In this document: one piece after another, positions 1 to 64,000 of the stretch
Layout: every line of letters starts with the position of its first letter
Numbering within the stretch: position 1 is the stretch's first letter
Source of the DNA: an uncultured Verrucomicrobiota bacterium
Lineage (GTDB): Bacteria; Verrucomicrobiota; Verrucomicrobiia; Opitutales; Seribacteraceae
Assembly: GCA_902580225.1 (NCBI GenBank)
Contig: CACHJU010000001.1
Location: 1-64,000, forward strand
DNA length: 64,000 nt
Direction of reading: 5' to 3'
Made by a program: the position numbers and the translations under genes
Notes under the pieces: model-generated
What the model was told of the DNA's origin: nothing
Database searches by the model: none
Seen by the model: only the letters and a program-made list of their open reading frames with translations

Positions 1-144
1 TCTTATTTACAATTTTATTTCTTGCCTCAAAAATTAATTTAGGTCATTTTATAAATATTGCTATAATTTACTAAAATAAGTTAATGTATAGAAGGTAAAA
101 TATTCATATTTTTAATTTACTTAAAATGCTCTAATTAAAAAAAA

Positions 145-918
145 ATGAAAAATTTTCAGGAAAATAGCCTTAGAAATGCTAAATATCTCCATAATTGGTT
201 TGAAGACATAAATTCAAGTGCAGCACAATTAAGTTTGATTTTCGAGAATATTCCAGGTGTCTCTTTTTTCATTAAAGATTTAAGTCACAGACTTATCTTC
301 GTTAATGAAAGTTTACTTATTAGATTTGGTTTGGAAAGAGAAGAGGAATTGAATGGTAAGACTGACTTTGACCTTTTCCCTCCCCGATTAGCAGAGCATT
401 TTCGACGGGAAGATCGTATAGTTTTTGAGACTAGAAAACCACGGCTTAACATATTGGAATTATTTTTTAATAAACAAGGACTGCCTGGTTGGTGTTTGAC
501 TAACAAATATCCTATGTTCGATTTAAACGGAGAAGTTGTTGGGATCATGGGTACTGTTAGACCGCATGATGATGGTGAACTTAAATGGGAACGTGAAGAT
601 GGAATTGGAAGAGCCGTCGGCCTAATTCGTCAAAAATTTCGAAAAGACTTAGCAATATCTGATTTGGTCAAAGAATCCGGACTAAATCATAGAAAGTTGC
701 ACCGTGGATTTATTGAATTATTTGGGATTGCTCCGATGCAGTTCATCACTCGAACTAGAATTGAAGCAGCTTGTGATGATCTACTTACAACAAATAAGAA
801 ACTCGCCGTGATTGCTAAAGAAAATGGCTTCTACGATCAAAGTTCTTTTACTCAACATTTTCGCAGGCAAATGAAGGTTACTCCTTTAAAATATCGTAAG
901 CAGAAAGGCTTTGCCTGA
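145..918 (+). CDS. PAS-domain AraC-family transcriptional regulator
   Basis: N-terminal PAS-like segment (FENIPGVSFFIKDLSHRLIFVNES...) and C-terminal AraC HTH (AVIAKENGFYDQSSFTQHFRRQMKVTPLKYR). Confidence 0.85.
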   Translation: MKNFQENSLRNAKYLHNWFEDINSSAAQLSLIFENIPGVSFFIKDLSHRLIFVNESLLIRFGLEREEELNGKTDFDLFPPRLAEHFRREDRIVFETRKPRLNILELFFNKQGLPGWCLTNKYPMFDLNGEVVGIMGTVRPHDDGELKWEREDGIGRAVGLIRQKFRKDLAISDLVKESGLNHRKLHRGFIELFGIAPMQFITRTRIEAACDDLLTTNKKLAVIAKENGFYDQSSFTQHFRRQMKVTPLKYRKQKGFA

Positions 919-921
919 GAA

Positions 922-953
922 AGTTTTTGCCTCATATACCAGAGGCTAAAATA
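922..953. terminator. Probable bidirectional terminator between convergent genes
   Basis: tttttGCCTCatataccaGAGGCtaaaa: 5-bp GC-containing stem flanked by T and A runs; it overlaps the stop codon of the minus-strand gene. Confidence 0.5.
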
Positions 954-2029
954 CGAATCCTTCGTATATATACCTCTGAGTTTTTCTCTGCTAACTCCCA
1001 CCAATATTCTTCTTCAGTAAATCCTTTTGGGGTTGGTATAAGCCTTTCTTCATAAGCTGAGATAGCAGAAGCTCCTTCAGTCGTCAAAATTCTGATCATC
1101 ACATCGACGACTTCAGGAAATGCATAAAGTTGGCTCGGTTTCCCGGGGATTCTGTAGTTGATGTTACTAGTTGCAGCATATTCATAAGGGGGCACACCTC
1201 CGCCAGTTGTAGCATTAACATCTGGAAAGATTTGTTTTAAATTTCCTGTTCCCCAACTATTTTTTTCAATTAAAAAAGCTCTAATTCCAAAATCAATTAT
1301 GTTTGAAGCTAGAGCAAAGTCGGTAGAAGGCCCGTCAGGCCCTTCAAAAATCGGATTCATAATATTTGCCGGTTTCCGAACACCGTTGGAGTTTGTATTT
1401 TGACTATATCCAGAAGAATCAGAAAAAAGATTGTAGCCAGCTTTAAATGTTTCAGTAGCAGAAACATCAGACCTAAAAAGTTGATATCTGGGTCGTGATG
1501 TTGAAGAAGCGGTTAATCCATGTCTAATAATTTGATATGAAACAGCTCTAGCTCCTCCAGTATTGGCAGTTTTCGGATCAAGTTCAGGAGCTTGTGTAAA
1601 AAAACGGAAGAAGGTGCCTGCTTCACCAAATCTTGAATCGAAAATAGAAAGTTGGTTGTTTGCTTCTGCAAACTTATCATTGGGTCCATTAGTCCAATCA
1701 TCAGGAATGATTCGTAAGGATTCTTTAGATGGTTTGGGTACATCTGCTTCTTTCCAGGATCCACTATTTCTGTTATCTTCTAAAATTTTGGCGGTCATCC
1801 AAACATTTCCATCGTTTCGATATATGGCGCAGTGCAAATCTTCTTGTATTCGATCGAGTATAAACTGAGCAACTTGATTAGTTTCCAAATCTCCTGAAGC
1901 TTGTGTCTGGGTGGTTACCACTTGAGATGTTATATTCAGTAACATGCCGGCAAGCAGTGCAGTAACCGAAACTGCAACAAGGAGTTCAAGAACAGTAAAG
2001 CCCGATGAAAATGATTTCCTTTCAACCAT
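932..2029 (-). CDS. Prepilin-type cleavage/methylation protein, Verru_Chthon cassette protein C-like
   Basis: N-terminus SGFTVLELLVAVSVTALLAGMLL is a type IV prepilin signal; followed by a VAQFILDRIQEDLHCAIYRND-like region. Confidence 0.7.
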   Translation of the reverse strand: MVERKSFSSGFTVLELLVAVSVTALLAGMLLNITSQVVTTQTQASGDLETNQVAQFILDRIQEDLHCAIYRNDGNVWMTAKILEDNRNSGSWKEADVPKPSKESLRIIPDDWTNGPNDKFAEANNQLSIFDSRFGEAGTFFRFFTQAPELDPKTANTGGARAVSYQIIRHGLTASSTSRPRYQLFRSDVSATETFKAGYNLFSDSSGYSQNTNSNGVRKPANIMNPIFEGPDGPSTDFALASNIIDFGIRAFLIEKNSWGTGNLKQIFPDVNATTGGGVPPYEYAATSNINYRIPGKPSQLYAFPEVVDVMIRILTTEGASAISAYEERLIPTPKGFTEEEYWWELAEKNSEVYIRRIRILASGI

Positions 2030-2087
2030 GAAACCTGAAGTTAATGTTGAAAATTATTTAAGGCAAGTAGAGAGAAATTTTAAGATT

Positions 2088-2984
2088 TTAAAGTTTTTCC
2101 CCTAATGTTTGGCCCATCTTAGCGTAAAGTTCAATTCCGGAAGCAGTAGAATCAAGTAAATCGTCCGCAAGGATCACAGAATTTTTTTCATAAATAGTTA
2201 ATACAGAGGAACCGCCAAAGCGAAAATATCCCATTTCCTCTCCCTTTTTAACATGGGTAGGTAAGGGAGCGGAAATTTTTACAGAACCAACGCAAGTTGC
2301 ACCAATTAGAAAGCAAGCAACTTTTCCAACCATACTATCGCAGATAAAAGAAAGATATCTTTTATTTTGCCAAAAAATACTAATATTTTTTCTTAGTGCA
2401 ATTGGATTTACTGAAAAAAGAGACCCATTAATAAGTTTGGGTTCATGCATAAAACCGGAGACAGGAAAATGAAAACGATGATAATCCACAGGACATAATC
2501 TGCTTATTACCATTGAGCCCTCCTTGTAAGTGTTAGCTAATTTTTCTGATTGAAAAAGAGAGGATAAATCAAATTTTTGGCCCTTGACGAAGATTCGTTT
2601 AACAGTGGATAAATTTTGTATTCCCAAATGTCGGCCATCCGCAGGGAAAACAATAGAATGGGGAGATTGATTAATGGGTCTAGCATTTTTTTTAAGTTCA
2701 CGACTGAAAAATTCATTAAAAGACTGGAATTCGGACGGCTCATTAAGAAATTCTTTTTTATCTAAATTAAATTTACTGATAAAAGGAAGAATTTTTTCCT
2801 TACTTTTTTTGGCATTCATTTTTTTGCCATACCATTTTGAAAACCAAGCTCTTTGTATCGCTAACCAAAGAGGTATTTTTCCCAATGGAGAACCATAGAT
2901 TAAAGAGAGCCAATTCTCCCCGTATACCTTTTCCGTTTCAATTCTACCAGTATCTCGGTTTTTAAATTTAATTTCCTCGATCAT
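2088..2984 (-). CDS. psd: Phosphatidylserine decarboxylase
   Basis: FPADGRH..., YHRFHFPVSG and the FGGSSV autocleavage-type motif near the C-terminus. Confidence 0.9.
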   Translation of the reverse strand: MIEEIKFKNRDTGRIETEKVYGENWLSLIYGSPLGKIPLWLAIQRAWFSKWYGKKMNAKKSKEKILPFISKFNLDKKEFLNEPSEFQSFNEFFSRELKKNARPINQSPHSIVFPADGRHLGIQNLSTVKRIFVKGQKFDLSSLFQSEKLANTYKEGSMVISRLCPVDYHRFHFPVSGFMHEPKLINGSLFSVNPIALRKNISIFWQNKRYLSFICDSMVGKVACFLIGATCVGSVKISAPLPTHVKKGEEMGYFRFGGSSVLTIYEKNSVILADDLLDSTASGIELYAKMGQTLGEKL

Positions 2985-3028
2985 GGATCGTGGTTATACG
3001 GTCTGTCGATAAGACCAGAAAGAGAAGA

Positions 3029-3259
3029 TCAACCCTTAACGATTTTACCTGCCTTGATAGCTTTCACTGATACCCACATACGCTTGACTTGACCACTGGG
3101 TAACTTTACGCGGATGCGCTGAACATTTGGTCGGAAAGTCCTTTTGTTATTTTTGACTAATTGTAAGCCAATGCCGCCAGCTTTTTTGCTGACACCTTTA
3201 TGAATTATACGACCACCAACTTTTGGTCGCTTACCAGTTATTGCACAAATTCTAGACAT
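3029..3259 (-). CDS. rpmB: 50S ribosomal protein L28
   Basis: MSRICAITGKRPKVGGRIIHKGVSKKAGG...; start placed at the internal Met preceding SRICAITGK. Confidence 0.92.
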   Translation of the reverse strand: MSRICAITGKRPKVGGRIIHKGVSKKAGGIGLQLVKNNKRTFRPNVQRIRVKLPSGQVKRMWVSVKAIKAGKIVKG

Positions 3260-3328
3260 GGGTATAATGAGTAAAAACAAAGAATGTCGAATTCATGTCT
3301 TTTTGACAAGACCAATCATTTTTTTTGT

Positions 3329-4360
3329 TTAATTATTTCTGTAAAGCCTTGCTCCGTCATCTTTTTTTTCGAGGAAAAATGCTTGGATATTTTGTTTAGA
3401 TTTTAGGTATTGCAGCCCTTTTTGGGAACCAAGCACAAGGCAGGCGGAAGCAAGTGAATCGGCTGTCATTGCTGTTGGAGCGAGCACTGTAACTTGAGAC
3501 AAATTTGTAAGACCAATTCCGGTAAAAGGGTTAATCAAATGAGAAAAAGTTTGGTCATTAAGCGTAACAGATTGTTCAAAGTCTCCGGAAGTTGCTATTG
3601 CGATGTTTGAAATTGCGAGAGTGGGTAAATCGGGATGCATCCTTCCCCCTATCTCTATCCGCCATCCATTTCTTCCTCTCGGTGCATCTCCGAGAAGAAT
3701 ATCTCCCCCTGCGTTTATAAGAACACGACAAACGCCGATTTGTTTAAGAATTTTGAGCATTTGATCAGCTGCATAGCCCTTGGCAATTCCTCCAAGATCT
3801 AAAACCATAGCTTTTTCAACCAGTTGAGCCTCTTTTTTTTCATAGTCTAATATAAGTTTTTCATACCCCACCCTTTCTTGTGTGCTTGTAAGCTTTTCAT
3901 TATCCGGAAGAATTTTCCTGAACCGGGCAATTCTCCAAAGCCTAGAGAAGGGGCCGATGGTTATGTCAAAAGCACCCCCGGTTTCGATCGCTAATTTTTG
4001 ACTTGCTGCTAAAACTTCAAATAGATCATTGGAAAGAGGGTAAAACTTAGATGATCCTGAATTTTGAGAGAGTTTGGATAATTCACTTTCGCCAATGTAG
4101 TCACTCAGTATTTGATCCAAACGATGGGCTTCTTTAAACGCTTTGGCCGCAGCTTTTTTGGCAATATTTATGTTCGGATGATCAATTAATATCGTAAAGT
4201 CAGTCCCCATGCAGGTTTCAGTAAACTTTATAGTTTTAAAATCAGTTTTAGCCTCAGTCCACGCTTCACATAAGATGGTCAGTAGGATAAAAATAAGAAA
4301 TTTGGAATTAGACTTCAAAAGGAAACTAAAAACATATCTCACAAAATGGAGGTTGTGCAA
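3329..4360 (-). CDS. apbE: FAD:protein FMN transferase (ApbE family), exported
   Basis: MGTDFTILID, LDLGGIAKGYAAD, INAGGDILLGD and SHLINPFTG motifs; N-terminal hydrophobic segment. Confidence 0.9.
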   Translation of the reverse strand: MHNLHFVRYVFSFLLKSNSKFLIFILLTILCEAWTEAKTDFKTIKFTETCMGTDFTILIDHPNINIAKKAAAKAFKEAHRLDQILSDYIGESELSKLSQNSGSSKFYPLSNDLFEVLAASQKLAIETGGAFDITIGPFSRLWRIARFRKILPDNEKLTSTQERVGYEKLILDYEKKEAQLVEKAMVLDLGGIAKGYAADQMLKILKQIGVCRVLINAGGDILLGDAPRGRNGWRIEIGGRMHPDLPTLAISNIAIATSGDFEQSVTLNDQTFSHLINPFTGIGLTNLSQVTVLAPTAMTADSLASACLVLGSQKGLQYLKSKQNIQAFFLEKKDDGARLYRNN

Positions 4361-4570
4361 ATTTTCTTTATTCCGATTTTATGAATGAATAATAAATTGA
4401 ACTTATAAAATTGAATTTATGTTGCTTGAACATTCATCAAACTGAAGTGTTATAACTTTGAATTTCATAGTTCATTGTTAATCAAACTCCGAGCAATATT
4501 ATTGAAATCAATTTTACATTATTTTGAAAAACTTGATTTACAGGTTTAGTATTGGTTAATAGTTTATACG

Positions 4571-5728
4571 ATGATCTCAAATATTGTTATTTCAAAGATA
4601 CAACTCAAAATGAAACATAACCATAAAATTTCCTTTAGTATTTTTTTAAGCTTTTCTTTTATCATTTCTTCTTTATCTGCTAGAAAACCGGATCGGGCGG
4701 TGGAATCGATTGATGGAAGTGTTTACAAAATTGGTATGTTCCCCAAAGATCTGTATCAGAAACTCGGGTTTAAAGCAGGTCCCTCCAAAGATAAATTTAA
4801 GCCTTTTGAGGAAAAAATTGAAACATCTGATATTTCTTTTGATATGATTCCAGTCAAAGGTGGAGTTTTTTCAATGGGCAGTTCTGCAGATGACAAAAAC
4901 AGAGGTGAAGATGAGTTACTCGAAAGAAAGGTTAAAGTATCTGATTTTTGGATGGGTAAGCATGAACTAACATGGGACGAATATGAACTTTGGATGATTA
5001 ATTTGGATAAAGATAATCGAGATTATAAGAAGCTCGAACTCACTAAAGAGGATGAACGTGCTGACGCGGTTACTAAGCCTACTGCACCCTACACGGACAT
5101 GTCTTTCGGCATGGGAAAAAAGGGTTATCCCGCAATTTGCATGACTCATTTGTCGGCCAGAATGTATTGTATGTGGTTAAGTGCCCGTACAGGAAATTTT
5201 TACAGGTTACCCACTGAAGCTGAGTGGGAATTCGCATGTAAAGCTGGAACCACTACAGCGTACAGCTTCGGTGACGATCCAGAGAATCTTTCTGAGCATT
5301 CCTGGCATATGGACAATAGTAAATTTCAATATCAAAAGGTTGGTCAAAAAAAGCCAAACCCATTTGGTCTTTACGACATGCACGGAAATGTCTGGGAGTG
5401 GGTTCTCGATCAGTTTACTTCTGCTGAAAAAAAACCATCTGATAAACTTTTGATCAACCCGATTTCTTTGCCCACCACTCTTTATCCGCGAACTGTCAAA
5501 GGAGGGTCTTGGGATGATGATGAGAAGAGTCACCGAAGTGCATCCCGTATGCCCTCCGAAGAATGGTGGAAGGAACAGGATCCCCAACTTCCTAAAAGTG
5601 TTTGGTATCACACGGACGCCATCTTTGTTGGTTTTCGTGTCGTCCGACCTAGGGAAATTCCAGCATTGGAAGATATTGAAAAATTCTGGCCGTCAAAAGC
5701 GGAAATGTTAGCGATTCCTACACGTTGA
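4571..5728 (+). CDS. Formylglycine-generating enzyme / SUMF1-family secreted protein
   Basis: GGVFSMGS, RLPTEAEWEFACKAG, GLYDMHGNVWEW, VKGGSWDDD, GFRVVR; true start may be at MKHNHKISF. Confidence 0.88.
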   Translation: MISNIVISKIQLKMKHNHKISFSIFLSFSFIISSLSARKPDRAVESIDGSVYKIGMFPKDLYQKLGFKAGPSKDKFKPFEEKIETSDISFDMIPVKGGVFSMGSSADDKNRGEDELLERKVKVSDFWMGKHELTWDEYELWMINLDKDNRDYKKLELTKEDERADAVTKPTAPYTDMSFGMGKKGYPAICMTHLSARMYCMWLSARTGNFYRLPTEAEWEFACKAGTTTAYSFGDDPENLSEHSWHMDNSKFQYQKVGQKKPNPFGLYDMHGNVWEWVLDQFTSAEKKPSDKLLINPISLPTTLYPRTVKGGSWDDDEKSHRSASRMPSEEWWKEQDPQLPKSVWYHTDAIFVGFRVVRPREIPALEDIEKFWPSKAEMLAIPTR

Positions 5729-5785
5729 TTTATTTTTAAAAGTTGCAAATTCCAATGAATTGGGCTCCGATATGTATGTTGCCCT

Positions 5786-8700
5786 ATGCGAAAGTTACCT
5801 AATTCTTCAAGAGTTTTAACTGAGAAGTCTAAAAGAGGCTTTGCCCTCGTACTTGCACTTTCTCTGATGAGTTTGGTTTTTTTACTTGTTGTTTCACTTG
5901 TCAGTCTTGTAAGTACCGATTTAAATTTATCCGAGCTTAGAAAACAGAAAGTGATGTCCCAGGCAAATGCTCGACTCGGAATGATGGTGGCCTTGGGTGA
6001 GATTCAGAAACATTTGGGACCTGATACAAGAATAACGGCCACAGCGGACATATTGGACGAACGAATTGAATCAGCTAATAAATACATCGTTAATGCTTAT
6101 GGGATTGATTCAGGTCAATCCGCGGATTCATTTTATGATTTAAACGAAAACGGGACTGGTTCTTCCGAAATCATTTCAACAAATGGGCAATATCGGGATA
6201 AGCTTCCTTTGGGTCAGCGCTTATGGACGGGAGTTTGGCGACATCGAGCCTCTCAAAAAGGTTCTTATGTGGATATGGATATCAAAGTAGGAGCCAAGCC
6301 TACTCCCAGGAACATGGAAAGTGGTGAGGCAGTAAACAAGACTACAATATCAGATAGTTCTTATGATCCACATCCAGCTTTGGAAATTTCATGGTTGGTC
6401 AGTGGTAATGAGGGATTTCAAAAAAAATTAGCTGTCGGTGACTCCATTGCTCGTAAAGAAGGCCTTGAAATTCCAGATGCTTTACCCTTTAACGAATTTG
6501 CCAGAGAATTTAGAATTCAGAGTGATATCTATGGAAATCGGGAAAATGCCTGGCAAGATTACCAACAAGTCGTTGCCGCCTACCTAAGCAATAAAGATGA
6601 ACAACTTTATAATCCTGATTATTTTCATCCTTTAATTGAATTACCTGATCCCGATGATGAGAAATTTGACAATCAAACCGTATGGATTTTAAAAAAACCG
6701 GTTTTAAAGGATAATTATAATCCTCTAAATTCTCAGGATTGGAAAAGTTATTTGTCAACTGAGCCTGTAAAGGTCAGAAAAACAGAAATTGTTTTACCTG
6801 AAGTGGGTCAGGAAAAAGGAAGCAGACAGGGTAGCAAGGAAAACCCAATCGGATTTTATGCTTATTGGGTTGGAGATGAAGGAGTAAAGTCAAAGATAAA
6901 TGCAGTTGATCCGAGAAAAGGTAAATATACAGAGCAGGGTTTTTTTAAAGAAAACCCTGATTCAAAAGAAAAAAAAGAAGTTTTTTCGGCTGTTTCGCAA
7001 CCAAATATTCAATTTCAGAGCGGGCAGGGAGAAAATGCAATCGGTTTCGGTATTTCTTTTAAGGGAGAAATTGAATCGAAAGTCAAAGATTTAGTATCAC
7101 TTGGATCATTTTCAGAATTAGAAAAATCAACAGGCACGATGCAATCAAGTGCCGATAAAGTAAATGCTCATTTCCATTCACTTACCACTAATTCATACGG
7201 CGTGCTTGCAGATGTAAGAAGAGGAGGTTTGAAAATAGATCTGAGTTTGGCGTTTAAAAACTTTTTGAAAAATAGCTCCAGTAATTCTAATGCAAACTTG
7301 TGGGAAAGGGATTTTTCCAATTATATTTACAAAGATCGTATTCATTATTTGAAGGAAGTTCCATTGGGCGAAAATACTAAAATTAACCAATGGGTTTATG
7401 GAGATGAAGCCACAATCAACGATCAATATGCGATTCTTGCCGGTCCTCGTTGGTCAGTTTTAAAAAGTTATAATAATTTTTATTCCAAAAAAGGATCCTT
7501 AAGTGAAGAAATTCCGGATAATTTTCCGAGAATTGTTGGAGATAATAGCGTTTTGTTTGATAATTCAGATGGTTCTCTCCCCAAAGGAAAACTTTCCTCC
7601 ATACCTGCTGCCATTCAAAATAAGGTTAATTATTTTGATCCCTGGAACCAAAGACCAGAACCCAGTAACCATCCCGTACTACCAGTTCTGGCCGAATTAA
7701 AATATTCTCACATGCCTACAGTTTCACAAAATAATTTTCATGCATTAGCCCTTTTTCCATCTGTTTCTTTTTGGAATCCATACGATCGGGAAATTTCATT
7801 TTCAAATTTATATATAGAAGTGCCTTTTCGTCTGGAAATGGAATTTGAAGAACCTGTTGAATACGAATTGTTTAGAGAATGGTGGTATTGGTCCAATGTA
7901 GTCCATGTACACAGGAACCCCAAACTACCTCATCCTAAAATTCCGGGTAATCAGACAAGACCATTAACTTATGTCAAAAATATCAAACGATATGTGGATT
8001 TAAATGGTAACGGGAAAAGAGATAAGGGTGAACCCACCCTTCCCGGTGGAGCAGACCGCGTAGATGTTCCTGAAGACCAACCTTTACCCAAAAGAGTTAG
8101 ATGTAAAATAGCACATTGCGGACAAATGGGATGTTTTGGAGAGCCTCCCGGCACTGGAGTGGATTTTAGATATTATCAGCATTCCAACACTAATAAGCGT
8201 TACAGTACTTTTAGAAATAACTTTGGCAGTCATTTCCCCCCTCTTCCCGATCGATCTATAGCATGGAATTATAACGGTAAACGCCATTTTAAAATTTTTA
8301 GATCAGCAAATGAAGCCTCTGGTATTTCAAATGACCGTTTTTTGCTTTTAAAAATAACAAATATAAAAATTCCTCCGGGGGAAAGGGTAAATTACACCTG
8401 TTCGGGTTCACAATTATCTTTTTCCCAATGGAATAATATGAACGACTACATTTTAACAGAATTAAAACATGGCAGTTCCGAGCAACCGATGGTGTTGCAA
8501 TCTCCATTTGCAAATACTAATGATTTGGCAATAAGATGGCGAATTTGGTCGGGTGATATAGATGGTTTTCTTCCCTTTGCCATGGAAAATTTTGATATAG
8601 AAAGCGCCAAGAGAACAACATCAAATCTTCCAAAACCAAAGGGCATAACGATTTATGGTGATGATCCAAGAAGCTACAGCGTTGATCGAATAAGATTAGT

Positions 8701-11215
8701 GAAAAAAATAAATTTTGGTATGGATACCGAACTTGGAACTTGGGGTTATCTTACGATTACAAGACCAAGTGAACTTACTGATTTAGAAAGTTCCGAATAT
8801 GGAAATGGATTTCGTGTCAGACTCTCTTTACCAGGAGACTCAGATAAAATTTATTTTGAACAATACAATCTTCGTTCTTTAATAGACAGTACTCAACATG
8901 GTTACGGAATGAATTGGGAGATTGAAAAATTTAATGGCTTTAATTTTACCGGAATTAGCGAATTAAAACATAACGGCAAAGAATGGAGTAACTATTATTA
9001 TCCGATTGGTAGAGTAGAGGATTCTACTGATGGAAATCCAGTTACTGGTTACAAGGATAAATACACTGATATTCCAAGTGGTCATTTTACTAATATTAGA
9101 CCTCCTAGTTCCGCTCTGGTGGAAGCATTTCAGCAATTGGGAAATGTTATCCCTCCGCTAGGTACTAAAATTGGCTTTTTCCATGATAATGTATCTGTCG
9201 GGTCAATGAACTCTTCCAATTCTGCAGTTATGTTCGAGATACCCAAGGCACCTCCTCTTTCATTGATGCAATATCGCCACGCAATGCTTAATAATTATCT
9301 TCATGGGCCTACTTATGTATTGGGAAATTCATACGCACCGGCTCAAGTGTCTAGATATAAAACATGGGGTCGAGTGAGAGCACTAACTGAAGAATCAATG
9401 TTTGATATGGATTTAGAAAATGAATTAGAAAAATGGCAGGATCCGACTGCCCCTAATTCCATTTGGAAAAATTATTTTGACCCAATTTGGAAGCGAACTC
9501 GTGAGATAGCTTATGGAAATGTTAGAGACATCAGTGCAGAACATGATCATCAAAATACTACTATAGATCATAGCTATTATTCAAACAGGGCACTTCTTGA
9601 TGGATTTTTTCTTTCCGGGGACGGAATTGGAGACTGGGAAATTGATCAAGAACTTGCAAGAAGTGCTCAAATTCCAGGTTCTAAAATACATCCTTTTCGA
9701 AATCCTGCATTGGTACCTTATTTTAGAGATGGCCATTGGAGAAGTGATGATGAAATAAGCAATAAAAAAAGCTATGATTTTAAATCAAATTATGTAGATG
9801 TTGAGTATGACAAGCTGATGGAATATCAAACATTGGCTGGGGATCTTCTTCTTGATGGAGCGTTTAATATAAATTCCACTTCAGTTGATGCTTGGGCTAG
9901 TTTCTTGAGCTCAAACAAAGGATTGATTGAATCGGGAAAAACTGCATTTCCCCGTTTTATTAACGAGGTAAGCCAAGGCCCTGAGTTTGAGAATAATTGG
10001 AATGAACTTCGAGAATTAACGGATTCAGAAATTTCTTTACTTTCACGAAAAATTGTAAAACAGGTAAAATTAAGAGGTCCATTTCTATCTTATTCTGATT
10101 TTGTTAACCGTAGAATTCAGGGACAAAATGAAAAAGGAACGACTTATTATCCATTTAACGAATGGATTAATAATGAAGACAGAAATTCCATTATTGGCTT
10201 GCGGGGTTGCATTCAGGCTGCAATTGCGGAAGCTGGTCTTAATAATCATGGAGATCTAGCCATTCAGACTGATAATGAAAAAATTGAAATTCCTGAAAAG
10301 AGATATGGTCCAGACTTTATTAATTCCCCCTTCCCTCTCTTCACTCAGAAATCGTACCTATCATCAAAGTTTGGAATTCCTGCCATTAATAAATTTAAGT
10401 TTAATCAACCTAGCCACCTAAGTCCTACAAATGATAATAACATTCTAACTTATGAACAATCTTGGGGAAAAGGGGTTTATAGACCTGAAAATGCAAACAG
10501 ATTCGACCCTCCACTTGGGCTCCCCCAAAGAGAGATTCAATGGCCGGATGGAACTATCATAACTGGTCGTTCAAAAAGGAGGCATGTAGAGTATCTTTAT
10601 GAATCGGTCAAAAATGGTGAGGCACCAGATAATCTTCTTGCGGTAGAGAATGTTGCAACTGGAGCAGGAAAGCCGGGTTGGCTTTTACAGTCCGATATCT
10701 TGAGTCCACTTGCCCCTATAATGACTGCCCGTTCTGATACTTTCAAAATTCGGGTTATGGGAGAAAATGTTGCCACCGAGGATCAGCCTTTTGTATCCCG
10801 GACATGGATTGAACTAACGGTTCAGAGAACACCGGACTATGTTAAATCTGATTTAGATTCTCCTCATCATCGTCCACATGAACCTTTTGATGATTATAAC
10901 CACAACGGATATTGGGATCAATACGACCCTAATCTTGGGATAAAAGAAAGGTGGCTGGATTTAAATCAAAATAGCAGGAATAGAGAGGGTCAGGATATTG
11001 TTGGAGCAGCACCAGACCTTCCGGGTGTGGGCGATCATACTGGTGAGGTGGGTGCTTTTGCGGACGGATTAACTTCGGATATTCAGTTAAATCGTGATTT
11101 AAATGAGGAAGTCGATTCTAGTGGAATGAAGATTTCATACAAGGGAATCAACCAAAGATTTGGAAGAAAGTTTAAAATAATAAAATTTCGTTGGCTACGG
11201 GAAGATGAAGTTTGA
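5786..11215 (+). CDS. Verru_Chthon cassette protein A-like (1809 aa), pseudopilin-type N-terminus
   Basis: RGFALVLALSLMSLVFLLVVSLVSL N-terminus followed by RLGMMVALGEIQKHLGPDTRITATADI, matching my recollection of the Verru_Chthon_A family. Confidence 0.75.
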   Translation: MRKLPNSSRVLTEKSKRGFALVLALSLMSLVFLLVVSLVSLVSTDLNLSELRKQKVMSQANARLGMMVALGEIQKHLGPDTRITATADILDERIESANKYIVNAYGIDSGQSADSFYDLNENGTGSSEIISTNGQYRDKLPLGQRLWTGVWRHRASQKGSYVDMDIKVGAKPTPRNMESGEAVNKTTISDSSYDPHPALEISWLVSGNEGFQKKLAVGDSIARKEGLEIPDALPFNEFAREFRIQSDIYGNRENAWQDYQQVVAAYLSNKDEQLYNPDYFHPLIELPDPDDEKFDNQTVWILKKPVLKDNYNPLNSQDWKSYLSTEPVKVRKTEIVLPEVGQEKGSRQGSKENPIGFYAYWVGDEGVKSKINAVDPRKGKYTEQGFFKENPDSKEKKEVFSAVSQPNIQFQSGQGENAIGFGISFKGEIESKVKDLVSLGSFSELEKSTGTMQSSADKVNAHFHSLTTNSYGVLADVRRGGLKIDLSLAFKNFLKNSSSNSNANLWERDFSNYIYKDRIHYLKEVPLGENTKINQWVYGDEATINDQYAILAGPRWSVLKSYNNFYSKKGSLSEEIPDNFPRIVGDNSVLFDNSDGSLPKGKLSSIPAAIQNKVNYFDPWNQRPEPSNHPVLPVLAELKYSHMPTVSQNNFHALALFPSVSFWNPYDREISFSNLYIEVPFRLEMEFEEPVEYELFREWWYWSNVVHVHRNPKLPHPKIPGNQTRPLTYVKNIKRYVDLNGNGKRDKGEPTLPGGADRVDVPEDQPLPKRVRCKIAHCGQMGCFGEPPGTGVDFRYYQHSNTNKRYSTFRNNFGSHFPPLPDRSIAWNYNGKRHFKIFRSANEASGISNDRFLLLKITNIKIPPGERVNYTCSGSQLSFSQWNNMNDYILTELKHGSSEQPMVLQSPFANTNDLAIRWRIWSGDIDGFLPFAMENFDIESAKRTTSNLPKPKGITIYGDDPRSYSVDRIRLVKKINFGMDTELGTWGYLTITRPSELTDLESSEYGNGFRVRLSLPGDSDKIYFEQYNLRSLIDSTQHGYGMNWEIEKFNGFNFTGISELKHNGKEWSNYYYPIGRVEDSTDGNPVTGYKDKYTDIPSGHFTNIRPPSSALVEAFQQLGNVIPPLGTKIGFFHDNVSVGSMNSSNSAVMFEIPKAPPLSLMQYRHAMLNNYLHGPTYVLGNSYAPAQVSRYKTWGRVRALTEESMFDMDLENELEKWQDPTAPNSIWKNYFDPIWKRTREIAYGNVRDISAEHDHQNTTIDHSYYSNRALLDGFFLSGDGIGDWEIDQELARSAQIPGSKIHPFRNPALVPYFRDGHWRSDDEISNKKSYDFKSNYVDVEYDKLMEYQTLAGDLLLDGAFNINSTSVDAWASFLSSNKGLIESGKTAFPRFINEVSQGPEFENNWNELRELTDSEISLLSRKIVKQVKLRGPFLSYSDFVNRRIQGQNEKGTTYYPFNEWINNEDRNSIIGLRGCIQAAIAEAGLNNHGDLAIQTDNEKIEIPEKRYGPDFINSPFPLFTQKSYLSSKFGIPAINKFKFNQPSHLSPTNDNNILTYEQSWGKGVYRPENANRFDPPLGLPQREIQWPDGTIITGRSKRRHVEYLYESVKNGEAPDNLLAVENVATGAGKPGWLLQSDILSPLAPIMTARSDTFKIRVMGENVATEDQPFVSRTWIELTVQRTPDYVKSDLDSPHHRPHEPFDDYNHNGYWDQYDPNLGIKERWLDLNQNSRNREGQDIVGAAPDLPGVGDHTGEVGAFADGLTSDIQLNRDLNEEVDSSGMKISYKGINQRFGRKFKIIKFRWLREDEV

Positions 11216-11257
11216 TGATTTTTTCTCCTCAAATTTAAATTTAACGAATAGGAAATT

Positions 11258-12031
11258 ATGCTGAGAAGTTTCGTATTTTGTCTGTGTATATTTTTAAATA
11301 TCAAAATATTTGCCCAAGAAAAAGAATCGTCGGTTGATAAGGAAGTTCAACCAGTTGCAATCTTTTCAATGATTTTTTTGGAAAAATATAAATCACAATC
11401 TTTTTTTTATGCCCCTTGGGGAAATTTCGAGGAAGAGAATGCTACCATTATCGAGTTTTCAGTTGGCTCAGGAGCTTTATCCAGAAATTTGATATATTAC
11501 GGGTCCTCTCCCTTACGAATTTATGAAAGTAAATTTAACACAAACGGAGAAGAAGAGAAAAAATTAATTGCTGCTGAATTTTCTTTTCAAGCAATGGATA
11601 AAAAAGTTCTTGAATATGCTTTAGTCTTGATCTCAAGAAAAAAAGATAAACTTTGGCAAAACTTCCCCATTTTTTTTGATAAGAAAAGTATTCCTTTAGG
11701 CAGTTATAAAATAACTTCCCAATCTTCTGGAAAAATCTTTTTAATGCTCGGGAAAAATAAATTTTCATTGTCAAAGGGTGAGTCCAAAATAATTTCTACA
11801 ATTAATGAGGAGGGCCTGAGAAAAATGAATTTAAAGGGTTTGGTTAAAATGGAAACTGGTTATGAAGAAATTATAAATGAATCTATTTCATGTTCTCCAA
11901 CTAAAAGAGGTGTATTATTTCTGGCATATAATGGGAAAGAATCCAAAGTTTCATCCATTATCGAATTTAATAAACCGATTGAACGATCTCATGGTTTTAA
12001 TGTGCCCCCTCTTAAAATTACAGAGGAATAA
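11258..12031 (+). CDS. Hypothetical secreted protein
   Basis: Signal peptide MLRSFVFCLCIFLNIKIFAQ; no family recognised; lies 42 bp downstream of the Verru_Chthon A-like gene, same strand. Confidence 0.6.
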   Translation: MLRSFVFCLCIFLNIKIFAQEKESSVDKEVQPVAIFSMIFLEKYKSQSFFYAPWGNFEEENATIIEFSVGSGALSRNLIYYGSSPLRIYESKFNTNGEEEKKLIAAEFSFQAMDKKVLEYALVLISRKKDKLWQNFPIFFDKKSIPLGSYKITSQSSGKIFLMLGKNKFSLSKGESKIISTINEEGLRKMNLKGLVKMETGYEEIINESISCSPTKRGVLFLAYNGKESKVSSIIEFNKPIERSHGFNVPPLKITEE

Positions 12032-12033
12032 AT

Positions 12034-12444
12034 TTATTTAAATTTTAATTCGGAATTGTTTTGAATGCTTCTATAATAACATCCGGAACGAGGATATCCA
12101 TCTGAATTTTTAGTGTGACATGCACCTTTCCCTTTTGGGCGAACCCGATAGAGGAGAGAATTTTGTTCACAGTTTACCCGAATTTCAATAATTTCAAGAA
12201 AATCACCCGAAGTCTTCCCTTTAATCCAAAGTTCATTCCTGCTTGTGCTCCAGAAAGTGGCCATTTTTTCTTTTAAAGTGGCTTTTAGGGCTAGTTCGTT
12301 TGCATAACCTACGATCAAAACTTCTCCCGTATCTGCATCTTGTGCAACCGCCGGAAGAAGGTCTTCATTACATTCCGCCACTTTTTTTAACTTGGTAAAA
12401 TCCAGGTTTAGTTTTTTGCCTTCTTCCAGTTCTTGATGATTCAT
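12034..12444 (-). CDS. hisI: Phosphoribosyl-AMP cyclohydrolase
   Basis: LLPAVAQDADTGEVLIVGYANELAL, TSRNELWIKGKTSGD, CHTKNSDGYPRSGCYYRSI. Confidence 0.93.
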   Translation of the reverse strand: MNHQELEEGKKLNLDFTKLKKVAECNEDLLPAVAQDADTGEVLIVGYANELALKATLKEKMATFWSTSRNELWIKGKTSGDFLEIIEIRVNCEQNSLLYRVRPKGKGACHTKNSDGYPRSGCYYRSIQNNSELKFK

Positions 12445-12514
12445 GGGAAATAAATTAACAGATTATTATTTGTAAGAAGAATAAGTTTTAAAAGGATGTT
12501 AAAGTCCTATGATA

Positions 12515-13342
12515 TTACATGAGAAGAGTTTTTATAATCATTAAAATAATTTTTTTCATTTTCGGAAGAGCAACTTTTGAGGCATTTTGAACATCATCGT
12601 GAGAAAGCTCATGAGATGCAATGCCCGAAGCTAAATTACTGATGCACGAAATTCCAATGACTTTCATATTTAATGCATTACACATCATTGCCTCGGGTAC
12701 GGTTGACATTCCTACCGCATCAGCTCCAAGTAATTGATAGGTTTTGATTTCAGCAGGCGTTTCAAAACTAGGACCGGACAAGGCAATGTACACCCCTTTT
12801 CTTAAAGGAAATTCTAATGAATGGGTCATTCCCAATATTCGATTTCTTAATTCTTCGCAGTATACTTCTGTTTGATCGGGGAATCGGGGAATTTTTGGAT
12901 GACTAATTGGACCAATTAATGGATTACTGCCCATGAAATTTATATGATCTTCCAAAACCATAAGATCTCCCACTTCAAAGGACTTATTAATACCGCCGGC
13001 TGCATTGGTAAGAATCATTGTTTTAACTCCTAATGCATTTGCCAGGTAAATAGGAAAGCAAATCGGATTCCATCCCGCACCCTCATAAAAATGACGTCTC
13101 CCTTGAAAAATCAGAATTTGTTTATCTTTGAATTTGCCGAGTATGAGAGTTCCATTGTGTCCAGATATAGTGGTTGAAGACATACCGGGAATATCTCCAT
13201 ATTCAATTCTAGAAGAGTTTTGAAAAATTTCACATAATTCACCCCAGCCTGATCCGCAAATAAGACTAATTGCTGGTTTAATCTCCCCCCATTTCTTGTA
13301 AAGAAAAGAAACTGCCTCATTTAAATCAACCTTTTTACCCAT
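12515..13342 (-). CDS. punA: Purine nucleoside phosphorylase
   Basis: [64 protein letters not shown]. Confidence 0.92.
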
Positions 13343-14528
13343 AGTTTAGTTCAAATTTATCCGTATTAATGGAGAGATGATTTTCGCCGTTTTGCCTAGC
13401 TGTTTCTTCGGTTCTTCCAATTATTTGAGCCTCAATTTTAAAGGATTTTGAAATCGATATTATTTCATCAGCAGCTTCAGGTTCACAATAAATTTCAAAA
13501 CGATGTCCCATGTTATAAACTTGGTACATTTCCTTGTCTGTGGTTCCCGAGACCCTTTGTATTTCAAGAAAAAGTGGGGGTGGGGTAAAAAGATTATTTT
13601 TAATATGGTGCACATTTGTTCCGAATCGCATGCACTTCGTCTGCCCTCCTCCAGAACAATGAACCAAGCCCAATACAGAGTCCCTAATTTCAGCCATGAT
13701 TGATTTAACCACCGGTAAATAAGTTCGGGTGGGGCTGAGCAGAGCTTGCCCAATTGAGAGCGATGAATTAATCAAAGAGTCCTGCATAAGAAAGGGACCG
13801 CAGTAAAGAAATTCCTCCTTGGTTTGCGGATCAAAAGTTTCAGGGAAATTCTCGCGGTAATGGGAGGAAAGCATTTCATGTCTGGCACTGGTTAGCCCAT
13901 TGCTCCCAATTCCACTGTTTTCCTGGTTTTCATAGGAGGACTGCCCGGATGAGGAAAGTCCGACAATGCTTAGTCCGGGGCGAATATTGGCGTTGTTGAT
14001 AATCTTATTGTTTGGAACAATGGCGACTGCACATGAATCTACCGCCACAGTTCCGGTGAGATCCCCAACATCCGCAGTCTCCCCTCCCCCGCTTGAAACG
14101 CCGATTCCAAATTCCTGTAATGTTTGGATGAATGCTTCGGTTCCCTCAATCAGGGCGGCCAGAGCTTCAGCGGGGAAATTTCTGGCGTTCCGATTGACCG
14201 TACTTGATAAGATCACTCGGTCCCAAATACCCACGCAGGCAAGGTCGTCCAGATTCATTACAATACTGTCCTGTGCAATACCTCGAAAAACATTGGGATC
14301 GCCTGTTTCCCGGTACCAAAGATAAGCAAGAATTGATTTGGTTCCCGCACCGTCTGAGTGAATGACATTTCGCATATTTTTGTTTCCGGTAAGGAGATCT
14401 TCAGTAATTTTACAAAATGCACCGGGATAGCAACCCCGATCAAGTTTATCCACTACTTGATGAACTTCGTCCTTGCTTGAAGAAACCCCCCTTTGATTAT
14501 ATCGATTATCTGAATCGTTATTGATCAT
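13335..14528 (-). CDS. purM: Phosphoribosylformylglycinamidine cyclo-ligase (AIR synthase), divergent form
   Basis: [63 protein letters not shown]; start placed at [18 protein letters not shown]. Confidence 0.82.
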
Positions 14529-14598
14529 ATTATGTGTCTCACTCGGTCTAGTTTGGGAAATAAAGCAATTTGTGAAATCTAAAAAATGCGTTGAAAAA

Positions 14599-15438
14599 AT
14601 GAAAGTACAGAAGTATTGCACTCTAGTTGGGTTTATGGAAAAGACCGAGAATTTTCTTTTGAAAAATGAGGTTTCCAATAATTTATTTTGGGAAGCACTT
14701 CAAGGATCAGTTTTACATTCTTCCAAACCGACATGGTTTGGAACAATTATGAATAACGGGAAAATTGAGCTTTGTGGGATTCGCACATCTTTAAATTACC
14801 TTTTACTTTCCTATGGGAAGAAATCCTCAATTGATCATTTAGTCAAGTATGCCAAGGTGAAGAAATGGAAATTGAATGGAGTATCCGGTCCAGAAGATAG
14901 CAGTCTTTTTTTTGCCAACCAATGGTTAAATGGTAAATCTGATAAAGAGGAAGGACGAAAAGATTTTTTAATCTTTGAATCACCAAGGAGAACTTCAAAA
15001 TGGAAAGGAAAAGTCAAAGAAAAGAATATTTTGAAGATTGTTGGAGCTAATGAATGGCCCCGAGCCCGGTTATGGGCGTTACAATTTGCCATCGAGTCCA
15101 CGCCAAAACTAAGTGGGTCCGCGGTGGTTGCGATGGCGAAGGAAATGAAGAAGAAAAAATCGCTTTTTTTCTTTTTAAATGATCAAATGAAATCCTGTGG
15201 GATGGCTGGCTATGGTAGGGAAACACCTTCATTTAATGTAATTAATTTGGTTTATGTCCCCAAAGAAATGCGAAACCAAAAAATCGCACAAAGATTAATT
15301 TTAGAATTAACACAATTGAGTCGAGTTGGTAAAAAGAAGAGGTGTATTCTATTCAGTGACTACCTCAAAAGTGGTAATCTTTATGAATCAATAGGCTTTA
15401 AATTGATTTCAAAATATTGCGAAAGAAAATTTAAATAA
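14599..15438 (+). CDS. GNAT-family N-acetyltransferase-like protein
   Basis: C-terminal [23 protein letters not shown]...[14 protein letters not shown] matches the GNAT fold; start placed at the internal ATG (MKVQKYC). Confidence 0.7.
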
Positions 15439-15440
15439 AT

Positions 15441-16658
15441 TTAATCATTAACTTTAAATTCTCTTTTTCCGTCTTGAAATACAGCTTTGACCAGATCATT
15501 CTTTTTTAAAATTTCGGCACGGCTTATAGAATTTCCGTCTAAATTTTCAAAGTAAGAAAAACCTCTTTTTAGTACTGATTTTAAACTGCCCCCTTCAAGT
15601 CTTTGACTTAGTGAATCTAGTTTATATTGATTATGGCTAAAGTGATTTTGTATGACCTGGTCCATTCTTGCAGAAAATTCATCAATGTATTGATGAAAGC
15701 TTTCCATTTTCGATTGGGGTGAAAGTGACTTAAGTTGAGCATGTAAAAGAGTGAGCCGTTCTTGACCCGCAGAGATAATCATTGCAGGAATTCTCAAGAG
15801 TTGCGTTTGCATTTCATTGATGAGTTCATTTTGTCTGATTGTTTGAGAACTGATCCATTCTGCAGCCGCGGATGGAGTTTCCGCCCGAAAATCGGAGGCA
15901 AAGTCCGTTAGCACGAAATCAGTCTGGTGACCAACTGCGGAGATAATTGGAATCTTGGTGGATGCGATGGCACGCACCAGTTCCTCGTCATTAAATGCCC
16001 ATAAGTCTTCAATCGAACCTCCTCCCCTTGTAACAACAATTAGGTCAGCATCATCATGTTTTTCCACTCTAGCTAATGCATCCCGTAATTCTTTTGGTGC
16101 TTCCTTTCCCTGCACAGACGATCCAAAAATAGAAATTTCTCCCCGCCAGTTCCTTCTCTTTAAAATACTGAGGAAATCTTGTAAAGCCGCTCCCCGAACC
16201 GAGGTAATAACTGCAATTTTAAGGGGGAGGTTGGGGAGAGCTTTTCGGTTTTCTTCATTAAATAATCCTTCGGCTAATAATTTCGCTTTTAAGCGGTCAA
16301 ATTGAAGTTGTAGATTTCCAGTTCCTTCCTGCAGGATATGTTTGACCCGAAACTGATAATCTCCCCGTGGTTCATAGACAGTAACATTTCCGTAAGCCAC
16401 ACATTCATCTCCGTTTTTAGGAATATATCCAAGGTGCGAAAAATCTCCTTTAAAGAGGACTGTTTTTATCTGACTAACGGAATCCTTGAGAATGAAGTAA
16501 CGATGACCACTGGGTTGAGCTCTTAAATTAGAAATTTCTCCTTTTATCCAGAGAGGAGGAAATCTATTTTCGAGAGTGCTTTTAATCTCTCTCGTTAATT
16601 GACCAATTGACCATATTTCTGATAGGTCCTGCTGAGTTTCAAAGAGGTCAGTTTGCAT
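15441..16658 (-). CDS. xseA: Exodeoxyribonuclease VII large subunit
   Basis: WSIGQLTREIKSTLENRFPPLWIKGEISNLR, GHRYFILKD, RGGGSIEDLWAFNDE, SAVGHQTDFVLTDF. Confidence 0.94.
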   Translation of the reverse strand: MQTDLFETQQDLSEIWSIGQLTREIKSTLENRFPPLWIKGEISNLRAQPSGHRYFILKDSVSQIKTVLFKGDFSHLGYIPKNGDECVAYGNVTVYEPRGDYQFRVKHILQEGTGNLQLQFDRLKAKLLAEGLFNEENRKALPNLPLKIAVITSVRGAALQDFLSILKRRNWRGEISIFGSSVQGKEAPKELRDALARVEKHDDADLIVVTRGGGSIEDLWAFNDEELVRAIASTKIPIISAVGHQTDFVLTDFASDFRAETPSAAAEWISSQTIRQNELINEMQTQLLRIPAMIISAGQERLTLLHAQLKSLSPQSKMESFHQYIDEFSARMDQVIQNHFSHNQYKLDSLSQRLEGGSLKSVLKRGFSYFENLDGNSISRAEILKKNDLVKAVFQDGKREFKVND

Positions 16659-17325
16659 TATTTTTTGCTTTAGTAAGAGTTCGACCAATTAAAATCATAA
16701 CAATAAGAATTGAAATCCCTCCCCATATGTATTTCCAGCTTCCTCCGAAAATTCCTGCTGATGCGAGCACAAACCCACAATCAGTAATGGCGATAATTGG
16801 AATGGAAACAACAAGATATTTCGAAAATGGTATCTTAAGTAAACCAAGTCCATAGTTTGTAAATATAAAAGGTATACCGGGGGTAAGCCGAAGAATAATT
16901 GACCAATGATACAAATTATTCGCAGGAACTTCCGGTATTTGATATTTAAAATAATTTAAAAGCTTATTAACTACAACTCTTCCAGGTCCACGGGCAAACC
17001 AGTATGTCCAAATTAAGTTCAGTGTAAGTGCAAGAACGCTGTATAAACAGGCAATCCAAGGACCAAATTTCGTACCCCATAATCCAGCAAGGAACAGTAA
17101 CGGTGCACAGGGGAGTATGAATCCGGGTAAAATCGCAATAGATACAAACAGCCAGAATCCATTGTTGAGAAGAAAGGTTTTAAACTGAACCCATTTGTCA
17201 GTTATAACAAGTTTGATGTCCTCTCCCCCGATCCAAATAAGAACAAGGTATAGAAGGCCGAGAAAAGAAAATAATACTAGCACAAAGCAAATCGTCAAAA
17301 AGAACTTACTTTGGGTTACTTTCAA
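16648..17325 (-). CDS. TVP38/TMEM64 (DedA-like, VTT domain) membrane protein
   Basis: Multiple TM segments and a VTT-type region: LRLTPGIPFIFTNYGLGLLKIPFSKYL. Confidence 0.8.
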   Translation of the reverse strand: MKVTQSKFFLTICFVLVLFSFLGLLYLVLIWIGGEDIKLVITDKWVQFKTFLLNNGFWLFVSIAILPGFILPCAPLLFLAGLWGTKFGPWIACLYSVLALTLNLIWTYWFARGPGRVVVNKLLNYFKYQIPEVPANNLYHWSIILRLTPGIPFIFTNYGLGLLKIPFSKYLVVSIPIIAITDCGFVLASAGIFGGSWKYIWGGISILIVMILIGRTLTKAKNNAN

Positions 17326-17361
17326 AATAAAAAATGTGGGAATTTGAAAAAGTAGTCGTAT

Positions 17362-17574
17362 CTAATGTAATATCTTAACAGGCTCTTCTGTGTCGTTGTT
17401 TTCAACGCCCTGGTTCCAAATCTTTAATTGATTCTCGGACTCTTTGGTTTGGTTTGTGGACTGTGAAAGTCGGTACGAATTGAAAACGGGTATCGCAATA
17501 AAAGTAATTGTGCACAATATCAAAAAAAACACAATGAATTCTAATTTCGAAAACCCTTTAGTGGAAGATGTCAT
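17362..17574 (-). CDS. Very short type IV pilin-like protein
   Basis: KGFSKLEFIVFFLILCTITFIAIPVFNSYRLSQ resembles a prepilin N-terminal helix (G/F cleavage site, E at +5); only 70 aa. Confidence 0.55.
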   Translation of the reverse strand: MTSSTKGFSKLEFIVFFLILCTITFIAIPVFNSYRLSQSTNQTKESENQLKIWNQGVENNDTEEPVKILH

Positions 17575-17606
17575 TTATATATAAGTTAAATAATAATTAA
17601 AGTTTA

Positions 17607-17780
17607 CTACCTACCAAAAAACCAAAAAAGAATTCCTGGCAAGGCAATGAACACCAAAGATATAATTCCAAGTAAAAGTTGGGCCCTAAAAGCTTTTTTT
17701 CTATTTTCGTCAGTCAGCGGAGAAGGAGGTTGTCCCCAGTCCTCGACTTTTGAGTCTTGCTCTTTAAAATCATTTTTCAT
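17607..17780 (-). CDS. Small hypothetical membrane protein
   Basis: One C-terminal TM helix (AQLLLGIISLVFIALPGILFWFFGR); start placed at MKNDFKEQ. Confidence 0.5.
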   Translation of the reverse strand: MKNDFKEQDSKVEDWGQPPSPLTDENRKKAFRAQLLLGIISLVFIALPGILFWFFGR

Positions 17781-17842
17781 CAATAAATTAGTTCTACAAT
17801 TAAAAACTATTCGATCAATCAAATTTAAATACGATTGAAAAC

Positions 17843-18694
17843 ATGCTAAATCAAATATCTATATTAGGACCCGGATTACTCGGTGCTTCCATCGGAATGA
17901 CGGTGAAGAAGTGCAAGGTGGCTAAGGCTGTTAAAACTTGGGCAAGGCGCACGGAAACTTTGTCTGCATGCCAAAAAATGGAATGGTGTGATATTGTGGA
18001 GGCAAACATTGAAAAATCCGTGATTGGAAGTGAATTGGTTATTATTTGTACCCCTGTAAACTCAATTCCTGAGATAATAGGTAAAGTTTCACCGTTTTTA
18101 GAACAAGAATCAATAGTAACAGATGTGGGGAGCACAAAAACTGAAATTTGTGAAAAAGGAACAGAAAAATTAAAAGATTCTAAAGGAATATTTATTGGTT
18201 CCCATCCCATGGCAGGTTCGGAGTACTCGGGTATGGATTATGCAAAAGATGACCTTTTGATTGGAAAATCATGCATTGTTACGCCCCTGTCGGGTATATC
18301 GCAAGAATATGTTGAAAAAGTGAGTAATTTTTGGACTTCATTACATATGATCGTGCATCAATATTCTCCACAGGAACACGATAAAGCAGTTGCTTATTAC
18401 AGTCATCTACCGCATCTAATTGCATCCTGTCTATGTAACCAACTTGAAAAGCATCCAGGAAACTGGAAAGAAATTTCGGGAAATGGATTTAAAGATACTA
18501 CTAGAATTGCCGTTGGAGACTCGGCAATATGGGAGCCAATCTTTCGAATGAACAAGGGGAATTTAATCGATGCCATTGAAGATTTAGAAAAAACAATGAC
18601 TCAAATTAAAGCGTTTATAAATAAAGAAGATAGAAATGAAATCATTTCTTTCCTGAAAAACGGATCAGAATTTCGGAAAAGAATAAAAAAATGA
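17843..18694 (+). CDS. tyrA: Prephenate dehydrogenase
   Basis: SILGPGLLGASIGM Rossmann motif, DVGSTKTEIC, GSHPMAGSEYSG, SHLPHLIA. Confidence 0.9.
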   Translation: MLNQISILGPGLLGASIGMTVKKCKVAKAVKTWARRTETLSACQKMEWCDIVEANIEKSVIGSELVIICTPVNSIPEIIGKVSPFLEQESIVTDVGSTKTEICEKGTEKLKDSKGIFIGSHPMAGSEYSGMDYAKDDLLIGKSCIVTPLSGISQEYVEKVSNFWTSLHMIVHQYSPQEHDKAVAYYSHLPHLIASCLCNQLEKHPGNWKEISGNGFKDTTRIAVGDSAIWEPIFRMNKGNLIDAIEDLEKTMTQIKAFINKEDRNEIISFLKNGSEFRKRIKK

Positions 18695-20025
18695 GCGATG
18701 ATTTTATAGAAATTACACCATTTAGTAATGATACTAATTATCAATTGGAAGTGCCAGGATCGAAAAGTATTTCTAACCGTGCATTAATCCTTGCTGTATT
18801 GTGCAATAATGAAGTTGAACTGCAAGGCGTATTAGATAGCCAAGATGTCAATATCATGTTGACCGCGTTAATTAAGCTAGGTGTAAACCTTAAGCATGAT
18901 CGTGAAAAAAACATGGTTAAAATAAGGGGATGTGGTGGAATATTACCCGTTAAAAAAGCCAAGATAAATGTGGGTAATGCTGGAACAGTTGCGCGATTCC
19001 TTACCGCTTTATTATCGCTTCAAGAAGGCGGAGAATATTCATTGGATGGATGCGAGGCAATGAGAAAAAGACCGATGCAGGGATTACTGAAAGCTTTGGA
19101 ATTTCATGGAACAGAATTTCATTTCAAGATGGAGAAAAATTGTTTTCCATTTTGTATGAAAACAAGTTCTCTTAATGATGTACCCTGGGAAATTGATGCT
19201 TCTGAAAGCAGTCAAATTTTATCGGCGATTCTTTTAATTGCACCGTTAATTAATGGAGTTACTGAAATAAGTCTAATTAGTTATACTGTTTCCAAACCGT
19301 TTGTAAGAATGACTCTTGAAATGATGCAAGAATTCATGACAGATGTGGCTATAGATTGTTCTCAGGAAGCTCATTTCAAATTTCCGCCTAATTCTTATTT
19401 TTTAGTTGGTAATCTTTATAAAATTGAACCTGATGCCACAGCTGCATCTTATTTCCTATCTGCTCCTCTTTCGGTTGGAGGCCAAGTAACTGTCAAAAAT
19501 CTCAATCATTGTAAGTTGCAGGGTGATATTGATTATTGCGATATAATTAGGAAATGCGGAATATCGATTCGCAGTACTGGCTTTGGTATTCAGTCCCTAA
19601 TTACATCGCAACCTATTGGTGGAAATTTCGACTTTAATGATATATCTGACACTTTTCTTACTCTTGCTGCATTATCTCCCCTTCTTCAAACCCCGCTCAA
19701 AATATCAGGCATTGCACACACTCGTAAACAGGAAACAGACCGTCTCGGGGCGATGGCTTTTGAACTTCGAAAATTGGGTCAACATGTCGAAGAAACTTTG
19801 GATACGATTTCAATCACCCCAAATTTAAATAAACTTTATGAACTTGCCCCTTTTTCCATTGAAACCTACGGGGACCATCGGTTTTCTATGAGTTTTGCTA
19901 TCTTAGGATCTCATGATTTATTTAAAAATAATAAATCTTGGCTTAGAATTTTAAATCCGAAATGTTGTGCCAAGACATTTCCTCACTTCTTCGATTTACT
20001 AGAAAATTTTCGTAAGTCTTTCTGA
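18691..20025 (+). CDS. aroA: 3-phosphoshikimate 1-carboxyvinyltransferase
   Basis: VPGSKSISNRALILA, NVGNAGTVARFLTALL, RKRPMQGLLKAL, RKQETDRLGAMAFELRKLG, YGDHRFSMSFA. Confidence 0.95.
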   Translation: MSDDFIEITPFSNDTNYQLEVPGSKSISNRALILAVLCNNEVELQGVLDSQDVNIMLTALIKLGVNLKHDREKNMVKIRGCGGILPVKKAKINVGNAGTVARFLTALLSLQEGGEYSLDGCEAMRKRPMQGLLKALEFHGTEFHFKMEKNCFPFCMKTSSLNDVPWEIDASESSQILSAILLIAPLINGVTEISLISYTVSKPFVRMTLEMMQEFMTDVAIDCSQEAHFKFPPNSYFLVGNLYKIEPDATAASYFLSAPLSVGGQVTVKNLNHCKLQGDIDYCDIIRKCGISIRSTGFGIQSLITSQPIGGNFDFNDISDTFLTLAALSPLLQTPLKISGIAHTRKQETDRLGAMAFELRKLGQHVEETLDTISITPNLNKLYELAPFSIETYGDHRFSMSFAILGSHDLFKNNKSWLRILNPKCCAKTFPHFFDLLENFRKSF

Positions 20026-20028
20026 TAT

Positions 20029-20682
20029 ATGAAATCTTTCATTTCTATTGCGATCGACGGAGGTGCAGGCTCTGGGAAGTCGACTACTGCTCATAATATT
20101 TCGAATATGTTTAATTTCTTGAATGTGGACACAGGTTCACATTATCGCTCAATCACTGCTTCTTTAATTAATCATAATATATCTGTAAAAGATGCGTTAA
20201 ATCCTAAAAATTTAAATAAAATTCTCCTCAGCTCCAAAATCATTAAAAATAAATCCCAAATACAGATTAATGGAACTTCTTTTTCACATGCTGAATTACG
20301 ATCAGAGCGAATTAATTTAAATGTTTCCAGATATTCTTCAATTTCATCAATTCGATCCTTACTTTTTAAATACCAAAAATCACAGTGTGAACTTGCTAAA
20401 AAGAACAAATTTTCGGGTATTGTTATGGAGGGTCGTGATATTGGAACAATAATTTTGCCTGATGCAGATCTTAAATTATTTTTATTTGCCAATGAAAGTG
20501 TACGACACCAAAGACGGATTCAGGATGGTGAAAGCGATTTGATTCAAAAACGTGACCTTTTAGATTCTACTCGATCAATTGCCCCATTATCCGAAGCACA
20601 AAATTGCGTTAAAATTGATACATCCAAATTTTCTCAGTCTCAAGTGGTCACTCAAATTTCCCAACTTATTAAGTCCTTGTGA
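20029..20682 (+). CDS. cmk: Cytidylate kinase
   Basis: IAIDGGAGSGKST P-loop, NVDTGSHYRSIT, VMEGRDIGTIILPDADLKLFLFA. Confidence 0.93.
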   Translation: MKSFISIAIDGGAGSGKSTTAHNISNMFNFLNVDTGSHYRSITASLINHNISVKDALNPKNLNKILLSSKIIKNKSQIQINGTSFSHAELRSERINLNVSRYSSISSIRSLLFKYQKSQCELAKKNKFSGIVMEGRDIGTIILPDADLKLFLFANESVRHQRRIQDGESDLIQKRDLLDSTRSIAPLSEAQNCVKIDTSKFSQSQVVTQISQLIKSL

Positions 20683-21287
20683 TTTCTCTTATCTATAGTA
20701 TCGCTCAACGGTTCTCCTTCATCTACTTTAAAGTATTTCATGATTTCAAGGTTATCGGTCTTCATAATATTCCATCACAGGGACCTTTTATATTAGCTTC
20801 AAATCACTTAAGTTTTCTGGATCCCCCTGCCCTTGGATGTAAAGTGAATCGCAATTTACATTACTTTGCCCGTGATTCGCTTTTTATCGGACCACTGGGA
20901 TTTCTTATAACTCGCCTTAATTCTATTCCCGTAAACCGCGGTCAACTTGATTTAACCACATTAAGGTCAACCTTAAAGGTATTAAAAAATGGGGATCCAT
21001 TACTCGTTTTTCCTGAAGGCACCAGAAGTCCGGACGGTAAACTAGGCGAACCCAAGAAGGGATTAGGTCTCCTCGTGCTTAAATCAAAATGTCCTGTGTT
21101 ACCAGCTCGAATTCGTGGAAGTCATGAAATTTTGGGAAAAGGTAAACTCATTCCCAGAGTAGGTAGAAAATTATTAATTTCCTATGGTTCATTGATTTCT
21201 TTTGATTCCTTTTCAAGCATGAGTGGTGAGTCAGCTAAATACGAATTGGTATCCCAGTTTGTAATGAAGGAAATCGATAAACTTTAG
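20679..21287 (+). CDS. plsC: 1-acyl-sn-glycerol-3-phosphate acyltransferase
   Basis: ASNHLSFLDPPALG (HX4D) and FPEGTRSPDGKLGEPKKG; GTG start overlapping the cmk stop. Confidence 0.92.
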   Translation: MISLIYSIAQRFSFIYFKVFHDFKVIGLHNIPSQGPFILASNHLSFLDPPALGCKVNRNLHYFARDSLFIGPLGFLITRLNSIPVNRGQLDLTTLRSTLKVLKNGDPLLVFPEGTRSPDGKLGEPKKGLGLLVLKSKCPVLPARIRGSHEILGKGKLIPRVGRKLLISYGSLISFDSFSSMSGESAKYELVSQFVMKEIDKL

Positions 21288-21296
21288 TATGTAAAA

Positions 21297-21683
21297 CTAG
21301 ACTTTAAAAATTCTTGATATCGAGATGGCACAATTTTTAGGATCAAGGATCGTAAGAACTGGGGTATTGCTTGGCATTTGTAAGGTTGAATGAATATTTA
21401 CCAGCATATCGGTTTTATCGGAGAAAGGTGGACACCCAATTGTTGGGAATTTTGAATTTGCTCCTACAAACCCTGACAATGCGTTTGAACGACCGGCAAT
21501 GGTAACATATACCAATGATTCTTCGTTTTCATTGTCTGTTAAGATTTTAAGTACTTCAAGGGGTTGTTTATGAGCGGAAGCGACATGCTGTTCCCATTTG
21601 ATCGACAATTCATCGAGGTTATCTGTTATTTTCTTGGCATGTGACTCATCAGATGCCGATCCCATTATTATGACTACTTTCAT
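21297..21683 (-). CDS. purE: Phosphoribosylaminoimidazole carboxylase (AIR carboxylase), class II PurE-like
   Basis: IIMGSASDESHAKKI, ASAHKQP, IAGRSNALSGFVGANSKFPTIGCPP; resembles the animal PAICS AIRC domain more than classical bacterial PurE. Confidence 0.85.
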   Translation of the reverse strand: MKVVIIMGSASDESHAKKITDNLDELSIKWEQHVASAHKQPLEVLKILTDNENEESLVYVTIAGRSNALSGFVGANSKFPTIGCPPFSDKTDMLVNIHSTLQMPSNTPVLTILDPKNCAISISRIFKV

Positions 21684-21684
21684 G

Positions 21685-22677
21685 TTAACTAATATACTGT
21701 TTAAGATTATTGGAAATACGTTCTTTCATGGATTGTTTGAGGTCAGGAAAAGTGAAATTTTCACCGGTTATTATTTCATATAAATGGATGTATCGTGCAG
21801 AAAGTTCCACTACTAATTCACTTGGTGCTTCGGGCAAAGTTTCATCCTTGTAAGGATCACAATTATCTTTGAACCAAAGCCTGAGGAATTCTTTGTCGAT
21901 GTTTTCCGGTTCTTTCTTTTCCTGCAACCTTTGTTTAAAACTATCCTCTATCCAGTATCGGCTCGAATCAGGAGTATGAATCTCATCAATCAGAGTGATT
22001 TCTCCATCTTCAGCGATTCCCATTTCATATTTTGTATCGACGAGAATAAGACCGTGCTTCGATGATATTTCCTGACCTCGCACAAATAAATCAATCGCCT
22101 TCTGGGAGGCATACTCCCAATGATCTTTTTCCATCCATCCTTCCGAGATAATTTCATCCGGAGATATCGGGCGATCATGATCTTCTTCTTTGGTTGTAGG
22201 AGTGATTACTGGTTCCGGTAATTTTTGGTTTTTCACCATACCGTCTGGAAATTGAATTCCACAATATTCTCGGTCTCCTTTATTGTAAATTGTCCAAAGA
22301 GAGGTACTCGAACTACCGGTGACATATCCCCGAACCACAAATTCAATGGGGAAAGGATTACATTTTTTGGCAATGGTCACATTGGGGTCTGGCAAGTCAA
22401 TGACATGGTTAGGAATAATATCCTTAGTTTGCTCGAACCACCAGGCTCCAGTTTGATTAAGAACCTGCCCTTTAAATGGAATTGTGGCTAAAACACGATC
22501 GAAGGCAGATTGCCTGTCGGTAGTAATCAAGGCCAGCGTATCACCAAGATCATAGCGGTCCCGTACCTTTCCTTTGTAGCAAGTACCCTTGTTTAATGAA
22601 GTAGTGGTCAAGCAATGAGCAAGACTGCTACCAATTGTGGTGCGATAATTATTTTTAGTTTTAAGTTCTTCGATCAT
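21685..22677 (-). CDS. purC: Phosphoribosylaminoimidazole-succinocarboxamide synthase
   Basis: YKGKVRDRYDLGDTLALITTDRQSAFDRVLATIPFKGQVLNQTGAWWFE, EFVVRGYVTGSSSTSLW, LVDTKYEMGIAEDGEITLIDEIHTPDSSRYW. Confidence 0.95.
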   Translation of the reverse strand: MIEELKTKNNYRTTIGSSLAHCLTTTSLNKGTCYKGKVRDRYDLGDTLALITTDRQSAFDRVLATIPFKGQVLNQTGAWWFEQTKDIIPNHVIDLPDPNVTIAKKCNPFPIEFVVRGYVTGSSSTSLWTIYNKGDREYCGIQFPDGMVKNQKLPEPVITPTTKEEDHDRPISPDEIISEGWMEKDHWEYASQKAIDLFVRGQEISSKHGLILVDTKYEMGIAEDGEITLIDEIHTPDSSRYWIEDSFKQRLQEKKEPENIDKEFLRLWFKDNCDPYKDETLPEAPSELVVELSARYIHLYEIITGENFTFPDLKQSMKERISNNLKQYIS

Positions 22678-22747
22678 TTTAGAAAAAGATTTAAATTAGG
22701 AAGCAAAAGGAAAAGTTCAAGCTCAACCGAATCTTCTTCTCCTTTAA

Positions 22748-22787
22748 TTGACTAGTTTGCACTAATTGATTAGTAATGAACAAACTA
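22748..22787 (+). promoter_or_regulatory. Candidate lpdA promoter with palindromic operator
   Basis: TTGACT - 17 nt - TAGTAA; spacer and -10 contain ACTAAT-TG-ATTAGT; outer inverted repeat TAGTTTG...CAAACTA. Confidence 0.45.
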
Positions 22788-22800
22788 ATTTAAATAATTT

Positions 22801-24198
22801 ATGATTTCTGAAACAACTTACGATCTTATTATTATAGGAGGTGGACCTGCGGGTTATGCGGCCGCAATTCGAGCCGGGCAACTTGGTAAAAAAGCGGTTT
22901 GTGTCGAAATGGAAAGAGCTGGGGGTACCTGTTTGAATTGGGGATGTATTCCATCCAAGGCATTATTAAAAAGTGCTGAGTCTTTTCAAGCTGCACTACA
23001 TTCCGAGGTCTTCGGATTTAGCTGTGAGGAAATTAAGGTAGATTTTGGCAAGGTGATCAGAAGATCCCGCAAAGTTGCTGATCAAATGGGCAGTGGTATA
23101 GAATTTTTATTTAAGAAAAACAAGGTCGATTACATTGTTGGCAAGGGTCTAGTCCATGCCGCAGGAATGGTGGAGATTTTGGATGGTGAAAAAGCGGGAA
23201 CCTATTTAAAGGGTATTAATGTTATGATTGCTACTGGTTGCAAGCCTCGGACATTACCAGAGGTTTCCGTGGATGGACATAGAGTTATGACCTCTCGTGA
23301 AGCATTGGCCATGACCGAACAGCCCAAAAGTATAGCCATAATGGGAGCCGGTGCGATTGGTGCTGAATTTGCTTATTTTTTAAACGCTTTTGGAACGAAG
23401 GTTACTTTGATCGAAATGCTGCCGAATATCCTCCCGATTGAGGACTGGGAAATATCAGAGGCGATTCAAAAATCATTTACAGCTCAGGGAATTGATTGCC
23501 GGGTTAACACCCGAGTGGATGGAATTGAGGTTGGGGAAGATTCGGTTCAACTTACCCTTGCTGGTGAAAAGGGAGATGAACAACTCGAGTTTGATTCGTT
23601 ATTGTTGGCAATTGGAGTGGTTCCTAATTTAGAAGGTTCGGTCTCCGATAAATTGAACCTCGAGACGATTAAAGGTTACCTGAAAGTGGATGAGCGTTAT
23701 CAGACTTCCGAAAAGAATATTTATGCCACCGGTGATATCATAGGACCACCTTGGTTGGCTCATATTGCCACCTATCGGGCGATACAGGCGGTCAATGGAA
23801 TGTTTTCACACTCGGAGCCCGTTCCCATCGATGCATTTCCCGGTTGCACCTATTGTCAACCACAGGTTGCCAGTATTGGAATTACCGAGGAAACGGCAAA
23901 GGAGGAGGGAATTGATTATAAAATTGGCAAGTTTCCCTTTGCAGCTTCAGGAAAAGCGGTGGCAGTTAATCACTCAGAAGGATTTGTAAAAGTGATTGTT
24001 GGCAAAAAATATGGCGAGATTTTGGGAGCTCATATTATTGGATCCGATGCAACTGAACTAATCACGGAGTATGGATTGGCAATGAAAATGGAAGCCACCG
24101 TTGACGAAATTCATGGAACGATTCACGCTCACCCGACTATGAGTGAAGCCTTGGCGGAAGCCGCAGCTGCAGCTCACGGGGAAGCTATTCATATTTAA
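22801..24198 (+). CDS. lpdA: Dihydrolipoyl dehydrogenase
   Basis: IIGGGPAGYAAAIRAGQLGKKAVCVE, GGTCLNWGCIPSKALL redox motif, GAGAIGAEFAYFLNAFGTKVTLIE, HAHPTMSEALAEAA. Confidence 0.95.
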   Translation: MISETTYDLIIIGGGPAGYAAAIRAGQLGKKAVCVEMERAGGTCLNWGCIPSKALLKSAESFQAALHSEVFGFSCEEIKVDFGKVIRRSRKVADQMGSGIEFLFKKNKVDYIVGKGLVHAAGMVEILDGEKAGTYLKGINVMIATGCKPRTLPEVSVDGHRVMTSREALAMTEQPKSIAIMGAGAIGAEFAYFLNAFGTKVTLIEMLPNILPIEDWEISEAIQKSFTAQGIDCRVNTRVDGIEVGEDSVQLTLAGEKGDEQLEFDSLLLAIGVVPNLEGSVSDKLNLETIKGYLKVDERYQTSEKNIYATGDIIGPPWLAHIATYRAIQAVNGMFSHSEPVPIDAFPGCTYCQPQVASIGITEETAKEEGIDYKIGKFPFAASGKAVAVNHSEGFVKVIVGKKYGEILGAHIIGSDATELITEYGLAMKMEATVDEIHGTIHAHPTMSEALAEAAAAAHGEAIHI

Positions 24199-24210
24199 AT
24201 AAATTTCTCC

Positions 24211-25173
24211 CTGAAGTATCTAGCTTGGTGGTTCGTACTCCTTTTTTTAGGGGCAGCCAATGCCAAAGAGCCAAAGGTTAAAACGGCACGTGTTATGACT
24301 TGGGTCCCTCCTTACGCCATAGATGTATGCAGGGCCCGCTTAGAGGAGTCATTCGGTGGTATGGGAATGAAGCATGGACTTACTCATATTGGTCTTCAAT
24401 TTTGGCGCCCATCTTTAAAGGGCCAAATTAAATTGGTTGATGATTTTAAGCCAATTAATCATTCAACCATTATAAACTTTCGTAAATGGGGTAATATTCA
24501 CGATATTCGAGTGTTGCTTTGCATTTATAATGGAACCCGGGAGGGCTGGAAGTGGAATTTGGCCAAAAATGCATTCGGTTCTCATCGAAAACAATTCATT
24601 CAAGCCTTGGTTGCTGAAACCGTGAGACTTAAGTTGGATGGGGTTGACATTGACTTTGAAGGAAAAGGTAAACTCGAGATCGATAAGAAGGCATTTGTTA
24701 GGTTTATTATGGAGCTATCCCTTGCACTCAAGGCGAAGGGAAAGGAGCTTACGGTTGATAGCTTTGCCTATAAATGGAATGCACCAAACCAAGGTTGGTG
24801 GAAGTGGCTACTTCCATATGTTGATGCCCTTCATGTAATGGGTTATTCAGAAACCGGATCAAAATCAACGAGTTGGAGATCATATGACTTCCTGAAAGCT
24901 GCCGCGGGAAAGTATTCCTCCAAACTTCTCATTGGAGTCCCCAGTCATGCGAGCAATTGGGAGAAGGCCTCAGTTCAGGAGCACCTGGAATGGATTACGA
25001 AGGATCCTTCCGTTGGCCTTGCAATTTGGGATGCCCAACTCAAAGATTCCAGATGGAAAACTAAAGAGATTTGGCAAACGATCTCAAAAATTAGGCAGGG
25101 AGTAAATTATAATGATGCCGGTTTCCCTGCTATTTCTTCAGAAGAGAATCAAGAGGTGAAGTTGAAAAACTAA
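24211..25173 (+). CDS. Secreted glycoside hydrolase family 18-like protein (start codon uncertain)
   Basis: LKLDGVDIDFEGKGK (DGxDxDxE motif), VDALHVMGYSETGS; in-frame upstream codons encode KYLAWWFVLLFLGAANA signal peptide; ORF track starts at 24295. Confidence 0.7.
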   Translation: MKYLAWWFVLLFLGAANAKEPKVKTARVMTWVPPYAIDVCRARLEESFGGMGMKHGLTHIGLQFWRPSLKGQIKLVDDFKPINHSTIINFRKWGNIHDIRVLLCIYNGTREGWKWNLAKNAFGSHRKQFIQALVAETVRLKLDGVDIDFEGKGKLEIDKKAFVRFIMELSLALKAKGKELTVDSFAYKWNAPNQGWWKWLLPYVDALHVMGYSETGSKSTSWRSYDFLKAAAGKYSSKLLIGVPSHASNWEKASVQEHLEWITKDPSVGLAIWDAQLKDSRWKTKEIWQTISKIRQGVNYNDAGFPAISSEENQEVKLKN

Positions 25174-25219
25174 TTATATTCATATGGGTGAACCTTACAG
25201 AAAATGCTGGCTTTGGAAA

Positions 25220-25241
25220 TTTTATTTAAATTTAAATAAAA
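25220..25241. repeat. Perfect 22-bp AT palindrome between convergent genes
   Basis: ttttatttaaatttaaataaaa equals its own reverse complement. Confidence 0.8.
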
Positions 25242-25242
25242 A

Positions 25243-26577
25243 TCAAGTATTCGTCTCGAACCCTTTTCTTTGCTCGCGAGCTTGCCATTGATTCGCTTCA
25301 TCATCTCCTATGATTTGTTGTTTTTTCGGATTCCACTTGAGCTTTCTGCCAAGTCGGATTGAAATGTTGGCCAAGTGGCAGGTGGTCATGGCGTTGTGAT
25401 GAGTATAGACATCTGAGATCGGATCAGAACGATCTTTCATGCACTCGAAGAAATTTTCCATATGATTGGTGGTCTTCTTGCCCTTGTAGACATCTAATAC
25501 GGTTTGGGCTGAAAGTGGTTTTTCTTTGAGTTCATCAACGGCTGGCCCAGATAGCTTTCCACGAGAAACGAATAAGTTTCCTTTGCTTCCTTCAAAGAGA
25601 ATACCGTTTCCTTCCTTCGACTGGCTTACGATATTCATCTCCATCTTCTTTGGAAACATACACTTAATGTGAAAGTTGTGAGATGTGTTGTAATGGTCGT
25701 CCTTGGTGGGCATACCATTTTTGAGAGGAATGGGATGATCTCCAACAAGGGGTTCCAGTGAAAGAACCCCCTGCCCTGCTCCGTCCTGTTCCATCGCCCA
25801 TTGAGCAATATCCACATGATGAGCTCCCCAGTCCGTCATTTTTCCTCCGGAATATTCATACCACCAACGGAACTGATAATGGCACCTTTCTTTGATGTAA
25901 TCAACAAGAGGGGCTTGTCCGAGCCACATATTCCAATCGATATTGGAAGGCGGATCTGATTTTTTAAAAGGTCCACCTTGGGGACCGCCACCAATATCAC
26001 AGGTTACCTTTTTGATTTTCCCGATTCTTCCCTCGCGGATAATACCAATGGCGGTAAGAAATTTTTGCCCCATGTCACTTCGTTGTTGAGTACCAACTTG
26101 AAATACTCGTCCTGTTTCCTTGGTAACTTTACAAATTTGCTTACCTTCTTCAATGGTCAGTGTTAATGGTTTTTCACAATAAACATCTTTCCCCGCTTGC
26201 ATCGCATGAATAGCAATTCGAGAGTGCCAATGATCGGTGGTTCCGATGGTAACAAAATCAATATCTTTACGATCGAGAATTTTCCGATAATCCTGATATT
26301 CCTTTGCCTTGCCTTGAGCCAATGATTTGTTGACTCTTTCAATGCGCTGGGTGTCCAAGTCGCACACCGCAAGAATGTCAGAAAGTCTTCGTGCATGGTT
26401 GGCAATGCCTGCTCCTCTGCCCCCTACTCCGATTGCACCAAATCGTAAGCGTTCATTAGGCGATTTATCATCTGCAGATGTAATGAGTGGAAATGTAGAG
26501 GATGCAAGGATTCCTGCAGTTGTGCCAAGCGTAGATTGGCTGAGGAATTGACGACGATTTAAATGAGAAGATTTCAT
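25243..26577 (-). CDS. Gfo/Idh/MocA-family oxidoreductase, Tat-exported
   Basis: MKSSHLNRRQFLSQSTLGTTAGILASS Tat signal; GAIGVGGRGAGIANHARR, DVYCEKPLTLTIEEGKQ; start placed at MKSSHLNRR. Confidence 0.9.
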   Translation of the reverse strand: MKSSHLNRRQFLSQSTLGTTAGILASSTFPLITSADDKSPNERLRFGAIGVGGRGAGIANHARRLSDILAVCDLDTQRIERVNKSLAQGKAKEYQDYRKILDRKDIDFVTIGTTDHWHSRIAIHAMQAGKDVYCEKPLTLTIEEGKQICKVTKETGRVFQVGTQQRSDMGQKFLTAIGIIREGRIGKIKKVTCDIGGGPQGGPFKKSDPPSNIDWNMWLGQAPLVDYIKERCHYQFRWWYEYSGGKMTDWGAHHVDIAQWAMEQDGAGQGVLSLEPLVGDHPIPLKNGMPTKDDHYNTSHNFHIKCMFPKKMEMNIVSQSKEGNGILFEGSKGNLFVSRGKLSGPAVDELKEKPLSAQTVLDVYKGKKTTNHMENFFECMKDRSDPISDVYTHHNAMTTCHLANISIRLGRKLKWNPKKQQIIGDDEANQWQAREQRKGFETNT

Positions 26578-26736
26578 TATTAACTGATAACTATTTTGAA
26601 GAGAAACTGGCAAAGCCTTTCTATGAAAAAATCTTAAATAAATTTATCAACACGTGAGAAATAAAATGTTCGATCAGAAAAAAATTAACTTTTAAAGAAA
26701 TAAAATTTTACTTACTGATTTATAATGAGAGGGATT

Positions 26737-27729
26737 ATGAAAGCAGTCGTTTTAAAAAAGTTCGGAGGAATTGAGAATTTTGAAGTGGAAGAAATTCCAA
26801 TTCCTTCGATTAAACCTGGGTATGTGTTGATCAAGGTTCATGCTTCGAGCGTAAACCCAGTTGATTTCAAGATTAGACAAGGACTTATACCCATCGGACC
26901 AGACTTACCCGCCATTTTACACGGAGACCTATCGGGTGAAATTGTTGAAGTGGGTCAGGGTGTAACAGCTTTCACAAAAGGCGATCCGGTTTATGGATGT
27001 GTGGGTGGATTTTCCGAATTACCGGGTGTTCTTGCAGAATACGCTCTTGCTGATGTGCGGTTACTTGCCCGTAAACCCCGAAATCTTAGTTTTGAGAAAG
27101 CAGCAGCTCTACCTTTGGTGGCAATCACATCATGGAATGCATTGGTTGACCGCGCCAAAGTTAAAAAAGGGCAGAGAATTTTGGTGCATGCCGGGATGGG
27201 AGGAGTCGGTCATATTGCCTTCCAGCTGGCGAAGGCACTGGGTGCTGAGGTGCATGTGACATGTTCAAGTAAAGAAAAGGTCAGCCGATCCAGGGAATTG
27301 GGAGCTGATGCGGTAATCAACTACAGAAACTTGAATGTAAATGAATATATTGAGAATTATACAGCCGGAAACGGTTATGATGTTGTTTTTGATACAGTCG
27401 GAGGAAGTTGTTTAGATAACTCATTTTCAGCGGCAAAAATCAATGGTACTGTGGTTTCAATTGCCGCACGTGCCTCTCATGACCTGTGTCAAGTGCATGT
27501 CAAAAGCCTAACTCTTCATGTAGTATTTATGCTATTGCCATTAATAAAGAATGAAGGAAGAAGCCGACATGGCGAAATTCTTGCCAAACTGGGTAAACTT
27601 GTGGAAAATAATCAAATTCGCCCAGTTTTGCATTCTAAAAGTTTTGACTTTGAAGATGTGGGCTCCGCCCACAACTGTCTGGAAAAAGGAAATGTGTTAG
27701 GAAAAGTATCATTGGTTTCCAACTGGTAG
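26737..27729 (+). CDS. Zinc-type alcohol dehydrogenase / quinone oxidoreductase (MDR superfamily)
   Basis: MKAVVLKKFGGIENFEVEEIPIP, HASSVNPVDFKIRQG, VHAGMGGVGHIAFQLAKALGAEV, FDTVGG. Confidence 0.9.
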   Translation: MKAVVLKKFGGIENFEVEEIPIPSIKPGYVLIKVHASSVNPVDFKIRQGLIPIGPDLPAILHGDLSGEIVEVGQGVTAFTKGDPVYGCVGGFSELPGVLAEYALADVRLLARKPRNLSFEKAAALPLVAITSWNALVDRAKVKKGQRILVHAGMGGVGHIAFQLAKALGAEVHVTCSSKEKVSRSRELGADAVINYRNLNVNEYIENYTAGNGYDVVFDTVGGSCLDNSFSAAKINGTVVSIAARASHDLCQVHVKSLTLHVVFMLLPLIKNEGRSRHGEILAKLGKLVENNQIRPVLHSKSFDFEDVGSAHNCLEKGNVLGKVSLVSNW

Positions 27730-27840
27730 CACCAAGTGAATTTTCAGTTTATGACACAAAGAAAGTTTGCCATTAAGTATCTTTTTTTAGATTATGTAAT
27801 CTTGTTCTTTTAAATTTCGCCATTTACCGTATCCAAAGAC

Positions 27841-27986
27841 AACCTAATCTAGGTTACCAACCGAGCAGGAGAGCTGCTACGGTGGTACAAGGTCGATTTT
27901 ACCGGGATACGCGGTTTTGGCACAACCGAAAATAAGCACTCCACTAGCTAGCTAGGAAAGTGCGTTAACCGAAAGGAAAACGCTCA
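27841..27986 (+). ncRNA. Candidate structured leader RNA upstream of an integrase-N-terminus-like small ORF
   Basis: Successive manually identified hairpins: AACCTA-atc-TAGGTT; AGCAG-gagag-CTGCT; GGTA...TACC; CGGTT-ttggcac-AACCG; GCACT...AGTGC; CGTTaaCC-GAAA-GGaaAACG (GNRA loop), ending at the ATG. Confidence 0.5.
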
Positions 27987-28229
27987 ATGAATATCAGTAT
28001 ACAGAATGATATCGAAGAATTGGCTCTTCGAATAGACAAAGACAACTTGAATCACCATTTATGGAATAACAATGGAACATGGTGGATTCACTACACAGTA
28101 TATCCCTCAGCGGTCACTGCAGAAAGAAAAAGGTATTCCTTAAAAACAAAAGATGTCAATACCGCTAGACTGCGAAGAGACGAGCATTTTGATCAGATTT
28201 TAACTAGGGTAACAGAGCTGGCAGCTTAG
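27987..28229 (+). CDS. 80-aa protein resembling the N-terminal DNA/arm-binding domain of tyrosine recombinases only
   Basis: NNNGTWWIHYTVYPSAVTAERKRYSLKTKDVNTARLRRDEHF resembles the integrase N-terminal three-strand/helix segment; no catalytic domain follows. Confidence 0.6.
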   Translation: MNISIQNDIEELALRIDKDNLNHHLWNNNGTWWIHYTVYPSAVTAERKRYSLKTKDVNTARLRRDEHFDQILTRVTELAA

Positions 28230-28335
28230 AATAATTAATCCTTGATCTTTGTATGTGGCGTCAGCATCAAAGGATTTGTGTGCCGGCCCCAAGAGTGAGT
28301 TTTATTTGTTGCAGGTAGCTGAATCCGTTTACAAT

Positions 28336-28366
28336 AGGATGGAGTTTAACTAAATCCTTTTTTTTT
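28336..28366 (+). terminator. Weak intrinsic terminator
   Basis: AGGAT-ggagtttaactaa-ATCCT followed by an uninterrupted T run. Confidence 0.4.
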
Positions 28367-28390
28367 ATGATAAATTTATTTAAATAATAA

Positions 28391-31300
28391 TTAATTGAAT
28401 AAACTTGGATCTGTTCCCAGGCAGCCAAAAATTCGATCAACCGCAGAGTTATTATCTTTAAGTTTCGATAATGCATTTAGGGCAAAATCCTTTTTTTTCT
28501 GAATGGAAAGTCTTTCACAAGTCTCTCTGTTCGCTTGATCTTTTATAAAATTGTCCAAGTACTCTACTCTAGATTCCCAGTAATTTTGAGTAACTTGAAT
28601 TCGAGTTTTTAAACGCTGGTTATACCAGTCACTTTTAAGAATATTTGTTGGTTCAAATAAATCTCTAAACTTTTCATCAGTCAGTTTACATCCTTCCCAT
28701 TCACCTTTGGCCATAATTGTAAGTAGTGCCTTGAGTGGAGGGCATGCTTTTTCGATGGAATTGTCGTTGAAATATCTTGCAGCTATGTTTTTTCCTGTTT
28801 CAAGCAGATTTTTTATACTATCTGCATATTGAGCCTCATCCTGTAATTCGGGTTTTAGCATATCTTCTGGTAAGACTGAAACTGGGTCTGTAAATATTCT
28901 TCCTAGAAATTCATGAGTAAAGCTTCTTGTAATTCTATAACCTAGTAGAGATGTGGGTAAATTTTGACCCTGATAAGAAAAATCCGGAACTTTTTCTAAA
29001 TATCCTTTGGCTATCATTTCTTGTGGATTATCCTCAAAATCTCGCAGTCGGCTCCAAATTTCAGGAATTAAAAGACTTATGTCATGATTTACTTGATATT
29101 TAGGACCCACATACCCTGCGGAGGTTACGAATGCTCCTTGACCTGTTGAGGCATATGAAATTAGTGCGGCATTAAGGTCGTGTATAGGCAAAAGAGCATT
29201 AAAGGGACTTTTGGTCATAGCACCTTCAGAACCTGCACCTGTGGTAGAGGGAGATTTACCAGTAACGCTCACTATAAAATCCATAAAAAGTTCGGGTAAC
29301 TCTAAATAATGAATGGGGGCAAAACAGCATAATGGTCTAATCCCCGTTTCTTTATCCGACGGATTATTTCTCCTTCCTGGTAAAACTGCCCGAACAGGGT
29401 AAAGCACCGATTTGTGAATATTAATTCCTCTCTTTAATCTAGTACCGGCAGTTGCTAGATAAACCGAACGGGGATCAAACAAATCTGGTCTAGTTTGAAG
29501 ATAACGAGGATTTTTGGAAGGTTTTCCATTCACAATTCGTGGATTTGCTGAAGAAACAAAAGATACATCCTTCTCCGTGCTTTCTGCCACTGATTCAATA
29601 AGTTCTCTGATCGGTTTTGTATACTCTTCAAATGATAATGTATTACTAATTTGATCTTGGGCATCTTCTTTTGAAAGAGGTTCGAAATTACTAATAAAGT
29701 TTCCTGGTCTTGAGATATCTTTTTCAGTTTGTTTATCAAACCCCCGAATGATGGCATCGTCAGGTCTTTGGAATAATCTGTATTCACAATTATGAACGAA
29801 TTTTGCTGATTTTTTGAAATTACCATGTCCGATATTTTCAATAAGGTTTGTGGGAGCCAAAGTTGAAGCTGTTATATCATCTTCAGCCAAAATTTTATTG
29901 GCTGGTACGAAGTCTTTTCTTAGAGCAAATAATCTCCAAGAACCTTTTTGATCAAAACCGATACGCAAATGTCTAGTAATTAATTTAGTTCCAAGGTATC
30001 TTAGCTCATTAGCGGGTTGTCCATTTACCGAATCGACGCTGAATGCGTCTTGCCAATCTTCACCCCATTCAGCTCTATGCCTCCTTTTGATTATTAGAAT
30101 TAAATCCTTAACTCTCTGTGGAATGGATTTTAACCATAGATTGAAATCCTCGGTGTATAATGATTTGGAAGGTGTAAGAAGTTTAATTACTGAGCCAAGT
30201 GAACGACTAGGACTTAAAATCGGACGATTTCGAAGGTCATGTTTCTCGGGTTCCATAAAACGGTTAGAAAAATCCTTTTTTAAAATTTCTTTGGTTAATG
30301 CCATATCTTTTTCCCAGTCCGCAACATAAGCCGGACCGCTTACAATAGCATCGGTTATTGGCTTTGAGATTTCGGATTTTCCTCCTCCTGAAACAGTGCA
30401 TGGTTTGTGACATAAAAATCCTTCTCCCACCGTTCCTATTAGTTTCCAGGGACCATTATGTTCGGCTTTTTTCATTTCAACTTTGTAGCCCGATGGTAAA
30501 ATATAAGCAAAGTCCGGTTGCAGTCTTATTTGGTGAAGTTCATTGCCCTCCCCTTCCCAATTAATGCTTTGTTCCCTGAGACTGAAAACAGCATTTTCAG
30601 GAAGATAAATAATTGATGTGAAAGATGGATCAATAAGGTAACCGTCCTTTAGGTCATGAGTGGAACATTCCATAACTGACAAAGTGTCAGAAAATTTTTG
30701 AGGAGTGGGGGGTAAAATTTCCAAAGGATTAAATTCTTCTCCAAGATCATAGCTTGGAAAGACTACTGCACCTCCAGCATGTTCCTCTTCACCGAGACCG
30801 GATAAATTTGCAGAAAAACTAATTTGTGTTTTAACTTCCTTTTTACAATACCCAAAGTAGTTATCGGCAAGAATTGTAACGATCATTCCGGACGAATCAC
30901 GAAATGTTAATTTAAAAGGATCGCCTCCGTTGTAGGCTTCCTCAGGATCGTCAAAATACATACCGTCTCTAATTTGCCTGTCAGTAGCATCAGATTTTTT
31001 TGGTAATTGAAGGAATTTTTTTGGAGTTCCTGCCAAATGGGGAGCCACGATTACGCACCCCGTATGCCCAGTCCAACTTTCGATATCGAGTCCGGCATCG
31101 TTTTCAGCCAAAAAGGGGTCACCTCCATTACCAAAAATACTTTCAACAAAATCAAGGTTGGCAACACATCCACCAGGAGCAAAAAAACGGATTTCCAAAG
31201 ATTTCTCTCGGATAAAACCTTCAACTTCAGGACAGACTACAGGTCTTAATAAAAGCGAAACCCAACACTTTGCTGGATCTTTCTCTTTGGATGCAAAAGG

Positions 31301-31867
31301 GAAAGTCATGTCATCTGCAGGTGGATTAAGTGCGATTCTTAATAATTCTTTGGCTGCTTTTAAAGGAACAATCTTTTTATCATCGGGAGCAGGTAACCCG
31401 ACATCAGCGACATGAAATACACCCGAAGTTGTCCGTCTGTCCCGCGAGGGGTTGTGAAGAACGCCTTGGGCTACTTTATGAGAATTAATTATTTTTGAGC
31501 GAAAGCTTTGACCATTGAGCGGTAATGAAGTAATTCGTGCCAATCCATGACGATCTAGAACGAACGACTCTGTTGGCAGACTGGGACGATCACTGCCTAA
31601 TATTTTAGTGAGAAAATTTTGTATTCGCTCATCTGTTGGACATAAATGCCCTCGTAGTAAGCGAACTTTCTCTCGATATTCTTTAATCAGGGAACTACTT
31701 AAGCGTATAGCAGGATTCTGGCTTTGATCTCCAACAGTCGGAAGAGCAAGAGTAGCGAGCTTGAGGTTGGCGTAGTTGACAAGCTCTTGGTATTCATCAG
31801 AATTCGAGGAATAGCTCGCTTCTATTCCCAAAGCAGTTTGTTTACTTTTAACATTTACGGATTTCAT
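28391..31867 (-). CDS. Large (1158 aa) protein, putative PPi-dependent phosphoenolpyruvate carboxykinase-like
   Basis: VSVTGKSPSTTGAGSEGAMTKSPFNALLPIHDLNAALISY and ADNYFGYCKKEVKTQISFSANL...EEEHAGGAVVFPSYDLGEEF with about 1150 aa length match my recollection of the PPi-PEPCK family. Confidence 0.55.
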   Translation of the reverse strand: MKSVNVKSKQTALGIEASYSSNSDEYQELVNYANLKLATLALPTVGDQSQNPAIRLSSSLIKEYREKVRLLRGHLCPTDERIQNFLTKILGSDRPSLPTESFVLDRHGLARITSLPLNGQSFRSKIINSHKVAQGVLHNPSRDRRTTSGVFHVADVGLPAPDDKKIVPLKAAKELLRIALNPPADDMTFPFASKEKDPAKCWVSLLLRPVVCPEVEGFIREKSLEIRFFAPGGCVANLDFVESIFGNGGDPFLAENDAGLDIESWTGHTGCVIVAPHLAGTPKKFLQLPKKSDATDRQIRDGMYFDDPEEAYNGGDPFKLTFRDSSGMIVTILADNYFGYCKKEVKTQISFSANLSGLGEEEHAGGAVVFPSYDLGEEFNPLEILPPTPQKFSDTLSVMECSTHDLKDGYLIDPSFTSIIYLPENAVFSLREQSINWEGEGNELHQIRLQPDFAYILPSGYKVEMKKAEHNGPWKLIGTVGEGFLCHKPCTVSGGGKSEISKPITDAIVSGPAYVADWEKDMALTKEILKKDFSNRFMEPEKHDLRNRPILSPSRSLGSVIKLLTPSKSLYTEDFNLWLKSIPQRVKDLILIIKRRHRAEWGEDWQDAFSVDSVNGQPANELRYLGTKLITRHLRIGFDQKGSWRLFALRKDFVPANKILAEDDITASTLAPTNLIENIGHGNFKKSAKFVHNCEYRLFQRPDDAIIRGFDKQTEKDISRPGNFISNFEPLSKEDAQDQISNTLSFEEYTKPIRELIESVAESTEKDVSFVSSANPRIVNGKPSKNPRYLQTRPDLFDPRSVYLATAGTRLKRGINIHKSVLYPVRAVLPGRRNNPSDKETGIRPLCCFAPIHYLELPELFMDFIVSVTGKSPSTTGAGSEGAMTKSPFNALLPIHDLNAALISYASTGQGAFVTSAGYVGPKYQVNHDISLLIPEIWSRLRDFEDNPQEMIAKGYLEKVPDFSYQGQNLPTSLLGYRITRSFTHEFLGRIFTDPVSVLPEDMLKPELQDEAQYADSIKNLLETGKNIAARYFNDNSIEKACPPLKALLTIMAKGEWEGCKLTDEKFRDLFEPTNILKSDWYNQRLKTRIQVTQNYWESRVEYLDNFIKDQANRETCERLSIQKKKDFALNALSKLKDNNSAVDRIFGCLGTDPSLFN

Positions 31868-32118
31868 ATGGACTAATTAATTTTGTTTAATTCGATTAAG
31901 AAAGATGCATACCTAAAAGGCTAATTAAGGCAATGTGGGTAAAAATTGATCACTTTCTATATTGAATTTGTAAAAGAGCCTATTGGTAACGAAGTAATTA
32001 ATGAATAAAAACGAGCTTTTACTTAAAAAAATATGCCTTTATGGATAGTTTTCTTCAGACTACATAATCATATGATGCTTGAACTAAATCGTCCATCGTG
32101 TAAATATTATAAATGTGC

Positions 32119-32195
32119 GGGCCCTTAGCTCAGTTGGTTAGAGCATGCGACTCATAATCGCCAGGTCGTCGGTTCGAGCCCGACAGGGCCCACCA
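32119..32195 (+). tRNA. tRNA with CAU anticodon, probably tRNA-Ile2 (lysidine-modified), CCA encoded
   Basis: GGGCCCTTAGCTCAGTTGGTTAGAGCATGCGACTCATAATCGCCAGGTCGTCGGTTCGAGCCCGACAGGGCCCACCA; cloverleaf folds and resembles E. coli tRNA-Ile2 (GGCCCCTTAGCTCAG...GGCGACTCATAATCGC). Confidence 0.9.
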
Positions 32196-32212
32196 TCTAA
32201 AATTAATACTTA

Positions 32213-32890
32213 TTAATCCAAAATGGTTGAATGATTTGGTACATCCAGATCAGTCCATTTGTCGGACCATTTAAAGTATTCCAAAAATTCTGAAACATGG
32301 ATGCGCTTATTAATTTCTTGAATCCGCAATTTTGTCTTTGCGTTGAGATCATCATATGATTTCAATATTTTCTTATTTTTTTCAATAACTTGATTGATCT
32401 CATTTTCGCGTTCAGCGGTAAGAATAGAGTGTTCTGCAATTGGATCCACTGTTTCAGTTTGTTTGTTAATTTGTGTAAAAATTTCTAATTCTTCATTTGT
32501 ATTATTTAATGAGTCGTCGGAATTTTCTGCAAATGGGTCAGGCATTACAGTTTTTTCTTCAGGCATTTTTTCAATAGCCTTTTTTTTCTTTTCCTCAATT
32601 AGTTGAATTTCAGTTTCGTCCATCGGGGGAATAGGATCGGGAATAGGAATAATTTCAGGTTTTTCAATAAAAGGTTCTTCTGGATTTGAATATGCAGATT
32701 TAAAACATTCGGCTTCAAGTTCGTTTAAATTACTATTTGAAAGAAATTTAATACAGGATTGAGCAAATGATTTTAAAGCTTCATTGGAATTAAAAGCCAT
32801 GAAATATTTTTCGACGGGTAAATCGTCATCCAGCGTGTAGTGTATCTTGAATTCAATAAGATCGGGTTCGCGTTCAGTCTTCTTTTTCAT
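32213..32890 (-). CDS. Hypothetical acidic, proline-containing, coiled-coil protein
   Basis: ORF with coding-like composition; EKPEIIPIPDPIPPMDETE and Lys/Glu-rich helices; no family recognised. Confidence 0.55.
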   Translation of the reverse strand: MKKKTEREPDLIEFKIHYTLDDDLPVEKYFMAFNSNEALKSFAQSCIKFLSNSNLNELEAECFKSAYSNPEEPFIEKPEIIPIPDPIPPMDETEIQLIEEKKKKAIEKMPEEKTVMPDPFAENSDDSLNNTNEELEIFTQINKQTETVDPIAEHSILTAERENEINQVIEKNKKILKSYDDLNAKTKLRIQEINKRIHVSEFLEYFKWSDKWTDLDVPNHSTILD

Positions 32891-33004
32891 TGGGCAATGA
32901 CTAGTATGTAGCGGCTTTCTTCAAGCACGGAATAAAGCCTAGTGAACTAATCACGCATTTATTTTGAGAAGAACGCAAGAACTAAAAAAATATAACTACG
33001 AAAC

Positions 33005-33038
33005 TTAGTAAAATTCTAACTCTCGAGTAGAGTTGGAA
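33005..33038 (-). terminator. Intrinsic terminator of the atp operon
   Basis: Plus-strand TTCTAACTCT-cgagt-AGAGTTGGAA stem (one G:U), followed on the minus strand by TTTTAC. Confidence 0.6.
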
Positions 33039-33052
33039 AAATGTTTGGAATT

Positions 33053-33463
33053 TCAACGAATTTTATTTTTGGCGATTTTTTTGGCCATTTCAAAACGGGC
33101 AGCAGCTTCCAGTTGTTCAAGCTGAGATTGTTCGATATTACTGTCCTTGGCTTGTTGTAGGGCTTTTTCAGCTTTTTGAATGGCCTCATCTATTGCTTGC
33201 TCATCTTCTTCGGAAACCTTTGCTGCACCATCTGTTAAAATTGATACTTTATCACCATAGACTTCCATAAAGCCAGTGTTGATGGATATGTAATCAAACT
33301 CACCCTCATGTTCAATTTTCAGATAACCAGGTACAACTTTGTCGATAATCGGAATATGCTTGGGTAATATATCAATCCTACCGTTAGCAGTTGGAATGAC
33401 AACCGATTTCACTTCTTTAGAGAATGTAATTGAATCGGGAGTAACTATTTCAAGAAAAAGCGG
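33053..33463 (-). CDS. atpC: ATP synthase epsilon subunit
   Basis: MPLFLEIVTPDSITFSKEVKSVVIPTANGRIDILPKHIPI; start at internal Met. Confidence 0.93.
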   Translation of the reverse strand, partial: PLFLEIVTPDSITFSKEVKSVVIPTANGRIDILPKHIPIIDKVVPGYLKIEHEGEFDYISINTGFMEVYGDKVSILTDGAAKVSEEDEQAIDEAIQKAEKALQQAKDSNIEQSQLEQLEAAARFEMAKKIAKNKIR

Positions 33464-33476
33464 CATACTTTGAGGT

Positions 33477-35808
<2,332 letters not shown>

Positions 35809-35824
35809 GTGTATTTAAACTCGA

Positions 35825-37357
35825 TTAACCCTGCGTTCTTTTCCAGTCTTCCAATGTGGAGCGAAGCTTATCTTCTGTATCTGATTCAAGCTTTCCAATT
35901 GAATAGATTTCTTTGCACACTTCTGTACCTTGGGTTGTGAGATATTCTTTAAGACTTTCTACTGATGAAGAAATTTGGGAAACTTCGATTGAATCAAAGA
36001 AATCGTTTTGCATAGCCCACATTATGGCTGTCTGAATTTCGACAGGAATTGGGTTGTAGGCAGTTTGTTTAAACATTTCAACGATGCGAGCACCCCTATC
36101 AAGTCGTGCTTTTGTTGCAGCATCCAAATCAGATTCAAATTGAGAAAAAGCAGCTAGTTCTCTAAACTGTGCAAGCTCAAGTTTTACTTTTCCGGCAACT
36201 TTTTTGTAAGCTTTTATTTGTGCCGCTGAACCGACTCGTGAGACTGATAGACCAACAGATACAGCTGGTCTGATTCCTTTATTAAATAAATCGGTTTCAA
36301 GGAAAATTTGACCATCTGTTATTGAAATAACATTAGTTGGAATATATCCAGATACATCTCCCATTTGGGTTTCAATAATTGGCAGTGCGGTTAGGGAACC
36401 GTTTCCATTTTCCTCATTTAAACGTGCTGATCTCTCGAGTAGTCTTGAGTGTAAATAGAAAACATCGCCAGGATAGGCTTCTCGCCCGGAAGGTCTTTTG
36501 AGAATGAGTGAAATTTGTCTGTACGCGACTGCATGTTTGGATAGATCGTCATATACGATAAGTGCATCCATACCATTTTCCATGAACCATTCACCAATTG
36601 CACATCCGGCATAAGGAGCAAGGTATTGGTTTGCAGGATTATCAGCAGCAGGTGCGGAAACGATGGTCACATATTCCATTGCTCCGGTTTCTTCTAAAAC
36701 CTTAATTGTTCTAGCAATATTGGAGTTTTTCTGGCCAACGGCAACATAGATGCAGTAAACAGGTCTAAAATCTTCATCTCTGGATTCAGCACCTTTTTTA
36801 TTTATCTTGGCTTGATTAATGATTGTATCGATAGCGATAGTCGTTTTACCAGTAGATCTGTCACCAATAATTAATTCTCTCTGACCTCTTCCAATAGGGA
36901 TCATCGAATCAACTGCCATGATACCAGTTTGAAGGGGTTGTGAAACAGATTTTCTTGGTATAATGCCAGGTGCAATTCTTTCAACTGGGAAAGTAATATC
37001 AGAATCAATAGGCCCATTTTCATCGATTGGACGACCAACAGCATCCACTACCCTGCCGAGTAAAGCTTTCCCGACAGGAACAGACAAAAGTTTACCGGTT
37101 GTTTTAACTTCATCACCTTCTTTTAAATCACTTGTTTCGCCAAGAACAACGCAGCCTATTGAATCTTCTTCAAGGTTAAGAGCAATTCCCAAAACATTAT
37201 TTGGAAACTCTACCATTTCATTGTACATCACATTGGAAAGACCTTCTACTCTGGCAACACCGTCTGCTAATGTTGTGATGGTTCCTACATTAGTGAGAGT
37301 AGGATCAGTAGAAAGATCTTCAATTTCTTTTCGAATCAAATCGGTTATTGAACTCAT
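35825..37357 (-). CDS. atpA: ATP synthase alpha subunit
   Basis: [19 protein letters not shown]-loop, [22 protein letters not shown]. Confidence 0.98.
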
Positions 37358-37368
37358 AGTTTGTTAAG

Positions 37369-37770
37369 TTATATAAGAGAATTTTTTAGACGATTTAAAC
37401 GGCTTGAAATTGAATCTTCGTATACATCGTCTCCAAGTCGTAATTTAAAACCAGCAATTAATGAATGGTTAGTAGAGGTTACTAATTCGGTATAATCAGG
37501 TTCTGCTTGAGGAAGATGCTGAAGGAGAATTTCGGAGAATGTTGAGTTGTCACTAGAGTGAGCTTTTTCAATCAGACACTGATACGATTTTTCCCTTTCT
37601 TTAACTAATTTTTGGTATTTTCGCAAAATAGGCATGGATTTTGTCCTGGGAAGTTTACGAAGTTCTTGTAAAACATACTTAACCTTATCAATGTCAATTC
37701 TTCCATCTGCACCGGTAGACTCGATTAAAAGAATTCGAGCGACTTTCGAATCTTTGGAATTAGAAGCCAT
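37369..37770 (-). CDS. atpH: ATP synthase delta subunit
   Basis: Position between atpF and atpA; C-terminal LVTSTNHSLIAGFKLRLGDDVYEDSISSRLNRLKNSL; start at MASNSKD. Confidence 0.85.
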   Translation of the reverse strand: MASNSKDSKVARILLIESTGADGRIDIDKVKYVLQELRKLPRTKSMPILRKYQKLVKEREKSYQCLIEKAHSSDNSTFSEILLQHLPQAEPDYTELVTSTNHSLIAGFKLRLGDDVYEDSISSRLNRLKNSLI

Positions 37771-38314
37771 GGTTGTTTTCTGAAGATAAATTAATTTCTC
37801 TTGCAGCAGCCTCAGCAAAACGCGATTTTTCATCTTCACCCAATTCCCTATGTAGGACTTTGCTAGTGGCGAGAACAACAAGTGAAGCAATTTCATCTCT
37901 GGCATCTTTCAATACACGCTGCCTTTCCAACTCGGTGGAAGCCTTGGCTTTTGCAATTATATCTTCAGCTTGTTTCCTAGCTTCCTCCTTTTGTGATTCT
38001 ATTATGGTCTTTGCTTGCTCTTGTGCAATCGAGACAGTTTTCTTTGCTTCAATGGAGGCCTCCTGAAGAGTTTCACTTTGTTTTTTCTCAGTTTCCTCAA
38101 GTTCAAGTTTAATTTTGTCAGCATTCTTTAAAGAATCAGCGATTTGTTTCTCGCGATCTTTAATTGTTGAAAGAATCTTTCTGAACGCGAAAAACCATAT
38201 AGCTAGTGCTACAATTGCAAAGTTGATGCATTGAGCGATGAATAGCGGATAATCGATACCGAACTGGTTAATAATTTTTTCACCCGTATTCGCTAGACTG
38301 GCTAAAGTGATCAT
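37760..38314 (-). CDS. atpF: ATP synthase b subunit
   Basis: N-terminal TM (PLFIAQCINFAIVALAIWFFAFRKIL) plus long Lys/Glu-rich helix; operon position. Confidence 0.92.
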   Translation of the reverse strand: MITLASLANTGEKIINQFGIDYPLFIAQCINFAIVALAIWFFAFRKILSTIKDREKQIADSLKNADKIKLELEETEKKQSETLQEASIEAKKTVSIAQEQAKTIIESQKEEARKQAEDIIAKAKASTELERQRVLKDARDEIASLVVLATSKVLHRELGEDEKSRFAEAAAREINLSSENNHGF

Positions 38315-38338
38315 GAGAAGAAATGAGCAGTATTACTA

Positions 38339-38584
38339 TTACAAAAATAGGGAATAAAAAGCTACTGCTTCTGCAAGAGCCATGCCGATGATGGACTGAA
38401 CAAGGATAGCTCCCGACGCATCAGGATTCCTTCCAACGGCTTCAGCTCCCTTCATACCGACGATACCAACCCCAATGGCAGCACCGAGACAGCCAAGACC
38501 ACCTTGGATGCTACCAGTTATTCCACCTTCCTGTGAGGCGGCTTGCGTGACTTGATCAGTTGCTTGTGCTAGTATTTCTATCAT
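38339..38584 (-). CDS. atpE: ATP synthase c subunit
   Basis: GGLGCLGAAIGVGIVGMKGAEAVGRNPDASGAILVQSIIGMALAEAVAFYSLFL. Confidence 0.95.
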   Translation of the reverse strand: MIEILAQATDQVTQAASQEGGITGSIQGGLGCLGAAIGVGIVGMKGAEAVGRNPDASGAILVQSIIGMALAEAVAFYSLFL

Positions 38585-38651
38585 ATTTTAATTTGGTTAA
38601 GTTATGTATTGTTGATCGCCTACTGTCGATGCATAGTCACGATCTTAAAGA

Positions 38652-39503
38652 TTAATGATGTTCATTTCCATGATTGCACATCAATCCGATGAAAACGGAG
38701 ATTAGCAACATAAACACAAGAGCTTGAACGAGACCAATTAAAATTTCCATGAAATAAAAAGGAATTGGAACAATCCATTCAAACCCGGGAGCTATAGTAA
38801 ACATTTTATGCAATAGGTTTTCACCTCCATACACATTTCCGAACAATCTAAAGCTGAGAGAAATTGGTCTGAACAAAATGGAAATTACTTCAATAATACC
38901 CACTGCAAAGAAGATTGGAATGAGTCCGATAAAAGTATATAAACCAACTTCATTTTTGTCTGCTTTATTTCCAAAAATGTGGACCATAATGCTCTTGAGT
39001 CCTTCGAATTTAAAAATGAAATAAAGCCAAGCAATATTTGCTACAGCGGCAAGCGCTAAAGTCATATTTAAATCAGCATTACCAGGTCTAATGAGCGATG
39101 TATACTTTCCATTCTCATCATAATATCCAATCGACCCGACTCCAGGTAATAAACCACTCCAATTTTGAATCAAAATAAAAATAAATAATCCACTAAGTAG
39201 CCAAAAGGATGGAAAAAATAATTTACGACCGACAATGGGTTCAACGATACTACGAAGACCGCCCACTATAGATTCAACAAAAAGTTGACCTTTACTTGGC
39301 ACTAAAGACGTTTTACCAACAAGAAGGCGAACGACTAAAATAATTAAAAGAGAAATCGCCCAACTTGTTATCATAGAGTTGGTTATGGGAATCCCTAAAA
39401 TTTCGAAAGCTTTTTCTGCTGTTAAGCTTACGCCATCCTTCCCAGCAGCTGTAAGGTTTAATGTGGTTATTAAAAGGAGGAAAAAATGAATTAAGGTTCT
39501 CAG
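38652..39503 (-). CDS. atpB: ATP synthase a subunit (N-terminus extended relative to the ORF track; CTG start proposed)
   Basis: Core FRLFGNVYGGENLLHKMF and LVQALVFMLLISVFIGL; in-frame upstream RTLIHFFLLLITTLNLTAAGKDGVSLTAEKAFEILGIPITNS precedes the annotated MITSWAIS. Confidence 0.85.
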   Translation of the reverse strand: MRTLIHFFLLLITTLNLTAAGKDGVSLTAEKAFEILGIPITNSMITSWAISLLIILVVRLLVGKTSLVPSKGQLFVESIVGGLRSIVEPIVGRKLFFPSFWLLSGLFIFILIQNWSGLLPGVGSIGYYDENGKYTSLIRPGNADLNMTLALAAVANIAWLYFIFKFEGLKSIMVHIFGNKADKNEVGLYTFIGLIPIFFAVGIIEVISILFRPISLSFRLFGNVYGGENLLHKMFTIAPGFEWIVPIPFYFMEILIGLVQALVFMLLISVFIGLMCNHGNEHH

Positions 39504-39643
39504 AGTGTCACATAATATAAGTAGAGATTAACATAGGTCAATATTGATTTACGAACAATGTATGATAAAAATAATTATTTCCTTCGCACTCATTATTTAT
39601 CAGTAATTTAATCTAATTTTGATTAACGCCTCATAAGTAAGGC

Positions 39644-40240
39644 TTATAAAGTTTTTGCAGAGAAACTTTTGAAATCAGGAAGCAACTTTTGAAAATAACT
39701 TTCATGCTCAAAAGGGAGATCAATATTTTCTAATTCCCAGTGTTTCGACATTTCAAATAAATTTTTGCTCCACTTGAAATATTCGTCATGATCCGATCGG
39801 AAAAATAATTGGCTATTATTAGTGGAATGCGACCATAGAGTCTCAAGAAAAGAAAATTGAATGAGTCTTCTTTTATGATGCTTTTTTTTTGGCCATGGGT
39901 CAGGGAAAAAAATAAAGGTTTTAGAGATTTTAAGGCATTTAGGTTTATAATCTAAAAAGTCAGTTGCACTGGTTTTTAGAAAAGATAGATTGTTATTTTT
40001 ACATTTCTCTTTTTTTAGATTAGATTTAAATATTCTTTTGGTGATTAGGTCAATACCAATACAGATCTTCTCTGGAAATGATTCAGAATATGCATTTATC
40101 CAATGTCCGTGTCCACAACCGATCTCTAATTCAATCTCGAAATCCCTTTTAGTGTATTTTTTTTGTAATTCATCAAAAAAATCCTTTACCCTACCCTCTC
40201 GATCTTTTGGGCTGGTATATTTTTTTAAAAAATAGTCCAT
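39644..40240 (-). CDS. trmB: tRNA (guanine-N7-)-methyltransferase
   Basis: LEIGCGHGHWINAYSESFPEKICIGIDL, FIFFPDPWPKKKHHKRRLIQ. Confidence 0.93.
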   Translation of the reverse strand: MDYFLKKYTSPKDREGRVKDFFDELQKKYTKRDFEIELEIGCGHGHWINAYSESFPEKICIGIDLITKRIFKSNLKKEKCKNNNLSFLKTSATDFLDYKPKCLKISKTFIFFPDPWPKKKHHKRRLIQFSFLETLWSHSTNNSQLFFRSDHDEYFKWSKNLFEMSKHWELENIDLPFEHESYFQKLLPDFKSFSAKTL

Positions 40241-40245
40241 TAATT

Positions 40246-42126
40246 TTATTGATTTCTTTTTTTTAACATTACCATAAGTACATTTAAATCTGACGGGTTA
40301 ACTCCAGATATTCTGTTTGCTTGTGCTAAAGTTTCTGGTTTGATGTTAGATAGTTTTTCGACACTTTCCTTCCTTAGCCCAGGTGTGTTTAGGTAGTTGA
40401 AGTCCAATGGAATTTTTATTTTTTCAAAATCTTTTAACTTTTCTATACTTCTGAGTTCTCGGGTTAGGTAACCTTCATATTTGATTTGATATATTATTTC
40501 ACTTTTACACTCATGATGTAGATCATGAAATTGAACTGGAAGAAATTCAAAATTATCATTCCTTTTTATTAATTCTGCTAAAGTATATCCTTTGGCGTCT
40601 CTTTCTTTATGTGCAATTTTTTTCCAATTTGAAATGGTTTGCTGTTTGCTTTTTATTGCTTCTCTTCGGGCCGAGCTAAGAATATTTAATGTATCAGTCT
40701 TGTTGATATATCTAAGTTCCGCACTTGTGTGGTTGAAAAGTAGTCTGTATTCCGCTCTGCTGGTAAACATTCTGTAGGGTTCTGTCGTTCCTTTTGTGAC
40801 AAGATCATCAATTAGGACTCCAATATATCCGTCCCCCCGCTCTATTGTAAGTAAATCTTCCCCCTTAGCCTTCTGCGATGCGTTGATACCCGCTATTAGT
40901 CCTTGAGCGGCTGCTTCTTCATAACCTGATGTGCCATTTATTTGACCTGCAAAAAAAAGAAATTCAAGTTTTGTTGATTCAAGTGTCCTTTTTAATTGTG
41001 TAGGAATAGCATAATCATATTCTACTGCATAAGCTGGTCTTATTATTGTGGTGTTTGCAAGTCCGGGTATGGTTGTCAATATTTGATTTTGAACATCAAA
41101 CGGAAGACTCGTCGAAAGACCGTTGATGTACCATTCATCTGTTGTTTTACCTTCCGGCTCTAGATGTATTAGATGACTTTCCTTGTCTGCAAATTTAACA
41201 ATTTTGTCCTCAATGCTTGGGCAGTACCTGGGACCAGTGCCACAGATTTCACCGCTGTATAGAGGTGACAAGTGAAGGTTCTCGTTAATTATTTCTGAAG
41301 TATGTTTTGTTGTTCTAGTGGTGAAGCATTTAACCTGTTCTCGGTGACCGAATGAGTGTTCCTCATGGAACGTTTTTGTTTTGTGTTCCATGTGGAACAG
41401 TTCTTCTTTTGTTCTTGTGTCTGTAAAGGTAAATCTTGTGGGAATTCGATCACCGAGCTGCTCGTTTGTTTCATTGAAATCAATACTAGAGCCTAGTATT
41501 CTAGGCGGAGTTCCGGTTTTAAATCTCCCAAGTTCAATACCAATTTTCTGAAAGTCAACGGAAAGTCCTTTTGCATTATGGTCGCCCATTCTTCCGCCTT
41601 CTAATTTATTTTCACCAACATGCATCAATGCCCTAAGGAATGTGCCTGTTGTTACAATCACTGTATGGCTAAAAAAGTCTAGTCCGAGACTAGTTTTTAC
41701 TCCAATACATTTTTCATTTTTGATAATTAGTCCATCAACAATTGACTGAAATAATGTAATATTATCCTCTAATTCTAGCACATGTTTCATTCTGAATTGA
41801 TACTGCTTTTTGTCGCATTGAGCTCGTGGAGCCTGAACGGCAGGTCCTTTGGAGGAATTAAGCAATTTATATTGTATTGCAGTAAAGTCAGTGTTTAAGG
41901 CCATTTCACCACCAAGAGAATCAATTTCACGCACTATTTGTCCTTTTGCCTGACCGCCGATTGCTGGATTGCAGCTCATTTGAGCAACTGTGTCTAAGTT
42001 TCCTGTAAGGATAAGAACAGAGGAGCCATTTCTTGCGGCAGCGAGTGCAGATTCACAGCCTGCATGACCAGCACCACAGACAATCACATCATAGGGATCG
42101 TTTGGGTTAGAGTTTTTTATTTTCAT
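40246..42126 (-). CDS. mnmG: tRNA uridine-5-carboxymethylaminomethyl modification enzyme MnmG (GidA)
   Basis: [85 protein letters not shown]. Confidence 0.97.
41357..41372. promoter_or_regulatory. parS-like palindrome, degenerate copy
   Basis: TGTTCCTCATGGAACG on the plus strand; 3 mismatches to TGTTCCACGTGGAACA. Confidence 0.35.
41384..41399. promoter_or_regulatory. parS-like palindrome
   Basis: TGTTCCATGTGGAACA on the plus strand (TGTTCCACATGGAACA on minus); 1 mismatch to TGTTCCACGTGGAACA; perfect 7-bp arms. Confidence 0.55.
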
Positions 42127-43484
42127 TATTTACCGATGCAAAAACTATTGAATAGCTTGTCTAGCATATCTTCATTTGTTTTAATTCCAACAATTTGGTT
42201 AAGAAATTCTAATCCAAGCTTGAGTTCCTGCAGAACAATTTCTTCATTTTTACCAGAAATCATAAATTGCACTGCTTCTGAAAGATGGATTCTACATTCA
42301 TTAAGAAGTTGAAATTGTCTTTTATTTACAACTATGTGATCTGAAAGATTTTGTTTAATGTTTTCATTGATGTATTTGTTTAATTCTCTCTTTAATTCTG
42401 CAGTACATGCTTCTGAATATATAGAAGTATTAATTGTTTTTCCTTTGAATAAAGGATCAGGTAGTTTCGTTGATCTGTTTAAATCCGTTTTGTTTCTAAT
42501 TAATATAAAGTTGTTTTTAGGATATTCGCTCGTGATTTGATTTATAAATTCAATAGGGTAGGGGACTGTGATATCAATAACTATGAAGGCAATGTCGGAA
42601 TCGTTTATGTTCCTTTTTGTATTCTCAATACCCAGCATTTCAATCTTATCTGATGATTCTCTTATTCCCGCAGTATCAATGAGTTCAATTAGATATCCGC
42701 TCAGAAAAATTTCTTTAGATACATAATCTCTTGTTGTACCTGGAAGATCACTTACAATAGATCTTTCTTCTGAAAGTAATTTATTAAACAAACTACTTTT
42801 ACCTGCATTAGGAGGTCCGATAAGTGTAACTTTTATTGCATTAGAAATTTTCTTTTGTAATGAGTGATTACGAACAAGATCATCAATTTGTCGAATTAAG
42901 TCACCTAGTTTGTTGATTAACTTTGAGTAATCTGGGTCGGATATGTCATCTTCGGGAAAATCAATTGACGCTTCAAGTTGAGATTGAATTTCAAGAGTAC
43001 TGTCTTGTATTTTTTTTAAAACTTTACCAAGCGAACCGGAAAGTTTTTTTTTCGCAACTTTTAATTGAGCATCACTTTTTGCTGTAATTATTTCAGCAAT
43101 GGATTCAGCTTGTGTTAAATCTATTTTACCATTGAGAAAAGCTCTCTTAGTGTATTCACCAGGTTCGGCTAGTCTGCAATTTCTTCTGATCAAATCTTCT
43201 AGGATCATATTCGCAATAATTATATTTCCATGAAATGTGATTTCTATCATCTCTTCTCCCGTGAAGGATTTACTATCTGCGTAATAAACGAAAATTACTT
43301 GATCAATATGTTCTTTTTTTGTTGAAACATAGTTACCCAAATTTGATTTTCTTGGGGCAGGGGAGGGGGCACCAAATATTTCATTACACAATAGCTGGCA
43401 GTTCCGGCCACTAACCCTAATTATACCTAGAGCGGATTCTTTAGCCGGTGTAGCTAAAGAAGCTATCGTATCATTATGATACAC
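42126..43484 (-). CDS. mnmE: tRNA modification GTPase MnmE (TrmE)
   Basis: [42 protein letters not shown]-terminal FCIGK. Confidence 0.97.
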
Positions 43485-43502
43485 AGTATCTTAGATAAAT
43501 TA

Positions 43503-44552
43503 TCAGTCATCATCTGTACTCTGTGCAAGTACAGAACCAACCGTAACTTCTGCCTTTTCAAGAATTGCAGTAGTAATCTCTTTCATGAGAGGTTGATTTT
43601 CTGATAAGGCTAGTTTAGCGGCTTCCCGACCTTGTCCGATCAAATCCCCATTGTATGATATCCATGCTCCTTTTTTCGATAGGATACCATGTTCAATTCC
43701 GAGGTCTAGCACTGAGCCAGTTCTTGAAATTCCTTCATTGTACATAATATCAAATTCGCAAGCTGTGAACGGTGGAGCTATTTTATTTTTCACTATCTTT
43801 AGTCTAGTTCTATTACCTGTAACTGTTCCGTTTGCCTCTTTGATCTGTCCGATTCTACGTATGTCCATTCTGATCGAGCAAAAGAATTTTAAAGCTCTCC
43901 CTCCAGGCGTTGTTTCAGGACTGCCAAACATAACGCCAATTTTTTCACGAATTTGATTTGTGAATATACAGACACAGTTCGTTTTAGAGATCGCAGCAGT
44001 CAATCTTCTCATTGCTTGACTCATCATCCTTGCTTGTAGTCCAACTGTTGTATCACCCATCTGTCCATCTAATTCCTGTCTTGAAACCAATGCTGCAACT
44101 GAATCTAGCACGATGACATCAATAGCTCCAGATCTTATTAATGTTTCAGTTATATTCAAAGCATCTTCACCGCTTTCAGGTTGTGACACCATTAAATTGT
44201 CTAAATCAACTCCAACAATTTTAGCGTACCTCGGATCAAGGGCATGTTCTACATCCACGAAAACAGCATTTCCTCCATTTCTTTGAGCTTCAGCAATAAC
44301 ACTGAGACAGAAAGTTGTTTTACCGGAGGATTCTGGGCCATAAATTTCAACGATTCTTCCTCTTGGCAAGCCTCCTGCACCTAATGAAAGGTCAATTGCT
44401 AATGAACCAGTTGAAAGTACAGAAACATTCATTTTAGTTGCATCACCAAGCCTCATCAGGGCACCTTCTCCGTACTTTTTATTAATTCCTTGAAATGCTA
44501 ATTCAAGATCTGGATTTTTGTCTTTCTTTTTCTCAGTAGTATTTTTCGGCAT
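43503..44552 (-). CDS. recA: Recombinase RecA
   Basis: [57 protein letters not shown]. Confidence 0.98.
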
Positions 44553-44714
44553 AATTTAAAAGTTAAACATTAACAATGATTTTATGTTTGTTAGAATCAA
44601 GCAGTTTCCATTAAAATTTCTTTTTTCTTAAAATCAATTACATACCGTTATATTTGTTGAAGATAAATAATCCCAACGAGAAGGGTAGGGTACACCTTGT
44701 AAATGAACTTTAGG

Positions 44715-45362
44715 ATGAAATTAAATTATTCTCACATAATTTGGGATTGGAATGGAACCATTATTGATGATGCTCAACTTTGTGTAGATTTAGTAAATTC
44801 TTTTCTAGATTTATACGGTTTGAAGAGAGTTGATCTTAATTTTTATAAAAATAATTTCCAATTTCCTGTAAAATCTTATTATTCTTTACTTGGATTGCCT
44901 TGTGATTCGGTTAATTACTCTAAAATATCAAAAGAATTTATTCATAATTATAAAAAGCTATTCATTAATTGTGATCTGCAAAATGGAGTTAATAACAATT
45001 TAAATAAACTTCAGAATTTAGGAGTTGGCCACTCAGTCTTATCCGCTGGTATGCAATCAGACCTTAATTCTTTTGTTGCCCATTTTAAATTGAAACACTT
45101 CTTTCAAATTATTTCAGGAGTCGAGAATATTTTGGCTAAAGGTAAAATTGAGATTTCTTTCAATCACTTAAGAAATTTAAGAACAGATTCCTCCAAAATA
45201 TTAATGGTTGGGGATACATTGCATGATTCTGAAGTTGCTGAATCACTAGGTATCGACTGTTTACTGTTTAGCAACGGACACAATTCAACTCAACTTTTAA
45301 CAAAATCAAAATTTCCCATTATACAAAATATTAATGAGATTTATCAATATGTTATAGATTGA
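44715..45362 (+). CDS. HAD-family hydrolase (phosphoglycolate phosphatase-like)
   Basis: HIIWDWNGTIIDDA and MVGDTLHDSEVAESLGIDCLLFSNGH. Confidence 0.88.
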   Translation: MKLNYSHIIWDWNGTIIDDAQLCVDLVNSFLDLYGLKRVDLNFYKNNFQFPVKSYYSLLGLPCDSVNYSKISKEFIHNYKKLFINCDLQNGVNNNLNKLQNLGVGHSVLSAGMQSDLNSFVAHFKLKHFFQIISGVENILAKGKIEISFNHLRNLRTDSSKILMVGDTLHDSEVAESLGIDCLLFSNGHNSTQLLTKSKFPIIQNINEIYQYVID

Positions 45363-45396
45363 CCAATCTAAAGCAAAATATAAAATATTTTCTTTC

Positions 45397-46743
45397 ATGA
45401 ATCGGGTATTTTTAAAGACTTATGGTTGTCAAATGAATGAAAGGGACTCTGAAGCAGTTGCATTCAAGTTACAATCCCGAGGTTATGAAATCGTACAAAA
45501 TGAAGAATTGGCTGATGTCGTTCTTTTAAATACCTGTAGTGTGAGAGATCAGGCAGAACAAAAAGCCATTGGTAAAGCTGGTCATTTGACTAAACGAAAG
45601 AAAAAAAATCAACCATTCCTTTTTGGCATTATAGGCTGTATGGCTCAAAATCGCGGAGAAGAACTATTAGATTTACTTCCTGATTTAGATCTTGTTATCG
45701 GAACTCAAAAATTTCATAGAATACCCGAATATTTAGATCAAATCACAAGTAATGAAGATTATCGGCCTTCAAGAATTTTAGATGTAGCTGAAGAAGAATC
45801 TTCTCAGGACAAGATTAATGAACATTTAGAAACCAAAGAAAAGAAGGTCACAGCTTTTGTTTCAATAATGCAGGGTTGTAATATGAAATGTTCATTCTGC
45901 ATTGTTCCTAAAACAAGAGGAAAGGAAAGGTACAGAAGTATTTCTAGTATCGTGGATGAGGTTGAAAAATTGGTTGAAAGAGGTGTTCGTGAAGTTACTT
46001 TATTAGGGCAAATTGTAAATGCATATGGTAGAGGATCTTTACCTAGATTAAATGGTAAATCTCCCTTTGTTCAACTACTAGAAAAACTTAATGAAATTGA
46101 AGGATTATATCGAATCCGCTTTACTTCTCCACATCCCACAAGCTTTGGAGACGATTTAATTGAAAGTTACAAAACTCTTCCAAAACTTTGTGAATATGCT
46201 CATTTACCAATGCAAAGTGGATCAGATAAAATTTTAAAATCTATGAAACGTCCTTATTCAAGAAAACGTTTTTTGGAAATTTCGAAAAAGCTTAGATTGA
46301 CCCATCCTGATATGAGATTGAGTACGGATTTGATTTTGGGTTTTCCGGGAGAAACTGAACAAGATTATTTGTTAACAAAGTCTGCATTCAAGGAAGCTGG
46401 TTTTGAAATGGCTTTTATATTTAAGTACAGCGAAAGATCAGGAACGCAAGCAGTCGGATTAGGAGATTCTGTATCCAAAGAGACAAAAGAAAAAAGAAAC
46501 CAAGAATTACTTAAATTACTCGAAAGACAATCTTATTCAGCTAATTTGTTAAGTTTAAACCGGAAGTTTGAAGTACTGGTAGAAGGAAAAGCTAAAAAAG
46601 GACATAACATGATGCTTGGCCGTACTCGTTGCAATCGCAGAGTAGTTTTCGAGGGATCGCAAAAAAGCACTGGACAATTAAAAAATGTCTTAATTAAGGA
46701 TGTAACTTCGACCACATTATCTGGAAGTATCTTTCAAAAATGA
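45397..46743 (+). CDS. miaB: tRNA-2-methylthio-N6-dimethylallyladenosine synthase
   Basis: VFLKTYGCQMNERDSE, NTCSVRDQAEQKA, MQGCNMKCSFCIVPKTRGKERYR radical SAM motif. Confidence 0.96.
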   Translation: MNRVFLKTYGCQMNERDSEAVAFKLQSRGYEIVQNEELADVVLLNTCSVRDQAEQKAIGKAGHLTKRKKKNQPFLFGIIGCMAQNRGEELLDLLPDLDLVIGTQKFHRIPEYLDQITSNEDYRPSRILDVAEEESSQDKINEHLETKEKKVTAFVSIMQGCNMKCSFCIVPKTRGKERYRSISSIVDEVEKLVERGVREVTLLGQIVNAYGRGSLPRLNGKSPFVQLLEKLNEIEGLYRIRFTSPHPTSFGDDLIESYKTLPKLCEYAHLPMQSGSDKILKSMKRPYSRKRFLEISKKLRLTHPDMRLSTDLILGFPGETEQDYLLTKSAFKEAGFEMAFIFKYSERSGTQAVGLGDSVSKETKEKRNQELLKLLERQSYSANLLSLNRKFEVLVEGKAKKGHNMMLGRTRCNRRVVFEGSQKSTGQLKNVLIKDVTSTTLSGSIFQK

Positions 46744-47279
46744 ATTTATTTTTTTTTACATTTACTACTTCAGTATTGCTATTATTGGTGGGTTTAGTAC
46801 TGATTTCTAAATCTTCAAAGATTGAAGAAATTATTCGTACTTTAATCAGATCAGATATGTGTGCTGTAATATTTCTAATCATCGGACTATTTTGGTTTTT
46901 GTCTCATCATGTTCAAAATTTGGGAGAAGCAGATTTTGGTGAGTATAAATTTATGATTGGTGTAATTGGTGTGTTTATTGCGGTAGCTTCATATTTTTTT
47001 ATAAATGATTTTCTTGCAGTGCGTGCCGCCTCCATAATTATACTTTTCTACTCAAGATTAGCCTTAGATGCTGCTTTTTTACAGGAACCTCAATCACGAT
47101 TATTTTTAGTTTCAATCATTTACTTAATGATTTTTGCTGCTCTATATTTTGGTGCTTGGCCCTATCGAATGAGAGATTCTTTAGATTGGCTTTATCAGAA
47201 TGCGAAGCGATCAAAAACATTAGGGTTTTCCCTAATAGTATATTCTTTTGTACTGGCTGGTGTCTCTTTTACTTATTGA
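46740..47279 (+). CDS. Hypothetical multi-pass membrane protein
   Basis: About five hydrophobic helices; overlaps the miaB stop (ATGA); no family recognised. Confidence 0.65.
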   Translation: MNLFFFTFTTSVLLLLVGLVLISKSSKIEEIIRTLIRSDMCAVIFLIIGLFWFLSHHVQNLGEADFGEYKFMIGVIGVFIAVASYFFINDFLAVRAASIIILFYSRLALDAAFLQEPQSRLFLVSIIYLMIFAALYFGAWPYRMRDSLDWLYQNAKRSKTLGFSLIVYSFVLAGVSFTY

Positions 47280-47285
47280 GTTTAT

Positions 47286-47879
47286 ATGCAAGGAATTACC
47301 TTGGTGATTTCTGGTCCTGCCGGAGTAGGTAAAACTACACTGTGTGATCGACTTATTCTCAACTTTAAACCGGTTTTATCACGCGTAGTTACCGTTACAA
47401 CTAGAAATCCCAGAAAGGGAGAAGTTAATAATGTGGATTATATTTTCAAATCAATTTTAGAATTTGAAGATCTTAAAAATAACAATGAATTTCTTGAATA
47501 TGCGGAGGTTCATAACAACTTTTATGGTAGCTTAAAGAGTTCAGTTCTAAAACTTTTAGAAAGTAAGCATGATGCCCTTTTAAACATTGATGTTCAGGGA
47601 GCATCCTCATTTAAAAAACTGGAATCAAAATCAAATTTATTAAAGAATCAAATAATAAGTGTTTTTGTAATGCCCAAAAACCTTAATGATTTAAGGACAA
47701 GATTGAATCTTAGAGGGAAAGACTCTGAACAGGAAATAGAGAAACGCTTAAAAACTGCAAAAAATGAAATGACACTTCATGATCAATTTGATTATTTAAT
47801 TCATTCTGAAACAAAGGATGCGGATTACAATGAATTGATGAATATATACAGGAAACATTCAAAACTATTAGAATTATGA
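47286..47879 (+). CDS. gmk: Guanylate kinase
   Basis: LVISGPAGVGKTTLCDRLI, VTVTTRNPRKGEVNNVDYIF, DALLNIDVQGASS. Confidence 0.94.
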   Translation: MQGITLVISGPAGVGKTTLCDRLILNFKPVLSRVVTVTTRNPRKGEVNNVDYIFKSILEFEDLKNNNEFLEYAEVHNNFYGSLKSSVLKLLESKHDALLNIDVQGASSFKKLESKSNLLKNQIISVFVMPKNLNDLRTRLNLRGKDSEQEIEKRLKTAKNEMTLHDQFDYLIHSETKDADYNELMNIYRKHSKLLEL

Positions 47880-47883
47880 AATT

Positions 47884-49389
47884 CTATTTTTTTTGTTCCG
47901 GACGATTTGGATGAAGCCAGTCTATATGGAAAAATTTACCCCTTTCTTCATCTGTTCTTTCGTAAGTATGGGCACCGAAATAATCCCGCTGTGCTTGTAA
48001 AAGATTCTGAGGTAGTCTCGTAGAGCGATATCCATCATAATAGGATAAAGCAGATGAGAAAGTTGGAATTGAAATACCATGATCGACTGCGATACCTATT
48101 ACCTTTCTCCAATTAGATTGATATTGATTAATCGTTTTTTGGAAATATTCATCAAGCAGAAGGTTGGCTAAATTAGGTTTACCTTCAAAAGCGTCAGATA
48201 TTTTCTGTAGAAAAGCTGCACGAATGATACATCCACCACGCCATATTTTTGCAATTTCCCCAAAATTTAAAGACCAATCATATTCTGACTGTGCTTCTCT
48301 CATTAGTTGAAATCCTTGAGCATAGGAACAAATTTTAGAACAGTATAAGGCATCTCGAATTGCGGCAATCAGTTCATCTTTATTAATATTACACTTTTCC
48401 ACCCTTGGACCTAGTAATATTTTCGATGCTTCAACTCTTTGTTTCTTAATTGCACTCAAGCATCTTGCAAAAACAGCTTCAGAAACAGTAGGTGCAGGTA
48501 CTCCCATATCCAATGCATTAACTGAGGTCCATTTGCCAGTTCCCTTTTGACCTGCTGCATCCAATACTATGTCAACAAAAGGCTTTTGAGTTCTTGGATC
48601 CTTTTGTTTGAGAATATCACCGGTTATTTCAATTAAAAATGAATCTAATTCACCTTGGTTCCAATTATTAAAAATATCCCCAATTTCATTGGGCTCCAAT
48701 CCTACAACCGAATTCATTAAGTGGTATGCTTCGCATATCATTTGCATGTCTCCATATTCAATTCCGTTATGAACCATTTTGACATAATGCCCAGCACCAT
48801 CATTTCCAATGAATGCAGAACAAGGTTCGCCTCCACTAATTGGATTTCCTGGAGATGCACCACTTAGGGGTTTTCCGGTTTTAGGATCTACTTTTGCGGA
48901 TATTGAATCCCAAATTGGTTTTATTAAAGACCAAGCTTCCCTCGAACCACCTGGCATCAGAGATGGACCAAATCTTGCCCCTTCTTCTCCACCGCTTACT
49001 CCAGAGCCTACAAATAGAAGGCCTTTTTCTTTGAGAATTTTCTCTCTTGTAATGGTGTCTGTCCATTTGGCATTGCCCCCATCTATAATAATATCCCCTT
49101 TTTCAAGGAGGGGAATCAAAGATTTTATGACTGCGTCTGTTGCATACCCAGCCTGGACCATGACGATAATCTTTTTTGGTTGTTTTAAGGATGCAACAAA
49201 AGATTTTAAAGTTTGATACCCGGTTAAATTAGGAACATTATTATGTAACTTATCGAGAAAGTTTTGGGTTTTAGAAAATGTTCTATTAAAAACGGAAATT
49301 TTGAAACCGTGATCAGCTATGTTAAGTGCTAAATTTTGTCCCATCACGGCTAAACCGATTAGACCAATATCTGAGTTCGAATCTGTCAT
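47884..49389 (-). CDS. gnd: 6-phosphogluconate dehydrogenase, decarboxylating
   Basis: [65 protein letters not shown]. Confidence 0.97.
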
Positions 49390-49504
49390 AGTGAGCTATT
49401 AATAGCCCTTCGTAATTTAATCGCGAGAAAAAAGGATACGATTTAAAAATCAATGTTCTTAAGCCTAATTAATACCAAAATATATTTTAATTATATCACA
49501 AATT

Positions 49505-51595
49505 TTAAATAGGTGAGGCAATCGGAAATTTTTCTTTAAATGGCAGTGCCTCTTCATCTACAGCATCTGGATTCGAAAAAATTCGGGTTGGATTTGTGTA
49601 AAGGGGGTTAATGTTAAACTTTCTCATTAACAATAGCATATCTTGTGAACTTGTTTGAATAGTCTTCACGGCCATAGTACTATTAGCTTTAATTGCAGCT
49701 TCATCGTTATTCTTTTTAATAGCTGCTTTTATGGCGATTGAAGATTTTAATTCAACTAAGTCTGCAACACTCGCGTCATAACCTAGTGCTAGAGAGGCCC
49801 CCGCGGTTGCTCCTTCTGAGGTACCTTGATAAATAGCCTGTTTTATAATTAATCCGTCTTCTCCGGATTTGATTCCACCAGTAATAGCACCATAGGTAGA
49901 TCCATAGCTAACCGCTTCTGCTGCGGAAATTGTTTCAAAATCATATGTTCTTTTATCTGGCATTGATTCATTTTTAAGTCCAACTATTTGAAAAATAGCT
50001 CCGTTTGCAGCACCGTGTGCTAGTGCTCTTGCAATCTCAATTTCAAATTCCTCAGTGACACCTTTAGGTTTGTCTACCATAGATAAATTATCAGCAGTTA
50101 TACCACCAGAAGTTGCCCCTTGGGCTGAGTAGTTGATAATCGGTTGCATTATTGTGGGGTAATAAACAGCAAGCCCAGTATTTCCAATTAAGGAACCAAG
50201 AGCTGAACCGCTAGCAACATCCAATATTTCTCTTCGGGTAGTTTTATTGTTAGTATCTTCGATAGTTGGATCGTTTTCTATATATTTGCTAGCAGCGTTG
50301 ATTGCTCCATTAGCACTCCCTTTAGCAGTGGCTTTTGCGAGAGAATTTCTTGCATAAATTTCCCACCCGTCTTCGTATTCCCAAGTCTTATCGAGGACGC
50401 TTGCCAATTGTGCACCCATCGCGGTGCCAAAAGAAACTGATTCGGCAAGACGATTTAATTTTAGGGCACTTCCTTGGTCTAAGGATGATGAAATAGCAGA
50501 AAACGCAATTTCTTGAGAGAGCACTTCTGCAGTAGTTTCAGGTAAAAATAAATTACGACTTTCCTCATTACTTGAAGTGTTATATACAGCACCCAGAGTC
50601 AATCCAGTTGAAAGAGCTTTGGTAATTTCATAAGTAAATAATGTGTTATCACCAGGGAGGCCAGAAATAAATTCAACTGTTCCTTCCATTATTCCTGAAC
50701 CAAGAGTTTTTGAGTAATTCCGAATGTTTTGTTCTGACAAAGCTCCGTCGGTATTGGTAAATAATCCATCTGATAAGCCTTTCGCGGCAAATTCAAGGAA
50801 GCGTGCCTTTTCAGGATCAAATTTCATGAAATTTGGTACACCGTCAAAAAGCATCTCATCGTTTTTAACCCCCCTGGTTGCTTCGACATTAGTTATAAGA
50901 GGAGAAAAACCAATAGCAGTGATTGTAGATTCGCTTAATATTTTTAAAAGTGCTGCAACTGAGCTTTTAGCAACAGTCTTTTGAAGGACTTCAGGATCTG
51001 TTGTTATTTTCGCTTTATCAATAGAATTTATGAGGATTTGTGACAAGTCTCTTGACCAGACTGGTATGCTTCCATTCCATGACTTAACTTTTTCTGGAAT
51101 CAAGTTTGAGAAAACAATTTGTGGTAATTGGATAATGGTATTTGCGAGATTATCACCTTTTGCTTCGGAAGCTCGCATGAAAGAAATTAGAACAGAATTA
51201 ATTCCAGCTAAAAGATCTGTGTCTGAAAGGGTGAAATTGACTTTGTTTTGTGCTAAATAATTGACGGCGAATTCTACTGCTTCCAATAAACTTTCATTCC
51301 CTAAATTTGAAAAAGTATTTGTCAGTGAATTAGTAAGGGGTAATAAATCTGGAAGTAAAGCTTTGCTTTGTTCAACAGCGTTTTGTATAGAGGTGCTAGC
51401 CCCTTGACTCAGTCTTCGTTGGTTTTTCTTAGTGCTATTAATTTTAGTTCCACGAATTTCTTGCAAATTAATTAAGATTGTTGATTCGACTAGCGCTTTA
51501 TTCATATTCGCTTTTAGCGTAATAAAAAAGCTGAAGTAAAAGACTGAAAATAAAGTCAGAAGTAGTGGCTTTCTGATGACTAATAAGTAGGGCAT
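49505..51595 (-). CDS. Hypothetical secreted protein with repeated GxxxG(A) motifs
   Basis: N-terminal hydrophobic segment; repeats such as FGTAMGA, KGSANGA, SGSALGS, QGATSGG, HGAANGA, YGSTYGA, QGTSEGA. Confidence 0.7.
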   Translation of the reverse strand: MPYLLVIRKPLLLTLFSVFYFSFFITLKANMNKALVESTILINLQEIRGTKINSTKKNQRRLSQGASTSIQNAVEQSKALLPDLLPLTNSLTNTFSNLGNESLLEAVEFAVNYLAQNKVNFTLSDTDLLAGINSVLISFMRASEAKGDNLANTIIQLPQIVFSNLIPEKVKSWNGSIPVWSRDLSQILINSIDKAKITTDPEVLQKTVAKSSVAALLKILSESTITAIGFSPLITNVEATRGVKNDEMLFDGVPNFMKFDPEKARFLEFAAKGLSDGLFTNTDGALSEQNIRNYSKTLGSGIMEGTVEFISGLPGDNTLFTYEITKALSTGLTLGAVYNTSSNEESRNLFLPETTAEVLSQEIAFSAISSSLDQGSALKLNRLAESVSFGTAMGAQLASVLDKTWEYEDGWEIYARNSLAKATAKGSANGAINAASKYIENDPTIEDTNNKTTRREILDVASGSALGSLIGNTGLAVYYPTIMQPIINYSAQGATSGGITADNLSMVDKPKGVTEEFEIEIARALAHGAANGAIFQIVGLKNESMPDKRTYDFETISAAEAVSYGSTYGAITGGIKSGEDGLIIKQAIYQGTSEGATAGASLALGYDASVADLVELKSSIAIKAAIKKNNDEAAIKANSTMAVKTIQTSSQDMLLLMRKFNINPLYTNPTRIFSNPDAVDEEALPFKEKFPIASPI

Positions 51596-51637
51596 TGGTA
51601 ATCTAAAATTTAAACTTACAATTAGATTAAAAATAAT

Positions 51638-53242
51638 TCAACCTAATTGCATTGCCAATTTTTTTTCGGTTAGAATAGCATATTTTAGAGCGGCACCAAC
51701 AAATGTTGAAAACATCATAAGGCATGCTGGAGTTTGACTAGGGAAATCAACAAAAGCAAAAAGTAAAAAAACAATAACCCCGATTAATAAAAATTTAGCA
51801 AATAAGGAATTAGATTTAAAAAATATTCTGAAAATAAAATATAAATAAGGGCATGCAAGCACAAGTCCGATTATCCCAAATTCAGATAACTTTTCCAACC
51901 AGTCATTGTGTGCAAAACCAACGAGAGGAGTATATTTTTGATGTGCAGCTTGAATTCCTGCCCTTCTTATTTTTCTAACTTCATAAGACTGATAAATTGG
52001 ATTTATAATCCTGTAGGAATTGAACCCATAACCAAATATAGGTTTACCCTTAATCTGCGACAGTAAATCATTCCATAATAAAATTCTTAGAGGTGGTTTC
52101 CCCTTTTTGATATCTTCGAATTGTATTTTGAAATTATTTGTCATTTCTTTAGTGGTATCAGAGCTTATTTTACTAATTAAATTATGTAATAAAAAAATTC
52201 CTGTCATAAATGTGATTAAAAAAATGCTTAAGCTTTTAAGCGAAAAAATTTTAAAAAATGTAAATATCATTGTTAAACATACAGTGACAGAAATAAGCAT
52301 CAAAAATATCCCTGATCTCGAACCTGATAGCGGAATTGAAATCAAAATTGAAAGTAAAGTAAGAAACAAAATTAGGCTTGAAACTTTCCTAGTAAATAAC
52401 CAACCAAATCTTCTGTAATTATCTAATAAAAGTCCAAAGCTTGAGCAAAAACCTAAAAGAGCGAATGCACACCAATGATTTTTATAGGTAAAACTTGAGA
52501 AAAAGTATCGTGGTTCTGGGGTATCCCATATGCCAAATATTTCTAGTTTATTATCAGATGGTACGTAATTCAATTTTTGAATTATACCAACAAATGCAAG
52601 AATACCTATATTGGCAGAAATTACTAGGAAAATAGTTCTGACAGTTTTTCTTTTTTTAATATTTAAAAAAAGAATTATCCCTATCAAGACTTGACAAATT
52701 TTATGAAAGAAAGAGGTGTATAAACTTTTGTTACTCAAAGCAGATGAGGGTATATACAAATTAGAATTGACCTTAATGAGATTTTCATATTCTAAAATCA
52801 GTTTTGAAACAGTTCCTTTATCTTTTGGATATCTGTCAAAAAACCGATTTTTGAAGTCAAAAAAAATTGCATGTGCCAGTTCTGGGTTTTGTTGTGATAT
52901 ATATTTAATATCTTGAAAGACTTCAGAAGTCATAATAATCTTTTCAATGTCTGTTTCTTGAGTAAAAAATCTTTCAATATTTAAATTAGACCATTCAGAC
53001 TCTTTTAATATATCATATGAAGGATTTGAGTAGGAAAGAACAAACTGCAAGCAAAGTAAGACTACAGGCAGAATTATTAGAAAACGAAACGATACTTTTT
53101 CATTGGATTTAAAAAAAGATAACAATGAAATCAAAACAAGTATGTTTACTGTATGTAAAATCCAATCACCAGCTAACCCTGCTTTTGCCCAAGAAACTAG
53201 TATCAGTAGAACAATAAGTAATTTTATTGTAAATATATTCAA
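51638..53242 (-). CDS. O-antigen ligase / polymerase family membrane protein (Wzy/WaaL-like)
   Basis: Many TM helices and long periplasmic loop; YKNHWCAFALLGFCSSFGLLL, SGSRSGIFLMLI, GYGFNSYRIINP, FAHNDWLEKLSEFGIIGLVL. Confidence 0.85.
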   Translation of the reverse strand: MNIFTIKLLIVLLILVSWAKAGLAGDWILHTVNILVLISLLSFFKSNEKVSFRFLIILPVVLLCLQFVLSYSNPSYDILKESEWSNLNIERFFTQETDIEKIIMTSEVFQDIKYISQQNPELAHAIFFDFKNRFFDRYPKDKGTVSKLILEYENLIKVNSNLYIPSSALSNKSLYTSFFHKICQVLIGIILFLNIKKRKTVRTIFLVISANIGILAFVGIIQKLNYVPSDNKLEIFGIWDTPEPRYFFSSFTYKNHWCAFALLGFCSSFGLLLDNYRRFGWLFTRKVSSLILFLTLLSILISIPLSGSRSGIFLMLISVTVCLTMIFTFFKIFSLKSLSIFLITFMTGIFLLHNLISKISSDTTKEMTNNFKIQFEDIKKGKPPLRILLWNDLLSQIKGKPIFGYGFNSYRIINPIYQSYEVRKIRRAGIQAAHQKYTPLVGFAHNDWLEKLSEFGIIGLVLACPYLYFIFRIFFKSNSLFAKFLLIGVIVFLLFAFVDFPSQTPACLMMFSTFVGAALKYAILTEKKLAMQLG

Positions 53243-53339
53243 GAATTATGTATTAGATATTTATACTACCTTTAAGATTATGAATATATTGACAATATTT
53301 CAATAATCGATTCAAATGACCTCTGTTTACTAATTTAAA

Positions 53340-54611
53340 ATGCTCCAAATTACTCATATTTGTTATATTAGTATAATAATAATTTACCTTCTTGGGTCAT
53401 CATTTACTGAATGCTTCGGTTTGGTTGAAGGAAAGCTTGGTAAAATCCAAGCCACTGCGACTTTAGGCGGCGAATACGATTCTAGAGTATTTGGTATCTC
53501 TTCAGATTCATTTCAGGGTGCAAAGTCATCTAGCAGTTCATTGATTGCAGCAAATGAACTTAAAAGTGAAGATGATTTTATTATTCGTTTTTCACCAGCT
53601 TTACATTTTTCCAAGAAACTTAAATGGTTTTCATTTACCGGTACTGCTGGGGTTGATCTAGTTCAGTATATCAAAAATGACGATAAAAGTTATACCCAAC
53701 CAATCACAACCTTTTCTATTGATTTTGATGAAACTTTATCCAAGCAAAAACGAGTCTCCAACAATGCCAAAATACGATTTGATGCAACATTTGATTTAGG
53801 TCAAAATGTTGGAGCTAGTGTGCTCGAACAAGATTTAATATCTTACACTTTCTTTGCTGCTAGTGCTAATGTAAGATATAACCACAGTCCAAAATTTGGA
53901 GTCGGTGGGGGAACATCATATAATCTTAAACACTATCAAACCGGGGCAACACAAACTCGAGTCTACCAAGATATTTCAACTTTACCTCTTTCGGCACAAG
54001 CATTTTACATTTATTCTGAGAAACTAGATTTTTACACAGATTATACTTTTACGAGAACAAAAGATGATCAAGATGGGTCTTCAACATTAACCGACAGTAA
54101 GTCTCATTCTGTGTCAATTGGAGCACAAGGTGATTATTCATCAAAATTGTCTGGAAATGCAAGGGTAGGTTTTTCTGTTCAAAAGTTCGATAATGACCTT
54201 GTTTCTAAGCAAAGTAACTTAATAACCTCAATTGGTGTTAATTGGAAATTAAATTCCAAAACATCTTTTGGACTAAATATAAATCGAGCATTTTCTCCAT
54301 CGGCTCAGGGTTTTTCGACTTTTAGCACAATGACGCGAATTAGTGCTGATCATCGATTAATGGAAGACCTCACTGCTCAAGCATACCTTTCTGCCGGAAA
54401 TGTAAATTATACATACCCTCCGTCTGGTGATGGGGCTGTATCTGCCCGTGACTCCACTTCCTTGAATCAATATGGCTTAGGTTTTAATATAATGAAACAA
54501 ATTTCTGAAAGAGTTTCTGCAACTGCTGGTTATGATTACTCATTTGTTGATCGATCAAAGGAAAATTATGGCAGGCACATTTTGCGGGCTGATGTAACTG
54601 GAAGATTTTAG
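53340..54611 (+). CDS. Outer-membrane beta-barrel protein of the exopolysaccharide locus
   Basis: Signal peptide, then alternating amphipathic strands (e.g. SGNARVGFSVQKFDNDL...), C-terminal RHILRADVTGRF. Confidence 0.7.
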   Translation: MLQITHICYISIIIIYLLGSSFTECFGLVEGKLGKIQATATLGGEYDSRVFGISSDSFQGAKSSSSSLIAANELKSEDDFIIRFSPALHFSKKLKWFSFTGTAGVDLVQYIKNDDKSYTQPITTFSIDFDETLSKQKRVSNNAKIRFDATFDLGQNVGASVLEQDLISYTFFAASANVRYNHSPKFGVGGGTSYNLKHYQTGATQTRVYQDISTLPLSAQAFYIYSEKLDFYTDYTFTRTKDDQDGSSTLTDSKSHSVSIGAQGDYSSKLSGNARVGFSVQKFDNDLVSKQSNLITSIGVNWKLNSKTSFGLNINRAFSPSAQGFSTFSTMTRISADHRLMEDLTAQAYLSAGNVNYTYPPSGDGAVSARDSTSLNQYGLGFNIMKQISERVSATAGYDYSFVDRSKENYGRHILRADVTGRF

Positions 54612-54615
54612 ATTA

Positions 54616-55269
54616 ATGAGATTTAACAAAATCCATAAAACTATTTACATGGTCTTTGTGATTAATTTCTTCAATATTTTTCTTTGTGCTCAGTCTAAAT
54701 ACAGTACAGATCCATCGATTATGAAAGATCCTTCAGGATATAAATTGAGGACTGGAGATCGCATCAGCATTTCAGTTCAAGGAGAACCTGAGGCAACTGT
54801 TGAAATTCAAATTAATAATGATGGTAAAGGTAGACCAGCATATTTAACAGAATTTAAACTTTCTGGCTCCAGCACAAAGCAAATTGAAGAATTACTAACA
54901 GAGGAATATCGTAAACAGTTAATTTACAAAAACCCAATTGTAAGGATCCATGTTTTAAAATATTCCGATCGTGTCATTTTTTTATCTGGTTCCGTCAACA
55001 AAAAAGGTCCATATGTTTTTCCTCCTGAAGTTGAGGCAATGAACATTGTAGAAGTAATTGCTCGAGCAGGAGGATTTAGTGATATTGCAAAAAAAAATAA
55101 GGTTTATGTAACCAGAACTTTTTATAATGAAAAAGGTGAATTAAGAGATTCTAAAACATACGAGGTTAATGTCGAAGCCTTGAGTACCGGTTCTTTAATT
55201 TCCGGTTCTTCAAAGCGTTTTTGGATATATCCTGGTGATCGAATTGAAGTGCCAGAAAGGCTAATCTGA
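54616..55269 (+). CDS. Polysaccharide export outer-membrane protein (Wza/SLBB-like)
   Basis: YKLRTGDRISISVQGEPEATVEIQINNDGKG... and VIFLSGSVNKKGPYVFPPEVEAMNIVEVIARAGGFSDIAKKNKVYVTR. Confidence 0.9.
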   Translation: MRFNKIHKTIYMVFVINFFNIFLCAQSKYSTDPSIMKDPSGYKLRTGDRISISVQGEPEATVEIQINNDGKGRPAYLTEFKLSGSSTKQIEELLTEEYRKQLIYKNPIVRIHVLKYSDRVIFLSGSVNKKGPYVFPPEVEAMNIVEVIARAGGFSDIAKKNKVYVTRTFYNEKGELRDSKTYEVNVEALSTGSLISGSSKRFWIYPGDRIEVPERLI

Positions 55270-57542
55270 TGGAAGAAGACTTTGATAACATAGACTCTAA
55301 TACTCCTCGTCCTACAAAAAGTAAAGGCAAGGGTATTTCCGAGTTTTTACTTGTCATAAGGGATAGGTGGTTACTTTCCATTGCATTAGCTTTACCATTC
55401 TCTCTAGGATATGTTTATACTAAGTTCCAAGATACAGAATTTTTCCAATCAAGTTCCTCTTTCAGATTAATTCCGCCTCCTGCTGTTCTTAATTTACAAA
55501 AAGTAGATCGTGATACTCAAGTTCAAGGTCTCGTTGCAAAACATACAGAGGGATTAAATAGCCAACAATTACGAGCAAGTGTTGTTCAAAGAATATCTGA
55601 CAATCCTGAATCAAAGTCTATTATGTTGGCCCCATATTTAAGAGATGGAATTCCGACTGGAGTTGATTCTACCGTATCGTACTCTATAAGCGTTTCTCCT
55701 CCATCTGAAGGAAGACCAAGATTCATAATTTCCTCTACTTCGAGAAGTGCAAAAGGGGCAATGCTTGTTGCCGATGTTGTTCAGACTGAGTATGAAAAAC
55801 TACATAAAGGTCGAAAAACTCAACAAGTTGAATCCGTTCGAAATTTATTGGAAAGTTTGCTTACACAAAGTATTGCAAAAGAATCTAAATTGGCTGAAGA
55901 AATGTCGAATTATAAAAAAGAGCTTGGACTCCCTTTTATTGAGGATGAGAAGAAAGATACTGCTGTGAGAAAAAGTCAATACTCATCTGAAATTACCAAT
56001 TCCAAACTAGAACAAATTAAAATAGATTCTCTTCTAAGGCAAGTCTTACAAATTCAAGCTAGAATCGGAACAAGGGCAAATTCTAATCGATCTAACGATA
56101 TTGATAATGATATTGCTTTGATTAAAGACTTTTTTGAAATTGATGCCATCGAGAAATTTGGGAGTGTTCCAAATTTAAGAAAAACACTATATGATTTAGA
56201 GAAAACTCGAAAACGGTATGCCGAAGGGTCTCCTGGTTATTTAGAAAGGCATCCTGCAATGTTAAGGAATGCCCAACAGGTTCATGAAGTCAAAAATTCA
56301 TTGATAACCGAAGTAACTTCAGCAATAGAGGATTTAAAAGATAAAAGACTTCAACTTATTGCACAAGAACATGAATTTCAACAAGCAATGGGAAAAGTGC
56401 AATCAGAATCAATGAAGTTAAGTGATATAGAAGAATGGTTGGTTAACAAAGAGAGGGAACTAAATGTTGTTCGAGGTAGCACAGATCAAATACAAAAACG
56501 ATTAAATGAAGTTCGCATAGAACAAGCTTTACCGTCTGAGCAGGAAGAACCTTTGCATAAAGAACAATATGCTTATTTGCCGGGCAGTCCCTTTACTCCT
56601 AATAAAGCGAAAATAAGAAATACTGGAATGTACATATTTTTTGGTCTTTTCCTTGCAATTCCGATCTGTCTAGAATTTATAGATAATCGGGTAAAGTCAC
56701 CTTTTGATGTTGAAGTATTTATTGGCAAGGATTTGATTGCTGGAATCCCAAAGATTTCTGAAGTTGAAGAAATAGAAAGACCATTGATTGTAGGTAATGA
56801 TTTAGACGATGGTTTAACAGAATCCTTTAGGAGTATGTATAGTAGAATCCAAATGAATTCTCATACTGACTATCCTAAGAGCATTCTGATTACTTCTGCT
56901 ATTCCTAGTGAAGGTAAAAGCCTAATTTCGGCAAATTTAGCTTATAGTTGTGCTAACCACGGAAGGAAAACTATTCTTGTTGACTTTGACTTGAGAAGAC
57001 CAGGATTACATAAATTCTGCGATTTAGATAATAAAAAAGGGTTAGTTTCATTGGTTAACCAAGCTTCAATTAATACAGATTCTTTAGAATTAACCTTAAC
57101 TGAAACAGCCAAAGAAATCCATCCTAATCTTTTTATTTTACCATCCGGAGGTAAAACTCGAGCTGCAACCGAAATGCTTGAACAAAAAGAGTTTGATATT
57201 GTTCACTCAGAGTTGCGAAAAAAATACGATGTCATTATTGTAGACAGCCCTCCAATTGGGTTATTTCCAGATTCGTTAGCTATTGCTAGAAAAGTTGATG
57301 AAGTACTTTTTGTTACTCGCTATGGGAAAGTTTCAAGAAAGGTAGCTAAGAATCTTGTTGAAAATCTGGAAGAGACAGGGGTCAATGTTTTAGGAGTGGT
57401 ACTTAATGATTTGCCTCAAAAGAAAACACCTGGTTATTATTACTCTGGTTATTACGGATATGGATATTTTCGCTATAAGTATTACAATAAATATTATGGC
57501 AAAGATAAGGGAGAAGAAGTATTTTTTAATAACCAGACATAA
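55269..57542 (+). CDS. Polysaccharide co-polymerase / BY-type tyrosine kinase (Wzc-like)
   Basis: Two TM segments flanking a coiled coil, ITSAIPSEGKSLISANLAYSCANHGRKTILVDFDLRRP Walker A/A', VIIVDSPPIGLFPDSL Walker B, tyrosine-rich tail. Confidence 0.92.
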   Translation: MEEDFDNIDSNTPRPTKSKGKGISEFLLVIRDRWLLSIALALPFSLGYVYTKFQDTEFFQSSSSFRLIPPPAVLNLQKVDRDTQVQGLVAKHTEGLNSQQLRASVVQRISDNPESKSIMLAPYLRDGIPTGVDSTVSYSISVSPPSEGRPRFIISSTSRSAKGAMLVADVVQTEYEKLHKGRKTQQVESVRNLLESLLTQSIAKESKLAEEMSNYKKELGLPFIEDEKKDTAVRKSQYSSEITNSKLEQIKIDSLLRQVLQIQARIGTRANSNRSNDIDNDIALIKDFFEIDAIEKFGSVPNLRKTLYDLEKTRKRYAEGSPGYLERHPAMLRNAQQVHEVKNSLITEVTSAIEDLKDKRLQLIAQEHEFQQAMGKVQSESMKLSDIEEWLVNKERELNVVRGSTDQIQKRLNEVRIEQALPSEQEEPLHKEQYAYLPGSPFTPNKAKIRNTGMYIFFGLFLAIPICLEFIDNRVKSPFDVEVFIGKDLIAGIPKISEVEEIERPLIVGNDLDDGLTESFRSMYSRIQMNSHTDYPKSILITSAIPSEGKSLISANLAYSCANHGRKTILVDFDLRRPGLHKFCDLDNKKGLVSLVNQASINTDSLELTLTETAKEIHPNLFILPSGGKTRAATEMLEQKEFDIVHSELRKKYDVIIVDSPPIGLFPDSLAIARKVDEVLFVTRYGKVSRKVAKNLVENLEETGVNVLGVVLNDLPQKKTPGYYYSGYYGYGYFRYKYYNKYYGKDKGEEVFFNNQT

Positions 57543-57603
57543 TATTCTTATTTGGATCTATATAAAAATTATGCCGCTAGAGTTTTGTTAGAGTATTTTT
57601 ATT

Positions 57604-57849
57604 ATGCTAGATATAGAATCGAATAAAGATAAAATATTTGAATATAAAACAACAACAATCTCGCCCGATGGAATTAGGGTGAAAGGAGATGATATCAGCA
57701 TTAAAATTGCCGATTTATTAGATGATTTATGTAATGAACATGCAAATGACGGATGGAGGGTAATTTCAATAGTACCGTCTATGAAGAGTGAGGGAGCTGT
57801 AATAAAAATGTTGGTTACTTTTGAAAGATTAAAAAAAAACAAAAATTAG
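57604..57849 (+). CDS. Small protein, DUF4177-like
   Basis: FEYKTTTISPDG...LLDDLCNEHANDGWRVISIVPS pattern. Confidence 0.55.
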   Translation: MLDIESNKDKIFEYKTTTISPDGIRVKGDDISIKIADLLDDLCNEHANDGWRVISIVPSMKSEGAVIKMLVTFERLKKNKN

Positions 57850-57850
57850 C

Positions 57851-58294
57851 TTAAAGATATTCTACTGCCGTAACATTTATTTGATTTATTGTAATAATAA
57901 AAAAATCGCGATTTTTTTCACATAGTTGATATTCTAAAGAGTTTGGACTCCATTTTGATTCCACAATTTCATCCCATTTATAAAGTCTTCTTTCCCAATG
58001 ATTCCCAACAGTAGTGTTGGAAGCCAAAATTGAGTATTTAAATCCAACGAGTTTATTAAAATCTTGATTGGATATTCCGTTTTTAACCTCTAAAAGAATT
58101 TCACTTTCGAATCCTCTCAAGTTATTCATAGCTTCCTGTCTCATTTTAAGTTGAAAATTTTGTTGTTCGAGACGGATTTTTTCTGATTGTTGGGTAAATT
58201 GCTGATCTGGATCCCATTTTTTATTACATGAAAAGAGCAATAAAAATGGGATTATTAACGAGTACTTATTAATAAGAAATGATAATAGATTCAT
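57851..58294 (-). CDS. Hypothetical lipoprotein
   Basis: LIIPFLLLFSCNKK lipobox; no family recognised. Confidence 0.6.
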   Translation of the reverse strand: MNLLSFLINKYSLIIPFLLLFSCNKKWDPDQQFTQQSEKIRLEQQNFQLKMRQEAMNNLRGFESEILLEVKNGISNQDFNKLVGFKYSILASNTTVGNHWERRLYKWDEIVESKWSPNSLEYQLCEKNRDFFIITINQINVTAVEYL

Positions 58295-58319
58295 TTGGCA
58301 TCCAAGTTGCTATATTTTT

Positions 58320-58862
58320 TTGTTGATAAACCCTTTGACATCATTTGCACATCGTATCGAGCGTCAAGCCTCGAGTCTTTCTTCTACCATGGTATTACCA
58401 GAAGTGAATTCTAATAATTTCTTTTTTCGTTTATCACGGTTTCCGGTTGAAGGAGTAGAAACTATTTTAGATATACATTCATCTGGAGATAGAATATTCA
58501 TCAGCGTAACACGCTTTCGCAAATCAATTAGAAAACATTACATAAACTCCAAAAATAGTGAAATTGTTGTAAATCCCAAAATCGATGTTGAGATTTCAAT
58601 ATCTGAATTCAATCGCAACGAACCAATTTTAAAAGATATAACAAATAATAATATTTTTAATCTTCTCTCAGATTTATCGACTGATATTAACGATAATCAT
58701 TATTTCATATTTTTCACAGATTCGCATAATTGTATTTCTTCTGGAATAAGTAATCCTTATGAAAAACATAATGAACAATGGATCAGAATATTGAATAGAT
58801 CATACGGATCAGAGCTTGCTCCTCCAAGAAGAATTATAAAGAGAAGTTTAATATCAAAATGA
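58320..58862 (+). CDS. Hypothetical protein upstream of pssA (start uncertain: TTG at 58320 or ATG at 58389)
   Basis: Coding-like ORF whose stop overlaps the pssA start; no family recognised. Confidence 0.5.
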   Translation: MLINPLTSFAHRIERQASSLSSTMVLPEVNSNNFFFRLSRFPVEGVETILDIHSSGDRIFISVTRFRKSIRKHYINSKNSEIVVNPKIDVEISISEFNRNEPILKDITNNNIFNLLSDLSTDINDNHYFIFFTDSHNCISSGISNPYEKHNEQWIRILNRSYGSELAPPRRIIKRSLISK

Positions 58863-59641
58863 ATCAAAAAAGAATTCAAAAGATATCTTTACCAAAATTA
58901 TTACCTAATATTTTTACCACCGTAGGTTTATGCTCTGGTTTGACTGGTATTCGATTTGCACTTGATGGTAATTGGAAAAATGCAGTTTTTTGTATTTTAG
59001 TGGCCGCATGTTTTGATATGATTGATGGGTTATCAGCAAGACTTTTAAAGGCATTTTCTCCTTTTGGTGCAGAACTCGATAGTCTTGCTGATACAATTAG
59101 TTTCGGGGTTTCGCCAGCAATTATAACATTCTTATGGATTCGCGAACCGTTAGTTTCTACCAACCAAGAATATTTACTTGAATGGTACTGGATTCCATTT
59201 TTGTTTTATTCCGCGTGTAACGCTTTTAGGTTAGCTAGATTTAATGTAATGCATTTTGGAGAGTCGATGGAAAAAGAAGATAAAAGTTATTTCATTGGTG
59301 TACCTGCACCGGCTGCTGCCGGACTTGTTCTAATGCCACTAGGACTAGATTTTATTCTAACTCGATTTAATATAACTTCGATTATATCCTCACATCCCTT
59401 GCCAGTTATCTGTTGGGTAATGTTAATTTCATTGCTTATGATCTCTCGTTTTCCCACTTTTTCGTTCAGAAATGTTCGGTTCAACATCGCATCCAATAAG
59501 GCACTTTTAGTATTAATCTCAGTTTGTTTAGGAGTATCAATTTTTATGAAAGAAACTTGGATATTTTTATTTTCTGTTGGAGTACTTTATTTTTTAAGCA
59601 TTCCTTTTGCCTATTTTGCAGCAAGAAAAGATAATATTTAG
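58859..59641 (+). CDS. pssA: CDP-diacylglycerol--serine O-phosphatidyltransferase
   Basis: CDP-alcohol phosphatidyltransferase motif DMIDGLSARLLKAFSPFGAELDSLAD; multi-TM. Confidence 0.9.
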   Translation: MNQKRIQKISLPKLLPNIFTTVGLCSGLTGIRFALDGNWKNAVFCILVAACFDMIDGLSARLLKAFSPFGAELDSLADTISFGVSPAIITFLWIREPLVSTNQEYLLEWYWIPFLFYSACNAFRLARFNVMHFGESMEKEDKSYFIGVPAPAAAGLVLMPLGLDFILTRFNITSIISSHPLPVICWVMLISLLMISRFPTFSFRNVRFNIASNKALLVLISVCLGVSIFMKETWIFLFSVGVLYFLSIPFAYFAARKDNI

Positions 59642-61005
59642 TCTTTTAGGCAAGACTTTAACAATCTTTTAGCAATCCTGTGTGAATTATTTAGATCCAA
59701 GACAATTTTGAAGTGCATAATGGCATTATCGATTTCATGGCTTTTAAGCAATACTTGCCCCATTTTGAGATGAGATTCAAGGTGCGACCATTTATTGTTA
59801 CAAGATAAGGAGAAGTTTCTTTTAGCTTCATCGATATTTCCTTCCTTAAGGAAAATTTGCCCAAGTTCGAAATATGGCTCAAAATTAGTAGAATCAAGTT
59901 GTATTGCTTTTTTTAATTCACCATTATTTTTCGGCTTGATTCCCAAGTTTCTTTTAACTTGATAAGTTTTTACTAAAATTTTCGCTTGAATTTTTTTCGC
60001 CTGGATACCCTTTTGTAAGTTTTTGCGAGCTAAATCAAAATTTGATAATTTTAGAAATCGATCTGATTTTTTATAATAGTTTTTTTCTTCTTCTAAAACA
60101 ATTTTAATAGCTTTATTTAGAAGGTTTAAGGCACTTTTATATTCTTTTTTCTTTTCCTGTATAATTGCAATTTCCAATAGGGAGATACTTTTTTTACAAT
60201 TATGGTTATATGAGATGAATAAAAATTTCTCTGCTAAAATTAAATCTTTTTTTTCAAGGTTCATTAAACCTAACTTATAAGCCGAAATTCCCTTGGTATC
60301 ATCTAATTCTAGAGATTTGTGAAAAAGTTTTTCAGCTGTTTCTTTCTTGTTTTTCTTAAAATTTAGAATTCCTAGATGATACCATGGTTTTCCTAATTTT
60401 GGATTTAATTTAGTTATCTTAGTAAAAAGTTTTTCAGCTTCGAACATGCAGCTTTCTTTATCAAAATTTTCATATTGTGAAGCATCAGCAATTTTTAGTA
60501 AGAGCAGTGCAAGGTCCAAGATAGGGGGCACATAATCTGGCATAAGATCTATTGAAATTTCTAATAACAATTTTTTTCTGTGAATTTCATTCGAATCAAC
60601 TATTAACTTTGATAGTTTAAAATGTGCATCCCCATCTAAACCATCTATATCAATTAGTTTTTCAAGATATGGTACAGCGAGATGCTCCTTTTTGGTAGCA
60701 TAGAATAATTCAATTCCTAATTTATAAAATCTTGCATTATTGGGTTCTAATAAAATTGCCCGATCTATTGATTTTAGAGATTCATTGTATTTTCCTTGTT
60801 TTAAGTATATTTCACCAAGTTTGTAATGTAGTTCAGAGGAATCAGAAGAATTTATAATTGCTTCAAGAAGAATAGACTCTACTTCATCAACATCACCATT
60901 TTCTTGCAGTATATCACAAAGTGCTATGGTTGACGGTAGATGTTGGCCGTCATTTTCAATGGCAATTCTTAAATGTTTAATTGCTCTCTGTTTAATACTT
61001 TGCAA
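59638..61005 (-). CDS. Tetratricopeptide repeat protein
   Basis: Repeated TPRs, e.g. LHYKLGEIYLKQGKYNESLKSIDRAILLEPNNARFY. Confidence 0.88.
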   Translation of the reverse strand: MQSIKQRAIKHLRIAIENDGQHLPSTIALCDILQENGDVDEVESILLEAIINSSDSSELHYKLGEIYLKQGKYNESLKSIDRAILLEPNNARFYKLGIELFYATKKEHLAVPYLEKLIDIDGLDGDAHFKLSKLIVDSNEIHRKKLLLEISIDLMPDYVPPILDLALLLLKIADASQYENFDKESCMFEAEKLFTKITKLNPKLGKPWYHLGILNFKKNKKETAEKLFHKSLELDDTKGISAYKLGLMNLEKKDLILAEKFLFISYNHNCKKSISLLEIAIIQEKKKEYKSALNLLNKAIKIVLEEEKNYYKKSDRFLKLSNFDLARKNLQKGIQAKKIQAKILVKTYQVKRNLGIKPKNNGELKKAIQLDSTNFEPYFELGQIFLKEGNIDEAKRNFSLSCNNKWSHLESHLKMGQVLLKSHEIDNAIMHFKIVLDLNNSHRIAKRLLKSCLKD

Positions 61006-61032
61006 ATTTCCAGTTATAGTCCAGGAGGAATA

Positions 61033-62607
61033 TTATTTTTTGGAAGACTTTCTTGCTACCGTTGCTTTTTTAACTTTAGGTTTTAACGCTCCTTTTTGAA
61101 TTATACTTATTGCGTTTTTATCCATCAATAAAACAGCTAAATTATAATGTGCTCTTGAGAAAGAAGGATTTAACTTAATTGCAAATTCAAAATTATGCAT
61201 CGCATTCAGGTAGTCTTTTTTACCATAAAGAAGTAATCCAAGCCTGTAATAGGCTTTAGCATATTTTGGATTGATTTCAATAGCTCGTTTGAAATGTCTT
61301 TCAGCATCACTTACTTTTGGTTCTTTTAAGAGAGTACCATCATTTGAGAGCCGCTCACCTGTAGTCAAAAGTTTCGCGAACCAATAATGACAATCTGCCA
61401 TGTTTGGGTTAATTTCAAGGGCGGTTTCGTAATTTCGAACCGCTTGGTCGTGTTCTGAAGGACTGGTTAGAATTCGAGCTAAATTAAAATAAGCATCGAC
61501 AAAATTTTGATCAACATCTGTAGCTTTTTGGAAATGTATTTTTGCTTCATTTACATCACCATTTTTTTCTGAATGGTGAGCTAATTCATAATAAGCTAAG
61601 GAGTACTCTGGATTTATTTCCAAAGATTTGAAGAAATGTTTTTTAGCAAGGCTTGGATCGTCATCCTCTCGTAAGAGCATAGCAAGATGAAAATGTGCTT
61701 CTGCATGTTGCGGGTTTATTACAACTGCTTTTTTTAAGTTTTCTTCTGCTTTTACAAATTCTTTTTTATTTCTAAGTATAACACCAAGACGAAAATGAGC
61801 TAAAGCATTTTCCTGATGAAATTGAATAGATAAACTGTAGTGAATCTGTGCTTTTTCAATGTCACGAGCCTCTTCATAAACATGAGCAATCAAATAATGA
61901 GCTTTAGAGTATTCTTTGTTTATTTCCAATGCCTTTAATAGATGTTCTTTAGCAAGTTCAAAGTTTTTCTCTACGGAGAGAATTTTTGCAATATTGTAGT
62001 GGGCTTTAGAATGATTCTTGTCCAGTTTTAATACGCTATTAAAATGAAATTTAGCTTCTGGAAGATTTGTTCTATCAATAAGTGAACCTTCTTTATTTGT
62101 AGCCACTCCACCGGAGAGGAGTTTTCCCATGGAATAGTGTGCATCAATATAGTTTTCATCGATATCTATTGCAGTTTCGTAGTTTTTTCGAGCCTCTTCA
62201 TAATCGTCTGCATTAGTCAGCAACGTTGCTTTGTAAAAGTATGCTGGAGCATAATTTTGATTAATTTCTGTGACTTTATCAAAATTATTTTTCGCCTCCT
62301 CAAAGTCATTGATTTTAATTAATAAAAGAGCGTAATGAAAATATGCATGTGCATAATTTGGGTTTATTTCTAAAGAATTGAGAAAGTGATTTCTAGCATT
62401 TTCATAATCTTCGTCCAAACTTAATGCAATTGCTAACTCACATTGAGCTTCAGCATATTCATTATTTATACCAACAGCTTTTTGAAAGCTCATAATAGAT
62501 TTTTTAATAGCACCTTCACTTTTTAAAAGCATACCAAGTTCAAAGTAAGCCTCAGCGTATTCAGGGTTTAAAGCTATAGCTTTTTCTAAATGGGCTTTTG
62601 CGTTCAT
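61033..62607 (-). CDS. Tetratricopeptide repeat protein with basic C-terminal tail
   Basis: About 14 TPRs (A..HY.LA.LL...DYE.A...F..AIEINP.YA); C-terminus KPKVKKATVARKSSKK. Confidence 0.9.
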   Translation of the reverse strand: MNAKAHLEKAIALNPEYAEAYFELGMLLKSEGAIKKSIMSFQKAVGINNEYAEAQCELAIALSLDEDYENARNHFLNSLEINPNYAHAYFHYALLLIKINDFEEAKNNFDKVTEINQNYAPAYFYKATLLTNADDYEEARKNYETAIDIDENYIDAHYSMGKLLSGGVATNKEGSLIDRTNLPEAKFHFNSVLKLDKNHSKAHYNIAKILSVEKNFELAKEHLLKALEINKEYSKAHYLIAHVYEEARDIEKAQIHYSLSIQFHQENALAHFRLGVILRNKKEFVKAEENLKKAVVINPQHAEAHFHLAMLLREDDDPSLAKKHFFKSLEINPEYSLAYYELAHHSEKNGDVNEAKIHFQKATDVDQNFVDAYFNLARILTSPSEHDQAVRNYETALEINPNMADCHYWFAKLLTTGERLSNDGTLLKEPKVSDAERHFKRAIEINPKYAKAYYRLGLLLYGKKDYLNAMHNFEFAIKLNPSFSRAHYNLAVLLMDKNAISIIQKGALKPKVKKATVARKSSKK

Positions 62608-62614
62608 ATGGTCG

Positions 62615-64000
62615 TTATTTGCTAGTCATTACCCATACTCCATCCCATTCGCCTTTAGGAGGATTTTTTTTCATATGGTCACATCGCTCGAGATAGAGTT
62701 GTGCTGCTTTATCTTCCGGATTTATTTTCTGAACATTCTTAAATAATTTAATAGCCTGATCCCATTTACCTTCATTCCAAGATCTGTAACCATCGTTGAA
62801 AAGACCAAGTGCATCGACAAGATTAGGATATGAATCCTCATCATGAAAATCTAAAACCTCAAGTACTCCCACGGGTTCAGTTTTTCCTTTAACAATCACA
62901 TAATCAACCTGTCTGGTCCTGTAAGTTGCTTTAACAGCTTTGTGTGTATACTCACTTATTAAAATGTGAGCTCCATACTGTTTGCACGCACTCTCAATAC
63001 GTGCAGCTAGATTAACGCCGTCACCAATTACAGTATAATCCATTCTTTTGGGAGAACCTATATTGCCAGAAACAATGGCGTCGGTATTAATTCCCATTCC
63101 ATGGTCTATTGGCATTTTCCCTTCAGAGGAGCGTTTGTCATTAAAGATTTTTAAATCTGTCATCATGCGAATTGCTGCCCGGACAGCACGGTCAGGATCA
63201 TCTTCATGTGGAACAGGAGTACCAAAAATACACATCATTGCGTCACCGATAAATTTATCCAGCATACCACCTTCATCTGTTATGCAGTCTACCATTATGG
63301 TGAAATATTCGTTTAATAGCTTAACAGTACCTTGTGCCCCAAGCTCCTCCGTTATTGTAGTAAAGCTCCTGACATCAGAAAATAATACTGTGCCGACACT
63401 TTGTTTCCCCCCCATAATATCATCGCTGTCACCTGCAGTCATAAGTTGATCTGCTAATTCTGGATCCATGTAACGGGACATTGTAGACTTCATTCTTTTT
63501 TCAGAACTTATATCTTCAATCATTATCATAGTTCCAAGATTTTCACTTTTTTGACCTAAAAGTGGCATTAATGAAATATTTACAGATAGTTTTTCGCCTT
63601 CTACAATTAATTCTGCATCAAGAAAGTCTTCCTGCTCTTCAACAATTTCTAGCTTTTGTAACAACCATGCATTTGGTCCATCAAAAAACTCTTTTACAGG
63701 TTGTTCTAATATTTCAGATAAAATAGGTGTCTTGAAAATTCTCAATCCAGCGGTGTTACATGTTTTAATTGTACCATGCTCATCCAGGGTTAAAACCGCA
63801 TCATGCATACTGGAAAGAATACTTTCAGAATAATTTTTCTGATTTTGTACATCGTCAAATAGCTTAGCGTTCTCAATACCCATGGAGATTTGGGAAGTGA
63901 AAGCGGCTAATCTTTTTTCGTCTTCAGAGTTAAAAGAACCTCCTCTTTTGTTTAGAACTTGGCTTACTCCGATGGTTTTTCCTTCTTTGTTCAAAACAGG
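62615..64000 (-). CDS. Class III adenylate/guanylate cyclase with GAF and PAS domains (5' end outside window)
   Basis: GTVLFSDVRSFTTITEELG, DKFIGDAMMCIFGTP, DYTVIGDGVNLAARIES; N-terminal GAF-like and PAS-like segments; ORF runs to the window edge. Confidence 0.92.
   Translation of the reverse strand, partial: PVLNKEGKTIGVSQVLNKRGGSFNSEDEKRLAAFTSQISMGIENAKLFDDVQNQKNYSESILSSMHDAVLTLDEHGTIKTCNTAGLRIFKTPILSEILEQPVKEFFDGPNAWLLQKLEIVEEQEDFLDAELIVEGEKLSVNISLMPLLGQKSENLGTMIMIEDISSEKRMKSTMSRYMDPELADQLMTAGDSDDIMGGKQSVGTVLFSDVRSFTTITEELGAQGTVKLLNEYFTIMVDCITDEGGMLDKFIGDAMMCIFGTPVPHEDDPDRAVRAAIRMMTDLKIFNDKRSSEGKMPIDHGMGINTDAIVSGNIGSPKRMDYTVIGDGVNLAARIESACKQYGAHILISEYTHKAVKATYRTRQVDYVIVKGKTEPVGVLEVLDFHDEDSYPNLVDALGLFNDGYRSWNEGKWDQAIKLFKNVQKINPEDKAAQLYLERCDHMKKNPPKGEWDGVWVMTSK

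Follow-up and report, generated by a model that had tools for sequence, protein, structure and literature searches.

The window analysed here, i.e. the 64,000-nucleotide stretch as a whole, contains at positions 27987-28229 (+) an intact open reading frame for a stand-alone protein of 80 residues, which resembles the arm-type N terminus of integrases and ends in -LAA. A conserved leader RNA (27828-27983, +) lies directly before it. In sister genomes the small ORF is followed by a glucuronyl-esterase gene (L273:428-1738, PF22244); in the window, a downstream stretch of 117 bp (28247-28362) has 76% identity with the 3' end of that gene, of which it is a deletion remnant. The gene on the opposite strand (28391-31867, -) encodes a protein of 1158 residues, for which no Pfam or NCBIfam match was found and which, within the genus of the window, is a conserved neighbour of the small gene.

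The leader, all elements of which are on the + strand, has an aptamer of the S-adenosylmethionine (SAM)-sensing SAM-I/IV type (27824-27944, as delimited by a full-length match to RF01725). It is closed by P1, the 5' strand of which, CGTATCC (27828-27834), pairs with 27905-27911; P1 is followed by P2 (AACCTA/TAGGTT, 27841-27855), which lacks an internal loop as in SAM-I/IV, by P3 (27857-27885), which carries the invariant CAACC...GGTGG SAM-binding core, by P4 (27891-27903; GGT 27891-27893 with ACC 27901-27903), and by P5 (CGGTT/AACCG, 27912-27928), after which comes GAAAA. P3 is made up of a lower helix, CCaACCG/CGGTGG (27857-27863 with 27880-27885), and a top, AGCAG/CTGCT (27864-27878), the loop of which (27868-27873) forms a pseudoknot with 27939-27942. 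The 3' strand of this pseudoknot lies in GCACTCC (27936-27942), part of which (27936-27940) may alternatively provide the 5' strand of an anti-sequestor helix with AGTGC (27959-27963); the latter overlaps by 2 nt with a sequestor hairpin, GCGTT...AACGC (27962-27983), around the Shine-Dalgarno sequence AAAGGA (27972-27977). When checked on the sequence, the hairpins at 27841-27855, 27864-27878, 27912-27928, 27936-27963 and 27963-27982 that a previous, sequence-only reading of this DNA had proposed are present at those coordinates; its further hairpin, GGTA/TACC at 27884-27903, is really the 3' strand of P3 together with P4, and it had missed P1, the lower helix of P3 and the pseudoknot.

The leader helices are not a product of chance. 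For 20 related leaders, pairing is kept in 94.7% of cells, versus 30-40% with the partner strand slid, and both sides have changed in 9 pairs, versus a mean of 3.2 on shuffling (0 of 500 shuffles); in the same 20 leaders both sides differ in four of the five P2 pairs, and P5 is 97% paired. P1-P5 and the pseudoknot covary in related leaders, which bears out the ordered structure seen earlier, and CAACC/GGTG is present in 70/70 of those that could be parsed. The P3 loop and the strand following P5 change together across families, i.e. CGGGAGCG/CGCTCCCG, AGGAGT/ACTCCT, GAGAG/CTCTC, GAAGAAT/ATTCTTT and GAGGA/TCCTC; pseudoknot complementarity has a mean of 16.7 for the leaders' own partners versus 13.2 +/- 0.37 for swapped sequences, and by fixed-register count the pseudoknot is 87% paired in the window's family. 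A model made from the relatives has a single match in the 64-kb window, the leader itself.

In Infernal's E-value mode RF01725 matches the leader over the whole model (1-99/99), with E 0.0012 and a score of 32.6 bits that falls short of the curated gathering cut-off, 41.1 bits; at the gathering threshold no tRNA, tmRNA or other Rfam RNA was found in the leader. The sequence-only reading had named a match to a known Rfam family as an outcome that would speak against it; such a match exists, although the window's copy scores under the cut-off. Leaders of the 80-residue protein's gene in the relatives score 22-36 bits with RF01725, the window's family being systematically under the cut-off, and leaders of orthologues that exceed it occur in L337 (48.2 bits), L374 (44.9 bits) and L450/G532 (42.9 bits). 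A covariance model (R2), trained on 72 leaders of the small-protein gene alone, matches RNAs directly 5' of metK, the SAM synthetase gene, in six genomes (G332, G354, G402, G416, G480 and G531), three of these RNAs passing the RF01725 cut-off, and also matches, with E 1e-6, the RNA in L074, the best of the relatives' curated SAM-I/IV RNAs. The SAM-I riboswitch (RF00162) gave no match in the 57 relatives.

RF01725 corresponds to the SAM-I-IV-variant of Weinberg et al. 2010 (PMC2864571), the SAM-I/IV class being described as having an unsplit P2, both P4 and P5, and a P3-loop pseudoknot (PMC2864571, PMC6890682). The window leader shares with this class P1, the unsplit P2, the CAACC/GGTG core of P3, P4, P5 and the pseudoknot between the P3 loop and the 3' strand (PK-2). 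SAM-I (RF00162) and SAM-IV have the same ligand-binding core (PMC6890682) but differ from the leader, SAM-I in having a P2 kink-turn and PK-1 and in lacking PK-2, and SAM-IV in lacking P4 and in having a split P2. The leader itself departs from SAM-I/IV in its score under the cut-off, in a J1/2 that is 2 nt longer with an added pair, and in having as its target the gene of a small arm-domain protein in place of a methionine/SAM gene. Its assignment, from sequence and covariation, as a divergent SAM-I/IV riboswitch is well supported; the novelty is that of a variant and of an unfamiliar kind of target for a known riboswitch class, not that of a new class.

The nucleotides that contact SAM are, in SAM-I numbering, 6-8, 11-12, 44-47, 57-59 and 87 (PMC6890682). 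In the window's family the AUC, CAACC, GGTG and GAT of the core are kept, with the equivalents of A6-U7-C8 intact; J1/2, however, is CATAGA/CAAAGA there and in a few others, compared with AGGA/AAGA in other leaders, i.e. it is 2 nt longer, with an extra C-G pair beside the SAM-contact pairs of P1. It is unlikely, but conceivable, that the window's family has the SAM-I/IV fold and senses another ligand, e.g. SAH, methylthioadenosine or a polyamine. The altered J1/2 and added C-G pair, present throughout the family's leaders, and their systematically low RF01725 scores would fit such a change, for which the spermidine variants of SAM-I, which illustrate that an altered J1/2 and pocket can bring about a different ligand, are a precedent (PMC10853860). 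In the spermidine riboswitch, however, the P3 internal-loop pocket is also changed (PMC10853860), whereas for the window leader the CAACC/GGTG is invariant and the gene context is that of SAM, not of polyamines. Furthermore, leaders of metK occur in both forms, CATC-AAGAG and CATCC-AGAG, which argues for SAM as the ligand, and orthologues of the small gene elsewhere are under canonical SAM-I/IV riboswitches.

With respect to the expression platform, the anti-sequestor (27936-27940 with 27959-27963) has 99% of cells paired in the window's family, with modest covariation, and overlaps the pseudoknot strand at one side and the Shine-Dalgarno hairpin by two bases at the other. The sequestor hairpin can be folded in each of the 20 relatives; by a fixed-register pair count in the relatives' leaders, its helix has no covariation support. 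A terminator hairpin with a T-run is present in 39/64 leaders, mostly of Opitutaceae, and in 34/64 P1 carries GCATCAG, to which a CTGATGC in the terminator region is complementary. Either anatomy is compatible with an OFF switch, as far as direction and ligand response can be read from sequence. Bound SAM would stabilise P1 and the pseudoknot, the latter withdrawing CACTCC from the anti-sequestor, such that the sequestor could close over AAAGGA and translation would be off; at low SAM the reverse state would permit translation, and in Opitutaceae an intrinsic terminator would take the place of the sequestor. The small protein would thus be made at low SAM. Taken together, the predicted role of the leader as a SAM-I/IV-class riboswitch that turns the 80-residue protein's gene off when SAM is plentiful is given a probability of approximately 0.8.

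The gene so controlled belongs to a conserved family. Among 57 related genomes it is single copy in most (31 relatives and the window's genome), with 50-89% identity, and a scan of GTDB genomes gave 363 loci, mainly in Opitutia, with some in Lentisphaerales and Verrucomicrobiales. The leader is present at 72 of the best 80 loci, so the association of an ordered, conserved leader with a stand-alone integrase-N-terminus-like protein, as suggested in the sequence-only reading, is upheld. The dN/dS ratio is ~0.06-0.08 (0.07/1.11 and 0.10/1.21 for the window versus its closest relatives), and these data indicate a vertically inherited, usually single-copy family under purifying selection. A decayed integrase remnant or a non-autonomous mobile element, to which similarity to integrase N termini might point, is consequently hardly credible given single-copy conservation in Opitutia and beyond, the selection, the 363 orthologous loci, lineage-wise synteny, and orthologues that are all short stand-alone ORFs with no catalytic domain; the earlier argument against simple decay is therefore sustained, and its suggestion of a mobile element is not. 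In the genome, neither the leader nor the protein was found a second time. The small protein was not found in viral contigs by protein search; a loose DNA pattern gave 120 chance-level stretches there, and of 80 loci kept the RNA model matched none.

The available evidence on the protein itself is that it resembles a DNA-binding module. Its near-invariant core is NHHLWNNNGTWW.HYT.YPTP.T.ER.R.SL.TK...AR.RRD, and AlphaFold2 predicts three strands followed by a helix (E-E-E-H, pLDDT 78); fold searches against the PDB and viral structures gave nothing significant. The earlier-noted similarity to DUF6538 (PF20172) is present, the window protein scoring 17.5 bits (E 0.0032), short of the curated cut-off of 27 bits; 42/45 family members match DUF6538 at E<=0.1 (best 2.7e-6) and 7/45 match Arm-DNA-bind_3 (PF13356). 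The likeness to the integrase N termini of these families thus consists of profile similarity and the predicted beta-beta-beta-alpha arrangement. By contrast with them, the small protein is stand-alone, at 70-96 residues, has a conserved NHHLWNNNGTW stretch of its own and ends in -AA/-VA, and by contrast with tyrosine integrases its orthologues are all short ORFs without a core-binding or catalytic domain. The C-terminal residue is Ala in 69/76 distinct proteins, mostly as -AA/-VA and after a variable stretch, an end which we take to resemble an ssrA-type degron of the kind recognised by ClpXP. No full tmRNA, with a tag to compare with -LAA, was found in the window's genome, which is a 67% complete assembly.

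Riboswitch coupling, together with the appearance of a free integrase DNA-binding tip, makes the small protein a strong candidate for a SAM-linked regulator. That it is, more specifically, a short-lived trans-acting DNA-binding regulator relaying low SAM is given about even odds. The more elaborate proposal, that in the window's family a variant riboswitch with an altered pocket feeds a dedicated trans-acting regulator consisting of a stand-alone arm domain with a degradation end, appears improbable; on that proposal, a metabolite-sensing RNA would run a whole regulon via one tiny, unstable DNA-binding protein in place of many riboswitch copies.

Gene context in the relatives bears on these assignments. 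One genome, G211, has a single operon (L387/L440) with riboswitch, small protein, metK (genes overlapping, stop with start), MoxR-type ATPase and VWA protein; in L337 the riboswitch and small protein are followed by a MoxR ATPase, a protein of ~220 residues, a VWA/metallopeptidase protein and a MetK paralogue, the same set being present behind riboswitch and small protein in G532. In genus g4 the riboswitch directly precedes the MoxR ATPase of that operon, the small protein being elsewhere with its own riboswitch, and homocysteine methyltransferases are the genes behind the canonical SAM-I/IV riboswitches of G028 and G039. Such SAM/methionine-gene targets of the leader type are found in relatives, not in the window genome itself. 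The small gene has no conserved neighbours that are common beyond lineages, and three Lentisphaerales orthologues (L308, L312 and L313) have no detectable SAM riboswitch.

Two further explanations can be weighed against these arrangements. The small protein may instead act within SAM metabolism, as a functional component or cofactor, e.g. by partnering MetK or the operon of MoxR, VWA and MetK-paralogue genes; in L440, L337 and L450 it does share operons with MoxR and VWA genes and with either metK or a MetK paralogue. This is the less likely reading, in that the gene is without such partners in most genomes and the family resembles a DNA-binding arm domain. Binding of the protein to its own, autoregulatory leader, or an ncRNA to which the protein is a dedicated partner, both put forward in the sequence-only reading, would be in keeping with the co-occurrence of leader and protein, but this RNA is also found before metK, the MoxR ATPase and others where the protein is lacking, and it is homologous to a metabolite-binding class. 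An RNA-protein partnership is thus very improbable, and autoregulation is not needed for explaining the data.

Several observations relate to the operon and to other targets. The operon is sporadic (L337:5753-10911; L439; L440/L451; L450), lies under a SAM-I/IV riboswitch, and contains, sometimes with the small protein, genes for a MoxR-type AAA ATPase, a protein of ~200 residues, a DUF2201/VWA_CoxE protein and either a divergent MetK paralogue or canonical metK; the MoxR-type ATPase is found at E<=1e-40 in 5/388 genomes of the phylum, and PADLOC gave no defence system at the operon. SAM-I/IV riboswitches also precede small ORFs in L074 (G031:C5, 59.7 bits) and L075 (G004:C96, 52.2 bits), with surroundings that look like phage regions. 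In L385 (48.7 bits) and L390 a SAM-I/IV riboswitch is directly 5' of a putative N-formylglutamate amidohydrolase gene, which is unusual as a target, and in L241/L441 (G071:C84) the leader type precedes an unrelated protein of ~253 residues.

Upstream of the leader, the relatives' alignment has a conserved block, TTATGACAC-N8-TTTGC (27749-27770, +), a putative promoter/operator element that is unique at zero mismatches in its own genome. TTATGACA recurs 5' of the small gene in many families and before other riboswitch copies, and may be the small protein's operator; in a regulon search of the window's own genome with TTATGACAY-N8-KTTGC, zero mismatches returned the block itself alone and two mismatches returned 64 sites versus 34 for the control, and no regulon emerged. 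TATGACA-like motifs are present upstream of the orthologues in L308, L312 and L313. A second conserved element in the window's family, GTTCTTTTA (27804-27812, +), is presumably boxA-like, by resemblance alone. In the window's family TTATGAC is absent 5' of metK, where a different palindrome of 26 bp, CATCAACGCATCATGATGCGTTGATG, is conserved, with AATAAACTTG after it (L412-L438; L429 in the window's own genome). CATCAACGCATCATGATGCGTTGATG is absent 5' of metK in G039 and G048, and its distribution does not track that of the small protein; it probably serves another regulator. By analogy, it may be bound by an ArsR regulator of the SahR/SamR type, the motifs of which share ATC-N10-GAT (PMC4239095).

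The usual targets of SAM riboswitches are sulfur-metabolism enzymes and transporters. In the present case, one SAM riboswitch class is coupled to an uncharacterised 80-residue protein across hundreds of Verrucomicrobiota species, an association named in no paper found by a literature search of partial coverage. A large set of SAM-I/IV riboswitches is missed by the Rfam cut-off, and the unstudied operon of MoxR, VWA and MetK-paralogue genes is placed under predicted SAM control. The small protein is predicted to be made at low SAM, quickly destroyed and DNA-binding.
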